Shown here: one piece after another, positions 1-64,000 of the stretch | How the letters are laid out: the number at the start of each line of letters is the position of its first letter | Position numbering within the stretch: position 1 is the first letter of the stretch | Made by a program: the position numbers and the translations under genes | DNA from: Paenibacillus sp. L3-i20 | GTDB lineage: Bacteria > Bacillota > Bacilli > Paenibacillales > Paenibacillaceae | NCBI RefSeq assembly: GCF_022180385.2 | Contig: NZ_BQME02000001.1 | Span: 1,514,975-1,578,974, forward strand | DNA: 64,000 nucleotides | Reading direction: 5' to 3' | The notes under the pieces: model-generated | The model's database searches: none | Told to the model about the DNA's origin: nothing | Seen by the model: only the letters and a program-made list of their open reading frames with translations

Positions 1-198
1 CCAAATTGGTGTTTGACTTGCTCATTACTTATATTGCTTTTTCATTACATCCGTTAGGATGAATGAGGCAGTTTCGCTCGTTGTTCAGTTTTCAAAGATC
101 AATCTTTTCTTTCGTGTTTCTTGCGTGTTTCTTGCGTGTCTGCCGTTTGTTTCAGCGGCGACTTAGATAATATATCATGGATGCCTAGAGGAATGCAA
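1..198 (-). promoter_or_regulatory. rRNA operon promoter and 16S leader
   Basis: Read on the minus strand, a TTGCAT box (198-193), an 18-bp spacer and TATATT (174-169) form a sigma-A-like promoter. The downstream leader has tandem copies of a short TTGCGTGTTTC-like unit (about 110-140) and then GATCTTTGAAAACTGAAC (about 92-109), the boxA-like antitermination segment typical of Firmicute rRNA leaders. The leader runs to position 1 as ...CCAATTTGG. In this group that is the base context immediately before the 16S 5' end (AGAGTTTGATCC), so the 16S gene should start just beyond the left edge. The motifs are seen; the gene outside the window is inferred. Confidence 0.75.
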
Positions 199-400
199 GC
201 TTTTTACGAAAAAGATTTTCAAAGAAATATCCCTTCTACTATATATACAAATAAATAGATGTCATCATGTTGTCTATTTAATAGAATACAAAAGAAATCG
301 TTACTATGAGATATTGAATGATGAGGCTTGAGCTTAGTCAACTCTTAAGAATCTAATGAATATCGAGCAAACTGGTCTTACTACGTAGTTGGGGGATACT

Positions 401-703
401 ATGGAAAACTTAAATGGCCGAGAGATTAATGTTAAATACCCTCCTCACTCTTAATCTTACGCCTTAAGCGGTGGCATTGTTGACGATTACCAGGCACTCT
501 AGAACAACATTAATTAAGGATATTTTAATGACGAAAATATAATGTTCATCCAGGCAGGTAATTATAAAATATCCAAACCATTATAACTATGGGACATCAT
601 GAGGTTATCCGGAACGGGGCAAGCGTATGGATATCCTAATAAAGGCACACGTTTTTTCAAGCTGGGCTCATGTACGTTCGCTAACGTTGCAAAATCCTCC
701 TAG
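401..703 (+). pseudogene. relic of a right-handed beta-helix (pectate-lyase-superfamily) protein
   Basis: From an ATG at 401, preceded by a GGGGG stretch, one reading frame runs with stops at 452, 500, 515, 584 and 701. Between the stops it reads MENLNGREINVKYPP, then GGIVDDYQAL, then NIMFIQAGNYKISKPL, then MRLSGTGQAYGYPNKG. That is the start of the Pectate_lyase_3 / tailspike-type fold: DD-x-xAL, then a PxGxYxIxxPLxL-like strand, then the RLxGxG turn. Frame is kept and only nonsense changes interrupt it, so this is an old inactivated gene, possibly a polysaccharide lyase or depolymerase belonging to the nearby exopolysaccharide genes. Nothing beyond about 703 can be recognised, so the C-terminal part is gone. 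The family assignment is by motif only. Confidence 0.5.
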
Positions 704-902
704 GCGTATCTAAACCGTTGATGTCGATAGGAAAACCCGCATCTAAGATGATTTGCATAGGTGTTTTTCCCGACTCTTCCCTGATACGTGTTTTAATTAG
801 GTTTTTTCTCTAATAATTGTTTCTTTAGCTCTGTGAAACTTTTCTTTGATTTTCTTCATAATCTGCAACTTCACTCAATCTCAGTTACTATAATTAAAAT
901 AA

Positions 903-948
903 AAACCCGCAAGGCGTCACTTTTTTCAGAGCGCCCATCTTACGGGTT
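903..948 (-). terminator. terminator after the acyltransferase gene
   Basis: AACCCG (904-909) pairs with CGGGTT (943-948) around an imperfect inner stem (AAG/CTT, GCG/CGC). On the minus strand it is followed by TTTTTATTTT, and it lies 10 nt past the acyltransferase stop codon. Confidence 0.7.
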
Positions 949-957
949 ACAGTTCAT

Positions 958-1989
958 TTAGACCTTTTGGGACAGCTCTTTTTGAATTACACTTTTATTG
1001 ATTTGATTATTTTTGCCTACCAGAATAGGTAAATATTTATTAGTAATTTTAACAAATATAGTTGAAATTAAGACGGTAATCGATACGAAGACACAACCCA
1101 TTAGAGCGGACTTGATAAATGGTAGGTCAGCAGCGAATGGGATTAGGTATTGAAGCAAATTAAATATCATAGTGTGAAGCAACAGCAATAATAACGTATT
1201 CATACCTACAAACTGAAGTATGAGGTTTTTATTAATAAGCTTTGAAATCGTGAGTACTAATCCAATCCCTGAAAAGGCTGCTATATAGAATAAAACGTAG
1301 TTACCATATTGGTTTGAAAAAAGATCTATATTATTGTTAGACATGCCGACTACAAAAGTTAAAAGAAAATACAAAGGTAGCAGGTAGGGACGAGTTATCT
1401 TATTAAGGAGACCGTCTATATTTTTTATAGAGTAGCCAAGTCCAAAAAAAATAATGACAACTAGTGCTGCGTCTATATTCCAAACTAGAGGTTTGTTATA
1501 AAACGCGACGATTCCGACACCAATTATTGAGAGGAATGCAGAAGAAGCAATGATTTTCACAAGAGAGTGTTGGTATCGTCTTAATATTATATAAAAAATC
1601 AACTCAGTTATAAAAAGACAACTAATAAACCATAAGGTCCCAGTTCCGAAAACATTTCTGATTGACAAGACAATCCCGATTATCCTAGTTGGTAACCCTA
1701 TGGGATCAGGGTTACCAACGAAACCTATAACAAAAAACCATATAGTCAAAATAATCGAAAGACCAAAGTAAGGTATTATTAGAGAAAAAAACTTTTTGTT
1801 AAGAAATGTCTTAAAGCTAGGATATTTTGAAATCGAAAAAAGCAGACCTGATAGAAAGAAAAACAAAGGAACATGGAAAGTATAAATAAACTTTGATAAA
1901 TCTTGTGGGATTGGAACATGCCCAAACATTACTAGAAGCATGCCTATTCCCTTTGCTAGGTCGATCCATTCAATCCTATTTTGTGTCAA
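958..1989 (-). CDS. acyltransferase 3 family membrane protein
   Basis: This is a multi-pass membrane acyltransferase of the acyltransferase-3 (OafA/WecH-like) family, which transfers acetyl or other acyl groups to cell-surface polysaccharide. The N-terminus has the family signature: RIEWIDLAKGIGMLLVMFGH carries the catalytic-type His, followed by FIYTFHVPLFFFLSG. About ten hydrophobic segments follow, and the length of about 343 residues is normal. The start chosen is the TTG at 1989 (LTQNRIEW), which has AGAGG seven bases upstream. The upstream TTG at 2019 has no Shine-Dalgarno. It lies at the end of the exopolysaccharide island with its own terminator, so O-acylation of the secreted polymer is the likely role. 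The acceptor is unknown. Confidence 0.8.
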   Translation of the reverse strand: MTQNRIEWIDLAKGIGMLLVMFGHVPIPQDLSKFIYTFHVPLFFFLSGLLFSISKYPSFKTFLNKKFFSLIIPYFGLSIILTIWFFVIGFVGNPDPIGLPTRIIGIVLSIRNVFGTGTLWFISCLFITELIFYIILRRYQHSLVKIIASSAFLSIIGVGIVAFYNKPLVWNIDAALVVIIFFGLGYSIKNIDGLLNKITRPYLLPLYFLLTFVVGMSNNNIDLFSNQYGNYVLFYIAAFSGIGLVLTISKLINKNLILQFVGMNTLLLLLLHTMIFNLLQYLIPFAADLPFIKSALMGCVFVSITVLISTIFVKITNKYLPILVGKNNQINKSVIQKELSQKV

Positions 1990-2440
1990 CGTATATCCTC
2001 TTTTCCTAATTGAGTTCAAATATATATGTAATTATAATATTGATATCCTATAAACACCATACAAATATTAAGATGATAGGACCATACTGCATATTAAATA
2101 TTTCGAAAAGATACCGTTTCGAGTTCTCTTTGAAATGATATTTTTTATTGAGTTGCGTTATGAAAGATTTCGTTTACATGACCAAATACCCTCTTAGGCC
2201 CACAACAACTCATTATGTTCTCTGCTGCTGCTTATTTCGACAGGTTTCGGCAAAGAATTGCTCTATCACTTCTACTATACTTTCGATTTCATATTGCTTT
2301 GCTAGATTACTATGGTAATATATAACCATATAAACTTATGACTACTAATATTCCCTTATCCAAATGTAAGAATCTCTACGATAAGCTTTACTATTATATT
2401 GACTTTATAAGCTGATCTAGTTGACCGATCATTCATGTAG
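1990..2440. other. about 450 bp without a recognisable gene
   Basis: This A+T-rich spacer lies between the divergent acyltransferase and transglutaminase-like genes. On the minus strand one frame reads NLAKQYEIESIVEVIEQFF (about 2310-2254) and looks protein-like, but it is bounded by stops and I cannot assign it to a family. It may be a further relic. No RNA gene, IS end or strong hairpin was seen. Confidence 0.4.
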
Positions 2441-2443
2441 GAC

Positions 2444-2471
2444 TTTAACGAACAAATAATAGTCATATAAA
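2444..2471 (+). promoter_or_regulatory. possible promoter of the riboswitch transcript
   Basis: TTTAAC (2444-2449) and TATAAA (2466-2471) with a 16-bp spacer would start transcription around 2478, just before the riboswitch aptamer. The -35 box is weak; the assignment rests mainly on position. Confidence 0.3.
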
Positions 2472-2492
2472 GAACGATATCTCTTAAACTCA

Positions 2493-2576
2493 TCACGATA
2501 ATGGCAAACCTATCGAAAGGTAGGGACGCAAAGCTATAGGGCCTTCTATTAAGATGGCAGCCTGGCCACCGAAAGG
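2493..2576 (+). promoter_or_regulatory. cyclic di-GMP-I (GEMM-I) riboswitch
   Basis: The block shows the GEMM-I landmarks in order: CACGATAATGGCAAACC, a P2 stem CCTATC-GAAA-GGTAGG closed by the GAAA tetraloop, the invariant GGGACGCAAAGC, GGGCC, and the right arm ATGGCAGCC-TGGCCACCG-AAAGG with its tetraloop-receptor side. The 3' end runs into the AAAGGAG Shine-Dalgarno (2572-2578) of the transglutaminase-like gene, whose ATG is at 2587. No terminator hairpin with a T-run separates aptamer and gene, so control is most simply translational (SD access). The class is recognised by consensus. Whether ligand turns expression on or off cannot be told from sequence. Confidence 0.92.
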
Positions 2577-2586
2577 AGTTTTTATT

Positions 2587-3393
2587 ATGCGCTCAGCTCT
2601 TATTATCCTCTTCAACGTCTTTCTTCTATTTAGTTCCGTAAGCTATGTTCATGCTACATCTAGCACGTCTGATTCTTGGATAGACACATCGAAATTGTTA
2701 CATGGTGTTATAACCATAACTTATCCGACCAAACCTAATGTGAAAACTAAAATAAGGATAGAAAAAGGTAAGCAGTTTTATATGTACAATCTTACAAACG
2801 ATTCAACGGCAACCACCTTTCCACTCCAACTAGGCAATGGTGAATACAAAGTTATGATTTTAGAGCATGTGTCTGAAAAATCCTATAAAATCAAAAAAAA
2901 TGTAACAATTAAACTTAATCTTAAGGATGAAAAGGTTGTTTACTTAAATTCCATTCAAAATGTAAATTGGTCAAGCACAGATGAATCTATTTTTTTAGCA
3001 AAGCAACTCGTGAAGGGTAAAAAATCAAATTTAGAAAAGGCTAAAGTCGTTTATGATTACATAATCTCGAATATAGATTATGACTACAAATTAGCAGAAG
3101 AAGTAACAAATGATTATTTACCTGACATTAATCGAACCTTTCTCGCGAAAAAAGATATTTGCTACGGTTACGCTGCACTCTATGCAGCAATGCTTCGCAG
3201 TCTGGGTATCCCTGCTAAGCTTGTAATGGGCGAATCAGACTATGTAGATGTCTATCATGCTTGGAACGAGGTTTTTATTGACGGCGAATGGGTGATCATT
3301 GATACAACGGTCGACGCAGGCAATAAGAGTAATATACAAAAGAACAACTTCATTAAAGAAAGCTACAAATATCAGCCAGTAAAGATATACTAA
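2587..3393 (+). CDS. secreted transglutaminase-like domain protein under c-di-GMP riboswitch
   Basis: The 268-residue product has a signal peptide (MRSALIILFNVFLLFSS ending near VHATSS), then a beta-rich region of about 110 residues. A C-terminal transglutaminase-like (papain-fold) domain carries a Cys-His-Asp triad: Cys in KDICYGYAALYAAMLR, His in VYHAWNEVF, Asp in VIIDTTVDAG. Such proteins act outside the membrane as protein crosslinkers, peptidases or amide-cleaving enzymes; the substrate here is unknown. An ATG at 2554 is in frame but lies inside the riboswitch, so the ATG at 2587, with AAAGGAG eight bases upstream, is taken as the start. Riboswitch control and the neighbouring polysaccharide genes suggest a matrix or cell-surface role. 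The fold call is firm, the function inferred. Confidence 0.88.
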   Translation: MRSALIILFNVFLLFSSVSYVHATSSTSDSWIDTSKLLHGVITITYPTKPNVKTKIRIEKGKQFYMYNLTNDSTATTFPLQLGNGEYKVMILEHVSEKSYKIKKNVTIKLNLKDEKVVYLNSIQNVNWSSTDESIFLAKQLVKGKKSNLEKAKVVYDYIISNIDYDYKLAEEVTNDYLPDINRTFLAKKDICYGYAALYAAMLRSLGIPAKLVMGESDYVDVYHAWNEVFIDGEWVIIDTTVDAGNKSNIQKNNFIKESYKYQPVKIY

Positions 3394-3408
3394 GTAACAA
3401 TAGCAAAG

Positions 3409-3457
3409 AAAACTCCCTTGATTCCGCTACAGATCGTAGTGAATTGCGGGAGTTTTT
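3409..3457 (+). terminator. terminator after the transglutaminase-like gene
   Basis: AAACTCCC (3410-3417) pairs with GGGAGTTT (3448-3455), with an inner GCTAC/GTAG helix, followed by TTTTCTTT on the plus strand. Confidence 0.75.
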
Positions 3458-3634
3458 CTTTATTAAGCTATGAAAATCAAAGATGAACACAGATGGTATT
3501 GGTAAAAGTATATTATACACAGTCGATACGTACATTTTAAATCCAGTATAAAGATAGCTGGGTAATCGAAAAGAAGAAGACATTACAATTATCGCGATTA
3601 TTATTGCCCTTCTGCTTATTAACAGATAGCTAAA

Positions 3635-3660
3635 AACCCCTGACCAATACGTCAGGGGTT
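3635..3660 (-). terminator. terminator after the stalk-domain protein gene
   Basis: A perfect AACCCCTGAC / GTCAGGGGTT stem with a 6-nt loop is followed on the minus strand by TTTTTAGC. It lies five bases past the stop of the gene ending at 3666. Confidence 0.9.
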
Positions 3661-3665
3661 ACTAA

Positions 3666-4646
3666 TTATTTCAAAAGTTTTTCGGCGATTTCTTTTCCCG
3701 TTTTTAGATCAGCTTCAAACTTCGCTCGATATTCAGCAATAATAGCTGTCCTATAACCGTTTGACGATAGTTGGCTCGATACATCTGATACAATTGTTTC
3801 GAATTTTTTAGTACAACTATCTACTTCGTTCGTTATTTTTGCAAGTAACTGTTTCTTTGCTTCTTCATCTTTTCCTTCATGTTTCAATACCATGTCCATC
3901 AGTGAAGTCTCACAACTCGACCGAAGAGCTTCTAGTTTCGTTAATGCACTACTAGTAATTTGCTCATAAGTTGGCTTAACAGCCCCAGGGGTACCACCAG
4001 GTACAGTACCGGGGTTCGTTACAGTACCGCCAGTTCCTCCTTCGCCTGTTCCTGAGCCGCCTTCCTCTTTTTCTCCAAATTGCTCTCGATATGCGGCCGA
4101 TTCACTTTTAACTGTTTTTGTTGCTTGATCCCACGTGATCTCTGCTCCCGTGGCTTCTGCGAGAAAACGTAGTGGTACGTAGATAGAGCCATTATGGCTA
4201 TATAGCGACTGTCCTACAGGTAACGCCTTTTCTTTTCCTTCAAATATAAGCTTTACTTTCTTAGGAGTGATAGTGATTGTCTCATTATTTTTGGGCTTGA
4301 CATCAACGCCGGTAGCCAGTTGAAGAAGTTTCTTTAGTTCAATTAACTCCTTTTCCGTCGGCTCTTTAACTGTCACAACGTTTTTTGTGCCATTCCACAG
4401 TACTTGCTTCAACAACGCGTATGACATATAACGAATCGGTACATAAGTGGACCCTTTATAAATAAAAGAATGCTGACCTTTTGGTAGAGAGAGTTGTTCT
4501 CCGTCAAAGATCATCTGAATGGGCTGCGACTTTACTTTTATTGCTTGAGAATTACTCGTAGATTTTGCGGCAGTCGCACTTAGAGGTGTTAGAGCAATCA
4601 ATAATCCTACTAAAAGTATAACAAATGATTTTTTGCTAAGTTTCAT
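3666..4646 (-). CDS. secreted protein with two copper-amine-oxidase-N stalk domains
   Basis: This 326-residue product has a signal peptide (MKLSKKSFVILLVGLLIALTP, cleavage near ATAAKS). It has two copies of the stalk (copper amine oxidase N-terminal-like) domain, each with VPIRYMSYAL or VPLRFLAEATG followed by a WD/WN-x-x-T-K-x-V strand (about residues 40-95 and 128-182). A Gly/Pro/Thr-rich linker follows (about 193-222), then a helical C-terminal domain (about 225-326). The stalk domain is a surface-display module and does not imply amine oxidase activity. The C-terminal domain, with LRSSCETSL and a second Cys at VDSCTKKF, resembles that of the protein encoded immediately upstream. The two genes (55 bp apart) probably form one operon ending at the hairpin at 3635. 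Function unknown. Confidence 0.75.
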   Translation of the reverse strand: MKLSKKSFVILLVGLLIALTPLSATAAKSTSNSQAIKVKSQPIQMIFDGEQLSLPKGQHSFIYKGSTYVPIRYMSYALLKQVLWNGTKNVVTVKEPTEKELIELKKLLQLATGVDVKPKNNETITITPKKVKLIFEGKEKALPVGQSLYSHNGSIYVPLRFLAEATGAEITWDQATKTVKSESAAYREQFGEKEEGGSGTGEGGTGGTVTNPGTVPGGTPGAVKPTYEQITSSALTKLEALRSSCETSLMDMVLKHEGKDEEAKKQLLAKITNEVDSCTKKFETIVSDVSSQLSSNGYRTAIIAEYRAKFEADLKTGKEIAEKLLK

Positions 4647-4701
4647 AATCTGTTTACGTCCTTTCTAAGATACACTTTATTAAAAGATCCCTTACACAGC
4701 A

Positions 4702-5505
4702 TTACTCTAATGCTTCTGCAATTTTTCCAAGAGCGTTTGATCTTGCTTTAGACTTCTCACTTTCATACTCAGTAGCCCAATCAGGTAAGGGCAGTTCTTT
4801 GATGCCTGCAGCACTATATTGCGCCTCTGCATCCCCAAGTAATGCAGCAAATTTCTCGTCGCATTCCATCTCAGCGGTCATAACCTTTGTTAAAAATTTC
4901 TCCTGAATCGTATCAAGCGCCGCATCTTTATCCGCTTTAATATCCGCCACGATTTGACTTACCAAACTATTGCTTGAGGTCGTACATGCACTTCTTAATT
5001 GTGTCATCTTTTTATTGATAGATGTATCAATATTCTTCTTCAGCTTCTCTTTCTCTGCTTTAGAAAGCGGTTTAGCAGTAGGCGTTTTAACTGTTTCCTT
5101 CGGAGGAGAAGTTGGCTTTGGCTTCTGACCATCCTTAGGTGTTGATGTCGGCTTTGGTGTAGGTTTTGGTGTTATTGTAGGCTTTGGTGTTGGTGTTGGC
5201 GTCGTTGTGGAATCTGGCTTCTTACTTGTAGATGGCTTGTCCGATGGTATAGCAGTACTTTCTGGCTGCGTACTTACTTCTGTATCAGGCTCATCAGAAG
5301 GCTTAACTTCACCAGTACTATCAGGCTCTTGGCCATTTTCACTCTCCGGTTTCTTCTCTTGCGATCCTTCAGCCACTTCAATTCGCTTATTGAGATCGTT
5401 CACTTTATTCCACTTGGAATAAAGGGTCATGCTTCCAAAAATTACACTTGCAGCAACCAATAAAGTACCAACAGTAATTAAGATTGTTTTTTTCTTATTG
5501 TTCAT
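4702..5505 (-). CDS. membrane-anchored Pro/Thr-rich protein with two-cysteine helical domain
   Basis: This is a 267-residue protein with an uncleaved-looking N-terminal anchor (KKKTILITVGTLLVAASVIFG). It has a short coiled segment and a long linker of Glu/Pro/Ser/Thr with repeated KPT(P/I) units (about residues 50-145). A helical C-terminal domain follows (about 150-267), with LRSACTTSS and a second Cys in TAEMECDEKF. The domain aligns by eye with the C-terminal domain of the downstream stalk-domain protein: same Cys spacing pattern, an LRSxC motif, and a final Ala/Lys/Glu helix. The start is placed at the ATG at 5505, the third codon of the longer frame, because a short upstream ORF ends in TGATG over it; the ATG at 5511 is the alternative. 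The role is not known; a wall-spanning sensor or scaffold is conceivable but unsupported. Confidence 0.7.
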   Translation of the reverse strand: MNNKKKTILITVGTLLVAASVIFGSMTLYSKWNKVNDLNKRIEVAEGSQEKKPESENGQEPDSTGEVKPSDEPDTEVSTQPESTAIPSDKPSTSKKPDSTTTPTPTPKPTITPKPTPKPTSTPKDGQKPKPTSPPKETVKTPTAKPLSKAEKEKLKKNIDTSINKKMTQLRSACTTSSNSLVSQIVADIKADKDAALDTIQEKFLTKVMTAEMECDEKFAALLGDAEAQYSAAGIKELPLPDWATEYESEKSKARSNALGKIAEALE

Positions 5506-5543
5506 CAACATGTTTTCATGCGCAATGGGAGAATTGATCCCAT
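5505..5543 (-). other. possible 12-codon leader ORF overlapping the next start
   Basis: AAAGGAG (5561-5555) precedes ATG at 5543. The frame encodes MGSILPLRMKTC and ends in TGA, which overlaps the downstream ATG as TGATG. An inverted repeat AATGGGA/TCCCATT (5524-5544) covers its start. The only proper Shine-Dalgarno here belongs to this mini-ORF, so the downstream protein may depend on translational coupling. This is speculative. Confidence 0.25.
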
Positions 5544-5580
5544 TTACATGATTCTCCTTTGAATGTTTTTTTAAAAAATA

Positions 5581-5614
5581 TGCTGACGCTTTATCGATAG
5601 AATTAGCGTCAGCA
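5581..5614 (-). terminator. terminator-like hairpin downstream of decayed DNA
   Basis: TGCTGACGCT (5581-5590) pairs perfectly with AGCGTCAGCA (5605-5614). On the minus strand it is followed by TATTTTTTAAAAAAAC. It could end the exopolysaccharide transcript, whose last intact gene stops at 6559, or belong to a lost gene. Confidence 0.6.
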
Positions 5615-6059
5615 ATAGTAGATTGTTTTTAATATGTATTACTTTATTTCGGCTAACTATTAGTGGACGCCTGAAAGTGAAAAGCTAGTATTCTCTTATG
5701 ACGATTAATCGTCAAATAAAGTTTCACCTGCATCATATCTTCGATAAAACCATCAGGTAACTTCTCATAGTAATCTAAGCATAACTAAATGTCATCTACG
5801 AGCAATATAATTCTATTGACATATGATTTTCATCCGAATTTCACATACCCCTAGACAGAAGGTACGAAATTCGGGAACTAGCTGGTATACTCTGCGCTCA
5901 TCGAGTTTAATCCCTAACTTTACGCAACAATTTTTCAATGATTTTGCCCTTGTCGTATGGGTTATGTAGGTAGTTTTCTTATTAACTATATTAACAAAGT
6001 GTGGGAACTAAGTATAGGGATATTTGCTTTATATTATTAGGTTCATTTAGCCTATAATA
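5615..6059. other. about 445 bp of A+T-rich DNA without an intact gene
   Basis: No open frame of length is present. On the minus strand, frames with protein-like stretches appear, such as KLGIKLDERRVYQLVPEF (about 5935-5880) and YYEKLPDGFIEDMMQVKLYL (about 5785-5725). Both are cut by stops and I cannot assign them. They are probably decayed coding sequence continuing from the galE relic on the right. Confidence 0.4.
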
Positions 6060-6365
6060 TTTCATTATAAGGAATGCTCCTACCTGATACATTCTCAAAT
6101 GCATGTAGCATTTCCAATACTATAACCCCTACTAGTACCCTGATAATATACTTCAGTACCTTGTATATTTATCAAATGCTCTCAAATGTCTAATAACTAA
6201 ATCTATCACATGAATGTAATCCCTCACCCATTATTCTGATAATAATTTAGCGGTATCCCAACCGACTTACTAACTACCCTATATCCCGCAAAATGGATAA
6301 ATTCATTTATTAGCGCAAGTGTAATTTCCAGTGTAACCTACTCCTCCAGTAACTAGTATGACCAT
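6060..6365 (-). pseudogene. galE: galE relic (UDP-glucose 4-epimerase), internally deleted
   Basis: On the minus strand an ATG at 6365 begins MVILVTGGVGYTGNYTC, the Rossmann N-terminus of GalE (usual form M-x-ILVTGGAGYIGSHT). The frame then stops, and after a short stretch it resumes in the last third of the enzyme: RDYIHVIDLVIRHLRAFDKY (about 6215-6160), GTSRGYSI, and, one frame over, MLHAFENVSGRSIPYNEIL. These match the GalE sequence VRDYIHVxDLAxGH...NLGxGxGYSVxEMxxAFExxSGxxIPY. About half the gene is missing (normal length about 330 codons), and stops and a frameshift interrupt the rest. It lies just downstream of the flippase gene, so it was probably the last gene of the polysaccharide operon. 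Confidence 0.7.
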
Positions 6366-6558
6366 ATCAATATACCTTTCGATTCTATGCAAATTATATC
6401 ACGTAATAAATTGAACTATACGAATGAGCTAACCTTATCTCCTACTATAGCAGTCATAATTTACTAATCGAAACGGCTATAAACATATACATGTAATATT
6501 TACATCAATAATACATAGATCTCCACTTGCCTCCGGACATACCACTAACGTATCTATT

Positions 6559-8079
6559 TTAATTTACTTTCTTAATCCTTTTCTTTAAAACATTCATTAT
6601 ATTGTCTACATCTTCTATCTTCATAAAATATATAATCACTAAATATATCAAAGCACCTACACCAACAGATATAATTAATGACATAATTTCATTAATATAA
6701 TTAACTAATAAATCGTACAAGAGCTTTGCTAAATAACCCATAAAAAGTGAAGCAGCTAGAATTTTCAATAATGAAATACACACTTTTCCTATGCTGAAAA
6801 TTTCTATTTTCTTTCTAAGACTAATAAATAATAATACCACACAAAAAATAGCTGAAATACTGGTGGCTAGCGCTAATCCAGATATTCCCATAAACCTAGA
6901 TAAAATGATGTTTAAAACAATATTCATTACTAGTGCTATCGCAGCATTAATAGTTGGTGTTTTCGTATCTTGCATTGAGTAAAATGTTCTAGATAACACC
7001 TCTCTGATACCAGTAGCTGTCATTCCTATCGAGTAGTAAAAAATTACATTGGATGTTAATATTATTGCTTGACTATCAAATGCCCCTCTTCCAAACAATA
7101 GTCTCACTATTGGTTCTGAAAATACCATGATCCCAATAGAAATAGGTATTACTAAGAGATTAATCGCCCCAATAGCATCTGACAATGATTTCTTTATTCC
7201 ATCTTTATTTTTTTCAGCAACCATTTTTGACATCAGAGGAAACATTATTGTCGCTATAGTAATAGCAAAAATACTTTCAAGGGAACCAATAAATCTATTA
7301 GCATAACTTATTACCGATATACCACCAGTCACTATCTGAGATGCTAGTGTTGTATCAACTAGAGTATTTATTTGATTAACAGATACTCCAATCATAGCAG
7401 GAAAAGCTATATATGCCATGCTTTTAATATGTTTGTCTTTTATATCAAATTCCACTCTATATTTGTAACCTTCTTTATATACGAAAGGTAAGATTAGCAG
7501 CAACTGTGAAGCTGTAGCAACAACTGTTCCTATAGATAATAATAAAACATCTCCATTAGAGCTTAAATAAATTGATATAATAACTAATATGTTGAGTGGA
7601 AATCCAACTAATGCTGGAACAACATAATTGCCCTTTATTTGAAGAAAACTATTGAATATGTACACCATACCTGTGAAGTATATACTTATCATACCTATTT
7701 TTGTGAATTTTACCGCTAAGATTAACGATTCTCCCCTGAGCCCTGATGCAAATACGCTTACAATTGGCTTCGCAAATAAAATTCCTAATACCAAAATAAA
7801 AGTACTTAATACCAAGTAAATGTTGGTTAAATTATTTGTATAACGAATACTTTCAATTTCCCCGTGTTCTTCACGTATTTTACTATACATAGGAATATAC
7901 CCTGTAGATATAGCAATTCCTAAGAAACCAAATATTGTGAGTGGTATTGTTGTGGATATTATATATGCATCACTAATGCTAGATGCCCCGTAAAAATATG
8001 AAAGGCCTATATCCCTAACAAACCCAAGCAATTTTGAGAAAAGAGTTATTAATATTATTATTAATGCTGTTTTTTTCAT
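6559..8079 (-). CDS. MurJ/MviN-family polysaccharide flippase
   Basis: This 506-residue polytopic membrane protein of the MOP superfamily, MurJ/MviN branch, has about 14 hydrophobic segments. The N-terminus ALIIILITLFSKLLGFVRDI plus YFYGASSISDAYIISTTIP is the family signature. MurJ flips lipid II. Within polysaccharide clusters of Bacilli the same fold serves as the Wzx-type flippase, moving undecaprenyl-linked repeat units across the membrane. Its position at the end of a run of glycosyltransferase genes argues for the polysaccharide role. It is unusually A+T-rich, like the rest of the island. Which lipid-linked substrate it carries cannot be read from the sequence. Confidence 0.85.
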   Translation of the reverse strand: MKKTALIIILITLFSKLLGFVRDIGLSYFYGASSISDAYIISTTIPLTIFGFLGIAISTGYIPMYSKIREEHGEIESIRYTNNLTNIYLVLSTFILVLGILFAKPIVSVFASGLRGESLILAVKFTKIGMISIYFTGMVYIFNSFLQIKGNYVVPALVGFPLNILVIISIYLSSNGDVLLLSIGTVVATASQLLLILPFVYKEGYKYRVEFDIKDKHIKSMAYIAFPAMIGVSVNQINTLVDTTLASQIVTGGISVISYANRFIGSLESIFAITIATIMFPLMSKMVAEKNKDGIKKSLSDAIGAINLLVIPISIGIMVFSEPIVRLLFGRGAFDSQAIILTSNVIFYYSIGMTATGIREVLSRTFYSMQDTKTPTINAAIALVMNIVLNIILSRFMGISGLALATSISAIFCVVLLFISLRKKIEIFSIGKVCISLLKILAASLFMGYLAKLLYDLLVNYINEIMSLIISVGVGALIYLVIIYFMKIEDVDNIMNVLKKRIKKVN

Positions 8080-8150
8080 TAGCCCGCCCTATCAAAACTA
8101 ATTTATAATTATAAGAAAATAACCTCTTTTTTAAAAAGATACTTTGAATT

Positions 8151-9158
8151 TTATGAATTAATTTTTGTGATTTTTCGTTTTACTCCCCATGCCATTCCTG
8201 TAGCGTTAATTCCAAAGGTATTTAATAGAAATTTCACAGTTTTAGTTTTCTTAGTGGCATAATGCTTATAATTGCTATCAAGGGTGAAGATATATTCAAT
8301 CTCTTTAATACTTTCTCTTAGACCTTTTTTCTGTGATTTACTATAAGTAGAATACCAATATAAAACTACGCCTACTAAATCCTGAAAGTTTAAATAAAGC
8401 AAATTTTTTAAATCATCGTTAATCCTATAGTGCTCAAATAAACTTAAATTTTGCTTTATCATAAATAATAAGTCATAGGAGAATTTATAACTTGCCACAT
8501 GAGTAATGGATGCTTCTTGCTCTCTTCTGTATGCATAAACGTTATCTGTAAAATAATCAACCGTTTGCACTTCATTCCACAATCTAAATACAAAATCAAC
8601 ATCCTCACATAGGTAACCTTCCATAAAACGAAAATCTTTATTTAAAATATTTTTATTAATAACAAATCGGACTGGGCACCATCCAAAAGCATAATCATTC
8701 TTTAAAACTTCTGTCAGATTACTATTTCCTGTAAAATAATTACCTATGTTCATCTTTTTTGAAAATATTTGATAACTGTCAGATGAATCATAATATGATA
8801 CCATTGGTATCATTAATAAATCACATCTAGTATTATTTATTTGTTTTACTATACAATCCAATCTATTTTTAATCCAAAAATCATCACTATCTACAAAACA
8901 AATATAATCACCAGTAGCATTATCTATACCAATATTTCTTGCAGATGAAGGTCCACCGTTATTTTTATGAATAACTATGATACGATCATCTTGGTTAGCA
9001 AATCGATCACAAATCAAAGGACTTGAATCAGTTGATCCATCATTTATTAGTATAACTTCAAGGCTATGATAATCTTGAAATAAAAGGCTTTCAATACATT
9101 GAGATAAATATTTTTCAACGTTATACACTGGGATAATAAAACTAATTTTAATATTCAT
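8151..9158 (-). CDS. GT2 family glycosyltransferase
   Basis: This 335-residue GT-A fold glycosyltransferase of family 2 adds a sugar to the lipid-linked repeat unit at the inner membrane face. Seen motifs: ISFIIPVYNVEKYLSQCIES at the N-terminus, the nucleotide-binding LINDGSTDSSP, the metal-binding DSDDFW, and an acidic acceptor-side motif CEDVDFVFRLW. Its start overlaps the stop of the upstream glycosyltransferase by four bases (ATGA type), so the two are translationally coupled. The donor and acceptor sugars are not predictable. Confidence 0.85.
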   Translation of the reverse strand: MNIKISFIIPVYNVEKYLSQCIESLLFQDYHSLEVILINDGSTDSSPLICDRFANQDDRIIVIHKNNGGPSSARNIGIDNATGDYICFVDSDDFWIKNRLDCIVKQINNTRCDLLMIPMVSYYDSSDSYQIFSKKMNIGNYFTGNSNLTEVLKNDYAFGWCPVRFVINKNILNKDFRFMEGYLCEDVDFVFRLWNEVQTVDYFTDNVYAYRREQEASITHVASYKFSYDLLFMIKQNLSLFEHYRINDDLKNLLYLNFQDLVGVVLYWYSTYSKSQKKGLRESIKEIEYIFTLDSNYKHYATKKTKTVKFLLNTFGINATGMAWGVKRKITKINS

Positions 9159-10141
9159 CTGTTACTATACCTCTCACTATTCAACATCTTTCCAAGGAAG
9201 ATAGGACCTAGAATTGTTACTGCAATATAAAATATCTTATACTTAATACTGTTATTAAATTTCAATACATACCTTAGTTCTTTAAGTTGATCTGCAAGCT
9301 CCTTTGATTGTATATTATTTAGTTTTAAATATTTATATGACGTTTTAATAAGTCCCACGTACAGTTGAGTACATCTTGATTGTAGTAAATGAGATCTAAT
9401 ACCTGATAATTCAGTGCTATTAGATAATTTCATTAAATCGCTGATAATAAATATTTTATCGAATTCTTTCTTTATATTAAAGTTATTAATAATTGAACCT
9501 TGTCTTCCTAACCTATACATATATAATGCTTGGCTGCAAAATCCCACTTTAGTAGTTAATAACAATAGTTCTGGCGAATATCTTTCATCCTCATGATAAA
9601 TACCATTTGTAAACACTATATTATTTTTAATTAAATATTCCCTTCTCACAACGAATTGCCATGCAGCTCCCCAGAACTCATTTTGACTATATAAATGTTT
9701 AAATGCCTCAACTCCTGAGTACACTTTTCCTATAGGCAAATTATAATTTTGCTCTTTAGATACATCGTTACCTTCATCGTAAGATACAACATTATTAACT
9801 ATTACATCTACCTCAGCATCATTAATGGTATCATTAATATGTTTAATGAAATCAATATGTAGCCAATCATCGCTATCCACAAATACTATATATTCTCCCG
9901 ATGTTTCATTAAACCCACTATTTCTTGCCGAAGATAATCCCCCATTCTCTTTATGTATAACCTTTACTCTACTATCGATTTTACTGTATTCATCACATAT
10001 AATAGGACTCTTATCTGTTGATCCATCGTTTACAAGGATTATTTCTAACTTTTCATATGTTTGCTTTAACACACTTTCTAGACATTCCTGTATATAATTT
10101 TCCACATTATATACAGGAATAACTATACTGAACTTTCTCAT
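9155..10141 (-). CDS. GT2 family glycosyltransferase
   Basis: This 328-residue family-2 glycosyltransferase has FSIVIPVYNVENYIQECLES, VNDGSTDKSPIICDEY, the metal-binding VDSDDWL and the catalytic-side HEDERYSPELLLL. It is clearly a paralogue of its downstream neighbour (the N-terminal 110 residues are very alike), probably by duplication within the operon. The C-terminal third differs, which usually tracks acceptor choice. There is a four-base overlap with the next gene. About 200 bp of A+T-rich spacer, in which nothing was recognised, separates it from the glycosyltransferase upstream. Confidence 0.85.
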   Translation of the reverse strand: MRKFSIVIPVYNVENYIQECLESVLKQTYEKLEIILVNDGSTDKSPIICDEYSKIDSRVKVIHKENGGLSSARNSGFNETSGEYIVFVDSDDWLHIDFIKHINDTINDAEVDVIVNNVVSYDEGNDVSKEQNYNLPIGKVYSGVEAFKHLYSQNEFWGAAWQFVVRREYLIKNNIVFTNGIYHEDERYSPELLLLTTKVGFCSQALYMYRLGRQGSIINNFNIKKEFDKIFIISDLMKLSNSTELSGIRSHLLQSRCTQLYVGLIKTSYKYLKLNNIQSKELADQLKELRYVLKFNNSIKYKIFYIAVTILGPIFLGKMLNSERYSNR

Positions 10142-10343
10142 TATTAATTACCCCCATATTTTAGAAATAATATTAAATAATATATACAGTTATCCCTATT
10201 CCTAAAATACGACATACCTTTTTTGTTGTATTTTGCTCACGTGATTTAGTATATTCGATAATGTAATAATTTTATTTCATATTTTTTGATCAACCTACGG
10301 GATGTAGTTGCAGTTTTTTATACTTGTAAAAACCATGCTTACT

Positions 10344-11291
10344 TTAAATTATTCCATACTTTTTCATAATGATTTTTTTTAGAATTAAGTTATACATTAA
10401 AATAAATATACCTGTGATCAAGTTGTTTTTGGTGTATTCAATCTTGTAATTTTTTAGTATATAATCTATATTAATAAGTTTATGGACGGTTTCTGTTTCA
10501 GATCCCCTTTTTATAATTTCCTTTACCAAATAAAAAAAAATAAAGCACAGGTAATTATTATAGGAACCGATTGATTTCTCATTTATATAGTTTCTAATTC
10601 TAAAAAATACATCAAAATTTTCTCTTACTACTTTATTGTTAACTGCTGAACCAGCTCTTTGAATATAGTAGAATAGAACTTCCGAATCATAAAATATGCT
10701 CATACATTTAGAAATACATCTAACTTGCAATTCTTGGTCCTCTCCATGTTTCGTATTCTCATCAAAAAGAATTTTATTTTTGTCGATTATTTCTTTTTTA
10801 GTAATAAAAGAACACATGGATTGACTGATTTTTTTTGTTAAAAATAAATTGAGAAATTGGACCTCCGTAAGTATTTTATTATTATATTTATTTGATGAGT
10901 ATTTTTTTATTGTTTGGTTAGTATTCTCATTTAAGGTTTGATAGCCATACGAGAACATATCTACATCTGTATTTGTAAAAATGTGATGTGCTCTTTTTAA
11001 TAAATCCTTATTAATCAAATCATCTCCGTCTAAAAATAAAATATAATCTCCTGTAGATTTATGAATACCAAAGTTTCTTGCGGAAGATACTCCACCATTC
11101 TCTTTACTAAACAACCTCACTCTTTTATCCGTATTTTCAATCTCTTGTAATATCTTATAAGAATCGTCTAATGATCCATCATCAATAATGATTAGTTCAA
11201 AATCTGTATAGGTTTGTACCAAAACACTTTCAATTGTTTTACGTATATATTTAGCCAAATTAAAGCATGGAATGACAATAGTGAACTTCAT
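10344..11291 (-). CDS. GT2 family glycosyltransferase
   Basis: This 315-residue family-2 glycosyltransferase has FTIVIPCFNLAKYIRKTIES, IIDDGSLDDSYKIL, a DxD-type LFLDGDDLINKD and the acidic KHGEDQELQVRC. Very A+T-rich and Lys/Asn/Ile-rich, it has the strongest base-composition contrast with the lysS/folate block. The protein ends with a hydrophobic, basic stretch that may touch the membrane. It belongs to the repeat-unit assembly set of the island; sugar specificity unknown. Confidence 0.85.
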   Translation of the reverse strand: MKFTIVIPCFNLAKYIRKTIESVLVQTYTDFELIIIDDGSLDDSYKILQEIENTDKRVRLFSKENGGVSSARNFGIHKSTGDYILFLDGDDLINKDLLKRAHHIFTNTDVDMFSYGYQTLNENTNQTIKKYSSNKYNNKILTEVQFLNLFLTKKISQSMCSFITKKEIIDKNKILFDENTKHGEDQELQVRCISKCMSIFYDSEVLFYYIQRAGSAVNNKVVRENFDVFFRIRNYINEKSIGSYNNYLCFIFFYLVKEIIKRGSETETVHKLINIDYILKNYKIEYTKNNLITGIFILMYNLILKKIIMKKYGII

Positions 11292-11397
11292 TAAGATCCC
11301 CCTTTCAAGTACAAGTTACCATTTATAGAAAACAACAATCACTTATCATTTGATAAGTTGAGTTCTTTTGTTCAACTTGGTACATTAGTTAACCATT

Positions 11398-12456
11398 CTA
11401 TTTCCCGAATATCGTTCTAAATGGAAAGTTGAAAGAATGAGTTAATTGCGATACAAACAACAAGGTAGCCCAAGCTATAATTATGATTAACAAAGACCAT
11501 TTTTTATACTTATTAATGTCCAAACAGAGTATATAAGGGAGCAGAATTATTTCTAAAATTCTAAAAAACATATTTATTCTAGTTGCAAACATTTCTTGAA
11601 ATGAAAACATAGCATAAAATACAAATCCCAGAAAATACAATTTAAAGATCCATTCAAAACTCGCATTAACCATTTTTAATTTATTGTAATATATTAAAAA
11701 TAGAATCAATAGCAATAATCTTTGCAAGACACCGATACTATCAATTCCTCCAACAATACCGTTAGCATATATATCGATTTTTGTCTGTATATAATCAGGC
11801 ATTAAATACATGAAAGCGTTAGTCCAAATATGGTTTGTGAATATAGCAACCACTAGCAAAACAGTCAAAATAACATACGATTTTCTACTAAATTTTAATC
11901 TACTAAAAAAATAACCTACCATGATGAAAATAGCAGAAAAGTGCAACGTTAGTCCTATTATTGTGTAAAGTAAAACTTTTTTGAAATTTCGCTGCTCTAT
12001 GTCTATCAGTAGATAAACAAATAAAGCCATCGCAATTCCCTGTCTCACCCCATTGAATACATATCCTATGTAGAAAACAGTAATGAATAAAAATACTGAG
12101 AACATCGGGTATATACTTGTTTTTTTAATTCCATAAAACATATAAAAAAGAGTGATAAAAGAAAAAAAGAAAAATAAGCTTTCCACAGAGAAGCCTAAAC
12201 TTTTAATTAGAACTATTACAAACCTAAATCCAGGCTCTAAATATCCATAATCACTAATTACATTGACGTAATTAAAAATTTCTAGATAATTAAAGTAATC
12301 AGTTCCTATTCCATATCTTATTCCTGCTATTATTGAAAATACCAACAAACATCCTATTATTAATTTATTAATATTACCGCTATAAAATCTACTTGTAGTT
12401 ATTTCTTTTAGTGATAATACAAGTAATGTGATATAACTTAATAGATAAACATACAT
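11398..12456 (-). CDS. epsG: EpsG family polysaccharide polymerase-like membrane protein
   Basis: This is a polytopic membrane protein of about 352 residues in the EpsG family, which is thought to act like a Wzy polymerase and join repeat units outside the membrane. The family hallmark AGIRYGIGTDYFNYLEIF is present after the second hydrophobic segment, followed by FNGVRQGIAMALFVY and ILGLTLHFSAIF-like segments with the conserved His. About ten membrane segments are visible. The frame opens at 12534, but the first 26 codons are not hydrophobic in the family pattern. The ATG at 12456 (MYVYLLSYI), preceded by AAAGAGAG, is the more likely start. EpsG is the B. subtilis name for the family and is used here for kinship only. 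Confidence 0.8.
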   Translation of the reverse strand: MYVYLLSYITLLVLSLKEITTSRFYSGNINKLIIGCLLVFSIIAGIRYGIGTDYFNYLEIFNYVNVISDYGYLEPGFRFVIVLIKSLGFSVESLFFFFSFITLFYMFYGIKKTSIYPMFSVFLFITVFYIGYVFNGVRQGIAMALFVYLLIDIEQRNFKKVLLYTIIGLTLHFSAIFIMVGYFFSRLKFSRKSYVILTVLLVVAIFTNHIWTNAFMYLMPDYIQTKIDIYANGIVGGIDSIGVLQRLLLLILFLIYYNKLKMVNASFEWIFKLYFLGFVFYAMFSFQEMFATRINMFFRILEIILLPYILCLDINKYKKWSLLIIIIAWATLLFVSQLTHSFNFPFRTIFGK

Positions 12457-12590
12457 TGTATCAGACTCTCTTTCTATCATAAGAAAGTGTTGAACAAAAA
12501 AGAATCCCCCACTAACTCTACTGTTAAACAGCAATAAATAATCTTATAGATATAAACATAATTAATTGCGCATCAATAAAGATCCAGCTT

Positions 12591-13424
12591 TTATTCTCTT
12601 AAAAATTTTAAATACATAAATTGTCTAATTTTATTTGGCAATAGCACTCTCGCAATAAATCTTACTGCATTATTATAGAAATATTCAAAAATATTAATCA
12701 TTCGATTCTTCAACATATAATCAAAAATGAGTTTTTGCAGCCAAAAGTATCTCCAGCCACCACGTCTTAGAAATGTATCCTCATTAATTCTTACATTAAC
12801 TAGAGTTTCATTTAAATTATAGAAGTTACAATTGGAAAGATTCATTCTAATCCACAGATAATAATCTTCATTCAGGTGCCAGTCCATATAGCTACCTGCT
12901 TTTTCCACTTCACTTTTTTTGAACATTACACTCATATGATTAAATGGATTTCTAGTTTTCATATATTTTTTTATATCAACGTCATTAGAAGGTACCTTCT
13001 TGTAGCTAACAATATTATGTAATTCCCCAATAAATTCAGAAACATTTGTTCCGACTACACCAACATTACTGTTTTGTATGAAACAATTGATTTGTTTTTC
13101 AAATCTATTGGGCATACATATATCATCACTATCCATACGAGCAATTAACTCATAACTACATTCTTTCAGACCTTCTCTTAATGCATTCCCCAGCCCAACA
13201 TTTTTCATTAACCTTACCAGCTTTAAGTTATTATTCAGTGATTGATACTTTATTAGTACGTTCTCAATATCTTTTGACACCGGCCCATCAATTACAATTA
13301 CAATTTCTGTTGCTTTCATTGTTTGATTCATAATACTTTCTATGGCCTGCTCTACATATTCTGCAATATCATTTTTATATACTGACATCAGTACTGAAAA
13401 ATCAAAGTTTTTATTCTTATTCAT
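12591..13424 (-). CDS. GT2 family glycosyltransferase
   Basis: This 277-residue family-2 glycosyltransferase has FSVLMSVYKNDIAEYVEQA, the nucleotide-binding region IVIDGPVSKDIENVL, the DxD motif ARMDSDDICMPNRFEKQ and the acceptor-side HLNEDYYLWIRM. This subgroup (AmsE/EpsE-like) is common in Gram-positive exopolysaccharide clusters. The C-terminus is basic and aromatic. It lies between the SDR gene and the EpsG-like gene in the same direction, with about 115-bp spacers on each side. Confidence 0.85.
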   Translation of the reverse strand: MNKNKNFDFSVLMSVYKNDIAEYVEQAIESIMNQTMKATEIVIVIDGPVSKDIENVLIKYQSLNNNLKLVRLMKNVGLGNALREGLKECSYELIARMDSDDICMPNRFEKQINCFIQNSNVGVVGTNVSEFIGELHNIVSYKKVPSNDVDIKKYMKTRNPFNHMSVMFKKSEVEKAGSYMDWHLNEDYYLWIRMNLSNCNFYNLNETLVNVRINEDTFLRRGGWRYFWLQKLIFDYMLKNRMINIFEYFYNNAVRFIARVLLPNKIRQFMYLKFLRE

Positions 13425-13539
13425 TTGCTTTCAACTCGTTTCTATCATATAAACTTTACATACTTTTTGAATTTATTATATTTAATCACTTAATAACTCC
13501 AGCTAATTAGGTATGATTTATATTTTTATACATTTTTAT

Positions 13540-14382
13540 TTATAGCTTCTCAGTTATTTTTATAGATTCCTTTAAATTATAAATTTGATATTTATCTCGA
13601 TATGAGCTGATTTCTTGATCATAACTTAAATTTCCAAATACCTTATTTATCAACTTCAACTTATATTCTAAAATTTTAAGAATTGGATTAAATACTTTAG
13701 TTAATCTAATCTTCCTTCCGTGCTCATTTGCTATCAATTGAACTAATTCACTTGTCCTAACATAATCGCTATTCTGAGGGAAGAATAACCCTGATTCATT
13801 ATTATTTATCGTCAAACGAATGAATTCACATAGGTTATCTACATACAACATACTTCTTTGATTCGTAATATCAGGAAAACAAGTAATTCTTTTTGCTAGT
13901 ACCGCAAGACTTCCATAGTTTCCTTTGGCACCTTTACCGTATATCATAGGAGGTCTAATAATTGCTACTTTAAAATTTTCATCTTCAAGGAGTTTGATCT
14001 GTTCTTCTCCTTGCAGCTTAGAAATTCCATAACTGGACTTTGGCTGCGCTAATGTATCTTTATTTATTATGCCTGTTTCGATACCATATACACTCATAGA
14101 ACTTAAGAATATGAACTGTTTAACGCAATCTCTCTTAGCCTTTATAGCTAGTTTCTCGGTCAAATCTCTATTAACCTTAAAATACAATTCTTTATTGTGC
14201 TTTGTCTCCTTAATATGTGCTATTCCTGCTACATGATAAATAACATCATACTTGGCAAAGCTTAAACTCTTCCATTCATCTGTCCTGCAAGATATAAAAT
14301 CTATATCGAAGTTTTCTCCAACCCACTCCGCAAACGAGTTTCCTAGGTAGCTATTCTTTGCAGTAATTAATATTTTTTTCAT
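13540..14382 (-). CDS. NAD-dependent epimerase/dehydratase (extended SDR)
   Basis: This 280-residue SDR probably converts a nucleotide sugar for the repeat unit. The N-terminal nucleotide motif is altered (ILITAKNSYLGNSF in place of GxxGxxG); this variant is common among SDRs encoded next to initiating sugar transferases. The active-site set is visible: Ser in LSSMSVYG and the YGISK Tyr-x-x-x-Lys, followed by VAIIRPPMIYGKG. It starts one base after the stop of the sugar transferase, whose last codons carry the AGAGG ribosome site, so the pair is coupled. The exact substrate cannot be assigned. Confidence 0.8.
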   Translation of the reverse strand: MKKILITAKNSYLGNSFAEWVGENFDIDFISCRTDEWKSLSFAKYDVIYHVAGIAHIKETKHNKELYFKVNRDLTEKLAIKAKRDCVKQFIFLSSMSVYGIETGIINKDTLAQPKSSYGISKLQGEEQIKLLEDENFKVAIIRPPMIYGKGAKGNYGSLAVLAKRITCFPDITNQRSMLYVDNLCEFIRLTINNNESGLFFPQNSDYVRTSELVQLIANEHGRKIRLTKVFNPILKILEYKLKLINKVFGNLSYDQEISSYRDKYQIYNLKESIKITEKL

Positions 14383-14383
14383 T

Positions 14384-15043
14384 CTAAGCCTCTATACTTG
14401 TAACTTTAGATTCTTTTGATACTATTCTTGTAGCAGGTACTTTATCTAAACGACCTGTACCACCTTCTACAACACCATTACCTTTTGTTACACTGAAAAT
14501 CGTTCCAAAAAAGCATTTCACATCCAATTTAACCCCTAAATTTTTAACATAGTCCCCGTCCAATTTTGCTTTAACTTCTATTGGAAGCTCATCTCTACCG
14601 TTAATCTGCGCCCAGCCTGTAAGTCCAGGGAGGATATCATTTGCACCATAAATGTCACGCTCAGCAATCAAATCATATTGATTCCACAATGCTGGACGTG
14701 GACCGATAATACTCATTTCACCTTTAAGAATATTAATGATTTGGGGTAGCTCATCTAGGCTTGATTTACGAAGAAATTGACCTAGCTTTGTAATAAAGAG
14801 AGTCGGATCTAGAAGCATATGTGTCGGCATATCTTTAGGTGCATCTGTACGCATAGTTCTAAATTTAAGGATATAGAAGTGTTTTTTATTTTTCCCTACT
14901 CGTTTTTGTTTGAATAACACAGGGCCTTTAGAATCTACTTTGATTAATATAGAAATAATCACGAATACTGGTGATAGTATAACTAAAGCTAGAAATGAAA
15001 ATAAAATATCCGCTACAAATTTTAAATAACTATAAAGCTTCAC
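14384..15043 (-). CDS. initiating undecaprenyl-phosphate sugar transferase (EpsL/WcaJ-like)
   Basis: This 219-residue short-form polyprenyl-phosphate hexose-1-phosphate transferase starts repeat-unit synthesis by moving sugar-1-phosphate from a UDP-sugar onto undecaprenyl phosphate. It has one N-terminal membrane hairpin (VADILFSFLALVILSPVFVI) and the family core: KRVGKNKKHFYILKFRTM, KLGQFLRKSSLDELPQIIN, GEMSIIGPRPAL and PGLTGWAQINGRD. The GTG start at 15043 is supported by AGGTGATGAT directly upstream, the same ribosome site as galU next door. The sugar transferred is not predictable from these motifs. Confidence 0.9.
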   Translation of the reverse strand: MKLYSYLKFVADILFSFLALVILSPVFVIISILIKVDSKGPVLFKQKRVGKNKKHFYILKFRTMRTDAPKDMPTHMLLDPTLFITKLGQFLRKSSLDELPQIINILKGEMSIIGPRPALWNQYDLIAERDIYGANDILPGLTGWAQINGRDELPIEVKAKLDGDYVKNLGVKLDVKCFFGTIFSVTKGNGVVEGGTGRLDKVPATRIVSKESKVTSIEA

Positions 15044-15074
15044 ATCATCACCTACATTGTAAGATTTATAATTC

Positions 15075-15962
15075 TTATACTTTTATTTTTTCTTCGTATT
15101 CTTTCATTACGGTTTGTAAGTATTGTAGAAGTTCACCTTTTAACTCACTTCTTTGTAGAGCAAATTCTACTTGTGTTTTAATAAAACCAAGCTTTTCCCC
15201 TACATCATACCTTACACCATCAAAATCATATGCGTATACAGCTTCGAAACGATTAAGCTCTGCGATAGCATCTGTTAATTGAATTTCCCCACCTGCGCCT
15301 GGTGTTTGGTTTTCAAGAATATCAAATATGCTTGCACTAAGAATATAGCGACCCATAATTGCGATATTAGAAGGAGCTACTTCACGCTTAGGTTTCTCTA
15401 CTAGATTTGTGACACTGTAGAGTCGATCTTGAACGAGCTTTCCATCCACGATACCATAACGGGATACTTCATCCATTGGGACACTTTGAACACCTATAAT
15501 TGAAGATTTGTATCGATCATATTGCTCAATCATTTGTTTAAGGCAAGGCTTGTCGGCCTGAACAATATCATCACCGAGCAACACAGCAAATGGTTCATTG
15601 CCGATAAACTTACGTGCGCACCAGATAGCATGTCCAAGACCCCGGGCTTCCTTCTGTCGAATGTAATGAATATCAACCATATTAGAAGATTTCTGAACCT
15701 CAGATAAAAGCTCCAACTTTCCCTTTTCCAACAGATTTTGCTCAAGCTCAAAAGAGTTGTCAAAGTGATCTTCAATTGCTCGCTTCCCTTTACCAGTAAC
15801 GATAATAATATCCTCAATACCTGATGCTACTGCCTCTTCTACAATGTATTGAATTGTGGGTTTATCCACAATTGGCAACATTTCCTTAGGCATTGCCTTT
15901 GTTGCAGGTAGGAATCGAGTCCCTAGTCCCGCTGCGGGGATTATAGCTTTACGTACTTTCAT
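15075..15962 (-). CDS. galU: UTP-glucose-1-phosphate uridylyltransferase
   Basis: GalU/GtaB makes UDP-glucose from UTP and glucose-1-phosphate, the sugar donor for exopolysaccharide, glucolipids and teichoic acid decoration. The product of about 295 residues begins [20 protein letters not shown] (nucleotide loop), followed by [25 protein letters not shown], and VEKPKR with the catalytic-type Lys. The longer frame starting at 16013 adds 17 residues with no family match; the ATG at 15962 has AGGTGATGAT just upstream and is chosen. Next to it is the sugar transferase, and galE is a relic in this cluster, so UDP-galactose would have to come from another locus. Confidence 0.93.
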
Positions 15963-16010
15963 ATCATCACCTAGTTCTTTATTTTTGGTTATTATTTTGT
16001 ATGTTTTTTT

Positions 16011-16042
16011 CAAAAAAAGAACCGCTTTTTATTGGGCTGCGG
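16011..16042 (-). terminator. probable weak terminator between the anchored protein and galU
   Basis: On the minus strand GCCGC and GCGGT flank a 13-nt loop and are followed by TCTTTTTTTG. The stem is short, so partial readthrough into galU is likely. Confidence 0.4.
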
Positions 16043-16062
16043 CAAAAATACACTGTCTAGTT

Positions 16063-16662
16063 TTATTTGTCCTTGGAGACTTCATCATAACTTCTACCTT
16101 GGCTTAATCCGTATTTCTTAGCAATCAAAATTAACTCATCATATTGTTCAGGAGATAACTTCTCTAAAATTAGAGCACGTGCTTCCTTCTTTTCTTCTGG
16201 GTCCAATCCGTCACCTGCAAGTGATTGTAGTGCTTTTAAATCATCAGCATTCAATTCCTTCAGAAGAACAGAAGCTAGCTGCGCCTTTTCACCAACAGTA
16301 ATCTTCCCCTGAACTTCTTTAGCTTTATCTTCAGTAATTTCAGCCTTATATTCGGTTGGTGCAGGCTGCTTAGTAGATGGATTGTCTTTATTGTCCTTTT
16401 TAATCGTTATTTCAGTAGTACTGGTTGGTGTTGGTTCAGTACCTACTTCTTCACCCTCAGCAATATCCTTAGGGCTTTCGGATGGTGTTGGGACCGTTGT
16501 TTCTACTGGTCGCTCCTCTTGCGCACTTATCTCTAAACTACTTGATAAAGAGGATATAAGCTTATTCATAGCATAATTAGCTGCGAATAAGCCCCCTACT
16601 CCCAATACAAATATAATGGACACTGTCCATATTAATATTTTCTTCCATTTCTTCTTGGCCAT
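16063..16662 (-). CDS. membrane-anchored protein with Thr/Pro/Glu-rich linker, unknown function
   Basis: This is a protein of about 199 residues: basic N-terminus (MAKKKWKKI), one transmembrane helix (WTVSIIFVLGVGGLFAANYA), a linker rich in Glu, Pro, Thr and Lys (about residues 45-115), and a helical C-terminal part (about 118-195) containing KLSPEQYDELILIAKKYG. The start at 16662 has GGAGGAACAAGTT in front; the first five codons of the longer frame cover that site. The layout (anchor, disordered linker, helical tail) recalls the protein at 4702-5505 but has no cysteines. It lies inside the polysaccharide operon, between the dehydratase and galU. No family recognised. Confidence 0.7.
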   Translation of the reverse strand: MAKKKWKKILIWTVSIIFVLGVGGLFAANYAMNKLISSLSSSLEISAQEERPVETTVPTPSESPKDIAEGEEVGTEPTPTSTTEITIKKDNKDNPSTKQPAPTEYKAEITEDKAKEVQGKITVGEKAQLASVLLKELNADDLKALQSLAGDGLDPEEKKEARALILEKLSPEQYDELILIAKKYGLSQGRSYDEVSKDK

Positions 16663-16692
16663 AACTTGTTCCTCCATTCATCGAAGCCATTG

Positions 16693-18516
16693 TTAGGAGA
16701 CATTTGAATAAAATGGAACCAGACGCTCAATGGCTGATTTGATCGTTCTTTGATCTTCGCCTATAACCTTCTCGAATCTTCTTAGTTGTAGTTCAAGCTC
16801 AGCATGATTAAGTACAATCGGACGACCTATAAAGATACGTTCATGCTGTGTTGCAGTTGTTGCCTCAGACTCAGTAAGCAGTTCCTCAAATAATTTTTCA
16901 CCTTCACGCATACCGCTAAACTCGATCTTCACATCGACATCGGGCTCAAAACCCGATAAACGAATAACGTCTCTAGCAAGATCCAATATGCGAACCGGCT
17001 CACCCATATCAAGAATGAATATTTCTCCGCCCTGTGCTAATGCACCCGCTTGAATAACTAATTGAACAGCCTCTGGTATTGTCATAAAATAACGGACCAT
17101 ATCTGGGTGGGTAACTGTGACTGGTCCTCCTGATGCAATCTGTTCCTTGAATCGGGGTATAACACTACCACGACTTCCAAGCACATTACCGAAGCGAACG
17201 GCTACAAATTGTGTTTCACTTGTTACATTGATACTCTGTATGTACATTTCTGCGATGCGTTTTGTTGCTCCCATCACACTAGATGGATTAACTGCCTTAT
17301 CAGAGGAGATCATAACGAATCGTTCCGACATATATTTATTAGCACTGTCAGCTACATTTTTTGTACCAAAAATATTGTTTTTTATCGCTTCAGAAGGATT
17401 GCGTTCCATTAGTGGAACATGTTTATGCGCTGCTGCATGAAAGACGACCTGTGGCCTAAACAAACGGAACACTTCATCTATTCGATCACGGTCTTGAATA
17501 TCAGCTATAACTGTTACCAGTTTTACATTTGGAAATTTTGCTTTTAACTCCATCTCGATTGTGTAGATACTATTTTCTCCATGACCCAGTAACAATAATT
17601 TAGCAGGCTGGATAGATGCAATTTGTCTGGAAAGCTCTGAGCCTATAGAACCGCCCGCACCTGTCACTAATACAACTTTATCCTTGACGTAACCCATAAC
17701 ACCTTCTAAATCAATGCTCACAGGTTCTCTACCAAGCAAATCTTCAACCTCTACATTTCGTAATGTATGCAAGGCGATCGTCCCAGAGATAATATCATTA
17801 ATTGCAGGAATAATCTTCACTTTCGCACCAGTAACCTTACAAATGTTAATCATATCTGTAATGTCCCCTCTACTAGAAGAGGGGATAGCGATAACTATGT
17901 CATGAATCATATGCTTTTTTACAATTTCATTAATTTCCGTTCGACTTCCTAATACAGGAAAGCCAACAACTTGCATATTTTTTTTGTAGGGATCATCATC
18001 AACAAATCCAATTAAGCAGCTTTCCTTAAACCTTTTGCTAGTTAAAATTTCTTTGGCGATTAGTGCTCCACAATCTCCAGCTCCTATAACTAGGATATTA
18101 TTGCTTTGCTCCGTCTTAGCCGTTTTATTTACTCTAATTAGTCGCCATAGAAATCTTGAACCCCCCATAAAAAGGAGCATAAGTTCTAGTGATCTTGTAG
18201 CAATAGATAAAGGAACTCTCTCACCGTATAAGAGGAATATAGCTAGATATGACAGAATCATACCGACTAATATTGCTTTGATTAACTCAATAACTTCTCC
18301 AATGCTGGCATATTGCCACATTCTCTTATACATTCTGAAAAATGCTAAGCTAACACCGCAAATCACTGTAGTCAACAATGCGTAAAAATACATTTGCTTC
18401 TCGTAGAAGGGAGGGATACTTCCATCGAAACGAAATAAATAGGATATTCCAATTGCCACCCATATAATTAAAATATCAACTACTAATATTAATAGCATTC
18501 TTTGCTTATAACTCAT
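16693..18516 (-). CDS. membrane nucleoside-diphosphate-sugar epimerase/dehydratase (EpsC/CapD/PglF-like)
   Basis: This 607-residue membrane-bound UDP-GlcNAc 4,6-dehydratase-type enzyme is the first step to 6-deoxy or amino-deoxy sugars such as bacillosamine or FucNAc. There are four N-terminal membrane helices (residues about 5-125), a Rossmann-like middle domain (VIGAGDCGALIAKEI, about 143-250) and the catalytic SDR domain (VLVTGAGGSIGSELSRQ from about 283). The active site has SSDKAVNPSSVMGATKR: as in other long-form members, Met replaces the usual Tyr of YxxxK, and the Asp and Lys of SSDKA take part in catalysis. GGAGGGAAATAAGAA precedes the ATG. It is now the first intact gene of the synthesis cluster. 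Confidence 0.88.
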   Translation of the reverse strand: MSYKQRMLLILVVDILIIWVAIGISYLFRFDGSIPPFYEKQMYFYALLTTVICGVSLAFFRMYKRMWQYASIGEVIELIKAILVGMILSYLAIFLLYGERVPLSIATRSLELMLLFMGGSRFLWRLIRVNKTAKTEQSNNILVIGAGDCGALIAKEILTSKRFKESCLIGFVDDDPYKKNMQVVGFPVLGSRTEINEIVKKHMIHDIVIAIPSSSRGDITDMINICKVTGAKVKIIPAINDIISGTIALHTLRNVEVEDLLGREPVSIDLEGVMGYVKDKVVLVTGAGGSIGSELSRQIASIQPAKLLLLGHGENSIYTIEMELKAKFPNVKLVTVIADIQDRDRIDEVFRLFRPQVVFHAAAHKHVPLMERNPSEAIKNNIFGTKNVADSANKYMSERFVMISSDKAVNPSSVMGATKRIAEMYIQSINVTSETQFVAVRFGNVLGSRGSVIPRFKEQIASGGPVTVTHPDMVRYFMTIPEAVQLVIQAGALAQGGEIFILDMGEPVRILDLARDVIRLSGFEPDVDVKIEFSGMREGEKLFEELLTESEATTATQHERIFIGRPIVLNHAELELQLRRFEKVIGEDQRTIKSAIERLVPFYSNVS

Positions 18517-18544
18517 TTCTTATTTCCCTCCACAATGGCTGCGA

Positions 18545-19000
18545 TCTACGTATACTTCCATGATGCAATAATTATTTGTACCATAATAATAGTAATAATT
18601 TTCTTAATACACTTTAAGCTTTGCATTATTTAAAGCTTTGCCGTACGCAACATCTTTTACCATTAGTTGCATCATTTGAGCATTGTTTACTTAATTTACT
18701 ATGATTTATTTGAAAGTTCATCTGCTGCAAATTCTAGCTCCGGAAATTATTGTGACACTTTATCCAATATAGCAGGTATTTTATTAATTTCTTTATATAT
18801 GGCTAACATTTATATTCGTATTAATCTGGTTAATATCTAGCTGGCTGGGCTGTAGACCGAGCAAACATTAAATTCACTATAATTTTGGTGGATGTTTCAT
18901 AAATCGGATCTTTAAAATACTTAAGACCATTGCTACTGTACATATTAGGACGTAGAAAGTGATAATTGCTATTCTTTTTAATCAGAAATCATTTATTTTA
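18545..19000 (-). pseudogene. relic of Wzz/YveK chain-length regulator, apparently joined to a BY-kinase tail
   Basis: Minus-strand frames contain, in order, RIAIITFYVLICTVAMVLS (a membrane helix), KDPIYETSTKIIVN, LDINQINTNINVSHI, IYKEINKIPAILDKVSQ, FPELEFAADELSNK and VNNAQMMQLMVKDVAYGKAL. These are successive pieces of the Wzz N-terminal domain of YveK/CapA-type proteins, in the right order but spread over all frames, with many stops. It ends with NNAKLKV, a stop, then ENYYYYYGTNNY, resembling the tyrosine cluster that ends BY-kinases (YwqD/CapB). The simplest reading is a deletion joining the front of wzz to the end of the kinase gene, followed by decay. It sits just upstream of the EpsC-like gene, the normal place for these genes. 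The Wzz part is secure; the kinase tail is tentative. Confidence 0.7.
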
Positions 19001-19125
19001 TTAAGTCTAGTTACTTATTCACTCAAAATACCCTCCATAGAATGTGGATAGGTAAGTTTATTAGGCATTTCTGAATTTATCTCCATTATATATTAACCCA
19101 TTGAATATCAATTTTATTATCAAAA

Positions 19126-19161
19126 AAAGTCTTCCTCCCATCCACATGAGAGGAAGACTTT
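19126..19161 (-). terminator. terminator of the SLH protein gene
   Basis: AAGTCTTCCTC / GAGGAAGACTT forms an 11-bp stem with a 10-nt loop, followed on the minus strand by TTTTTTGATA. It lies just past the stop at 19176. Confidence 0.9.
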
Positions 19162-19175
19162 GTTAAAAATAATTA

Positions 19176-21266
19176 CTAATTAACAAATTTGATTGCGTTA
19201 TGAATCATTACTGCAGCTTGTGCACGAGTTGCTTTACCGTTAGGTGTGAACTTACCTTTATCGCCTTGAACAAGTTTGTTCTCAGCTGCGAAAGCTACGC
19301 CTTCTTTAAGTGATGCGCTGATATCTTTTGCATCAGCGAATACTTTAAGTGCTGCATCCACATCTTTTACTGCTGCCGAACCCTTCACTGCACGTGAAAT
19401 CATAGTAGCCATTTCAGCACGAGTAATTGTAGCTTCTGGGTCAAACTTCGTTGCAGAACGTCCGTTGATAATGCCAGCTTGAACAGCTGCTGCAACATAA
19501 GGAGCGAACCAATCTGATGCATTTACATCAGCAAACTCTTCCTTAGCGGAGTTGTTGTTCAAATCTAGAGCACCAACAAGCATTTTTGCAAACTCTGCAC
19601 GAGTTACGTTATGTGATGGAGCAAATACGCCAGCGGATTTACCGTTGATTGCGCCTTTAGCTGCTACAACTTCAATTGAACGTCCCGCCCATTTTTGTAC
19701 GCTGGCAATATCGCCGAATGAAACTTTATTTTCTACTACAACATAGGAGGAGAAACCTTCACGGTTTTCTACAAGCTCACCATTACGATAGTGACCACCA
19801 ACGACTTCTAGTTTACCTTCAACAATTTTTGCTAGAGTCAATAGTTCTGTATCAACCTTAACATCTTTGTTAACTGGCAAGTGAAGAACAACTGGCTTGC
19901 TGAAGCTTGTTAATGCAACTCCACCTACAAGCAATTTAAAGTCATAAACGCTCGAAGCTGCTGCTACAGTACCTAGAACTGCTTTGTCAGCTGCAGATGT
20001 TTTAACGTTTAGTTCTACCGCTTTTGTGATATCTCCTCCAACAGGAAGGTCTACACCCAAACCGTTAACTTTAACATTAATAGTTCCTAGTTTCACTTTA
20101 ATTGCTTCAGTGATAAGTTTCTCAGACAATCCAATTACAACTTCAGCTTCTTTTACAGCGCCAAGATCAATTGTAATAGATTGTGCTGGAAGTACTGCGC
20201 CTGTCGCATCTAGTAGAGCTTTAAGAGCAGCTTCAATACCTGCGATAGCAGACAAAGCTTTGTCTTGATCTAGATCAAGCGTAGCTACTCCATTAAGTAC
20301 TTTAACTTTAGCATCGATCTTGTTGATTTTGTTGATAGCGTCTTGTGTGTTTTTAATAGCCTCAGCGATTAAAGCAGCCTTTTCTTCAGCAGTTGCTTTC
20401 TCAAGCTTAGCTTTCAATTCGCTTAGTTGTTTTTGAAGATTAACAACATCTTGAGGAACTTGAACTCCACCGCCGCCAAAACCACCATTAAATCCTGTGT
20501 TAGGACCAACTGGTTTTAGGTACTGGTATGCTGCATGAAGAGCAAGTGCTGCTTTTTTAAATACGCCTTTGTCTGCAACAGCATCATTTACTGAATTAAG
20601 TACACTTACTACATCTTCTGTGCTTACTTTGTAATGTAAGAGAACTGTTTCTAGCTTGTAAGTGCCAGTAACTGAAGCTAGAACATCTTCCATCAATTTA
20701 TCTACACCATTAGGATTTGTTAATAGTGCTTGTAGCTCTGTTAAAGTCATCTTATTTATCTTAGCCAAGAAAGTATCCTGAATAGCAATGAAATAATTTG
20801 CGATATCATCAACAGTCAGATCAACTACCCCTGCAGCAGTCGCGTATGGCTGAAGAGTACTACCATATGTTAGACGAAGATCGTTTAGCTCCTCCAGAGA
20901 CGGGCTATACGATAAGTTTATCGCAGCAAGGAAAAAGTTTTTTAACTCATCTTTTTTAGCTTGATCAGTCGTTATTTTGTTTACGATTGGAGCAGTAATT
21001 TCAATCTTTTTTGCATCAGGTATATCATTAAGCGCATTGCGAAGGACGATAACTTCATCAAGACCACCTACCGCTTTTAAAGCTTTGTAATACTCTTGAA
21101 TTCTCGTTTCAACTGACTTATTAGGGAAAGCGCTTGCTGCATAAACAACTCCGCTTACTCCCAATTTTTCTGCAAGTCCCTTGTTGCTCAATGGAATTCC
21201 TGCGAACGCTGTTAGTGCAACGCTTGCCGCAATTGTTGATACTGCTAATTTTCTTCTTAATGTCAC
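19176..21266 (-). CDS. S-layer homology (SLH) domain surface protein
   Basis: This 696-residue secreted protein has a signal peptide (LAVSTIAASVALTAFAGIPL, cleavage near VYAASA). The helical N-terminal region (about 45-245) is of unknown type, followed by a Gly-rich hinge near residue 260, a coiled coil (about 270-320), and a beta-type region (about 320-510). Three C-terminal SLH repeats (about 515-696) contain VTRAEFAKMLVGAL, FDPEATITRAEMATMISRAV and GKATRAQAAVMIHNAI. SLH repeats bind pyruvylated secondary wall polysaccharide, so the protein is held on the cell wall. The GTG start has GAGGTGA six bases upstream. It lies between two relics of the tyrosine-phosphorylation module, with its own terminator, so it is probably expressed well by itself. 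The N-terminal 500 residues match nothing I can name. Confidence 0.9.
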   Translation of the reverse strand: MTLRRKLAVSTIAASVALTAFAGIPLSNKGLAEKLGVSGVVYAASAFPNKSVETRIQEYYKALKAVGGLDEVIVLRNALNDIPDAKKIEITAPIVNKITTDQAKKDELKNFFLAAINLSYSPSLEELNDLRLTYGSTLQPYATAAGVVDLTVDDIANYFIAIQDTFLAKINKMTLTELQALLTNPNGVDKLMEDVLASVTGTYKLETVLLHYKVSTEDVVSVLNSVNDAVADKGVFKKAALALHAAYQYLKPVGPNTGFNGGFGGGGVQVPQDVVNLQKQLSELKAKLEKATAEEKAALIAEAIKNTQDAINKINKIDAKVKVLNGVATLDLDQDKALSAIAGIEAALKALLDATGAVLPAQSITIDLGAVKEAEVVIGLSEKLITEAIKVKLGTINVKVNGLGVDLPVGGDITKAVELNVKTSAADKAVLGTVAAASSVYDFKLLVGGVALTSFSKPVVLHLPVNKDVKVDTELLTLAKIVEGKLEVVGGHYRNGELVENREGFSSYVVVENKVSFGDIASVQKWAGRSIEVVAAKGAINGKSAGVFAPSHNVTRAEFAKMLVGALDLNNNSAKEEFADVNASDWFAPYVAAAVQAGIINGRSATKFDPEATITRAEMATMISRAVKGSAAVKDVDAALKVFADAKDISASLKEGVAFAAENKLVQGDKGKFTPNGKATRAQAAVMIHNAIKFVN

Positions 21267-21492
21267 GTTCTTTCACCTCTATATTTAGAATAGTTACATT
21301 CATCTAATGGATGAATGGCTTGTAAAACCAATAGTTAGTTCAATGTATTGGTATGTAGATAGCCAAATCATTGAATATATCTAGCGTTTGAATATACGAG
21401 AAATGAATTGCCGCATATTAACGCTTGATCCTGTTGTAGGTGGCTGAATACCGAATATTTTACCTCCTACTACGTTACGAGCATAGTCTTGC

Positions 21493-22164
21493 TTACAAGC
21501 AACCCATTGTTCTCTCAATGAACGAATATGCTTTACCTAAGCAAAACTCTCTCCCCGTAACATTATGAACGTCTGATAATACGATATGGTTGCAATCTTG
21601 CTTAAGCAAATTTCAATCAGACTGCTCAACCTTTTTACCAAACCCTCAAAGAATCGAATGAGAGACTACTTGTGCAAACATTCCAAGCAAGATTAACTAG
21701 ACCACTAGTCTCTCTAGGTCCTTCAATACTTCGACATTGCGTTCAGGATGGGCTATAACCAACCTGACCTTCATCATATTTAACTCATGAATAAGGTCTT
21801 CCATCGTCTTCGGAATACTTAAAGACAGCATCTCTAGCAATACATATTTCGATTCTGCTAGTGGGAGCAACTATTTTCTACTCCATTCTTCTAACAAATC
21901 GTCATGTAATCGAATCTCTTGACCCGATTCTACTAGAATTGGTATACCCTCCGCACGCAACCTCTCATTCACGAACCTAGTATGCTCCAGTACAATAGAA
22001 GCAATATTAGAATAGGTTCCATTGGCATGATGTGGTGTTGCAACTATGGTTGTAATCCCTTCAGCGCTTGCCGATCGGGCCATAGCCAAAGTATCTTCTA
22101 CACTTACTGCACCATCATCTATTCCAGGTAAAATATGAGTATGGATGTCTATCAAACGGATCAC
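21493..22164 (-). pseudogene. relic of CpsB/YwqE PHP-type tyrosine-protein phosphatase
   Basis: One minus-strand frame gives LIDIHTHILPGIDDGAVSVE, IVATPHHANGTY, ILVESGQEIRLHDDLLEEW, LLEMLSLSIPKTMEDLIHEL, VRLVIAHPERNVEVLKDLER, GFGKKVEQ and HIVLSDVHNVTGREFCLGKA. These are the metal-binding and family motifs of CpsB/CapC/YwqE (HxHxLPGxDDG, ATPH, HPERN, SDxHN) in the right order. The frame is interrupted by TAG at 21873 and 21699, TGA at 21648 and 21615 and TAA at 21495, without a frameshift until that point. A further stretch to about 21370 may be the decayed C-terminus. The first 100 codons remain open but cannot make an active enzyme. The original start was probably the TTG or GTG near 22155-22164. 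Confidence 0.9.
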
Positions 22165-22285
22165 ACTTTCAAATGGAATATAGACGCTCAGAACCAAAAA
22201 AGCTCGAACAATTCCATTCTATCACAATTAAATGGTAAATTCATCATTTTGCTTTATGTCTCGACAAGTTGCTTATTTAAACTAG

Positions 22286-22315
22286 AGTATATCCCACTTT
22301 TTCCAAACTTGTAAA
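22286..22315 (-). promoter_or_regulatory. sigma-A-type promoter of the former phosphatase/EPS operon
   Basis: On the minus strand TTTACA (22315-22310), an 18-bp spacer and TATACT (22291-22286) point toward the CpsB relic and the island. It may still drive transcription into the island, although the phosphatase and Wzz/kinase genes behind it are dead. Confidence 0.6.
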
Positions 22316-22599
22316 GTAAATTAATGTATTTTAATTTAAATGCTGAAAAACTGTTCAGCATCTGTTTATCTCATAAATACTATAGAATCTTTACAAGGAA
22401 AAAGTAAGCGCTTTGAATAACTTGTAATTTAGGGAAGAATGCAGTTGTGAATATAACCAGCAGAATACAAATCCACGTTTGAGTTTATTTAATGCTGCGA
22501 GAGTGAGGAAAAGCTCTATGACTATATAATGACGTGCAATTGAATCGGATAAGATACTTGTTTAAAAGAAGAGACGACGCCAATGCAGCAAGTTAATAT
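22316..22599. other. about 285 bp non-coding spacer
   Basis: This is A+T-rich sequence with no open frame, RNA motif or hairpin of note on either strand, at the left boundary of the lysS block. Confidence 0.4.
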
Positions 22600-22767
22600 A
22601 TGAATAAGTCAGAATACTATTACAACGTTGACCGCTACATACAATGTCGTAGCACTTATTACTATAACGATGGCAGCTTCAGATGGACGATCCAGTTTCA
22701 ATGGTCCACCTACACAACCGCAACCAGAACGTTAGAATGTACATATAGCGGTAATGTATCTAACTAA
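22600..22767 (+). other. possible 55-codon ORF or fragment of a secreted protein
   Basis: The frame begins MNKSEYYYNVDRYIQC and continues with a Tyr/Thr/Ser-rich sequence containing FRWTIQFQWSTYTTATRT, then ends at TAA. The amino acid pattern (alternating polar and aromatic residues, two Cys) looks like beta-sheet from an extracellular protein. There is no clear Shine-Dalgarno and no signal peptide, and the frame is closed by a stop just upstream. It may be the surviving end of a decayed gene. Not recognised. Confidence 0.25.
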
Positions 22768-22815
22768 TTGATGCCGACTACGCGATTTTCAAATCAATCG
22801 TAAAATCAAAAACAA

Positions 22816-22857
22816 ACAAATCCCCGTGCTGCTATATAAAGCGGCACGGGGATTTTT
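22816..22857 (-). terminator. bidirectional terminator downstream of lysS
   Basis: AAATCCCCGTGC (22818-22829) pairs with GCACGGGGATTT (22844-22855). T-rich tracts follow on both strands (TTTGTTTGTTTTT on minus, ATTTTTGC on plus). It is the natural end of the greA-lysS transcription unit and the border between the conserved block and the island. Confidence 0.85.
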
Positions 22858-22955
22858 GCAATCACGACATTTCGATTTATTTGTTAGGACAGAATAATAA
22901 CCGCGAGCAATGGTTTGCTCTAGCTTCTTACTCTTCCCATTGTTTAATCTATTTC

Positions 22956-24539
<1,584 letters not shown>

Positions 24540-24560
24540 CGAAACCGTTACTAGCGTACC

Positions 24561-25037
24561 TTATTTTTTGATATCAATAATTTTATATTGAATAATGCCC
24601 GCAGGTACGTTTACTTCAACGACTGTGCCTTGTTTCTTACCAAGTATCGCTTTACCAACGGGACTTTCGTTCGATATTTTGTTCTGCAACGGATCAGCTT
24701 CTGCTGTTCCAACGATAGCATATTCCATCGTGTCGCCGAATTCCATATCTTCAACGGTTACAATTGATCCAATGCTTACAATATCAATATCTATGTCATC
24801 ATTATTGATAATACGCGCATTCCGAAGCATCTTCTCCAGCGTAAGAACACGACCCTCGATGAAAGCTTGCTCATTTTTCGCGTCTTCATATTCAGAGTTT
24901 TCGCTAATATCGCCATAACCGATGGCCACTTTAATCCGTTCGGCCACTTCACGACGCTTAACCGACTTTAGATGCTCAAGCTCTTCTTCAAGTTTCTTCA
25001 ACCCGTCCTGAGTCAGAATGATTTGCTTATCGATCAT
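24561..25037 (-). CDS. greA: transcription elongation factor GreA
   Basis: This 158-residue GreA rescues backtracked RNA polymerase by stimulating transcript cleavage. It has an N-terminal antiparallel coiled coil with the tip acidic motif in [18 protein letters not shown] (Asp and Glu that reach the polymerase active site). The C-terminal FKBP-like domain contains [28 protein letters not shown] and a final IQYKIIDI strand. The length is typical. Its place between dusB and lysS differs from B. subtilis. It is followed by a hairpin terminator. Confidence 0.96.
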
Positions 25038-25249
25038 CTTTCCGATTCTCCTGTCGTGTGACTAATTTTCATACTATGTATGAATGCACTGATTCTTTAT
25101 TATATTACGCATTATTATCATCATACCTACAACTAAGAGATGCAGATTGGCATCTTGCTGATGGATTATATTGCACGATTATATTGCATGGTTTACCGAT
25201 TGTCAATCAAAGCCAATGCAACCATTATAACCATTTCACATTGCTCTGC

Positions 25250-25312
25250 AAAAAAAAAGGAATGACACAAGAAAGCGGTTGATGACGACGATTGCCTTCT
25301 AACCACTTTTGC
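25250..25312 (-). terminator. possible terminator after the dusB relic
   Basis: On the minus strand AAAGTGGTT and AACCGCTTT flank a 20-nt loop, and a run of nine T appears about 15 nt further on. It is imperfect, and the T-run is distant. Confidence 0.35.
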
Positions 25313-25316
25313 AAAT

Positions 25317-26018
25317 TTAGTGTAGAGCTTCTTCTGTCTTGCCGTTAGAGGACGTTGCCGGAGAAGCTGGATCCATCTCTACTTCCGCTTCAAAGGTTTC
25401 AATATAGTTTCGCAGAATAGCGACCATTCTGTCGCGACCCGGTTCTTCCATTATAATATCCCAATTAGCCTTACCGGTATACAATTGCTCACGTGTACGT
25501 CCATGGACACTTACAACTTTGCCGCCTGCACATTCTACAGCACGGGCATTCTCCACGGCATAGATGTGTTGATCATCCCAGCCGATACACATCTTGACCG
25601 TTACTGGCTCTTATCGACTGCATCTACAACAGCAGATATCATCTCGTATATTTTATTGGGATCAAGCAACCAACTTGCCTCAGCGTCGCACTTCGTTACT
25701 TTTGGCACAGGGCAACCTATATTAATATCGATTATATCTGCGTTAGTTTGCTTATCCACGATCTTAGCTGCTTCTACTAGCGATTCTCGGTCCCCCCGAA
25801 AATTGCAAGCTAAGCGGCTTATCACGCTCATCGACAAACAACATCTCAAGCGTACGTTTATTTCTGTGTAGAATTGCTTTGTCGCTTACCATCTCTGCGC
25901 ACACAAGCCCTGTTCCGATTTCCTTTGCAATAAGTCAAAAAGCCGGGTTACTGCATACGCCTGCCATCGGAGCGAGAACCACTCTGTTTTTCATCTCGAT
26001 GTCTCCGACTTTCAGCAT
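25317..26018 (-). pseudogene. dusB: broken dusB (tRNA-dihydrouridine synthase)
   Basis: The ATG at 26018 with GGGGGAG begins MLKVGDIEMKNRVVLAPMAG, the DusB N-terminus. A TGA interrupts NPAF*LIAKEIG, and a frameshift follows PLSLQ near 25850. The next open stretch holds ADIIDINIGCPVPKVTKC (the catalytic Cys loop; the usual NEAGAS is changed to CDAEAS). Another frameshift comes at AVDKSQ (25601), then GWDDQHIYAVENARAVECAG and VSVHGRTREQLYTGKANWD. The FMN-phosphate-binding part (VIGNGD...GRGALGNPW) is missing, and the end resumes at MVAILRNYIETFEAEVEMD. The normal gene is about 330-350 codons. At least one stop, two frameshifts and a deletion of about 130 codons make it non-functional. Confidence 0.92.
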
Positions 26019-26026
26019 GTCTCCCC

Positions 26027-26239
26027 CTACTCTTCCTTTATTGTCATAAGTTCTTCATAGCTAATTCCTAGTGTCTTTGCGATATGATTAAGCAGCTTAG
26101 GATCGTTTTTGCGAGTACCACGCTCTAGTGAACCTAGAACTGCGACTGAAACGCCTAGCTCCCTTGCCAGTTCTTGTTGCGTGTAACCTTTCAATTTTCG
26201 AAAGGCTCTGACGCGCTGCGCCAGTTGATTGTTTTCCAT
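26027..26239 (-). CDS. yazB: small XRE-family HTH regulator (YazB-like)
   Basis: This 70-residue protein is essentially one helix-turn-helix of the Cro/C1 type: LAQRVRAFRKLKGYTQQELA, then LGVSVAVLGSLERGTRK, with the recognition helix in the latter. YazB occupies exactly this slot, between folK and dusB, in B. subtilis, and its role is not established. The start overlaps the end of folK by 49 bases, with GGAAGG upstream inside folK, so its expression is tied to the folate operon. DNA target unknown; control of the operon itself is possible but unproven. Confidence 0.88.
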   Translation of the reverse strand: MENNQLAQRVRAFRKLKGYTQQELARELGVSVAVLGSLERGTRKNDPKLLNHIAKTLGISYEELMTIKEE

Positions 26240-26742
26240 AATGTAATGCCTTCCTTTCCACCCTGAAGCGCTGCTGCAGAAATCGTTGCAACCTCCTCAT
26301 GCAGAGGATGCGAGCTCGATATCACATCATGCAGAGGGACAAGCACAAACGACCGCTCCATCATACGAGGATGCGGCAGCGTCAGTTCCTCTTGATCCAT
26401 TCTGACATTATCGTATAGGAGAAGATCGAGGTCAATGGTTCTCGGTCCCCAACGTTCGTGTCGAATTCTCCCGAGGCGCCCCTCAAGCTCAAGCAACGTA
26501 TGAAGCAGCTTCATCGGCTCTAGAGAAGTTGTGACCGCAACTGCCATGTTCAGAAAAGGGGGCTGATCCGTATAGCCTACTGGATCTGTTTCGTAAATAC
26601 CCGATACGTGCATGACGCAAATATCCGGCTCGGAATCGATGAGATTGATAGCTTCCTGCAGCAGCTCCTCACGATCGCCTATATTGGAGCCAAGAGCAAT
26701 ATATGCCTCAGCTTTATGCTCGTACTGGCTTGCCATCCCCAT
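26191..26742 (-). CDS. folK: HPPK (6-hydroxymethyl-7,8-dihydropterin pyrophosphokinase)
   Basis: FolK transfers pyrophosphate from ATP to the pterin in folate synthesis. The 183-residue product shows YIALGSNIGDREELL at the start, VSGIYETDPVGYTDQPPFLN and the signature GRIRHERWGPRTIDLDLLLY, with the Mg/ATP-binding Asp pair in DLDLLLY. HPRMMERSFVLVPL follows. It overlaps folB by 29 bases and yazB by 49, a tightly packed operon. The ATG at 26742 (GGAG upstream) or the ATG two codons later could be the start. Confidence 0.95.
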   Translation of the reverse strand: MGMASQYEHKAEAYIALGSNIGDREELLQEAINLIDSEPDICVMHVSGIYETDPVGYTDQPPFLNMAVAVTTSLEPMKLLHTLLELEGRLGRIRHERWGPRTIDLDLLLYDNVRMDQEELTLPHPRMMERSFVLVPLHDVISSSHPLHEEVATISAAALQGGKEGITLWKTINWRSASEPFEN

Positions 26743-27100
26743 CCCGCTTTCTCCGCAGCTCTATCGTCACACCGTCGAAATGAATATCAAACGGTGGATT
26801 TGGTTTTGTCACTCTAACCGTAACTTCATTTATCATAGTATAAGCTTCCAATACACGCGATGCAATGTGCCCAGTTAACGCTTCAATCAGCTTGAAGGGC
26901 GGTCCTTCGACTATTCCTTTCGTCAGGGCGTGCAGCTCCGCATAGTTAATCGTAGCATTCAAATCATCCGTCTTAGCAGCTTGTTCTAGATCCATCAATA
27001 GATCTAAATCGACGTAAAACTTCTGTCCTAGCTTATTTTCCTCGGGAAATACCCCATGGTAACCGTAGAAGCGCATCCCTTTTACAATCATATGATCCAT
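26714..27100 (-). CDS. folB: dihydroneopterin aldolase
   Basis: This 128-residue FolB cleaves dihydroneopterin to 6-hydroxymethyl-dihydropterin and glycolaldehyde, one step before FolK. It has the family start IVKGMRFYGYHGVFPEENKL, whose HGVFPEE holds the active-site Glu, and LIEALTGHIASRVLEAY with the catalytic-type Lys/His region near PFKLIE. The length is typical. A 114-bp gap to folP contains a GCCAGCC/GGCTGGC hairpin without a T-run and no other feature. Confidence 0.95.
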   Translation of the reverse strand: MDHMIVKGMRFYGYHGVFPEENKLGQKFYVDLDLLMDLEQAAKTDDLNATINYAELHALTKGIVEGPPFKLIEALTGHIASRVLEAYTMINEVTVRVTKPNPPFDIHFDGVTIELRRKRDGDGKPVRA

Positions 27101-27214
27101 TATTTATCGACTCCTTAATTTCGAAAAATAGAGCTTGTGGCGTGGGTCCGCATATTGACCAACAATAAGATCCGCACAGCCAGCCACCCCTCCCGGGGCA
27201 AGGCTGGCCCGGCG

Positions 27215-28066
27215 TTACGCGCGATAGAGGATCGCATCCGCCATAAGGGCGGTCCGCTTAATCGCGCGGACATCGTGAACGCGCACGATTTGGCATCCGT
27301 GCGCGATTCCGAGGGTGACGGTCGCTGCCGTCCCCTCAACCAGCTCTTCTACCGGCAGGTTAAGTGTCTGCCGGATGAATCGTTTGCGCGAGGTGCCAAG
27401 AAGCACGGGATAGCCGAGCGCGGTTAGCTCTGATAGACGACCGAGCATGGCGAGGTTGTCGTCATGGGTTTTGGCGAAGCCGATGCCGGGATCAAGCCAT
27501 ACCCGGTCATCGGCGATGCCGGCAGCTTGGGCAATGCCGATGCTGCTTCGCAGATCGGCGAGCACATCCGGGACGAGGTCGTTATAGTCCCGGGAGTGGC
27601 GGTTATGGCTGATAATAACTGGACAGCCATACTCGGCCGCTACTGCGGCCATATCGGGGTCCCCTTTGAGACCCCAAATGTCGTTAATGATATGTGCGCC
27701 CGCTTCAAGCGCATGGCGCGCAGTTGCAGCCTTATATGTATCGATAGATAACGCTACGTGTGGAAGCGCTTCGCGAACGGCTGTAATAACAGGCAAAACG
27801 CGTTTCAGTTCCTCTTCAGGACTGACAGCCTCGTAGCCCGGTCTCGTCGACTCTCCGCCAATGTCCAATATGTCAGCGCCCGCTTCTACCATCTCATGCG
27901 CATGCTCAAGAGCACGCTCAACATTCATATATCGTCCGCCATCCGAGAAGGAATCGGGAGTTGCATTCAAAATACCCATTATGAGAGTGCGCTTCCCAAG
28001 TTCAAGCTTTACGTCATCGCCCAGTTCATAGCTTCTATCCCAAAAAGTAGGTCTATTATTCATCAT
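27215..28066 (-). CDS. folP: dihydropteroate synthase
   Basis: FolP condenses the pterin pyrophosphate made by FolK with p-aminobenzoate, and is the sulfonamide target. The 283-residue TIM barrel has all signature motifs: LIMGILNATPDSFSDGG, DILDIGGESTRPG, HIINDIWGL, LDPGIGFAKTHDDNL, LLGTSRKRFI and IVRVHDVRAIKR. The longer frame opens at 28099, but AAGGAG lies six bases before the ATG at 28066, which is chosen. The 3' half (about 27150-27700) is visibly more G+C-rich than its neighbours. Confidence 0.96.
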   Translation of the reverse strand: MMNNRPTFWDRSYELGDDVKLELGKRTLIMGILNATPDSFSDGGRYMNVERALEHAHEMVEAGADILDIGGESTRPGYEAVSPEEELKRVLPVITAVREALPHVALSIDTYKAATARHALEAGAHIINDIWGLKGDPDMAAVAAEYGCPVIISHNRHSRDYNDLVPDVLADLRSSIGIAQAAGIADDRVWLDPGIGFAKTHDDNLAMLGRLSELTALGYPVLLGTSRKRFIRQTLNLPVEELVEGTAATVTLGIAHGCQIVRVHDVRAIKRTALMADAILYRA

Positions 28067-28166
28067 CGTCCACTCCTTCATAACAGCACTACGAATCATG
28101 ATTCACTGTACCGTTTACCGCTGCTTCACATCCCTAACTCTACTACTATACCCTCTGCTGCTCACA

Positions 28167-28251
28167 TTTATCTGATAGTATTAGCTCGTTTAGATAGTAT
28201 TAGCTCGTTTAACTGGTTGTATCGGCTTGTTTAACTGAGTGTATCCGCTCG
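28167..28251. repeat. four tandem copies of a ~22-bp repeat over the end of pabC
   Basis: On the plus strand: TTTATCTGATAGTATTAGCTCG (28167), TTTAGATAGTATTAGCTCG (28189, 19 bp), TTTAACTGGTTGTATCGGCTTG (28208), TTTAACTGAGTGTATCCGCTCG (28230). The unit consensus is TTTAACTGATTGTATTxGCTCG. The last unit includes the pabC stop codon and encodes the last residues of PabC, so the array extends from coding into intergenic sequence. Confidence 0.8.
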
Positions 28252-29136
28252 ATACAAAGCAAGCAGCGATCTTGTTATTTCACCCGCCTCACCACTACTA
28301 ATAATGATTTGCTGGAAACTAGTGTCTGTTAGTGTCGTGATCGGCACAAGCTCCTGAATAGAGTTGGTCATCCAAATCTCATCCCCCTCTACGAGAGATT
28401 CCCACGTATACAATCCTTCTTCTGTTCTGTAGCCGGCATCAGCCGCTAGCTCGAGTACCTTCTGCCTCGTCACACCAGGCAATATTCCCGTTTCTATTGC
28501 AGGTGTGCGAATGACACCATCGCTCACGAAAAATAGATTACTGACGATACCTTCCGTCAGCCATCCCGCTTCAGACAGCATCAAGCCTTCAGCACCTGGC
28601 ATCGGAGGAATATAACTCTCATCCTTCTCCTCACGCTTAGACAAACCAAGTAGCTCACGTTTAGCCAATATATTGTTCATATAATGAAGCGACTTGAAGC
28701 GGATAGAACTTTCTGGTGTATTCCGCTTCGTACGAAGCATCCTCAGCTCCCGTCCCCAGAAGAGATCAACATCTCGCACAATAGGCAGTTCTTTGACGAG
28801 CATAAACGCATTTGGGCGCTCGTAATCGCTTGAAGGCAATCCTAGTACATCTTCCCCAGCGCTCACCGTCAGGCGAATATAGCCGTCATATAGCCCATTC
28901 TCCGCAAGCAATCGCCTTGCCCAATCCTCTACTTCTTCTATACTCATCCTGAATTTAATCCCTAGCTCAGCGCAACCAAGCTGCAACCTCTCCATATGTC
29001 TCTCAATTAAATATGGACGACCTTTATACGTACGGAAAGTTTCGAACAATCCCAGACCGTACAAAAAGCCGTGATCATATACTGAGATCACAGCTTCGCT
29101 AGCTTCTACGATGGAACCATTAAACCCAACTTTCAT
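28231..29136 (-). CDS. pabC: aminodeoxychorismate lyase
   Basis: PabC is a PLP enzyme of fold type IV that releases pyruvate from 4-amino-4-deoxychorismate to give p-aminobenzoate. The 301-residue product has ISVYDHGFLYGLGLFETFRT, FKSLHYMNNILAKREL with the PLP-binding Lys (FKSLHYMN), EAGWLTEGIVSNLFFVSDG and TGILPGVTRQKVLELA. Its ATG overlaps the pabA stop by one base. The last few codons (ADTLS) come from a tandem repeat unit, so the original C-terminus may have been altered. D-amino acid and branched-chain aminotransferases share the fold, but the operon decides the call. Confidence 0.93.
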   Translation of the reverse strand: MKVGFNGSIVEASEAVISVYDHGFLYGLGLFETFRTYKGRPYLIERHMERLQLGCAELGIKFRMSIEEVEDWARRLLAENGLYDGYIRLTVSAGEDVLGLPSSDYERPNAFMLVKELPIVRDVDLFWGRELRMLRTKRNTPESSIRFKSLHYMNNILAKRELLGLSKREEKDESYIPPMPGAEGLMLSEAGWLTEGIVSNLFFVSDGVIRTPAIETGILPGVTRQKVLELAADAGYRTEEGLYTWESLVEGDEIWMTNSIQELVPITTLTDTSFQQIIISSGEAGEITRSLLALYRADTLS

Positions 29137-29714
29137 TACAGTGTGCCCGTGCGATGACGCAAGAAGTTACGCAGCATCGATAAGCCATGATCGGTAATGA
29201 TGGATTCAGGGTGGAATTGTACGCCTTCAATCGCGTATGTTTTGTGACGAAGACCCATAATTTCGCCTTCTGCCGTCTCTGCACTTATTTCTAGACAATC
29301 AGGAAGTGTTTCTCTTCGTACAATCAATGAATGATAGCGAGTTGCAGTGAACGGTGACTCCAGTCCTTCAAAAATCGATTTACCATCATGCAGTATTGGT
29401 GACGTTTTGCCATGCATCAACTTCTCCGCCCGTATTACCTCTCCGCCGAACGCTTGTCCAATCGATTGATGTCCAAGGCAGACGCCGAGAATTGGAATTT
29501 CACCCTTGAAGCGCTCAATTAGCGATAAACTGATTCCCGCTTCGTTAGGTGAACATGGTCCTGGCGAAATCAAAATATGGTCGGGTGCTAGCGCTTCAAT
29601 ACCAGCTAGATCAATTTCATCATTTCTTTTCACAACAATCTCTTCACCAAGCTCGCCCAAATATTGAACCAAATTGTACGTGAACGAATCATAATTATCG
29701 ATTACGAGTATCAT
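29136..29714 (-). CDS. pabA: aminodeoxychorismate/anthranilate synthase glutaminase subunit
   Basis: PabA is a class I glutamine amidotransferase that feeds ammonia to PabB. In Bacilli it usually also serves TrpE (amphibolic). The product of about 192 residues starts [20 protein letters not shown]. It has the oxyanion motif [12 protein letters not shown], the nucleophile elbow [17 protein letters not shown] with catalytic Cys, and the His-Glu pair in GVQFHPESI. The ATG at 29714 has AAGGGG upstream; seven residues of the longer frame are discarded. A 45-bp gap separates it from pabB. Confidence 0.95.
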
Positions 29715-29759
29715 ATTCCGCACCCCTTCATCCAAAGCCTATAAATAGGTCAATCTACT

Positions 29760-31343
29760 TCAGTTCTCCTCTGAAAAACGTTCGCTATACTGGATCGCCT
29801 TCCAAAGTGCTTTCGCCTTGCTCAGCGACTCTATATATTCCCGCTCCGGATCGGAGTCTATGACGATGCCTGCACCAGCCTGGACATGCACTTGTCCGTT
29901 CTGAACAGCCATCGTTCTAATAATTATATTAAATTCCATATCTCCATTATAGTCAATCCATCCTAAGGACCCTGTATAAGCACCTCTGCGAACAGGCTCC
30001 AGCTCCTCGATAATTTCCATCGTACGTATCTTCGGAGCGCCTGTAATAGTTCCTCCAGGGAACGTAGCTGCAATTACATCATACGCATCCCTGCCGCTAG
30101 CAAGATCGCCTTCAACTTGGGAAACAAGATGCATGACGTGTGAATAATGCTCAATAACCATAAGCTCCTTCACCTGAACAGAACCATAGGTCGCTATTCT
30201 CCCTAAGTCATTACGCTCCAAATCAACAAGCATAATATGCTCTGCCCGTTCCTTCTCGTTCGTACGCAACTCTTCAGCAAAGCGCAGATCCTCTTCCTCA
30301 GTACGACCTCTCCTCCTCGTGCCCGCAATCGGACGCGTAATTAATCGGCCATTAGACAGCTCTACAAGCAGCTCTGGGGATGCTGATACTAATTGGAAGT
30401 CTGGGCAGCGAAGAAAACCCATATATGGTGATGGATTAACTAGTCTCAGCCACTCATACATTTCTTCAGACGCACTCGATAATGTGCGAGTCTGACGCTG
30501 GGATAAATTAACCTGAAAGGCATCGCCTTGCCCAATGTAATGCTGAATTTTTCGTACCGCTTCCATATACATCTCTCTAGAAGTAGGTGACGATATGCCT
30601 TCGACTGTCTCTACATCGATGTGCAGCGAATCCTTCTCCATCAGCGACAGCCTGCTCGCCTTCAACTTATTCGCTCTCTCACGAGCTTTGTCATTCTCGA
30701 ACCAGGTCAACCAATAATCGGACATTCCCTCAAGTCGAGATTGCGCCCGCTCATAAACGGATCTCAATTGTTCCTCGGAAGTATCCACATCTATAGCACT
30801 ATGAACGACGCAATAAACGACAGATTTCGCATGATCGACAATCCATAGTTCATTCATTCGTAGAAATAAGAAGTCCGGTAAGCCTGTGTCATCCGAAGCA
30901 ATTTCCGGCAATCGTTCAATCGTGCGAATAATGTCGTAGCTCCAGAAACCCGCACAACCGCCTAGCCACTTAGGACCATCCTTGCCATCTAGTCTAGGTC
31001 CATAGCCATCACTCATCCACGAACGAACAATCTCTAGCGGCTTACCATGCCATTTCTTACGAGATGGGGATTGTTCCTCCATTGATTGAAACGAAGTAGA
31101 CTCAGCCTCCATACCCTTACCGCTTATAATACTTTCAGGATGCAAACCCAAATAGGAAAAGCGACCATCTTTTCCACTCTCAAGCACAAAAGCATAAGGA
31201 GATGCATCCTGCCACACTTCCTCCCAAGAGGTGATGCTGCCGCCCGCTTCCAACTGAAGCGGCAATTCCTTCATAAGGGGCAACGTCGTATATTTCCCTT
31301 CGGCGCGCCACCGAATCCACTCTTCCCACGCGGTGATCATCAC
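29760..31343 (-). CDS. pabB: aminodeoxychorismate synthase component I
   Basis: PabB converts chorismate plus ammonia to 4-amino-4-deoxychorismate, the entry to p-aminobenzoate. The 527-residue product has an N-terminal TrpE-like domain and the C-terminal chorismate-binding domain: QVNLSQRQT, LLVELSNGRLITRPIAGTRR, ADLVDLERNDLGRIA-like LVDLERNDLGRIA, YSHVMHLVSQVEG, FPGGTITGAPKIRTMEIIEE (the active-site Lys/Thr region) and VQAGAGIVIDSDPEREY. The length fits PabB of Bacilli. It is the first gene of the pabB-A-C-folP-folB-folK-yazB run. Start context: GGGGGTACAAG before GTG-ATG, so either codon may be used. Confidence 0.95.
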   Translation of the reverse strand: MMITAWEEWIRWRAEGKYTTLPLMKELPLQLEAGGSITSWEEVWQDASPYAFVLESGKDGRFSYLGLHPESIISGKGMEAESTSFQSMEEQSPSRKKWHGKPLEIVRSWMSDGYGPRLDGKDGPKWLGGCAGFWSYDIIRTIERLPEIASDDTGLPDFLFLRMNELWIVDHAKSVVYCVVHSAIDVDTSEEQLRSVYERAQSRLEGMSDYWLTWFENDKARERANKLKASRLSLMEKDSLHIDVETVEGISSPTSREMYMEAVRKIQHYIGQGDAFQVNLSQRQTRTLSSASEEMYEWLRLVNPSPYMGFLRCPDFQLVSASPELLVELSNGRLITRPIAGTRRRGRTEEEDLRFAEELRTNEKERAEHIMLVDLERNDLGRIATYGSVQVKELMVIEHYSHVMHLVSQVEGDLASGRDAYDVIAATFPGGTITGAPKIRTMEIIEELEPVRRGAYTGSLGWIDYNGDMEFNIIIRTMAVQNGQVHVQAGAGIVIDSDPEREYIESLSKAKALWKAIQYSERFSEEN

Positions 31344-31399
31344 CTTGTACCCCCGTTCATCTTACTTATTTCGCTCAGTATACAGAATCATGCAGCAAA

Positions 31400-31440
31400 A
31401 GAAAAGTGCCCCCCAGTCCGAAGAATGGAAGGCCCTCTCT
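31400..31440 (-). terminator. probable terminator after cysK
   Basis: On the minus strand CCTTCCATTC-TTCG-GACTGGGGGG can form a wobble-containing stem with a TTCG loop, followed by CACTTTTCTTTT. It separates cysK from the pab/fol operon. Confidence 0.45.
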
Positions 31441-31492
31441 TAACAAGCAATGAAGCTTAATTATCGTTATAAATTAGTTCCGGAAGATAAAA

Positions 31493-32431
31493 TTAATTTT
31501 CGAAGTTAAATAGCGGCGTACTCAAGTAACGCTCACCATTACTTGGAATAATGGCGACGACACGTTTCCCTTTGCCTAGCTCTTTAGCTACTTGCAGTGC
31601 TGCACTAATCGCTGCACCAGAAGAAATACCAACTAACAGGCCTTCTTCTTTTGCTGCTCGACGTGCATATTCAAATGCTTCTTCATTCTCAACAGCAATT
31701 ACACCGTCATATATTTCACGATTCAAAATATCAGGGACAAAGTTTGCACCAATACCTTGAATTTTATGTGGACCTGGGTTACCGCCAGAAAGAAGCGGAG
31801 AAGCCGCAGGCTCAACTGCATAAATTTTAATACCTTCGAAGTTAGCTTTAAGCACTTCACCAGCACCAGAAATTGTACCGCCAGTACCGATACCTGCGAT
31901 AAATGCATCTAATTTGCCATCCAATGAGTTGATAGCTTCAACGATTTCGGGTCCAGTCGTTTCACGGTGAATCTTTACGTTTGCTTGGTTTTTGAACTGT
32001 TGCGGCATGAAGTATGAGGCATTTTCATTAACAAGCTCCTCAGCCTTGCGAACTGCACCGTTCATTCCTTCGGAACCTGGTGTAAGAACAAGCTCAGCAC
32101 CATAAGCACGAAGCAAGTTACGACGCTCAACACTCATCGTTTCAGGCATTACAAGAATAGCCTTGTACCCTTTTGCAGCAGCTACTAGCGCAAGCCCGAT
32201 GCCTGTGTTACCGCTTGTAGGTTCAACGATTGTATCGCCTGGTTTAATTAGTCCTTCTTGCTCTGCTACTTCAACCATGCTGATTGCGATGCGGTCTTTT
32301 ACACTTGCACCCGGGTTTTGGTATTCAAGCTTTACATAAATCTCCGCGCTATCCTCAGGCACGAGACGGTTCAATCGAACGAGTGGAGTATCGCCAATTA
32401 GTTCAGTAACGCTTTGTACAATTTTTGCCAT
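31493..32431 (-). CDS. cysK: cysteine synthase A (O-acetylserine sulfhydrylase)
   Basis: CysK makes cysteine from O-acetylserine and sulfide with PLP. The product of about 312 residues reads [20 protein letters not shown]. It carries the PLP lysine in [11 protein letters not shown], the substrate loop [37 protein letters not shown], and the phosphate-binding [10 protein letters not shown]. The open frame extends to 32485, but AAGGAGG and homology place the start at 32431. In B. subtilis cysK lies in the same slot between yacD and pabB. In that group CymR controls cysK; I see no clear operator here. Confidence 0.94.
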
Positions 32432-32574
32432 GAAACGGAAAGCCTCCTTATTCCGACTAAAATAGTTGGTTTTGACTAATTCCATCTTAACAATGTCTTG
32501 CTTCCGTTGTCAATAGACACTTTCTATTTCTTGTAAACTATACGCCCCAGTGTCAGAAGAAATACTACCACTCA

Positions 32575-33573
32575 CTATTTTAAAATAGCCGCTCCATAGC
32601 GCTCTAACAGCTCATCCTCAAGCTCCCTAAGTGGCTTCGCTTGCTCAAGAGCAAGCTTCTTACGAACCGCATTGTACAAATGAACGCCTGTCGGGCCAGA
32701 ATTCGTTTGTCGCCCCGCCAATTGTATAATGGCAAAACCTTCATCAAGCGCTATCGGACCTTCAATCTCTGCAATCGACATCTCATTAGCTATCTTCAGC
32801 ATTACATCATTATAGAAAGGATCATCGGCATCAATCATGCCCAAATCTCCACCGTCATCTGCGGTAAACTCATCTTGTGAGTAGTCTCTTGCTAATTGCG
32901 CGAAATCTTCTCCATCAGCTAGCTTTTCCAATAGAGATTCAGCTTGAGCTTGTGTATCCGTTACAATCCATAGCAAATGTAATTGCAACTTTGGATCGAA
33001 TTGCTCCGGGTGGGCTTCCATATATTCTTCTACATCGGAATCGCTAATCGAAATATTTGAAATAGCAATCTTCTCCATTAATATTCGATAGCGCATTTCA
33101 CCCATCACTTGAGCCTTACTCATCCCGAGTTGATCCTTCATAGCAGCGAAATATAAATCCTCACTACCGTAGCCTTCTGCTAAGAGCGCTAGTTCACGTT
33201 CCAATTCTTCTTGTGATAAGACAATATTAGAAGCATCTACTTCGAGGTCTATTGCTAGTCTCACCATCATCTGTCTGAGAACATTATTACCGTATTGCTT
33301 GTACAGTTCGTCTGAAAGCTGGGCTCTTGTAATTGGCTTCCCATTAACTGTAGCAACGATCTGATCCCCATGTTTAGCGTTATTCCACTTATCTGCGCCT
33401 CCTTGATCCTCCACACCATCCCCTTGATGAGGTGGAGGATCAAGCTTTTCCGTTTGTTCGTTCTCTTCCTTATCCGATTGCGGCCATACCTTCGCTAGCA
33501 CCATGCCTGTAAGAGCAATCATGCATACAGCTTGAAGGATGACAACCACCTTCAGCACCTCGTATCTCTTCAT
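32575..33573 (-). CDS. membrane-anchored PPIC-type peptidyl-prolyl isomerase (YacD/PrsA-like)
   Basis: This 332-residue foldase acts outside the membrane. It has an N-terminal anchor helix (VVVILQAVCMIALTGMVLAKV), an acidic linker, a SurA-N-like helical region (VATVNGKPITRAQLSDELYK through about residue 195) and a parvulin domain (about 195-300) with KLQLHLLWIVTD, LADGEDFAQLARDYSQDEF and DGGDLGMI. Unlike PrsA there is no lipobox Cys at the N-terminus, so it is held by a transmembrane helix. The position between hslO and cysK is that of B. subtilis yacD. Confidence 0.88.
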   Translation of the reverse strand: MKRYEVLKVVVILQAVCMIALTGMVLAKVWPQSDKEENEQTEKLDPPPHQGDGVEDQGGADKWNNAKHGDQIVATVNGKPITRAQLSDELYKQYGNNVLRQMMVRLAIDLEVDASNIVLSQEELERELALLAEGYGSEDLYFAAMKDQLGMSKAQVMGEMRYRILMEKIAISNISISDSDVEEYMEAHPEQFDPKLQLHLLWIVTDTQAQAESLLEKLADGEDFAQLARDYSQDEFTADDGGDLGMIDADDPFYNDVMLKIANEMSIAEIEGPIALDEGFAIIQLAGRQTNSGPTGVHLYNAVRKKLALEQAKPLRELEDELLERYGAAILK

Positions 33574-33591
33574 CGCATGGACTGCCTCCGA

Positions 33592-34497
33592 TTATTGGAT
33601 CGGCTTTGGTTTCGCTTGCTCAAGCAGCAGCTCCAGCTGTGGCCGTTTGTACGTATATTTCTCATTGCAGAAGTGGCATACCACTTCGGCTTGTCCATCT
33701 TCTTGAATAATTTGCTCTAGTTCACGCTGCCCTAGACTAATTAATGTATTTCCGACTTTTTCTTCGGAACACTGGCATTTGAATATCAGATCCATCGTAT
33801 CATGTATAACTAAATCTTCGTTACCTACGACCAAACCAAGCAGACCTTCCGGCGTTTCCCCTTGCTCTAGCAGCGCTGTAACATGAGGCAATTTGGCAAT
33901 CGCCTGCTCCAGCCTTGTAATCTCCTCATCCGTTAATCCTGGCATAAGCTGAACGATAAAGCCGCCTGCATGTGTAACTGAGTTGTCTGGCTCTACAAGT
34001 ACACCAACCCCAACAGCAGAAGGCGTCTGCTCTGATACGGCAAAATAGTACGTAAAATCTTCACCCAGCTCGCCAGATATAATAGGAACGCTTCCTCGAT
34101 AAGGTTCCTTCATTCCCAAATCCTTCGTTACATAAAGATAACCGCTTGTACCGACCGCACCTGCTACATCGAGCTTCCCTTTCTGATTGCTGCCATGATG
34201 CGCTTGCGGATGATCTACATAGCCACGCACTTCTCCATAAGAGTTGGCATCAACAAATATCGAACCAATTGGCCCATCGCCCTTTACTTGAATGGTCAAC
34301 TTCTCTTGTCCCTTGAGCATAGCACCCATCATCGCTGCTACCGTTAGCGTACGGCCTAATGCTGCTGAAGCTGTCGGGAACGTATCATGCCGCTGACGGT
34401 GCTCCTCGACGAGATTCGTTGTTCGTGCTGCGAATACGCGTATTTTTCCATTCCATGCTGTTCCTCGCACAAGCACGTCCTTCAATTGCTCTTCCAT
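33592..34497 (-). CDS. hslO: redox-regulated chaperone Hsp33
   Basis: Hsp33 is a holdase switched on by oxidation and heat. The 301-residue protein has the N-terminal substrate-binding domain (LVRGTAWNGKIRVFAARTTN, GPIGSIFVDANSYGEVRGYV). The C-terminal zinc switch has four cysteines as CxC (FKCQCSEEK) and CxxC (VCHFCNEKY), about 30 residues apart. All key residues are present. The start overlaps the coaX stop by one base (TAATG type), so it is co-transcribed with the nad-coaX genes. Confidence 0.96.
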   Translation of the reverse strand: MEEQLKDVLVRGTAWNGKIRVFAARTTNLVEEHRQRHDTFPTASAALGRTLTVAAMMGAMLKGQEKLTIQVKGDGPIGSIFVDANSYGEVRGYVDHPQAHHGSNQKGKLDVAGAVGTSGYLYVTKDLGMKEPYRGSVPIISGELGEDFTYYFAVSEQTPSAVGVGVLVEPDNSVTHAGGFIVQLMPGLTDEEITRLEQAIAKLPHVTALLEQGETPEGLLGLVVGNEDLVIHDTMDLIFKCQCSEEKVGNTLISLGQRELEQIIQEDGQAEVVCHFCNEKYTYKRPQLELLLEQAKPKPIQ

Positions 34498-35270
34498 TAT
34501 TGCCCCTCCTGGTTGCGTTCATATATAATGCGCAGACCCTCAAGTGTTAGCAATGGATCAACCTCTTGAATAGTCTCCGATTCTGCTGCAATCAGTTCAG
34601 CGAGCCCGCCAGTCGCAATGACGCGCGGCGTTACGCTAAACTCTTTGCGAATGCGATTTACAATACCGTCAACTTGTCCCGCATAGCCGAATATAATGCC
34701 AGCCTGCATCGAAGTAACCGGATTTCGTCCTATTACGCTTTTCGGCCTTGTAAGCTCGATCCGCGGCAGCTTAGCTGCCCTTTGATACAATGCCTCAGTA
34801 GAAATGCCGATACCCGGTACAATTGCCCCGCCTAGATAGCTGCCGCTTTGGTCGATATAATCAAACGTTGTTGCCGTACCGAAATCAACAACAATTAGCG
34901 GTGCACCATACTTCTCTATACCAGCCACTGAATTAACGATTCGGTCTGCACCCACTTCTCTTGGGTTTTCATATCGAATGTTAAGTCCAGTCTTAACGCC
35001 TGGCCCAACAACTAGTGGTGCTTTGCGGACATATTTTAGACATAGTTGCTCTAGTGTTCGCATTAATGGGGGTACAACGGAAGAAATAATAACGCCTTCA
35101 ATTTGATCTATGCGCACTCCCGCATAGTGAAATAAGTTGTGAATGCTTATGCCATATTCATCTACTGTTGCGGAACGATTCGTACTTAAGCGCCAATGAT
35201 GTAATAGCTCCTTGCCTCGGTATATACCGAGCACAATATTCGTATTGCCGACATCGATGACAAAAATCAT
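34497..35270 (-). CDS. coaX: type III pantothenate kinase
   Basis: CoaX performs the first step of coenzyme A synthesis. The 257-residue product shows the ASKHA-fold motifs: [17 protein letters not shown] (phosphate 1), [16 protein letters not shown] with the catalytic-type Asp, [15 protein letters not shown] (phosphate 2), [15 protein letters not shown] and [11 protein letters not shown]. There is a four-base overlap with nadC upstream and one base with hslO downstream, so translational coupling is likely. Confidence 0.96.
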
Positions 35271-36151
35271 CCCGGCTCGCCTCCTTTCTTCTCATTCAAG
35301 TCAAGACTAATATCTAGTGCCTGGAATGAATAAGTAAGTGCTCCCACGGAAATTACATCTACGCCACAGGCTGCAATGCCATGGATCGTTTCAAGCGAAA
35401 CGCCTCCCGAAGCTTCAACCAATGTATGCGGTGAACGTCCCTTTATAAGAGCAACAGCCTCTTTCATTAATGTCGTAGACATATTGTCGAGCATAATAAT
35501 GTCAGCACCACAATCTAATGCTTCCTCAATTTGAGTAATTGATTCCGTTTCCACCTCGATTTTCATCGTATGGGGAATTTGTTTCCGTGATGCTGTAACA
35601 GCAGCCGTAATACTGCCTGCCCCTTTAATATGATTATCTTTAATCATAACAGCATCATAAAGACCAAATCGATGATTTGAACCTCCACCGACTCTTACAG
35701 CATACTTCTCAAGCATTCTGTGGCCTGGTGTTGTTTTGCGTGTATCCACCAGTCTTACTGGAAGTCCTTGAAGAGCTTGTACAAACGTATTCGTCTTTGT
35801 TGCAATTCCTGACAAACGCTGCATCAAATTAAGCGCTAACCGCTCGCCAGTAAGTAAGCTGCGTGTACTTCCCTCTACTTCTATAATAACCGTTCCTATA
35901 GTGACTAAATCACCATCTTGAACGAATGTCCGAAATACTAATGACGGATCAACAACGTCGAATACCAGCTTAGCAACCGGTATACCGGCAATAATGCCAG
36001 ATTCCTTCATATGAATAACTGCTTTAGAATGAGAATTGGCCGGAATTGTCGTCTCCGTCGTAATATCTCCGCTCCCGATGTCCTCGGCAAGCCAGCCCTG
36101 AATTTGATTTCGCAACGCAGCGTCATATCCACCTGTCGTCCATTCAAACAT
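35267..36151 (-). CDS. nadC: nicotinate-nucleotide pyrophosphorylase (carboxylating)
   Basis: NadC turns quinolinate and PRPP into nicotinate mononucleotide with loss of CO2. The 294-residue product has [28 protein letters not shown], the PRPP/quinolinate-binding [20 protein letters not shown]-type segment, [23 protein letters not shown] and IMLDNMS, with VEASGGV near the end. It completes the nadA-nadB-nadC de novo NAD set and overlaps nadB by eight bases. Confidence 0.96.
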
Positions 36152-37757
36152 CGTCTATTCGCTCCTCGGTAATTCCTTGTATCCGGTGTAACACCGTATG
36201 TTTCCTTGAACCCTCATCATCTCGTATAGGGAAGTCTTCCCGATAATGAGCGCCTCGACTCTCTTCTCTTTGCAAAGCCGACTCCGTCGTCAGCAGTGCA
36301 CAAGTTAGCAAGTTCGCGAATTCAAACTCCTCGCGCTGTGTCAGGATCGTTTGGAAAAGCGGCAACTGACGCTTCAATTCCTCAAGACCTTTTCTTAATC
36401 CCATTTCGTTACGGCGCAAACCGACATAACGAACCATAACTTTCTGAAGCTTCAAGCGCCGTTCAACGACTGCCTGAATAGAAACACTGCTGCGATCCGA
36501 CTCACATTCAATAGTAGGTTGCTGCTCCAATGCTGGAAGCTCATTAATACGCTTCACGATGCGTCGACCAAACACGACTGCTTCCGACAACGAATTACTC
36601 GCAAGCCTGTTCGCGCCATGCACACCTGTAGATGAGACTTCACCGCATGCAAATAGTCGCTTAATGTTCGTCTCACCGTTCAAATCGGTTTTTACGCCAC
36701 CCATCATATAATGCATCGCAGGGGCTACAGGTATCCAATCTGTAGTTAGATCCAGCCCGTACCGCAAGCAATATTCATATATAGTAGGAAAACGATGTTT
36801 AACCATTTCAGGCGATTCATCTGTTATATCAATGTAGACGAAGGTAGATTTTGTCTCCTCCATCTCACTGACGATTGCCCGAGCGACCACATCACGTGGC
36901 GCAAGCTCTAACTGCTCATGGTACTTGTCCATAAAGCGCTCGCCCTTAATATTACGAAGCACCGCACCCTCCCCCCGAACTGCTTCGGAGATCAGAAATC
37001 GTGGTGCTCCCGGGTAACAAAGTGATGTTGGATGGAATTGAATGAACTCCACATCCTGTATGTAAGCACCAGCACGATAAGCCATCGCTATCCCGTCGCC
37101 GGTCGCTATTTCTGGATTTGTTGTATAACGATACAGCTGACCTGCGCCGCCAGAACATAAAATAGTTGCTTTGCCCCGCACGAATAATCGTTCGCCGCTT
37201 GGCTTTTGCACGATGACACCGCAACATTCTCCATCCTCAGTTACTAGATCGATTACGAAATGGTCATCCCATACTTCTATCTTCGGGTTGGCTACAGCAT
37301 TTTCAGATAATGCTCTAACGATCTCAAAGCCAGTAGCGTCACCATTAGCATGCAAAATACGCCTTTGGCTATGTGCGCCCTCCTTGGTCAACGCAAACTC
37401 TCCGTTCTCCAAGTCGAATTGCGTTCCCATCTTAATAAGGCTTTGTACGCCACGTGGGCCTTCGTGAACGAGAACGTCAACAGCTTCATTCGAACAAAGT
37501 CCCGCCCCAGCGATTAAAGTATCTTGTCGATGGTAAGCGGGGGAGTCCTCATCAGATATTACCGCTGCAATACCACCCTGTGCATAACGAGTGTTGCTCT
37601 CTAGCAACGATTTTTTCGTAATCATTAATACAGAATTGTTTTCACTTGCCCGAATAGCGGTAAAAAGACCGGCTATGCCGGCCCCTATAACGATTACATC
37701 TTTATCTAGCACAGGAAGCTTATTTAGCTCCACATCGATTAAATATCTAGGAATCAT
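36144..37757 (-). CDS. nadB: L-aspartate oxidase
   Basis: NadB oxidises L-aspartate to iminoaspartate with FAD. The 537-residue product has the dinucleotide fold VIVIGAGIAGLFTAIRASEN, then NTRYAQGGIAAVI and GAHSQRRILHANGDATG with substrate-binding residues. VEFIQFHPTSLCYPG, FLISEAVRGEGAVLRN, and the HGANRLASNSLSEAVVFG loop near the C-terminal side follow. The helical C-terminal region carries RRNEMGLRKGLEEL. The enzyme passes its unstable product to NadA, encoded 49 bp upstream. Confidence 0.96.
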   Translation of the reverse strand: MIPRYLIDVELNKLPVLDKDVIVIGAGIAGLFTAIRASENNSVLMITKKSLLESNTRYAQGGIAAVISDEDSPAYHRQDTLIAGAGLCSNEAVDVLVHEGPRGVQSLIKMGTQFDLENGEFALTKEGAHSQRRILHANGDATGFEIVRALSENAVANPKIEVWDDHFVIDLVTEDGECCGVIVQKPSGERLFVRGKATILCSGGAGQLYRYTTNPEIATGDGIAMAYRAGAYIQDVEFIQFHPTSLCYPGAPRFLISEAVRGEGAVLRNIKGERFMDKYHEQLELAPRDVVARAIVSEMEETKSTFVYIDITDESPEMVKHRFPTIYEYCLRYGLDLTTDWIPVAPAMHYMMGGVKTDLNGETNIKRLFACGEVSSTGVHGANRLASNSLSEAVVFGRRIVKRINELPALEQQPTIECESDRSSVSIQAVVERRLKLQKVMVRYVGLRRNEMGLRKGLEELKRQLPLFQTILTQREEFEFANLLTCALLTTESALQREESRGAHYREDFPIRDDEGSRKHTVLHRIQGITEERIDDV

Positions 37758-37806
37758 ATTTATTCCTCCAGCTCCAACTCATCTTTGGCAATAGCAGCAA
37801 CGCATG

Positions 37807-38745
37807 CTACTTCACCAATAGCATACGCTCCAATGACAAACGGGCTTTATCCGCAATTGCAGGTGGTACATAAATCTGCGGCTGCATCGTCTCCAAACAT
37901 TTTACAAGTTTCTTCAAATTGTTAACCTTCATATTAGGACATACCAAATATTTCGATGCAAACAGGAATGTCTTATTTGGGCTATCTAGGCGAAGCTGAT
38001 ATCCGGTGCCATCTTCCGTACCAACAATAAACTCTTGGCAGTCGGAATCTTTACAATATTTTAGAATAGCAGTCGTGCTTCCCACGAAATCACCAAGCTC
38101 CACTACTTCTGGACGGCATTCCGGATGGACAACGAATTGTGCATTCGGATATTTCGCTTTCATCTCTTCAACGTCTTTAACGGTCAACATATCATGAGTG
38201 TTGCAATAGCCTTCCCAGATGATCATTTTCTTGTCAGTGTTTTGCTGAACATAATGGCCAAGATTCTTATCGGGAACCCAGATTACCTCGTCGCCTTCCA
38301 CCGAATTAACAACTTTTACCGCATTGGCAGATGTACAACAAATATCCGTCTCAGCCTTAATGTCAGCTGAGGAGTTAATATAGGTAACTACTTTGGCGTT
38401 AGGATACTGAGCCTTAAGCTTGCGCAATCCTTCCACATTAACCATATCAGCCATTGGACAACCAGCACGTTCGTCGGGAATAATAACCGTTTTATTCGGT
38501 GCCAAGATCTTTGCACTTTCGCCCATAAAGTGAACTCCGCAAAATACGATAACTTCTGCATCGGTCTCTGCAGCTTTCTGTGCAAGTAAGAAGGAATCCC
38601 CACGAAAATCTGCTACTTCCTGAATTTCATCACGCTGATAATAATGAGCAAGAATGATGGCATTACGCTCTTTCTTTAATTGCATCAGCCGTTCACGCAA
38701 CTCACGGTTTTGTTCCGCCTTGCGTTCCAGTGCCAGCGCTTCCAC
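37807..38745 (-). CDS. nadA: quinolinate synthase A
   Basis: NadA condenses iminoaspartate with dihydroxyacetone phosphate to quinolinate using a [4Fe-4S] cluster. The product of about 312 residues has AIILAHYYQRDEIQEVADF and the three cluster cysteines in VFCGVHFMGESA, WEGYCNTHD and YLVCPNMKVN. HPECRPEV and STTAILKY are also present. The longer frame opens at 38793; the GTG at 38745 with GAGAGG eight bases upstream is preferred. It is the first gene of nadA-nadB-nadC-coaX-hslO, behind a clear sigma-A promoter. Confidence 0.95.
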   Translation of the reverse strand: MEALALERKAEQNRELRERLMQLKKERNAIILAHYYQRDEIQEVADFRGDSFLLAQKAAETDAEVIVFCGVHFMGESAKILAPNKTVIIPDERAGCPMADMVNVEGLRKLKAQYPNAKVVTYINSSADIKAETDICCTSANAVKVVNSVEGDEVIWVPDKNLGHYVQQNTDKKMIIWEGYCNTHDMLTVKDVEEMKAKYPNAQFVVHPECRPEVVELGDFVGSTTAILKYCKDSDCQEFIVGTEDGTGYQLRLDSPNKTFLFASKYLVCPNMKVNNLKKLVKCLETMQPQIYVPPAIADKARLSLERMLLVK

Positions 38746-38891
38746 GATAAATCCTCTCCTCTTATGAGGGATGGGACTTAAGTCCCATTCCATATTACGG
38801 CAAACTCAACTTTGTGAAATGATGCACAATCTATAAAAGTCGCTTACCTATAGTTTAAACCAAAAGGGTTTCATTCATTTGATTAAGATTT

Positions 38892-38920
38892 AATTTACAC
38901 TTGGCAGAGTGGTCTGTCAA
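38892..38920 (-). promoter_or_regulatory. sigma-A promoter of the nad operon
   Basis: On the minus strand TTGACA (38920-38915), 17 bp, TAAATT (38897-38892). About 145 nt of leader follow before nadA, room for a repressor site; NadR-type control is usual for nadA in Firmicutes, but I cannot point to its operator. Confidence 0.75.
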
Positions 38921-38939
38921 TGGATGAATCCTCATTTTA

Positions 38940-38976
38940 TAGAAAAGAGACCCGCCATCATAATGGCAGGCCTCTT
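38940..38976 (-). terminator. terminator after the VOC gene
   Basis: On the minus strand AGAGGCCTGCCAT-TATG-ATGGCGGGTCTCT is followed by TTTCTATAA. It closes the nucleoside transporter/VOC transcription unit just before the nad promoter. Confidence 0.8.
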
Positions 38977-39022
38977 CATGACTCGTTATTGATATTACGT
39001 CGATATTCTCTAACTTCTCACA

Positions 39023-39421
39023 TTACGAATTTGGTAAGCTCAATTGCCAAGTTACGCCGAATGAATCAGCGACCCAGGCAAACTTTCGACTGAATGGATA
39101 AACGTCTAGAGGCATCAGAACTGAGCCACCACGACTCAACTTTTCAAAGAGATCATCAATCTCTTCTTCTGTGTCACAAGTCACGAACAGGGATATTGCT
39201 GGGGTAAACGTAAACGCATGTTTGACGCTACTATCTATACACCTATACTGTTGACCATTAAGTGAAAATGTCGCCTGAACAACAGTACCTTCAGCTCCTG
39301 GACCTTCTGGACCATATCTTTCAATGGTTAACACTTCAGAATTCCTAAAAAGCGATACATAGAAATTCATGGCTTCTTCCGCTTTCCCTTCAAACATAAA
39401 AAACGTATCAATAGTCCCCAA
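39023..39421 (-). CDS. VOC family protein (PhnB / 3-demethylubiquinone-9 methyltransferase-like fold)
   Basis: This small protein of about 132 residues has the glyoxalase/VOC beta-alpha-beta-beta-beta fold, PhnB-like subgroup: IDTFFMFEGKAEEAMNFYVS, ATFSLNGQQYRCID, ISLFVTCDTEEEIDDLFEKL, FAWVADSFGVTWQLS. The subgroup has no settled activity despite its name. The open frame starts at 39445, but the TTG at 39421 has GGGGGG seven bases upstream and begins at the family start. It directly follows the nucleoside permease genes in the same direction, with no evident functional link. Confidence 0.8.
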   Translation of the reverse strand: MGTIDTFFMFEGKAEEAMNFYVSLFRNSEVLTIERYGPEGPGAEGTVVQATFSLNGQQYRCIDSSVKHAFTFTPAISLFVTCDTEEEIDDLFEKLSRGGSVLMPLDVYPFSRKFAWVADSFGVTWQLSLPNS

Positions 39422-39454
39422 CGATGTACCCCCCCTTATAATCACTTGTAGATA

Positions 39455-40414
39455 CTAACGTCTTGCTGGATCGTATGGCTGTCCCAGCGCCGATGGAGCA
39501 TTGCTGCGTCCTACAGCAGCTGCAAGTACGATAAGCGTCAGCACATACGGCAGCATGTAGAATACTTCGACCGGAATTTGCTTAGAGAACTCGAACAATT
39601 GTGCAAAGTTACGAATCGCTTGAGCAAATCCGAAGAAAATTGCTGCTCCCGCAAGACCAAATGGATTCCATTTACCGAAAATCAAAGCGGCAAGTGCAAT
39701 GAAACCTTGTCCAGATATTGTGTTATGAGTAAAGCTGCTTGTAGTCGTAAGCGTTATTGTAGCCCCACCTAGACCTGCTAGCGCACCGCTTAGCATAACA
39801 CCAATATAACGATATTTTGCTACACTAATACCGACAGTATCCGCAGAACTTGGATGTTCACCTACCGCACGAAGACGCAAACCGAAAGGCGTCTTGAACA
39901 GTACGAAAAAGCTTACGAATACAAGTATGATTGCGATAAATGTTGTTGGATAAGCACGGAACAAACCTTCTCCAATAATTGGAATTTCAGAAAGGAAAGG
40001 TATTGCTACCTTACTAAACACATACTCTAACTGACTTGTTTGCGCCGAACCATCATATAGACTGCGTGTGAAATAAATCGCCACGCCGAGTGCAAGTATG
40101 TTGATAACGACACCAACAACGGTTTGATCAGACTTAAACGTAATCGTCGCTACTGCATGCAATAACGAGAACAACACACCATACACTGCAGCGGCTAGCA
40201 ACCCCATCCAAGGAGAGCCAGCACCCATTCCTGCTTGTGCAGCATAATCAGTAGCAACAGCTGCCGCGAATGCGCCTGATACCATAAGACCTTCAAGACC
40301 AATGTTAACAACACCTGAACGTTCTGAGAACATTCCGCCTAGGGCGGCAAAGATAAGCGCTGTAGCAAACACGAGCGTCGTATTAATTAATTCTCCGATT
40401 GTTTCGAAACCCAT
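39455..40414 (-). CDS. nupQ: nucleoside ABC transporter permease (NupQ-like)
   Basis: This 319-residue permease of the BPD_transp_2 (LivH/MglC-like) class is the second membrane subunit of a BMP-type nucleoside importer. About nine hydrophobic segments are visible. Family marks are EGLMVSGAFAAAVATDYA, SGQGFIALAALIFGKWNP and the early GGMFSERSGVVNIGLEG motif that faces the ATPase. It follows the other permease gene by one base, so the complex is assembled from coupled translation. Confidence 0.9.
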   Translation of the reverse strand: MGFETIGELINTTLVFATALIFAALGGMFSERSGVVNIGLEGLMVSGAFAAAVATDYAAQAGMGAGSPWMGLLAAAVYGVLFSLLHAVATITFKSDQTVVGVVINILALGVAIYFTRSLYDGSAQTSQLEYVFSKVAIPFLSEIPIIGEGLFRAYPTTFIAIILVFVSFFVLFKTPFGLRLRAVGEHPSSADTVGISVAKYRYIGVMLSGALAGLGGATITLTTTSSFTHNTISGQGFIALAALIFGKWNPFGLAGAAIFFGFAQAIRNFAQLFEFSKQIPVEVFYMLPYVLTLIVLAAAVGRSNAPSALGQPYDPARR

Positions 40415-40415
40415 A

Positions 40416-41504
40416 TTACGCCGCCTCCTTCCGCTTGTTAGAGCGTTTTATCATGAACGGCTTAATAATAAACTTCACGATTCCATGCGCTGCAACGAAG
40501 AAGATTACTGAACCTATAACAATTCGAACGATTTCTGATGGAACGCCTGCACCAAAGCTCATACCTGCCGAACCGTAGCCCAAACCACCAAATAGAACAG
40601 CTGCAAGGAATACGCCAATCGGTGTATTACCGCCTAGCAATGCTACTGCGATGCCATCGAACCCGTAACCCCATGATGCAGCCATTATAGTCTGATTGCC
40701 GAATACGCCAAGCACTTCGAACACGCCGCCGAGTCCAGCAAACACACCGCTGATGAACATCGATTTAATGATCGTGCGATTCACATTCATACCCGCATAA
40801 AGCGCTGCATCCGGATTATAACCAACAGCACGCAGCTCATATCCTTGTTTCGTACGCCATAGAAGGATATAGAATATAGCGACACAAGCCAATGCGATGA
40901 GCGTACCCCAGTGCATTCTTGCTTTATCGGTAATTTCAACTAGCCAATCGATATTCATAAGTGCAGATTCATGAATAGGTCTCGACTTCTGTTGACCTTC
41001 TTCAAGTAAAAACTTAGCTACAATATAATTGGCCAAATAAAGTGCGGTCCAGTTAAGCATAATAGAGGAAATAACCTCATTAACACCACGCTTCGCCTTC
41101 AAATAACCTACGATTCCAGCCCATATTCCACCGAACAACGCACCTGTAAAGATCGCAAGAGGTCCGTGAATGTACCAAGGTAATTCGAATAAAACACCAA
41201 TGATTGTTGCACCAGTCATACCCATAATGAACTGACCTTCTACCCCGATATTAAATAATCCCGTCCGGAATGCGAATGCAACCGCAATACCTGTAAAAAT
41301 AAGCGGGGTTATTGCACGTATCGTCTCGCCAATATCATAAGGGGTTCCAACAATTTTTTCGAATAGGGAGCTATACGCTACAATTGGGTTATACCCGCCT
41401 GCTAGCATTGCAATTGCTCCGACTAGAAGTCCCAGTATGATCGATACGAGTGGAACGAGTAGGGATGATTTGTTAAATATCTTTTTGATTGTGTCCATAT
41501 CCAC
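40416..41504 (-). CDS. nupP: nucleoside ABC transporter permease (NupP-like)
   Basis: This 362-residue integral membrane subunit pairs with the next permease. It has a long N-terminal helix, PLIFTGIAVAFAFRTGLFNIGVEGQ (the ATPase-facing segment, with FNIGVEGQ), GGIWAGIVGYLKAKRGVNEV and ALLGGNTPIGVFLAA. The size is larger than NupQ-type partners, as usual for this subunit. Its ATG overlaps the stop of the ATPase gene by one base. Confidence 0.9.
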   Translation of the reverse strand: MDMDTIKKIFNKSSLLVPLVSIILGLLVGAIAMLAGGYNPIVAYSSLFEKIVGTPYDIGETIRAITPLIFTGIAVAFAFRTGLFNIGVEGQFIMGMTGATIIGVLFELPWYIHGPLAIFTGALFGGIWAGIVGYLKAKRGVNEVISSIMLNWTALYLANYIVAKFLLEEGQQKSRPIHESALMNIDWLVEITDKARMHWGTLIALACVAIFYILLWRTKQGYELRAVGYNPDAALYAGMNVNRTIIKSMFISGVFAGLGGVFEVLGVFGNQTIMAASWGYGFDGIAVALLGGNTPIGVFLAAVLFGGLGYGSAGMSFGAGVPSEIVRIVIGSVIFFVAAHGIVKFIIKPFMIKRSNKRKEAA

Positions 41505-43051
41505 TAACTCCTTCCTTTGCTTGCGTCCGCTTCGTTTAAGCTATTGCCTGCCATAAGCAGTCCCAACTGCTCATCGTCACGATGATCTGCATCAACTTCG
41601 CCTACTAACTTACCTTCATACATAACTGCAATTCGATCCGATAGAGCAAAGAGCTCGTCCAATTCAAATGATACTAGCAAAATAGCTTTTCCTTCATTAC
41701 GTGCCTCCACTAGACGCTTGTGTACGAATTCAATTGCCCCGATATCCAAGCCACGGGTAGGTTGAACTGCAATAAGCAGATCTGGATCTTTATGAAGCTC
41801 ACGAGCAATGATAGCTTTCTGCTGATTACCACCTGACAACGCTCTAGCATGAGTCTGTATGCCGGATGTACGCACATCAAATTCTTTAACTAATTTATCA
41901 GCCAGGTTATCCATTGCGTTGAAGTCGATTAATCCAAAACGTCCATATTGAGGCTCGAAATACGTGCCAAGAATCATATTTTCACTTAGTGAAAAATCTA
42001 GCACTAATCCGTGTTTGTGACGATCTTCTGGAACGTGTCCTACACCAGCTGTCGAAACCGCACGAGGTGAATGATTGGTAATGTCTTTACCATTCAGCTT
42101 TACTACACCCTCTTGTACCTTACTCATGCCTGTAATTGCATGAATGAGCTCACTCTGTCCGTTACCGTCTACGCCTGCAATACCAAATATTTCACCTGCA
42201 CGAATTTGGAATGATGTCCCATTCAAGGCCGGTTTTACTCCATCGCCCTTCATTAGAAGGTTGTTTACATCGAGTATAACCTCGCCTGGCTTACTCTTCG
42301 TCTTCTCAACCTTGAAATTAACATCTCGTCCAACCATTAGCTCAGCCAGTTGTCGCTCATTAGTTTCGCTTGTTTTAACTGTTCGAACAACTTTACCGCG
42401 ACGAATAACTGTTACACTGTTGGAAAGCGCCATAACTTCTTTTAGCTTATGCGTAATAATGATAATAGACTTGCCCTCTGCTGCCAGGTTACGAATAATT
42501 TGAATAAGTTCCTCTATTTCTTGTACAGTCAATACAGCTGTAGGTTCATCAAAAATAATGATCTCGGCACCGCGATACAGCGTTTTCAAAATTTCTACAC
42601 GCTGCTGCATACCAACCGTAATATTTTGAATCCGCACCTGCGGATCTACTTTCAAACCATACCGCTCGGAAATATCCTTTACCTTCTTATTCGCGAGCTT
42701 GTAATCGATCTTTAAACCCTTTTTCGGTTCATTGCCGAGTACAATGTTTTCTGCAACTGTAAATGGCTGCACAAGCTTGAAATGCTGATGCACCATTCCA
42801 ATACCCAGATCAATTGCCTTCGACGCTCCGTCAATGACGGTTTGCTTGCCATTAATCCATATCTCGCCTTCATCTGGTTGATATAACCCAAATAGAATAT
42901 TCATTAACGTGGACTTACCTGCACCATTCTCGCCAAGCAAAGCATGTACTTCGCCCTTTTTAAGTTCAAAATTGATGGAATCGTTTGCAACTAAACCTGG
43001 AAAGCGCTTTGTAATACCTTTCAGTTGTACTACTGCCCCGCTCTGATCCAT
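41504..43051 (-). CDS. nupO: nucleoside ABC transporter ATP-binding protein (NupO-like)
   Basis: This 515-residue tandem ATPase of the sugar/nucleoside (RbsA-type) class drives uptake. The first nucleotide-binding domain has Walker A LLGENGAGKSTLMNIL, signature ITVGMQQRVEILK and Walker B IIIFDEPTAVL. The second has a degenerate Walker A (GIAGVDGNGQSELI), signature LSGGNQQKAIIA and a Walker B region with Gln-Pro (LLIAVQPTRGLD). Degeneracy of the second site is normal in this family. A hairpin lies between it and the binding-protein gene upstream. Confidence 0.94.
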   Translation of the reverse strand: MDQSGAVVQLKGITKRFPGLVANDSINFELKKGEVHALLGENGAGKSTLMNILFGLYQPDEGEIWINGKQTVIDGASKAIDLGIGMVHQHFKLVQPFTVAENIVLGNEPKKGLKIDYKLANKKVKDISERYGLKVDPQVRIQNITVGMQQRVEILKTLYRGAEIIIFDEPTAVLTVQEIEELIQIIRNLAAEGKSIIIITHKLKEVMALSNSVTVIRRGKVVRTVKTSETNERQLAELMVGRDVNFKVEKTKSKPGEVILDVNNLLMKGDGVKPALNGTSFQIRAGEIFGIAGVDGNGQSELIHAITGMSKVQEGVVKLNGKDITNHSPRAVSTAGVGHVPEDRHKHGLVLDFSLSENMILGTYFEPQYGRFGLIDFNAMDNLADKLVKEFDVRTSGIQTHARALSGGNQQKAIIARELHKDPDLLIAVQPTRGLDIGAIEFVHKRLVEARNEGKAILLVSFELDELFALSDRIAVMYEGKLVGEVDADHRDDEQLGLLMAGNSLNEADASKGRS

Positions 43052-43102
43052 GCTCTCATCATCTCCCGGGATCGACTTTTTGACTCTTGATGCGCCAACT
43101 AG

Positions 43103-43139
43103 AAAAACAGGACAAGACCGACAGATGCCGGTCTTGTCT
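43103..43139 (-). terminator. intra-operon terminator between the BMP lipoprotein and ATPase genes
   Basis: On the minus strand GACAAGACCGGCATCTGTCGGTCTTGTC folds into a strong stem, followed by CTGTTTTTC. It lies between the binding protein and its transporter genes, where partial termination would give an excess of binding protein. Confidence 0.75.
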
Positions 43140-43193
43140 CATCGGAATACCTATCATTAGCTAATACTTTATCAATTTCCCAAAGAGTTATAC

Positions 43194-44246
43194 TTATTTA
43201 GTTGGAACTGTAATGTCTCCGTTAATAATTTTAGTTTTAAATTCCTCAACTGTTTTCAAAATTTCAGGAGTAACGTTTTTAGTTGAAGTGTCTGCTAGAC
43301 CTACTGCATTGTCCTTAAGACCTAGTTCTTGTGTAGTTCCACCAGCCCATTTTCCATCGATCAAATCTTTGGAAATTTTATGAACTGCTGTTTCAACGCC
43401 TTTAACCATTGAAGTAAGAGTAACTTCATGACCGAATTCTAGTGATTGGTCTTTATCTACGCCGATAACCCAAACGTTTTCTCCGTTTTTCTTACGATCG
43501 CTTGCTTCGTTAAACACACCGTTACCTGTTCCGCCAGAAGCGTGGAAGATGATGTCGATGCCGCTGTTATACATTGTTGCTGCTGCACTTTTACCTTGGT
43601 CAGGCTTATCGAATGCACCAGTGTATACAACGTTTACTTCGATGTTAGGCTTAACAGCTTTAGCCCCTGCAACAAAACCAGCTGCAAAACGCTCAACTAC
43701 TGGAATTTTCATTCCGCCAACAAAACCGATTTTGTCAGTTTTTGTCGTAAGACCAGCTACAACACCAACCAAGAATGAACCTTCATGCTCAGCAAAAGTA
43801 ACCGAAGTTACGTTTGGAGCTTTTACTTCTGCATCAATAACTGCAAGCTTAGCATCTGGATTTTCAGTAGCTAACTTTGTAAGCGCATCCGTGAACAAGA
43901 AACCAATACCCCAAGTTAGGTTGTAACCATCACGTACAAATTGGTTAAGGTTAGGCTCCATATCTGCCTCGCCTTTACTTTCAAGGTATTTCGTTGTTGC
44001 ACTAGTTTCAGCTTTCAATCTTTGCAACGCTTCCCATGCACTTTGGTTAAAGGATTTGTCATTAACTCCACCAACGTCAGTTACCATACCAATTTTAAAA
44101 GCTTTTCCGCTTTCGTCAGAAACGACAGCAGCGCCTTCTTTGTTTGAGTCTTTACCGCCTTCAGCTTTCTTGTCAACTCCGCAGCCTGACAATACAAGAG
44201 TGATGGCCATAATAAGCATGAGCATTGTTCCTAGTGTCTTTTTCAT
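43194..44246 (-). CDS. nupN: BMP family nucleoside-binding lipoprotein (NupN-like)
   Basis: This solute-binding lipoprotein of about 350 residues captures nucleosides outside the cell. The signal peptide MKKTLGTMLMLIMAITLVLS ends in the lipobox LSGC. It has the BMP (PnrA-like) motifs KIGMVTDVGGVNDKSFNQSAWE, HEGSFLVGVVAGL, KIGFVGGMKIPVVERF and IFHASGGTGNGVFNEA. The open frame reaches 44294; the ATG at 44246 with GGGGAG is the start that gives a proper signal peptide. It is the first gene of the importer. Confidence 0.95.
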   Translation of the reverse strand: MKKTLGTMLMLIMAITLVLSGCGVDKKAEGGKDSNKEGAAVVSDESGKAFKIGMVTDVGGVNDKSFNQSAWEALQRLKAETSATTKYLESKGEADMEPNLNQFVRDGYNLTWGIGFLFTDALTKLATENPDAKLAVIDAEVKAPNVTSVTFAEHEGSFLVGVVAGLTTKTDKIGFVGGMKIPVVERFAAGFVAGAKAVKPNIEVNVVYTGAFDKPDQGKSAAATMYNSGIDIIFHASGGTGNGVFNEASDRKKNGENVWVIGVDKDQSLEFGHEVTLTSMVKGVETAVHKISKDLIDGKWAGGTTQELGLKDNAVGLADTSTKNVTPEILKTVEEFKTKIINGDITVPTK

Positions 44247-44452
44247 GCGTCGATCTCCCCTTCGGTTCTGGTTTGTGTTGTAGCAACGAGCCATGCAACA
44301 GCTTACATTTACAATATAGCTGAACCAAGCCGTTCTTATTTCATTATAGTGACAAAACGATTTACGTCAATCTAATGGTATAAAATTCAACAAAACACTC
44401 TCGTAAATTTTATGCACGAAACTATAAATTCTACTTCTATTTCCAAATACAC

Positions 44453-44489
44453 CAAAACGTCCCGCTACTCTTGTCGAGTAACGGGACGG
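44453..44489 (-). terminator. terminator after ftsH
   Basis: On the minus strand CGTCCCGTTACTC-GACAA-GAGTAGCGGGACG is followed by TTTTGGTG. It is 18 nt past the ftsH stop. Confidence 0.85.
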
Positions 44490-44506
44490 GTAGGGTAAAT
44501 ATTCAA

Positions 44507-46516
44507 TTATTTTTTATCTGGATCTTCGGAGTTATTATCCGGATTAACTGGTTCTGACGGGCTTACTTCATCCTCGTCGCGAGGTTGAATACGCACCTTC
44601 ACGTCACCAATTTCCTCGATGATCGGCTCAGCAGTTGATTGGGATGCTGAAGAACTTTCCCCATTGGAAGATCCGCCGTCTTCACTTGTTAGCGTACCAT
44701 TCTCAATAAGGGATTTGATTTGCTCCATCTCCAACGTCTCTTGAGTAAGCAAAGTGTTAGCAATCAAATGCATCTCTTTGCTCTTCTCAGTAAGAAGCTT
44801 CTTCGCTCTGTCATAACAAGCGCCGATAATGGTTTGCATCTCTTGGTCGATCTCATAAGCAATCGCATCAGAGTAGTTCTGTTCGTGACCAATGTCACGA
44901 CCTAGGAACACTTGACCTTGCGAGCTGCCAAACTGCATTGGACCGAGCCTATCGCTCATACCGTACTCCATAATCATGCTGCGTACGATGCCTGTTGCTG
45001 ATTTAAAATCACTGTAAGCACCAGTACCGATTTCACCGATGAAAATTTCTTCGGCTACACGACCTGCCAGTAATCCTGTAACTTTATCAAGCAACTCTTG
45101 CTTCGTTACAAGCATACGATCTTCTTTCGGAAGCATGATTACGTATCCGCCAGCACGTCCGCGTGGAATAATCGTAACTTTATGAACCAAATCAGCATGC
45201 TCTAAGAAGAAGCCTGCGATCGTATGTCCTGCTTCGTGATAAGCGACAATGCGCTTCTCGCGATCGCTGATAACACGGCTTTTCTTCTCCGTGCCGACGA
45301 TTACGCGGTCGATTGCATCATCGATATCTTTCATATTAATTTCTTTCTTGTTGCGTCTTGCAGCTAGAAGTGCCGCCTCATTAAGTAGGTTTTCCAAATC
45401 TGCACCGCTGAATCCTGTCGTACGCTTCGCGATAATGTCAAGTTTGACGTCATCCACAAACGGTTTGTTGCGTGAATGTACTTTCAGTACAGCTTCGCGG
45501 CCCTTCACATCTGGACGGTCAACCGTAATTTGACGGTCAAAACGGCCTGGACGTAAAAGTGCAGGGTCCAATATGTCTGCACGGTTCGTTGCTGCGACAA
45601 TGATAATACCTTCGTTCGCACCGAAACCATCCATCTCAACAAGCAATTGGTTAAGTGTCTGCTCACGCTCATCATGTCCGCCGCCAAGTCCAGCGCCACG
45701 TTGACGACCTACTGCATCAATCTCATCGATGAAAATAATACATGGTGCATTTTTCTTCGCATTTTCGAATAGGTCACGTACACGGGATGCGCCGACACCG
45801 ACGAACATCTCCACGAAATCAGAACCTGAAATACTAAAGAAAGGAACGCCTGCTTCACCAGCAACTGCACGGGCAAGCAACGTTTTACCTGTACCTGGAG
45901 GACCTACAAGCAATACACCCTTAGGAATACGAGCTCCTACAAGGTTGAATTTGCGTGGATCTTTCAGGAAGTCAACGACCTCAACAAGTTCCTGTTTCTC
46001 TTCATCTGCACCAGCAACATCCTCAAATGTTACTTTTTTCTTCTCCTCGTTGTAGAGACGAGCGCGGCTCTTGCCGAAATTCATCACTTTACCGCCGCCG
46101 CCTTGAGCTTGATTCATCAAGAAGAAGAACAGTACGAAAAGAAGGATGAAAGGAATGATGGAAGTTAGGAATGTTACCCAAAAACTAGGTACGGTCATTG
46201 GTTCTGATTTGAATTTAAATCCGAATTTCTTCTCCCACTCGACCAATTGATCAGCAGCATGAGTGCTAAGCCGGACTGTAAAAGCATCACTCTCAAGCCC
46301 TGGTGGGATTACTTTATATTTACCTTTTACTATATACGACTGTTTATCAAACCTAGCTGTTATTTCAGCAACATTACCAGATTCGACCTGAGTACGAAAC
46401 TCATCGTATCTTAACGGCTTAGTCTTATCACCCTGACCGCTAATGTATTGAAATATACCTACAGTTACCAAAAAGATAATTAAATAAAAACCTGTATTTC
46501 GGATGATCCGATTCAT
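44507..46516 (-). CDS. ftsH: ATP-dependent zinc metalloprotease FtsH
   Basis: FtsH is a membrane-bound AAA+ protease that degrades misfolded membrane proteins and regulators (in Bacillus also sporulation inhibitors). The 669-residue product has two membrane helices (about 7-22 and 112-132) around an extracytoplasmic domain. The AAA module has Walker [21 protein letters not shown], Walker [12 protein letters not shown] and the second region of homology [20 protein letters not shown]. The peptidase site is HEAGH with a downstream acidic ligand. The C-terminal tail is long, acidic and Ser-rich. In B. subtilis coaX follows directly; here the nucleoside importer and nad genes intervene. Confidence 0.98.
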
Positions 46517-46614
46517 CCCCTACCTCCTCTCAGACGCTTCTGATATTTTACCATAGCATGACTTCCCATAACAATAGAGCCTATTGGAGACGCGCATGTA
46601 CAGCGTTGACACGT

Positions 46615-47154
46615 TTATTTCTCATAAACCCTCGGCTTCAAAATACCGATATAAGGAAGATTGCGGTACTTCTCTGCAAAATCAAGACCATACCCAACAA
46701 CAAACTCATCCGGTAGCGTAAAGCCTTTGTAGTCCGGCTCAAGATCAACTGTACGGCGTGCAGGCTTGTCAAACAAGGTTACTACCGTTACAGATTTCGC
46801 ATTGCGGCGCTCCAGCACATCAATAAGATAGCTCAGCGTTAGACCGCTGTCGATAATATCTTCAACGATTAGCACTTCCCGTCCTTCAACCGATACATCA
46901 AGATCCTTAATAATCTTGACAACGCCAGAGGACTTTGTTGAATCACCGTAGCTTGATACTGCCATGAAATCGATCTCAAGTGGTACTGTAATTGTCTTAA
47001 CTAAATCGGACATGAAAATAAACGCGCCTTTTAGGACGCAAATAACGAGCGGATTACGCCCGTCGAAGTCAATGCTCAATTGAGCACCTAATTCACTTAC
47101 CTTTGCTCTAATCTGATCTTCGCTGTATAGAACGTCCTGAATGTCGTTTTGCAA
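46615..47154 (-). CDS. hpt: hypoxanthine phosphoribosyltransferase
   Basis: Hpt salvages hypoxanthine and guanine to IMP and GMP using PRPP. The 179-residue product has the PRPP loop [17 protein letters not shown], the early [16 protein letters not shown], and [19 protein letters not shown] near the end. In B. subtilis the same neighbour order tilS-hprT-ftsH is conserved, and TilS and HprT proteins act together to activate ftsH transcription there. A nucleoside importer encoded nearby would supply the salvage substrates. Confidence 0.96.
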
Positions 47155-47205
47155 AGTTGTAATCCTCCCACATTATACCTATGTTTATGTGTATACCCTT
47201 ACTTC

Positions 47206-48627
47206 TTATTCGTTGCTTACTGAGATGAACAACATACCCTTTGAGGAGTCGCTAGTAAGCGCATGATTGGAGCGCCGAATGCCCGGTATCCAAAGCAATC
47301 TTCCTTCACCGTCACATAGTAACGGATAAAGCTCCCTTTCTGATGGTGCAATCTTCTCGTCAACGAACATATCTTGCACTTTTTTCGAACCATTTAATCC
47401 TAAAACATGAATTCTGTCTCCTGGTTTGCGATTACGTATTTGCAATGGGAAGGTTAACAACGTGGTATCGAAGCAAGCTTCGAATCGTGTAGTCGACTTA
47501 CGGAATTGTCCGGGTTGCAGCCACTGTAGGTGAAAGCTCCATCCGCATGGCACGACATCAAGTCGGTCCATCCCCTCTTGTATCTTGTAACCATAATGAT
47601 CTGGAGTGAATCCCTTCTCATGCTGCGAGATCTTAAGCCATCGCATCACATCATATTCACGCAAGCATTGGATTCCACCCTGGGCGTTCATTTTCCATGT
47701 TGCAGGTGCGCTTGTAGACGCCGCCAGCCTCATCGTTTCAACCCCGCCATAGGATAAGTTTTCCGTTTCATGCGAAAGATAACTTAATATTAGTTTAATC
47801 AATCTCCTTTGTAAAGCGACATGGAGCTGCCCTAGATCAGTACAATTGATCACGCACTCATTAGGTCTTATCCGAACCAGTCTATTGAATAATTCACCTG
47901 CTTGCTGCTCCATCCAATCATCTTCAGCTCCCGCTACTTCCGCGAGTCGCTGCAAGGACATAGAAAGCTGTGGATTAAACTGTGACAAGTACGGTAGTAC
48001 ATCCAAACGAATCGTGTTACGGAAGTAATAGCGTTCTTCATTGCTGCTATCCGTGCAGAATGGGATCGCATAGTCTTCGCAATAGCGAAGAAGGTCGAAC
48101 TTATTCTTACGGAGTAGCGGCCTTATGAGTTCCATGTTTTTTTCGCTTCGTTTGCTCCCCATCCCAGCTAGGCCAGTAAGCCCCGTTCCCCTAATCAAGC
48201 GCATCATAACCGTTTCCGCCTGATCGTCTCCATGATGGGCTAACGCAATTCGGCTAGCTCCGCTCTGCTTTGCAACCTTATGAAGAAACTCATACCGCTT
48301 CTCACGTGCCGCCGCTTGCAAATTTAGACGATTTTTTTCTATGTATGTAGGAAGATCAAGCGTGATTGTTTCTGCATGTATACCTAGACTCTCTGCGTAT
48401 GTTTTCACTACATTAAGCTCGTTCTCTGACTCTTCACCACGAAAGCCGTGATTGACGTGTGCGACAATAAGCGACAGATCTTGCGACACAGCCAGTGTAT
48501 GCAACATATGCAGAAGTGCCATAGAATCTGCTCCACCGGATACCGCTACGACGATGGTATCACCTGGTGACCATAGACCTTTATCTGTCGCTTCCTTCAT
48601 TAATTCAATATGTATTGGCTCATTCAT
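47206..48627 (-). CDS. tilS: tRNA(Ile)-lysidine synthetase
   Basis: TilS changes the wobble C of tRNA-Ile(CAU) to lysidine so that it reads AUA. The product of about 473 residues has the PP-loop ATP motif VVAVSGGADSMALLHML, VAHVNHGFRGEESENELN and ALAHHGDDQAETVMMRLIRG with the substrate-binding HHxDDQAET segment. A C-terminal domain near FPLQIRNRKPGDRIHVLGLNG and KKVQDMFVDEKI completes it. The frame opens at 48750, inside the upstream kinase gene. The ATG at 48627 is chosen for homology, with the ATG at 48636 (closer to GGAGG) as an alternative. Confidence 0.95.
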   Translation of the reverse strand: MNEPIHIELMKEATDKGLWSPGDTIVVAVSGGADSMALLHMLHTLAVSQDLSLIVAHVNHGFRGEESENELNVVKTYAESLGIHAETITLDLPTYIEKNRLNLQAAAREKRYEFLHKVAKQSGASRIALAHHGDDQAETVMMRLIRGTGLTGLAGMGSKRSEKNMELIRPLLRKNKFDLLRYCEDYAIPFCTDSSNEERYYFRNTIRLDVLPYLSQFNPQLSMSLQRLAEVAGAEDDWMEQQAGELFNRLVRIRPNECVINCTDLGQLHVALQRRLIKLILSYLSHETENLSYGGVETMRLAASTSAPATWKMNAQGGIQCLREYDVMRWLKISQHEKGFTPDHYGYKIQEGMDRLDVVPCGWSFHLQWLQPGQFRKSTTRFEACFDTTLLTFPLQIRNRKPGDRIHVLGLNGSKKVQDMFVDEKIAPSERELYPLLCDGEGRLLWIPGIRRSNHALTSDSSKGMLFISVSNE

Positions 48628-48671
48628 CGCGTCCATCTGCCTCCGTTCGCAGGTATGTAGAGCGTTCATCG

Positions 48672-49595
48672 TTAAAGCACTTGACGCAGTAGCCAGAAGA
48701 TCGATACTGCGAGCAGTAGACCCGAGGTTGCCATAAAACCTTTCAACCACACCGGTGTAGCGTTCGGCCTTCTGCCCTCTCTTCTATGCATCATGAGACG
48801 CCATGATTCTGCACCTTCGGCCGCATTTGCAAATTCACCTGCAAGCGCTTTTTGGAGCCATGGGATGATTGGCAAAAGCCCCGGGCAATGACTAGCGATA
48901 TCCAGTAGATCCGCATACGAACGATTCTGCGGCAAGAGCTCCTTAGAAAGCATGTGAAGTCGCTTTGGATCATGCAGTTGAATACACAATACGCTAAAGG
49001 AAAACAAATCGTACCTTGGATCCGCTGAACGAGAGCCACAATTCCAGTAACCCCGGTCGTAAATTTCGGTAAATTGGCGAACACTCTTACCGATTGCAGT
49101 CACACCGCCATAATCCACGAGCTCGACATGACCGTAGTCAGCAACCATAACGTTCTCCACCTTCAAATCTCCGAACACCCAGCCCGTCCGATGCAACTTG
49201 GCTAACTTACCAAGCAGATTCAGACCAACAAGGGGAAACCATTCGGATCCCTGCTCCTTCAAATAGCTTGCGAGCGTCGTACCTCGCACATATCTCATAA
49301 TATAAAAGGAGTATTCACGTCCGTTCGGACCGTATAAATCATCAACATCAAAGAGGAAAGCTTCTTTGCCAGGTTCGTTCTGTCCTGCTATAGACTTCAG
49401 TACGTTAATCTCCGACTGCAAATCGACCGCATCAATTCCAACCTTCATAGCGAACCAGTCTCGATCCTTCTGGACTAAATAAACTTTCCCATTCGCTCCT
49501 TCGCCGAGCAAACGTTCTACGCGATATCTGCCTTGCTTCCACTTGCCGACGACGATATTCCCTCGCCGAAGCTCAAACTTAAACGACGTAGTCAC
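48672..49595 (-). CDS. Hanks-type serine/threonine kinase with C-terminal membrane anchor (YabT-like)
   Basis: This 307-residue kinase occupies the yabT slot. It has the Gly-rich loop LLGEGANGKVYLV and the ATP lysine in FAMKV (residue 51). The catalytic HRD is replaced by VFGDLKVENVM (Phe-Gly-Asp), and DFG by VDYGG. The catalytic Asp and the following Asn are retained, so activity remains possible. It ends with one membrane helix (FMATSGLLLAVSIFWLLRQV) and no outside sensor domain, as in YabT of B. subtilis, which is stimulated by DNA and acts in sporulation. Its start overlaps the VWA gene by 17 bases. Confidence 0.88.
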   Translation of the reverse strand: MTTSFKFELRRGNIVVGKWKQGRYRVERLLGEGANGKVYLVQKDRDWFAMKVGIDAVDLQSEINVLKSIAGQNEPGKEAFLFDVDDLYGPNGREYSFYIMRYVRGTTLASYLKEQGSEWFPLVGLNLLGKLAKLHRTGWVFGDLKVENVMVADYGHVELVDYGGVTAIGKSVRQFTEIYDRGYWNCGSRSADPRYDLFSFSVLCIQLHDPKRLHMLSKELLPQNRSYADLLDIASHCPGLLPIIPWLQKALAGEFANAAEGAESWRLMMHRREGRRPNATPVWLKGFMATSGLLLAVSIFWLLRQVL

Positions 49596-50304
49596 CCATC
49601 ATCCCATCCGTTTCATGTCTGCTCTTCCTGCCGTAATCACCTTGCCGGTAATAATCTACGACCCCCATAATAGCAGGTCCTGTAGGTGTCGTCCCACCCA
49701 TTTGGAGCTTAGGGAAGATGGATTGGATACCATTTAGATGACTCGTCCACGCCAAATCCATCTTGCAATCATCTCCATGCTTTGATCCAGGGAAATGAAA
49801 GACGGAAATTTCGCTGCGACCTTGCCTAGCTTGTAAGCTCAGCATCAGATCGTGAATCGCTTCCTCGACCGCTGCAAGCTTCGGCTTCATACTGGCACTC
49901 GCATCAATCAGCAGCGCCACTTGTAATGCCGACGTTTCACCGAGCTCGTCGATGACACGCACGACTTCGCCCCGCTTCTCTGGCGGAAGCGCCTCAATAG
50001 CACCATTGCCAAGCACTTGCTTCAGTTCCTTTTGTACAGCAACCTGAATCGTTTGCAATACTGTCTTGCGCGTCATCATCTGCACGGTATGCGAAAGCTG
50101 ACGCATGTTGACCATCCGACTTAATCCCCCGCCAGCACGGGCAATCTCATCAATTTCTGTCGCCCCTAGTTCGCCGACATCTCCATGATCCAGTACGCCT
50201 ACCACATTCACATTAATGCCTTCAGACTTCGCATGTGCGGCTGCCACTACCGGGCTTATTCCCACATTGGAACACCCGTCTGTAATTAACAATATTTGCT
50301 TCAT
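49579..50304 (-). CDS. VWA domain protein (YabS-like)
   Basis: The product of about 241 residues has an N-terminal Rossmann-like region, MKQILLITDGCSNVGISPVV, and a von Willebrand factor A domain (from about residue 125). The metal-ion-dependent adhesion site is visible as LLIDASASMKPKLAAVEEAI (DxSxS), with a Thr/Asp further on near GGTTPTGPAI. The ATG at 50304 with GGAGGG is preferred over the 84-bp longer frame. In B. subtilis yabS is in the same place, just after spoIIE and before the kinase. spoIIE is not present here; a PTS operon lies upstream instead. Confidence 0.88.
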   Translation of the reverse strand: MKQILLITDGCSNVGISPVVAAAHAKSEGINVNVVGVLDHGDVGELGATEIDEIARAGGGLSRMVNMRQLSHTVQMMTRKTVLQTIQVAVQKELKQVLGNGAIEALPPEKRGEVVRVIDELGETSALQVALLIDASASMKPKLAAVEEAIHDLMLSLQARQGRSEISVFHFPGSKHGDDCKMDLAWTSHLNGIQSIFPKLQMGGTTPTGPAIMGVVDYYRQGDYGRKSRHETDGMMGDYVV

Positions 50305-50340
50305 GACCTTATCCCTCCAATTTTCCGTGTGCGCGGAAAT

Positions 50341-50371
50341 GAAAAGCTTATCTATCAGCTTTTCCTTTTTT
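50341..50371 (+). terminator. hairpin between the PTS operon and the VWA gene
   Basis: GAAAAGCT / AGCTTTTC with an 8-nt loop, followed by CCTTTTTT on the plus strand. No plus-strand gene ends here, and on the minus strand only a weak T-run follows. It may instead be a weak terminator for the PTS transcript or an RNA structure in the VWA mRNA leader. Confidence 0.3.
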
Positions 50372-50487
50372 GGGAGAGATAAACTCACTAGAGTTGCAAA
50401 TTACGTGAATAGCCACCTTTCCTTCTCATATTATTGAACATGTTAAGTCTATCATTGGCTGAAATTTGTTCATTACTAATCATTATA

Positions 50488-51768
50488 TCATAGCAACCAT
50501 TTCAAAAGAGCGCCTATAATAGCAAAGTCAGAGTCAGCAAAGCTGGTACGTATAATATGTAGCTCTTGGAATATATAAAGGCTTAAGATAGGCAAAAAAG
50601 ATATAAGCACACCTTGCATGAAGCTTCCGACAATCGCCCCCTTCTTCCCGCCATACACACTTCCAAAGAAGGCACTAGCTGCGCCAGCGAAGAAATGTGT
50701 CATAATGCCTGGAATAACGACGCTCATATTCAGCATGGCTTGGATAAATGCACTGCACATTCCCCCTACCAAACTTGAGACAAACCCGATCACAACGAGC
50801 GATGGCGAAATAGGAAACAGAACTGAACTGTCCACAGCAGGGATAGCATTCGGCACGATTTTGTCACTAATACCTTTAAAGGAAACTAATAACTGCTCAG
50901 TAAACATGCGAACACCGCTTATGATCACGTAAAAACCTGCTGCAAACACAATCGAATATTTTATTGCAAATACTAGTGTATTCTGATCGTTGCTCATATC
51001 GGCCATAACATCCTTATTCGTCAGCAAAGCTGTTCCACCGAACAGAATCATCATAAATAACGTTAACACCACATTCGTATCCGAAAAGAAAGGGAGTGCT
51101 CCTATCTTCCGCTTCGAAGTCGGTTTCCTTTCAACTGATGTCTCTACTTTCTTCTGTCCCCCTCCAAAAAGCCACTTACCCATATATCCTGACAATAAAC
51201 AACCAACTGTGCCAAAGAAACCGACAGCAATCGGTTTATCACCTGTTAGCTTTCGTACGAATGGCTGTGTAATGGCTGGAAATATGGCAAGCATGAATCC
51301 TAACAGAATCCCTCCGCTTATTAATTTTACGAACGTAAAGGCGCCATTAATCGTAAGAATAGCAGCAATCATCGATGCCATGTACAAGATATAGTAACCA
51401 TTTAAAAATATATATTTAAATCGTGTAATTCTCGCTACGACAATATTAGCCAAAATCCCAACAAACATAACGATTGTCGTCTCAAAGCTATAATCCATTT
51501 GCAATATAGCCATCATGGACTCGTTGCTTGGCACGATACCGAACAGTTGAAATGCATTTTGGAACATAGAAACAAAAATAGACAGCGACTCAATAATCAT
51601 TTGTGACCCAAAAAGGATGAGTGTATATCCGATCAACGTATGGATCGTACCTGATGCCACTTGACTTGCACTTTTGCGCTGTGTAATCAGCCCAATAAAA
51701 ACAAACAACGCGATAATGAACATCGGCTCTCTAAATAAAGAAAGTACCATTTGATCAAACATAACCAT
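50488..51768 (-). CDS. PTS permease EIIC, ascorbate/UlaA-type
   Basis: This 426-residue membrane component of the SgaT/UlaA superfamily moves and helps phosphorylate a carbohydrate. It has about eleven hydrophobic segments, an amphipathic N-terminus and a charged cytoplasmic loop (about residues 205-225, KKVETSVERKPTSKRK). SgaT-family cues include TLIGYTLILFGSQMIIESL and the late HFFAGAASAFFGSVYGGKKG. It overlaps the EIIB gene by 14 bases. The family includes transporters for ascorbate and for other, unidentified pentose- or uronate-like substrates, so ascorbate itself is only one candidate. Confidence 0.85.
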   Translation of the reverse strand: MVMFDQMVLSLFREPMFIIALFVFIGLITQRKSASQVASGTIHTLIGYTLILFGSQMIIESLSIFVSMFQNAFQLFGIVPSNESMMAILQMDYSFETTIVMFVGILANIVVARITRFKYIFLNGYYILYMASMIAAILTINGAFTFVKLISGGILLGFMLAIFPAITQPFVRKLTGDKPIAVGFFGTVGCLLSGYMGKWLFGGGQKKVETSVERKPTSKRKIGALPFFSDTNVVLTLFMMILFGGTALLTNKDVMADMSNDQNTLVFAIKYSIVFAAGFYVIISGVRMFTEQLLVSFKGISDKIVPNAIPAVDSSVLFPISPSLVVIGFVSSLVGGMCSAFIQAMLNMSVVIPGIMTHFFAGAASAFFGSVYGGKKGAIVGSFMQGVLISFLPILSLYIFQELHIIRTSFADSDFAIIGALLKWLL

Positions 51769-52036
51769 TTTCCTTCAAATAGAAATCCACTTTTTCCTTC
51801 AGTTCCTCGCTGTCCAACACATTTTCTATTAAAACGACGGTACCCTTATTCCCAAGCGGTGCAAATTCGTGGTTGATCGTCGTAATATATAAATCGCTCG
51901 CCGTTGACCGGGCTGTCATAAGGTCTATATGTTGAATCTGCGCATGAATGCCATGCGCCTTGAATATTTGCTCTGTTTGGAGTCGAAGCAAAAAGCTTGT
52001 ACCGAGCCCCAGGCTGCATACTACCGATACGTTCAA
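51755..52036 (-). CDS. PTS EIIB component, ascorbate/lactose-type
   Basis: This 93-residue cytoplasmic phosphocarrier has the active-site Cys at residue 7 in the P-loop VVCSLGLGTSFLLRLQTEQI, typical of EIIB-Ula. It takes phosphate from an EIIA domain and passes it to the sugar bound in EIIC. The only EIIA nearby is the C-terminal domain of the regulator encoded upstream, which could serve both regulation and transport. Its start overlaps the regulator stop by four bases. Confidence 0.9.
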   Translation of the reverse strand: MNVSVVCSLGLGTSFLLRLQTEQIFKAHGIHAQIQHIDLMTARSTASDLYITTINHEFAPLGNKGTVVLIENVLDSEELKEKVDFYLKENGYV

Positions 52037-54225
52037 GGCGTCTCATCCTTTACCGAATTAATCAACTCGAGGGCAGTTTCTGTTCTGTAGGTCTGAAGTA
52101 GACGTTCGAGCTTGTCTTTGTCCATCAGCAGACCTGTCAGTTCCTTAAGCGCCGGAAGATGACTATGCCCGTCCGACGATGCGAAAATAATAATTAAACT
52201 TACGGGATCAAACTTGCTGTGCCCAAAGGAAATCGGTTTATATAATGTAATCAAACTCATACATGTTTTCAGTACGCCGTCTGACGGCTTCGCATGCGGC
52301 ATTGCAATTCCTGGTGATATAACACAATAAGGTCCCAGAGGACCTGCACGTTCACAGCTCTTCAATAGCGCATCGACATATCTCGGCAATATATGATTTT
52401 GTGCCAAAAGCATGTTTGCACCTTCTCGAACAGCGCTTCTCCAATCAGAATAAGTCGCCTGCAGCTTAACTGTTGAGGAGGTTAGCAATTCACCAAGACT
52501 TGGGGTCGACTCTACGATTTCTTGAACTGGGGCATCCTTCACGGTAGGAACAGACTCTATTTCCGGCTGCAACTGGAAAAGTGTCTGAAGCTCGTCTCTT
52601 AGCCCCTTCTCGTCTGTGATGAGACAATGCCGAGCAATAATTTCCATAACCCCTTCATATTTGAGCCGCTGATCGGAGGGAGACGAACCTTTGCTGTCTA
52701 GCAGCGCATTAAGGTTGGCACAATCCTCCTCGGTTAATAACGGGTTTACTTGCAAATAAGGAATCGGTGTCTGATCGAGATAAATAGTAGATACAATTAA
52801 ATCGATATCGAGCATCGTACGCTGTAGAAATGCTTGATAAGATAACGTCTCTACAATTTCAAGATTAGGAAACTGACTCCGAAGTCGTGACTCCAAAATT
52901 CGTGCTGTACCTATACCTGATGAGCAGACGGTAACTACTCGTATTTTGTGCAGCTGATTGTTCATTTGACGTTCTACAGCTGCGCAGAAATGAAGCGTAA
53001 TGTATGCAATCTCCTCATCAATAATTGTCTTCCCCGTGAAACTGTCGATCGATAAGCAAGCCCTTTTTACACAAGTGAACAAATTCATGTACTTCTTTTG
53101 TATATCAGCAGCAAATGGGTCTGCAAGCTGCATATCAAATTGAACACGATGTATCGTCGGTATGAGATGAAGCAGCAGATCGTTGAACAGCTTTTCGAAA
53201 CCGCCGAATTTATAACCTAAGCTAAGTTCCACCTGCAAAATAAGATCATGACAGATCACTTCGATCGGCCTTAGGCTAGCTGCTGACTGCTCCTGTCTTG
53301 CATCCTTATGAATGCTTGTACAAAGGATATATAACATCATGTTTACAACTTCCGGCTCAGGAAATGCAATGTCGAAGTAGGCCGCAATATGATCACACAT
53401 CTCACGTACAACGTCGAACTCACGCAGCTTTTGTAATCTAGCTTCATCAGGCACGACATAATCTCCGATATTACCCGTCTTAAGACGTTCAATCGTAACG
53501 CCAATATGAATAATAAGGGTAGAAAAAGAAATATCCGTAAACACAATATCAAGCTGCTTCTCTAATTGGTGTACAGCCATCTTAAGAAATTCAACCTTCT
53601 TCGCATCGAATAAATCACCAATCATGGAAGCGATTTCAGGATTAAGCTCGCTGAGTGTAAGTGAAAAGTCCTTCACAAGTTTTGCAATATTGTCTTTGTT
53701 GGCATCTGCCAGCAGCAGTTCCATTACAGCTCTTCGCTTGAAACGCTCCTCACCCTCTACATAAATACCTCTATTTGTTTTTTTCACTAATTTCATTTGC
53801 TTCTGAAGCAGCCATTCTTCCACACTGCTCAAATCTTTCACAATCGTGGTGCGGCTGACCATTAGTATTTCTGCTAACTTCTCTAGTGTAATTGGATTGT
53901 CCGTCTTAAATAATTGAAGAACAATTCTCATCTTTCGTTCGTCCTTGGACATGAAGTAGTCATACGGTTGCAAGGAGCGAATGAGATCAGATAGCCGTTC
54001 ACAATCACCAGCCGATAGTGTATGAAGCAATCCCTTTGTCTTGCTGCGGATTAGCGGACTAAACCAATGTTCCTTTAGAAATGCATCAATCGTATTTAAA
54101 TCAGACAGGATCGTCCGATAGGTGACATTAAACGTTACTGCAAGTTCGCCCGGCTTTACTGGGTCTTGAGAAATAATGATTTTCAGAATCTCGATACAAC
54201 GGAAATTGATCATATTAGCCTCCAA
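52033..54225 (-). CDS. PRD-containing transcriptional activator with EIIB-like and EIIA domains (MtlR/ManR-like)
   Basis: This 730-residue regulator has two N-terminal helix-turn-helix motifs (AVTFNVTYRTILSDLNTI; LAEILMVSRTTIVKDLSSV) and two PTS regulation domains (about 170-400). An EIIB-Gat-like domain has Cys in VVTVCSSGIGTARILESR, and a C-terminal EIIA type-2 domain has the phosphoryl His in ISPGIAMPHAKPSDG. Such proteins sense PTS state through phosphorylation by HPr and EII components and activate their own PTS operon. It overlaps genes on both sides (four and eleven bases), so HPr-like, regulator, EIIB and EIIC form one operon. Confidence 0.93.
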   Translation of the reverse strand: MEANMINFRCIEILKIIISQDPVKPGELAVTFNVTYRTILSDLNTIDAFLKEHWFSPLIRSKTKGLLHTLSAGDCERLSDLIRSLQPYDYFMSKDERKMRIVLQLFKTDNPITLEKLAEILMVSRTTIVKDLSSVEEWLLQKQMKLVKKTNRGIYVEGEERFKRRAVMELLLADANKDNIAKLVKDFSLTLSELNPEIASMIGDLFDAKKVEFLKMAVHQLEKQLDIVFTDISFSTLIIHIGVTIERLKTGNIGDYVVPDEARLQKLREFDVVREMCDHIAAYFDIAFPEPEVVNMMLYILCTSIHKDARQEQSAASLRPIEVICHDLILQVELSLGYKFGGFEKLFNDLLLHLIPTIHRVQFDMQLADPFAADIQKKYMNLFTCVKRACLSIDSFTGKTIIDEEIAYITLHFCAAVERQMNNQLHKIRVVTVCSSGIGTARILESRLRSQFPNLEIVETLSYQAFLQRTMLDIDLIVSTIYLDQTPIPYLQVNPLLTEEDCANLNALLDSKGSSPSDQRLKYEGVMEIIARHCLITDEKGLRDELQTLFQLQPEIESVPTVKDAPVQEIVESTPSLGELLTSSTVKLQATYSDWRSAVREGANMLLAQNHILPRYVDALLKSCERAGPLGPYCVISPGIAMPHAKPSDGVLKTCMSLITLYKPISFGHSKFDPVSLIIIFASSDGHSHLPALKELTGLLMDKDKLERLLQTYRTETALELINSVKDETP

Positions 54226-54484
54226 GCCCTCCGTCTGTTAAACCTTCTAAAAGCTGTAGTAAGTCGGCTGCTGCCAATACTTCGTCTGCCCCCTGTACAT
54301 CGAGTTGAACCCTCGAACCAGCCTGAACGCCAAGCAGCATAAGGGATATTGTACTCCTTAACTCAGCACTCTTTCCATCATAAGAAAGACGCATACGAGA
54401 GCGATAGTTCTCGGCCCGCTTGGAGACGATCACACATAATCTAGCATGTAGCCGGGATTTCACATTAATCTGAATGGTTATCAT
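54215..54484 (-). CDS. HPr-like phosphocarrier protein (operon-specific paralogue)
   Basis: This 89-residue HPr-fold protein has the active His at residue 13 in KSRLHARLCVIVS (usual motif GLHARPA) and a Ser at 44 in AELRSTISLMLLGV that matches regulatory Ser46. It carries Leu-Cys in place of the usual Pro-Ala after the Arg, and its acidic-hydrophobic C-terminal helix is otherwise typical. General HPr is encoded with enzyme I; a second copy leading a PRD-regulator/PTS operon suggests a dedicated carrier for this regulator. First gene of the operon, divergent from the ABC importer. Confidence 0.9.
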   Translation of the reverse strand: MITIQINVKSRLHARLCVIVSKRAENYRSRMRLSYDGKSAELRSTISLMLLGVQAGSRVQLDVQGADEVLAAADLLQLLEGLTDGGLGG

Positions 54485-54510
54485 TTCAACACTTCCACAT
54501 GTATGTTTAT

Positions 54511-54526
54511 ACCTATTTTAATAGGT
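54511..54526. promoter_or_regulatory. palindrome ACCTAT-TTTA-ATAGGT in the divergent promoter region
   Basis: A perfect 6-bp inverted repeat in the ~180-bp interval between the HPr-like gene and the ABC permease gene, with a further ATAGGTAT at 54545. It is placed where an operator for the PRD activator would be expected. Inferred only. Confidence 0.35.
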
Positions 54527-54665
54527 GCACACAGCACGAACAAGATAGGTATTTCACCACATTATTTCACAATCCAATATGAATAAAAGTGAACCAATGG
54601 GTAATTGTGGAACTGTCAATGCCACTCCTATAATGAAATTATCATCCAGAAAGGGGAGGATCATC

Positions 54666-56375
54666 TTGAATCAAATTGCTACACCAAGTGGACAATCGCC
54701 GCCCAAAACGGTGCGCACCAACCCTCTAAAGAAGCTTGCTAGAGATCCTATTCTTCTCGCAACGATTATCTTCGTCATTGTTTCGTTGTTCATATTCGTC
54801 GTTTTGCCTTTAATCGAAGTATTAAAGCAAAGTTTTATCGCTTCGGATGGATCATTTACTTTAAAAGCTTACGTAAGTGCTTTCACTTCTACGTCCAACT
54901 TCACAGCAATTACAAACACGCTGCTACTGGCTACAATTGTAGGTGTGCTTGCAACATTGATTGGATTTATGTTTGCTTACGCCGGTGCTTATATCCGTCT
55001 TCCCGGTAAGAAGCTGTTCAATCTCATTGCAATGCTTCCGATTATTTCGCCGCCATTCGCAGTTGCGCTCTCTACCATACTCCTCTTTGGCAGTCGCGGA
55101 TTAATCTCTCATGACTTGCTTGGAATTGATAGCGCTAACATTTACGGATTAAAGGGTTTGATCTTCGTTCAAACGTTATCTTTCTTCCCAATAGCCTATC
55201 TACTACTTAATGGTGTTATGAGATCCATTGACCCTTCTATTGAGGAAGCAGCACGTAACCTTGGAGCATCTCGCTGGAATACGTTCTCCAAAGTAACATT
55301 ACCTCTTGTGAAGCCAGCCATCTCCAACGCTTTCCTGCTTGTCTTCATCAAGTCGATTGCCGATTTCGGTAATCCGATTACAATCGGCGGTGACTACACA
55401 ACGCTCGCTACACAAATTTACTTACAGGCAATCGGCAACTACGATATGCAAGGTGCAGCAGCGATGGCTGTTATCCTGCTCGATATCTCTATCATCTTGT
55501 TCATCATCTCTAAATACTATTTGGAGAAAAAAACATTTATCACGGTGACGGGCAAGTCATCTCGTGATCGCGTATTGATCGGCGAGCGTCATATTGCCCT
55601 GCCAATTTCAATCTTTTGTTTAAGCATCTCTACAATCGTACTTCTACTGTACGCTCTTATCCCGCTCGGCTCGTTCGTTAAGCTCTGGGGTATCGACTAC
55701 AGCTTTACATTTGATCACTATATTTATGCCTTCGAGATAGGCAAAAAAGCTTTGTTAGACACAACAGTTTTATCATTAATAGCAATGCCAATTACTGGGG
55801 TACTGGGTATGATTATCGCATACTTGCTCGTTCGGAAGAAGTTTTTCGGTAAAACGTTTATCGACTTCACGACGATGTTAAGCATTGGTGTTCCCGGAAC
55901 GGTTATCGGAATCGGATTTGTTCTAGCTTTTAACTCTGCTCCACTTGCCCTTACCGGTACAGCAGCGATTCTAGTAATCGCCTTCGTTTCACGAAGCTTG
56001 CCCGTAGGGATCAAAGCAGGACAAAACTCCTTACGTCAAATTGATCCAAGTATCGAAGAAGCTGCAATGAACCTTGGCGCTAACTCATTCAAAGTGTTCA
56101 CAAGCGTGACACTGCCCTTGATCAAAACGGCATTTTTCGGTGGTCTCGTCTATTCCTTCATTAAAAGTATGACATCGATGAGCGCTATTATTTTCTTAAT
56201 ATCAGCTAAGTACAAGCTGCTTACGATTTCTATTTTGGATCAAGTGGAATCTGGTAAGTTTGGTGCAGCTTCTGCATTCTCTACCATCCTTGTCATTATC
56301 GTATATATCGTCATCTTCTTCCTATATCGTTTGATCGCTCTACTCGGAGTGAAGAAAAAGGACATATCGATGTAA
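54666..56375 (+). CDS. ABC importer permease, fused two-domain (FbpB/AfuB-like)
   Basis: The protein of about 569 residues has two BPD_transp_1 domains in tandem, each with six or so membrane helices and an EAA loop: first SIEEAARNLGASRWNTFSKV, second SIEEAAMNLGANSFKVFTSV. This fused layout is typical of ferric-iron (FbpB) and sugar-phosphate (AfuB) importers. The longer frame opens at 54579, but AGGGGAGGATCATC places the start at the TTG at 54666. The first of three plus-strand genes, it diverges from the PTS operon, so substrate may be an organic phosphate or sugar-like compound rather than iron. Confidence 0.87.
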   Translation: MNQIATPSGQSPPKTVRTNPLKKLARDPILLATIIFVIVSLFIFVVLPLIEVLKQSFIASDGSFTLKAYVSAFTSTSNFTAITNTLLLATIVGVLATLIGFMFAYAGAYIRLPGKKLFNLIAMLPIISPPFAVALSTILLFGSRGLISHDLLGIDSANIYGLKGLIFVQTLSFFPIAYLLLNGVMRSIDPSIEEAARNLGASRWNTFSKVTLPLVKPAISNAFLLVFIKSIADFGNPITIGGDYTTLATQIYLQAIGNYDMQGAAAMAVILLDISIILFIISKYYLEKKTFITVTGKSSRDRVLIGERHIALPISIFCLSISTIVLLLYALIPLGSFVKLWGIDYSFTFDHYIYAFEIGKKALLDTTVLSLIAMPITGVLGMIIAYLLVRKKFFGKTFIDFTTMLSIGVPGTVIGIGFVLAFNSAPLALTGTAAILVIAFVSRSLPVGIKAGQNSLRQIDPSIEEAAMNLGANSFKVFTSVTLPLIKTAFFGGLVYSFIKSMTSMSAIIFLISAKYKLLTISILDQVESGKFGAASAFSTILVIIVYIVIFFLYRLIALLGVKKKDISM

Positions 56376-56412
56376 TTGAAACTAGCCAAAACGAAGGGTT
56401 GGAGGGCGACAT

Positions 56413-57486
56413 ATGAGCTTCAAATCAGTTACATTACAGGGTGTTACCAAAACATTTGAGGACCAGAACAAAAAAACGGTACATGCCGTTGCAGACGTTA
56501 ACTTAACTATTAATGAGGGTGAGTTCGCTACTTTGCTCGGTCCATCCGGCTGTGGTAAAACGACAATGCTACGCATGATCGCTGGATTCGAGGAAATTAC
56601 GGAAGGCACTATATTGTTCGGAGATGACCCTATCAACGACTTGCCCCCTAATAAAAGGGATTGTACGATGGTGTTTCAATCATACGCCCTATTTCCTCAC
56701 TTGAACGTATTCGACAATGTCGCTTATGGACTCAAGTTAAAGAAGATGACGAAGTCGCAAATCGCAATCAAAGTAGATGAAGTACTGAGCGTTATGAATC
56801 TTGGTGAGCATACATTCCGTATGCCAAATCAATTGTCAGGCGGTCAGCAGCAACGTGTCGCACTCGCTCGCGCACTTGTAATGGAGCCAAGCGTACTGCT
56901 CTTCGATGAGCCTTTATCCAACCTAGACGCGAAACTTCGCCTCTTGATGCGCGATGAAATTCGCCGTATTCAGAAGATGATCGGTATTACGGCCGTCTAC
57001 GTTACACATGACCAAGGCGAGGCACTGAGCATGAGCGACAAAATTATAGTCATGAACAAAGGACATGTCGAGCAGATCGGTACGGCACAAGAAATTTATC
57101 AGAAGCCACGTACAAAGTTTGTCGCTGACTTCATTGGTACGGCCACCTTCTTAGAAGGCACTGTCATCTCTCATCAGGGGAATACATTTCAGGTCAAAAC
57201 TGCAGCTAGCATATTTAATACAAAGGCAATTGAGGACGTTGTCGTTGGTGATACCGTGAGCATCGTGCTACGCCCCGAGTCTATTCGATTCACAGAGCGT
57301 TCGACACATGTTGCTTCCGTTACAAAAAGTGTATTTATGGGTCAATATCAGGAATACGAGGTCAATTTCGGTGGCCAATTGCTGCAGATTACCGTTATGG
57401 ACCCTCTAAGCCATAAGATTTATGAAGTTGGGAACATGGCCTATCTGGAATTCCCAGAAGAATCACTGCATGTAGTTAAACGATAA
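56413..57486 (+). CDS. ABC importer ATP-binding protein (FbpC/AfuC-like)
   Basis: This 357-residue ATPase of the CUT/FbpC type has Walker A LLGPSGCGKTTMLRMIAGFE, Q-loop VFQSYALFPH, signature LSGGQQQRVALARAL, Walker B LLFDEPLSNLD and the His switch VYVTHDQGEA. A TOBE-like C-terminal domain (about 285-357, IVLRPESIRF) is the usual regulatory part. It follows the permease by 37 bp with its own AGGGCGAC ribosome site, and precedes the binding protein by 12 bp. Confidence 0.93.
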   Translation: MSFKSVTLQGVTKTFEDQNKKTVHAVADVNLTINEGEFATLLGPSGCGKTTMLRMIAGFEEITEGTILFGDDPINDLPPNKRDCTMVFQSYALFPHLNVFDNVAYGLKLKKMTKSQIAIKVDEVLSVMNLGEHTFRMPNQLSGGQQQRVALARALVMEPSVLLFDEPLSNLDAKLRLLMRDEIRRIQKMIGITAVYVTHDQGEALSMSDKIIVMNKGHVEQIGTAQEIYQKPRTKFVADFIGTATFLEGTVISHQGNTFQVKTAASIFNTKAIEDVVVGDTVSIVLRPESIRFTERSTHVASVTKSVFMGQYQEYEVNFGGQLLQITVMDPLSHKIYEVGNMAYLEFPEESLHVVKR

Positions 57487-57498
57487 GGAGGGTTCAAG

Positions 57499-58533
57499 AT
57501 GAAGGGATGGTCAACGTTTAAAGCGGTAATCGCAGTAACATTAGTCACGTCACTCCTGCTGACAGGCTGTGGAGGCAAGAAGAGTGCCGCCGACGATACG
57601 CCGAAAAGTTTAACGATGTATATCGGGGTAGTCGAAGAACAAGCTTTGCAAATTGCGAAGCAATTCGAGAAGGACACTGGCATAAAAGTAGAATTCGTCC
57701 GGATGAGTGGCGGTGAGATCTTAGGTCGTATACGCGCAGAAAAGGACAATCCGAAAGCAAGCGTATGGTATGGCGGCCCTGCCGACTCCATGATTGCAGC
57801 GAAGGAAGAAAACTTGCTAGAGCCGTACAAATCCAAAAACGCAGAAAACATCGCACCTAACTTCAAGGATGATGAAGGTTATTGGACAGGTATTTACCAA
57901 GGTTACCTCGGCTTTGTCGTTGACGGCCGTTACTTGAAGGAGCGCAACGTAGAAATACCGAAATCATGGGATGACCTTCTTAAACCAGAATTTAAAGGAC
58001 AAATTATTGTAGCTAACCCTGGTTCATCAGGAACTGCTTACGCCCTGCTGTATACATTAATTAAACTTAGAGGCGAAGAAGCAGGTCTTGCGTATATGAA
58101 GCAGCTAGATAAACAAATTAAACAATACACAAAATCCGGATCAGCTCCTGCTAAGTCAGCAGCACTTGGTGAAGCCGCAATCGGCATCACATTTATCCAT
58201 AACGGGATTCGTCTACAGAAGGAAGGCTTTGCAAACGTCGAGCTATCTACCCCAACTGACGGTACTGGCTTTGAAGTTGGGGCTGTCTCTATCATCAAAG
58301 GTGGACCAGAGATGAAAGCAGCTCAAATTTTCGTTGATTGGGCACTAACAAAAGAAGTTCAAGAAATTGGTCAACAACATGGCTCGTTCCAGTTCTTGAC
58401 GAATCCGGATGCAAAGATGCCTGAGGAAGCAGTTCCATTCAAAGATACGAAGCTAATCGACTATGATCTTGATTGGGCAGGCAAAAACCGTGAACGTCTT
58501 GTAGAGGCGTGGGATAAAACGATTAAGGAATAA
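57499..58533 (+). CDS. ABC importer substrate-binding lipoprotein (FbpA/AfuA-like)
   Basis: This 344-residue extracytoplasmic binding protein has the signal sequence AVIAVTLVTSLLLTGCGGKK with lipobox LTGC. The periplasmic-binding-protein type 2 fold shows LTMYIGVVEEQALQIAKQFE, VWYGGPADSMIAAKEENLL and IPKSWDDLLKPEFKGQIIVANP. The typical two-Tyr iron motif of FbpA is not evident: the corresponding region reads ITFIHNGIRLQKEG. That favours a non-iron substrate such as a sugar phosphate or phosphonate, as for AfuA of Actinobacillus. A strong terminator follows at 58583. Confidence 0.88.
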   Translation: MKGWSTFKAVIAVTLVTSLLLTGCGGKKSAADDTPKSLTMYIGVVEEQALQIAKQFEKDTGIKVEFVRMSGGEILGRIRAEKDNPKASVWYGGPADSMIAAKEENLLEPYKSKNAENIAPNFKDDEGYWTGIYQGYLGFVVDGRYLKERNVEIPKSWDDLLKPEFKGQIIVANPGSSGTAYALLYTLIKLRGEEAGLAYMKQLDKQIKQYTKSGSAPAKSAALGEAAIGITFIHNGIRLQKEGFANVELSTPTDGTGFEVGAVSIIKGGPEMKAAQIFVDWALTKEVQEIGQQHGSFQFLTNPDAKMPEEAVPFKDTKLIDYDLDWAGKNRERLVEAWDKTIKE

Positions 58534-58582
58534 AATTAGCGAAAGATCTTCGATAGTATTATATTCCGAAGTTAGATAATTT

Positions 58583-58615
58583 ACAGGGATGCTCATTGGA
58601 GCATCCCTGTTTTAA
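58583..58615 (+). terminator. terminator of the ABC importer operon
   Basis: ACAGGGATGCTC-ATT-GGAGCATCCCTGT is a near-perfect stem followed by TTTTAAG. Confidence 0.9.
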
Positions 58616-58754
58616 GCTGAGAGGTCGACAAATCCTGATTGCATCAATTAGCTTCCTATCCGTCTTTTTCTACAAAAAAGAAAAGACCTTCACTGAACTC
58701 CGTAGAATCAGCTAAGATCTTAATGTTTGTGCATATTCAATTTGACTAACTATG

Positions 58755-59435
58755 TTATTGCGCATAGTCCCCTGAATAGTTAATGAGCGATGCATCATGC
58801 ACACCGTCAATTTCGCTAATGGTCTGAACAAATGCTGTATTGTCGTCACGCAGCATAATCTCAACCGTTAGTTCAGTGAAATCTTTACGTACTGTCTTGG
58901 ACTTCAACTTACTATTTAACTTACGCAATTGCACACGCAGCTCATCACTGGCTGTATCTGTATGACGTACGATTAGGAGATAGGCTTGCTCCTTCAGCTT
59001 GCGTCTTGATAGCCACGCTAGCGTCAAACCAATAATAATAGAACCGCCAAGAGCTAGTGGATACATCTTCGCTCCACTAGCAATTCCCGCTGAAATTGCC
59101 CAGAACATATAAACGATATCGAGAGGGTCCTTTACCGCTGTTCTAAACCGCACAATACTTAGTGCTCCGACCATACCAAGCGAAAGAACGATGTTCGTAC
59201 TAATTGTCATAATAATAAGGGCGGTTATCATCGTCATTAGGACGAACGATACATTATAGTTATAGCTGTATACGACACCACGAAATGTCTTGCGATAGAT
59301 CCAATAGATAAACATCCCTATAATAAACGAACTAAATAATCCTAGAATCATATCTACATACGAAACGCTGCGAAATGCCTCAAGATGAAGAACGCTTTGT
59401 TTAATAATATCCCGAAAATTAGTTGTGTCTCCCAT
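58755..59435 (-). CDS. DUF4956 family membrane protein
   Basis: This 226-residue protein has four membrane helices in its first 145 residues (YVDMILGLFSSFIIGMFIYW; FVLMTMITALIIMTISTNIV; and the conserved LSLGMVGALSIVRFRTAVKD with charged residues inside a hydrophobic stretch). A cytoplasmic alpha/beta tail follows (about 150-226, LIVRHTDTASDELRVQL and a ferredoxin-like end). The family is frequently encoded next to VTC-domain and CotH proteins, as here, but its function is not established. An inorganic polyphosphate or phosphoryl-transfer system at the membrane has been suggested by that association only. Last gene of the Pel-like locus. Confidence 0.85.
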   Translation of the reverse strand: MGDTTNFRDIIKQSVLHLEAFRSVSYVDMILGLFSSFIIGMFIYWIYRKTFRGVVYSYNYNVSFVLMTMITALIIMTISTNIVLSLGMVGALSIVRFRTAVKDPLDIVYMFWAISAGIASGAKMYPLALGGSIIIGLTLAWLSRRKLKEQAYLLIVRHTDTASDELRVQLRKLNSKLKSKTVRKDFTELTVEIMLRDDNTAFVQTISEIDGVHDASLINYSGDYAQ

Positions 59436-59453
59436 GATCTCACCTCAAACCTT

Positions 59454-60164
59454 CTATTCTTTATAATGTTTCAAGTTAACTTCACGACAAATAACATATT
59501 TGGATATAGAAGAACGAATATGATTATCCGGCCTCACAATATTTCGTACATGATTGGGTAGGAATGTATCATATTTCACTTCTAATATAGTCTGTGGAGA
59601 AGGGATGGCCTCCTCCAGCACCAAGCTAGGATCAAACAAATCGAACGTATTGGTGCCAGAGGACAGCTTTTTGTCGAACGTTATTCTAACGTTACCAAAC
59701 TCGTAAATATACGCTGCACGTAAGTAATCTACAATGGCCGTCGGCCGGAAACCGCGATGCTCGAGCGCGGAGTGGAACTCCCTAAGTAATAGAGAGTCCT
59801 TATATGCCAAGCACCTATAATCACCTTGCACAATAGCATCATATTCTTCTCTACTGATACGTGCAGATTCCTTGCAAACAAACTCCCCAAACTTGCTCTT
59901 GCGCTCCACAGAGATTACAGAATCGTTTCCGTTATACGTGCGGATACGATACTTCTCCCTTATAAATACGCCATTGTTCTTATCGTGCAAAGCATTGTCA
60001 TTTGGACCGTCAAAGTACAAGCTTCGAATACAATACCCTTCACTGCTAATAGAATGTCGATCCATCATTAGCATGGAAGATACCCGATGATGCAAGGACA
60101 TGTAATCATGTATGTGCAAGTAGTATTTATGCTCCGTTCTAAATTTCCTGCCTTGAAATCCCAA
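59454..60164 (-). CDS. VTC-domain (polyphosphate polymerase-like) protein
   Basis: This 236-residue protein consists almost wholly of a VTC catalytic domain, a tunnel-shaped beta barrel of the triphosphate-tunnel enzyme superfamily. Barrel-lining basic and acidic residues are visible: FRTEHKYYLH, CIRSLYFDGPNDNAL, FIREKYRIRTYN, ISVERKSKFGEFVCKESARI, AIVDYLRAAYIYEFGNVRITFD and ILEVKYDTFLP. In yeast VTC4 the domain makes polyphosphate from ATP; bacterial stand-alone members are mostly untested. It starts one base before the end of the gap to the PelG-CotH gene, so the genes are co-translated. No SPX domain is present. Confidence 0.87.
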   Translation of the reverse strand: MGFQGRKFRTEHKYYLHIHDYMSLHHRVSSMLMMDRHSISSEGYCIRSLYFDGPNDNALHDKNNGVFIREKYRIRTYNGNDSVISVERKSKFGEFVCKESARISREEYDAIVQGDYRCLAYKDSLLLREFHSALEHRGFRPTAIVDYLRAAYIYEFGNVRITFDKKLSSGTNTFDLFDPSLVLEEAIPSPQTILEVKYDTFLPNHVRNIVRPDNHIRSSISKYVICREVNLKHYKE

Positions 60165-60165
60165 T

Positions 60166-63100
60166 TTATTGCACCTCTAATTCTCTTATGCTGGAATGAA
60201 CTTCATCTTCAACATCAAGATAGTAGTTAAATGAACCTTGCTCGTTGCCGTGGCTGTCTCGTGCAACAACCCTCCAATAATAAATTCCTGACTTAAGCCC
60301 TTCCACTTCTAATTTATTCATCTTTACATTTGTTTCTGTTTTGACAAGGTTCTGAAGTTGTGGATCTCTCGCCAAAATTACGTCATAAACGATATCATCT
60401 CCCTGGATATCATAAGAGAGTCCCCAACTTAATATTGTTTTTCCTTTTTCTTGAACAACATCATGTTGATAAAATGGTTTTGGATTTTCAAGATCCGCTA
60501 AAAATCTTTCCATGCCGCGTTTTGGTGTTTCTCTTAACACTTGCAATTCATTTTGAAATTGCGTATTCAAATTCGGCAGGAATCGAATGTCCGGATCTCT
60601 ATATAAGAATGGTTCTACCGTCTTCTCATACTGTTTGATTAATTCCGAAATTTTTTCTTCGTTAATGCTAGCACTTAGTTCTTTTACTTTCGCTTTTAGC
60701 TGCTCCACATGTTCTGGGTTTCTGAAATATCGATTATGCAGAACGGAATCCCAATAGTTGCTAATTCCATTTTGGAAACTACGAATACTAGATTTCCGAC
60801 GCTGCAGCTCCCAACCACCATCGTAGTCCCAAGGCAATATGTACCATTTATCCGAATTCAATGGGGAATACAAATAAAAATTGTTTGCATCCGTGTCCAT
60901 ATTGTCCATTAGTATATTTGAGGCTGTCCATGTTAAAAAATTATCTAAATCAAAGTGCTTCTCCATCACATCTTTTATCGATAAGCGCATATTGTTAACA
61001 TCATCAAGCATGCGTATAAGCTTATCGTGCTCTTCTCTACCTTTAATCTCTAATATCGTTTGAAAAGCATCCTTGTCGTAAGTAGGATCATCATGTGATT
61101 TGATGAGTTCAGGATATCGTCTATATTCAAAAAACGTTACCTTATATAAATAACCATTCGGATCGAGCATATGTGTTTTCATAAATCTTTTGTTAGGCTG
61201 CTCTACATGGGTGTATAACCCGTAATCCTCGAAAGCTGCTTTACTGTTGCCTTCTGATAAGTCCTTCACATACATATGTACAAATTGGGTTCGCAAGCTT
61301 GTCATATTAGGGATCGTTTCAAATAAGTCAAAGCTTAGTTTATTTCTGATCCGAGTTAAATCGAGCATATGTTTATTCAAATTCAAAGTACTTTGATCCA
61401 TCCATAAGCCTGCTTCATCGTTAAGCTTGATCCGATATGACTTCTGCGGCAACGTCCAAGCTGTTCTACCTCGTATCGTTATAGTTGCATTTGCTTGATC
61501 CGTTCCATAGCCAAAATAACCTTGCTTAGGCCCCACACCATCACTTAACCCTTCTTGTACAATAACACCTAGCTTGCTTTCATCTTCCCGGCTTGGTAAA
61601 CGATTTAGCCCATACCAATTTAATGGGCTATTCGCCTCCTTGCTACTTGGCAGTATCGTTACATACAGGGTCTTTAATGAAGCATTATCATCCCGTTCAT
61701 ATAATCTCTTGTCTTCAACTAGCTTTGTTGATGGAGTCGTTGTTGATAATTGAGGTGCGTTTTTCACTTCTTTTATGTTAGCCGTATTGGAACTACTAGT
61801 AGTCGTCTCCGTACAAGCTGATAACACAAGCGTCATAAGCAGAATTACCGATACAACTGTTCCTGGTTTAGTGAAAAAAGATTTGCCCTTCGTTTGTTTA
61901 CTTTGACTAAGTGGTTGTGAACAGAACGTAAAGTAGTCTATATTGCGAAGCACATACAGCAATCGAGCTATAACAACCCCGAGCGAAATAAATGAAGCAA
62001 TAAACATACCAAGTCCGTCATAATTAAGCATCATCATCCAATAAGAAAACACTATGTTTAATAGGACAAATAATCCACCGATAGCGACGACACCTTTGCG
62101 ATCATCAAAATACATAAGAACATGAATAAGAACAAACATAGTAATAAAGAGAAAATAAGAAAGAACTAGTAGGTTATACAAATCAAGCTGGGCCATCGTA
62201 AAACCGATCTTTGGAAGAAACTTAATTCCAAGCGCAATAGCCATAACCGTAAACATTAGTTGAACCTCCATTAGGAGGCTAATTTGCTTTACTAACGTAT
62301 TTTGCATATTTTTCTTTGCTGTTCGGATATCCTGAATCGTACCCCCATTAATAATGTGCAAATAATAGGTGCGAAACTTTTCATAAAACGCCGTTTCAAC
62401 GAATACTACAAATGTGACGAGTGTAGGCATAACTGATAAAAAAGCAAAAAACACAGGTAAATCATAATAAGGCATTACTAAAAAGCGATTCGCTACCAGC
62501 ACTCCATCAGGACCAAGCCAATAAACGAAGTTGTGTAAGTAAACGCCAGAATAAACAAAACAGCCTGCGAAAAATAACGAGCTGAATTTTTTGAAGTATG
62601 TAACAAACGAAAATAAATAGTGACGATTTGCTCTCGGAAACTTTTGTTCAAAATGGTGGAAGGATAATACTGCGATTATAAAAAAGCCAATATCAATACC
62701 AAACAATGCTGCTGATGTTGCCTTAAGATCGGTTAATAAAAATAATAGCCATCCACTAACGAGTGCAGCTGATGTTCCTATAATGAATCCACGTACGATT
62801 CGAATATAATCTTTGAGTGCAGATAGAAACACACCCTGCAGCCAAATGACAATGAGCTCCATAAAAAATAAATAAGCAGCAAACTTATAGCTTATATCAG
62901 CATCGACTTCCTTAATGAATATCCATGCAACAATGGCACAGAGAGGCAGCATGATAACAAGTGCCCCATAAAAGGATGACATCAGTCGATCGTATTTCTT
63001 TTCATAAATCATATCAGCGACATATCTGGTCAATACAATGGATATCCCGCTTGTGCAAATAATTGAAAATACGAAACAATAGGATACGGTTGCAATATAA

Positions 63101-63282
63101 AGCTCCCATTCAATATAACTGTCACTGTAATTATTCATAATTCGTTGTAGTGCAATGATTAGAAACATACATAAGATCATTGGCCCAACGGTTGTCAGTG
63201 AAGAATAAGCATATGCTTTAACATTATTAATGAGTCCTTGCTCTCGAAATAGCTTTCTTAACTCGAAGCCGATTCCCGCCAT
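60166..63282 (-). CDS. PelG-type exopolysaccharide transporter fused to a CotH kinase domain
   Basis: This is a 1038-residue two-part protein. Residues 1 to about 455 are PelG: MAGIGFELRKLFREQGLINN and about twelve membrane helices, the inner-membrane exporter of the Pel polysaccharide. After a Lys/Ser linker, VVSVILLMTLVLSACTETT (near residue 490) has the shape of a lipoprotein signal with lipobox but is now internal. A CotH kinase-like domain follows (about 520-950), with RIKLNDEAG, the NNFYLYSP segment and the metal-site motif PWDYDGGWEL. A fibronectin-III-like end (about 955-1038, IYYWRVVARDSHG) closes it. The usual form is two separate genes. The frame is open throughout with no sign of a joining frameshift, so this looks like a real fusion or a lost intergenic stop. 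Confidence 0.87.
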   Translation of the reverse strand: MAGIGFELRKLFREQGLINNVKAYAYSSLTTVGPMILCMFLIIALQRIMNNYSDSYIEWELYIATVSYCFVFSIICTSGISIVLTRYVADMIYEKKYDRLMSSFYGALVIMLPLCAIVAWIFIKEVDADISYKFAAYLFFMELIVIWLQGVFLSALKDYIRIVRGFIIGTSAALVSGWLLFLLTDLKATSAALFGIDIGFFIIAVLSFHHFEQKFPRANRHYLFSFVTYFKKFSSLFFAGCFVYSGVYLHNFVYWLGPDGVLVANRFLVMPYYDLPVFFAFLSVMPTLVTFVVFVETAFYEKFRTYYLHIINGGTIQDIRTAKKNMQNTLVKQISLLMEVQLMFTVMAIALGIKFLPKIGFTMAQLDLYNLLVLSYFLFITMFVLIHVLMYFDDRKGVVAIGGLFVLLNIVFSYWMMMLNYDGLGMFIASFISLGVVIARLLYVLRNIDYFTFCSQPLSQSKQTKGKSFFTKPGTVVSVILLMTLVLSACTETTTSSSNTANIKEVKNAPQLSTTTPSTKLVEDKRLYERDDNASLKTLYVTILPSSKEANSPLNWYGLNRLPSREDESKLGVIVQEGLSDGVGPKQGYFGYGTDQANATITIRGRTAWTLPQKSYRIKLNDEAGLWMDQSTLNLNKHMLDLTRIRNKLSFDLFETIPNMTSLRTQFVHMYVKDLSEGNSKAAFEDYGLYTHVEQPNKRFMKTHMLDPNGYLYKVTFFEYRRYPELIKSHDDPTYDKDAFQTILEIKGREEHDKLIRMLDDVNNMRLSIKDVMEKHFDLDNFLTWTASNILMDNMDTDANNFYLYSPLNSDKWYILPWDYDGGWELQRRKSSIRSFQNGISNYWDSVLHNRYFRNPEHVEQLKAKVKELSASINEEKISELIKQYEKTVEPFLYRDPDIRFLPNLNTQFQNELQVLRETPKRGMERFLADLENPKPFYQHDVVQEKGKTILSWGLSYDIQGDDIVYDVILARDPQLQNLVKTETNVKMNKLEVEGLKSGIYYWRVVARDSHGNEQGSFNYYLDVEDEVHSSIRELEVQ

Positions 63283-64000
63283 TGCTGTCCACCTCCTAAC
63301 GATTGATACAATGCGCGATAGCTTTCAATAACATCCTTTTGGCGATAATACTTCTGAACGCGAAGAAAAGCATTACGCCCCATCTCCATTCGCAATTGTT
63401 GATCTTTACATAGTTGAATGGCTGCCAGTGCAAGTTTTTCGTAATGCATGACTGGTGCGATCAACCCAGCGGGACCAATACCATCTTCTATCCCTTCAAG
63501 CAGTTCCTTACAGCTTCCAACATTCGTAGACACGAATGGCTTAGAACTCGCCATACCTTCCAATATCGCAAGTGGTTGTCCTTCACTGATACTTGTCAGC
63601 ATTAATAGATCCATCCGGCCCAAATACTCTTTCACCTGAATAGAACCCGTGAAAGTTACATCCTCTAACGACAATGTTTCTACTAATTGCAAACATTCCT
63701 CATAGTACTGCTCGTCCTCTTCATAAGGACCCATAATGCAGAATTCAGCTTGTGGTATTTCACGTTTTATAAGCGCAAAGCTCTGCAACATCGTCTTAAT
63801 GTCCTTAATAGGAACTACACGTACAATAGCACCAATACGAATGACAGTATCATTTTTATTAACTGTTTCTATGTTGACGTATTCTGCGCTGTGCACGCCG
63901 TTAGGGATAACCTTGATCTTGTTGATATCGCAACCCAGCTCAACTTGAATTTCTTTGTTTCTATTAAATAATGTAATAATCTGATCGGATTCTTGATAGG
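63258..64000 (-). CDS. pelF: PelF-type glycosyltransferase, C-terminal part (gene continues past window)
   Basis: This GT4-family (GT-B) glycosyltransferase is PelF, which polymerises the Pel polysaccharide from UDP-sugar in the cytoplasm. Only the C-terminal ~247 residues are inside the window; the frame is open to the right edge (YQESDQIITLFNRNKEIQ, then KVIPNGVHSAEYVN). Family marks are IRIGAIVRVVPIKDIKTMLQ, FCIMGPYEEDEQYYEEC, LLMLTSISEGQPLAILEGMA (the EGQPLAxLE nucleotide-sugar motif) and FVSTNVGSCKELLEG. A GTG at 63896 could look like a start but is internal. It overlaps PelG-CotH by 25 bases. Other pel genes are expected to the right. Confidence 0.9.
   Translation of the reverse strand, partial: YQESDQIITLFNRNKEIQVELGCDINKIKVIPNGVHSAEYVNIETVNKNDTVIRIGAIVRVVPIKDIKTMLQSFALIKREIPQAEFCIMGPYEEDEQYYEECLQLVETLSLEDVTFTGSIQVKEYLGRMDLLMLTSISEGQPLAILEGMASSKPFVSTNVGSCKELLEGIEDGIGPAGLIAPVMHYEKLALAAIQLCKDQQLRMEMGRNAFLRVQKYYRQKDVIESYRALYQSLGGGQQWRESASS

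Follow-up and report, generated by a model that had tools for sequence, protein, structure and literature searches.

In a 64,000-nucleotide stretch of the Paenibacillus sp. L3-i20 genome (hereafter, the window), the Pel exporter protein PelG and a CotH-type kinase were found to be encoded by a single open reading frame (ORF). This ORF runs on the minus strand from 63282 to 60166, starts with ATG and specifies 1038 residues with zero internal stops. Such PelG-CotH fusions have evolved repeatedly as a variant of the Pel export machinery, and the fusion is a strong candidate for a polyprotein that is processed at an internal lipoprotein signal. By Pfam analysis, PelG (PF16933) was detected at residues 1-453 (E 1e-125, 420.5 bits, profile positions 1-452 of 452) and CotH (PF08757) at residues 601-918 (E 3e-66), with zero family matches for the fused protein in NCBIfam. 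The proposal of a first-pass annotation, that a full PelG of ~455 residues and a CotH-type kinase share one open frame, was thus confirmed.

Table 1. Window positions of the parts of the PelG-CotH fusion and of the adjoining pel operon genes.
Feature	Position	Strand	Basis
PelG domain, residues 1-456, MOP/MATE-fold polysaccharide exporter	61915..63282	-	PF16933, 12 helices in AlphaFold2 model, Foldseek
Short basic linker, residues 457-472, n-region of internal signal, predicted cytoplasmic	61867..61914	-	Charge, K472, pLDDT
Putative internal lipoprotein signal, residues 473-490: hydrophobic segment and lipobox LSAC	61813..61866	-	Cys conservation, lipobox
Variable Ser/Thr-rich tether, residues 491-520	61723..61812	-	24.9 changes per column; low pLDDT
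CotH kinase domain (predicted), residues 521-932	60487..61722	-	PF08757, 5jd9 by sequence and fold
C-terminal beta-rich domain, residues 940-1037, FN3-like by weak evidence	60172..60465	-	AlphaFold2 strands
VTC-domain (polyphosphate polymerase-like) gene, next in operon after fusion	59454..60164	-	PF09359
DUF4956 membrane protein gene, last of operon	58755..59435	-	PF16316
pelF glycosyltransferase, 3' part in window	63258..64000	-	PF11997 and glycosyltransferase domains; full gene in L031

Upstream of the fusion are pelF, pelADA, pelE and an SDR-PelD gene, and downstream are the VTC and DUF4956 genes; pelF continues to about 64700 in the genome and shares 25 bases with the fusion ORF. The order SDR-PelD, PelE, PelADA, PelF, PelG, CotH, VTC, DUF4956 was observed in 22/22 named fused loci, with the VTC gene directly after the fusion and the DUF4956 gene present in every case (22/22 each). 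The fusion locus is a Gram-positive pel cluster with a CotH-polyphosphate polymerase-DUF4956 accessory set. A scan of the junction detected one promoter-like site, on the opposite strand (2.3 expected by shuffling), and two terminator-like stems compared to 0.2 expected by shuffling, one on the gene's strand within PelG codons (3 G-C pairs) and the other on the opposite strand; neither result was given weight.

Several neighboring features were also recorded. The pel operon is preceded, in the same orientation, by a gene for a right-handed beta-helix protein (L031:12885-15752, about 69910-72777 in window numbering and outside the window). A similar beta-helix sequence was found in 9/22 named fused loci (8 upstream; downstream in L036) and 0/44 separate loci, with most loci ending near there. 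In PelD (L031:10417-12591), an epimerase domain at the N-terminus and a weak match to GAF were detected, and the RETD string towards the end of the protein might be a c-di-GMP I-site (motif RxxD). On the opposite strand and convergent with the pel operon, window positions 54579-58533 encode an ABC permease, an ATPase and a binding lipoprotein that appear iron-uptake-like by eye from the translations.

The fusion was modeled by AlphaFold2 (58 sequences, mean pLDDT 88.7, pTM 0.55). In this model, the PelG half has 12 confident membrane helices before the linker, and therefore its C-terminal end should face the cytoplasm. By Foldseek, the PelG half was related to MATE transporters, WzxE and MurJ (TM by target about 0.45-0.67); by sequence, zero matches to the PDB were detected for this half up to E 1. 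Based on the model and its location in the pel operon, the PelG half is predicted to be a Pel exporter with a 12-helix MOP-superfamily fold. The model fell below pLDDT 50 at residues 459-472 and 489-516, with a low-confidence 16-residue helix at 473-488, and was confident for the CotH and C-terminal beta-rich domains.

The CotH half was found to be related to B. cereus CotH (5jd9) by sequence (E 8e-12) and by Foldseek (TM 0.81 normalised by target). Hemagglutinin rows below the CotH match in the PDB search (E 0.01 and worse) were taken as chance. Residues D793, N794, D796, N801, D819 and D821 were invariant in 47 Bacillales fusions. Among the distinct fusions, the WD[YN]D motif was present in 52/52 and NxDT..N in 49/52, with both found in the window protein; the three that lack the latter form are a Lachnospiraceae trio (L169, L170 and L171). 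By family, fold and acidic active-site motifs, the CotH half is predicted to be a kinase. The FN3-like end noted in the first-pass annotation is weakly supported: high-pLDDT strands at residues 943-1037 and one PDB match to an FN3 chain (neogenin, E 0.16) are consistent with such a domain, but no Pfam FN3 match was detected in the fused protein up to E 0.1, the best other match (DUF4962) being under its cut-off.

We compared the fusion to PelG and CotH of related bacteria, as had been suggested at the outset. Full-length, stop-free fused frames were detected in 22/99 near genomes (29/99 matched) and in 32/392 genomes drawn from the order (57/392 matched), two sets that overlap and both include the genome of the window. 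After 13 of 79 named loci were left out for having no PelG or no CotH, 66 loci with PelG then CotH remained, of which 22 were fused and 44 separate, including one (L066) with about 2 kb between the two genes. In the other sampled relatives, PelG and CotH genes were separate, nearly always adjacent, or one was found alone. Merging identical proteins reduced 64 fused loci to 49 distinct and 58 split loci to 51 distinct. In the family of genome G807, inferred to be Lachnospiraceae, 20/299 genomes matched; G844, G899 and G1091 (one match each) were left out, and the 17 taken in comprised 3 fused and 14 separate. The total is 52 distinct fused proteins (49 pooled and 3 from this family). An artefact, in which a sequencing error or missing stop merged two genes, had been named as the outcome that would undo the fusion and is in line with the separate genes at 44/66 named loci; however, the 52 distinct fusions come from many assemblies of independent genomes and are grouped by tree, which leaves this explanation a negligible probability and refutes it.

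Among the loci with unusual arrangements, that of G362 (L129) was matched from residue 225 only, with the first ~225 PelG residues out of frame with the rest. Two CotH matches close together were observed in G348 (L124 and L131), where one is fused to PelG, and in G057 (L141), G126 (L134), G248 (L135) and G270 (L136), where neither is fused.

The number of fusion events was estimated from trees that were midpoint-rooted, and some of the changes counted could be losses. L129, counted in the 52 fusions, and L078, with PelG cut by a contig end, were left out of all trees. In a PelG tree of 98 rows, the 47 Bacillales fusions formed one clade (SH-aLRT 99) with the Lachnospiraceae row L055 apart, and zero separate PelG/CotH pairs were found inside this 47-member clade in our sample. 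Trees of 44 chosen rows (17 Lachnospiraceae loci, L055, 22 earlier split rows and 4 Bacillales fusions) gave 3 changes for PelG and 3 for CotH, with well-supported branches forcing three. By this approach, the fusions were placed in three groups, one large Bacillales clade and two in Lachnospiraceae, and about three fusion events would be the simplest account, since the separate state surrounds all three groups.

The junction contains VILLMTLVLSAC (residues 479-490), with the codon of Cys490 at window positions 61815-61813. The lipobox is defined as [LV][ASTVI][GAS]C in PMC8048626, and LSAC of the window protein agrees with this pattern. The cysteine was kept in 52/52 distinct fusions and was preceded by A, G or S (-1 residue) in 52/52, with a strict lipobox in 44/52 and departures in 8/52; a lipoprotein-signal-like segment followed by a Ser/Thr-rich stretch, as described in the first-pass annotation, was indeed present. 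Among the 47 Bacillales fusions, Cys490 was the only invariant column of linker residues 458-520 (columns filled in at least 40 rows), with Leu487 (-3; 44/47), Lys472 (38/47) and Ala489 (34/47) next best. On the PelG tree of these fusions (total length 11.35), Cys490 underwent 0 changes, Leu487 three, Lys472 seven and Ala489 (-1 small residue) nine, compared to means per linker column of 18.7 (residues 458-489) and 24.9 (residues 491-520). An unchanged Cys490 amid a very variable linker is what would be expected where selection maintains a lipobox, and by this comparative approach the lipobox of the fusions was shown to bear the mark of selection.

The fusions have a positive n-region and a short h-region, as in bacterial lipoproteins. 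Over the 15 residues that precede the hydrophobic segment, net charge was at least +2 in 51/52 fusions (median +5), and the basic linker fits the positive-inside rule. A longer and very basic stretch separates PelG from the hydrophobic segment in the Lachnospiraceae trio L169, L170 and L171. The fusion departs from the lipoprotein rule in position: signals of this type are described as N-terminal (PMC8048626), whereas here the signal would be at residues 457-490, after 12 helices. Among 184 distinct ORFs with at least 4 predicted helices across all loci collected, a lipobox pattern after at least 3 helices was detected in 47, and since all 47 are PelG-CotH fusions, the background is the 137 other ORFs, largely from pel loci. 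When scanned with a Gram-positive lipobox pattern, the linker was matched in 47/52 fusions (5/52 missed) and the PelG and CotH halves in 0/52 each; this pattern matched 20/31 separate CotH lipoproteins and missed 11/31.

The junction segment was also compared to the hydrophobic segments of separate CotH proteins, which were sorted into lipoproteins and plain anchors by a lipobox pattern of our own. Median summed hydropathy was 33.9 for the 52 fusions, compared to 33.3 for 31 separate CotH lipoproteins (p 0.82) and 47.7 for 20 separate plain-anchor CotH (p 1e-9), and median segment length was 17, compared to 15 (p 1e-4) and 19.5 (p 2e-5), respectively; these p-values overstate independence, since the sequences are related and the 52 proteins represent about three events. 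The fusion segment resembles a lipoprotein signal more closely than a membrane anchor. An improbable reading of the junction makes the segment a plain 13th membrane helix that keeps the kinase at the outer face, with the lipobox an inert ancestral leftover. The modeled helix at 473-488 and a segment exceeding the typical CotH lipoprotein signal in length agree with this, as do 20/51 distinct separate CotH that have a hydrophobic anchor and no lipobox by our pattern (L098 borderline), which suggest that CotH can work without lipid. A leftover should decay, yet Cys490 is unchanged between columns that average 18.7 and 24.9 changes, and hydropathy is far under that of plain anchors (p 1e-9). The separate CotH without lipobox, moreover, indicate that the lipid is dispensable in places and therefore make it more telling that the fusions have strictly retained it. 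Of the two fates first considered for the junction, a tether or an internal cut, the invariant Cys and signal-like segment favor the cut, with the tether appearing less likely.

Based on these comparisons, we consider it probable that the product of pelG-cotH is a polyprotein in which Lgt lipidates Cys490 and LspA cuts before this residue to give PelG and a lipid-anchored CotH. In this mechanism, pelG and cotH would be translated as one chain, PelG would insert with 12 helices and its C-terminal end in the cytoplasm, and the basic linker with the 17-residue hydrophobic segment would serve as the internal lipoprotein signal that moves the CotH half across the membrane. Lgt would then add diacylglycerol to Cys490, and LspA would cleave between Ala489 and Cys490. 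Cleavage is predicted to yield a PelG of 489 aa (about 56 kDa) that retains the signal helix at its C-terminus, and a CotH kinase of 549 aa (about 64 kDa) held by its lipid anchor. The two would be produced in equal numbers where Pel is exported, a ratio that may be of benefit. CotH could there adjust Pel output or, at the exporter, modify the polymer or a partner. The genome of the window carries Lgt and LspA genes. Points against the cut are the 2 residues by which the segment exceeds separate CotH lipoprotein signals, which bring it closer to an anchor, the 8/52 departures from the strict lipobox, the 5/52 fusions and 11/31 separate lipoproteins missed by the Gram-positive pattern, and that no report of an LspA-cut polytopic precursor was found in the open-licence literature; LspA may not accept such a substrate.

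This extra length would suit an unlikely alternative, in which Lgt modifies Cys490, LspA is inactive on it, and a 13th helix pinned by the lipid keeps the kinase attached to PelG. Lipidation without cleavage would account for the conserved lipobox and for the persistence of a one-chain state in three groups. By contrast, LspA requires prior modification of its substrate by Lgt, such that the Lgt product is its normal substrate (PMC8048626); LspA is encoded in the genome, and the -1 residue beside the cut site is A, G or S in 52/52 fusions. A separate CotH lipoprotein could in principle arise from a second ribosome start within the frame, which we regard as very improbable. An ATG, GTG or TTG was found between PelG and the hydrophobic segment in 26/52 fusions, preceded within 20 bases by a Shine-Dalgarno-like stretch in four (L002, L055, L169 and L171); no such stretch was detected at a pre-segment start in the other 48/52. 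In L169 and L171, the segment is also immediately preceded by an ATG. The window protein has none of these codons between PelG and the segment, and it and 10 others of the 52 are free of them from the PelG end to 10 residues before the Cys; Met483, the only ATG in its segment, would leave 7 residues before Cys490. A second start was thus excluded for the window protein as far as sequence allows and is possible for L002, L055, L169 and L171.

A more far-reaching form of the polyprotein mechanism is possible but doubtful: lipoprotein signals would work inside polytopic proteins, three groups would have independently made an LspA-processed polyprotein, and the released lipid-anchored kinase at the exporter exit would phosphorylate the emerging Pel polymer or a partner and so control output. 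The earlier suggestion that an outer-surface target is modified or displayed during Pel export is a guess. A conserved internal signal after 12 helices, if true, would broaden the set of proteins on which Lgt and LspA act and would escape predictors restricted to N-termini. The fusion would couple Pel export, at a constant ratio, to a surface protein that resembles a kinase, and with it the part played by the CotH-VTC-DUF4956 set of Pel loci, so far unexplained, becomes more testable.

The fused loci have the same gene order as the Gram-positive pelDEADAFG cluster with cotH, polyphosphate polymerase and DUF4956 genes described by Whitfield 2020 (PMC7112168). In that work, cotH is an accessory gene of its own beside the pel genes of streptococci, clostridia and bifidobacteria, whereas here it is fused to pelG; CotH is suggested there as a possible regulator of Pel synthesis through protein phosphorylation (PMC7112168). 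The word 'fusion' is absent from the main text of PMC7112168, in which the sole 'fused' refers to a purification tag, and no published PelG-CotH fusion or internal lipobox was found among the matches listed for the open-licence literature. Queries for precedents yielded no usable match, and PMC6256036 and PMC12281620 proved to be on other subjects. The closest experimental hint of a role for CotH in Pel export is from S. intermedius, in which loss of the separate cotH-like gene SIR_1594 is described to result in less Pel and in a drop in aggregation that is small in buffer and over 50% in sputum medium, with neighboring genes that, according to the authors, may concern phosphate (PMC12345266). 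Similarly to the fusion, SIR_1594 has a CotH domain, a C-terminal domain that its authors call FN3 and a location in a pel cluster; unlike the fusion, it is described as a separate secreted protein (PMC12345266).

B. cereus CotH kinase (5jd9) has its fold and active-site motifs in common with the CotH half and differs from the fusion in being a spore coat protein without an exporter half. The cytochrome b-c1 precursor FbcH of Bradyrhizobium is likewise a polytopic protein followed by an internal signal and is cut into two proteins; unlike the processing proposed for the fusion, this cut is by a non-lipoprotein signal peptidase and is not known to involve lipid. The actinobacterial Rieske protein, in which a helix is inserted by Tat and for which the available text of PMC9360617 mentions no lipobox or cut, differs from the fusion in these respects and is similar in that the final portion of a polytopic chain is served by an export signal (a Tat motif) located internally (PMC9360617).
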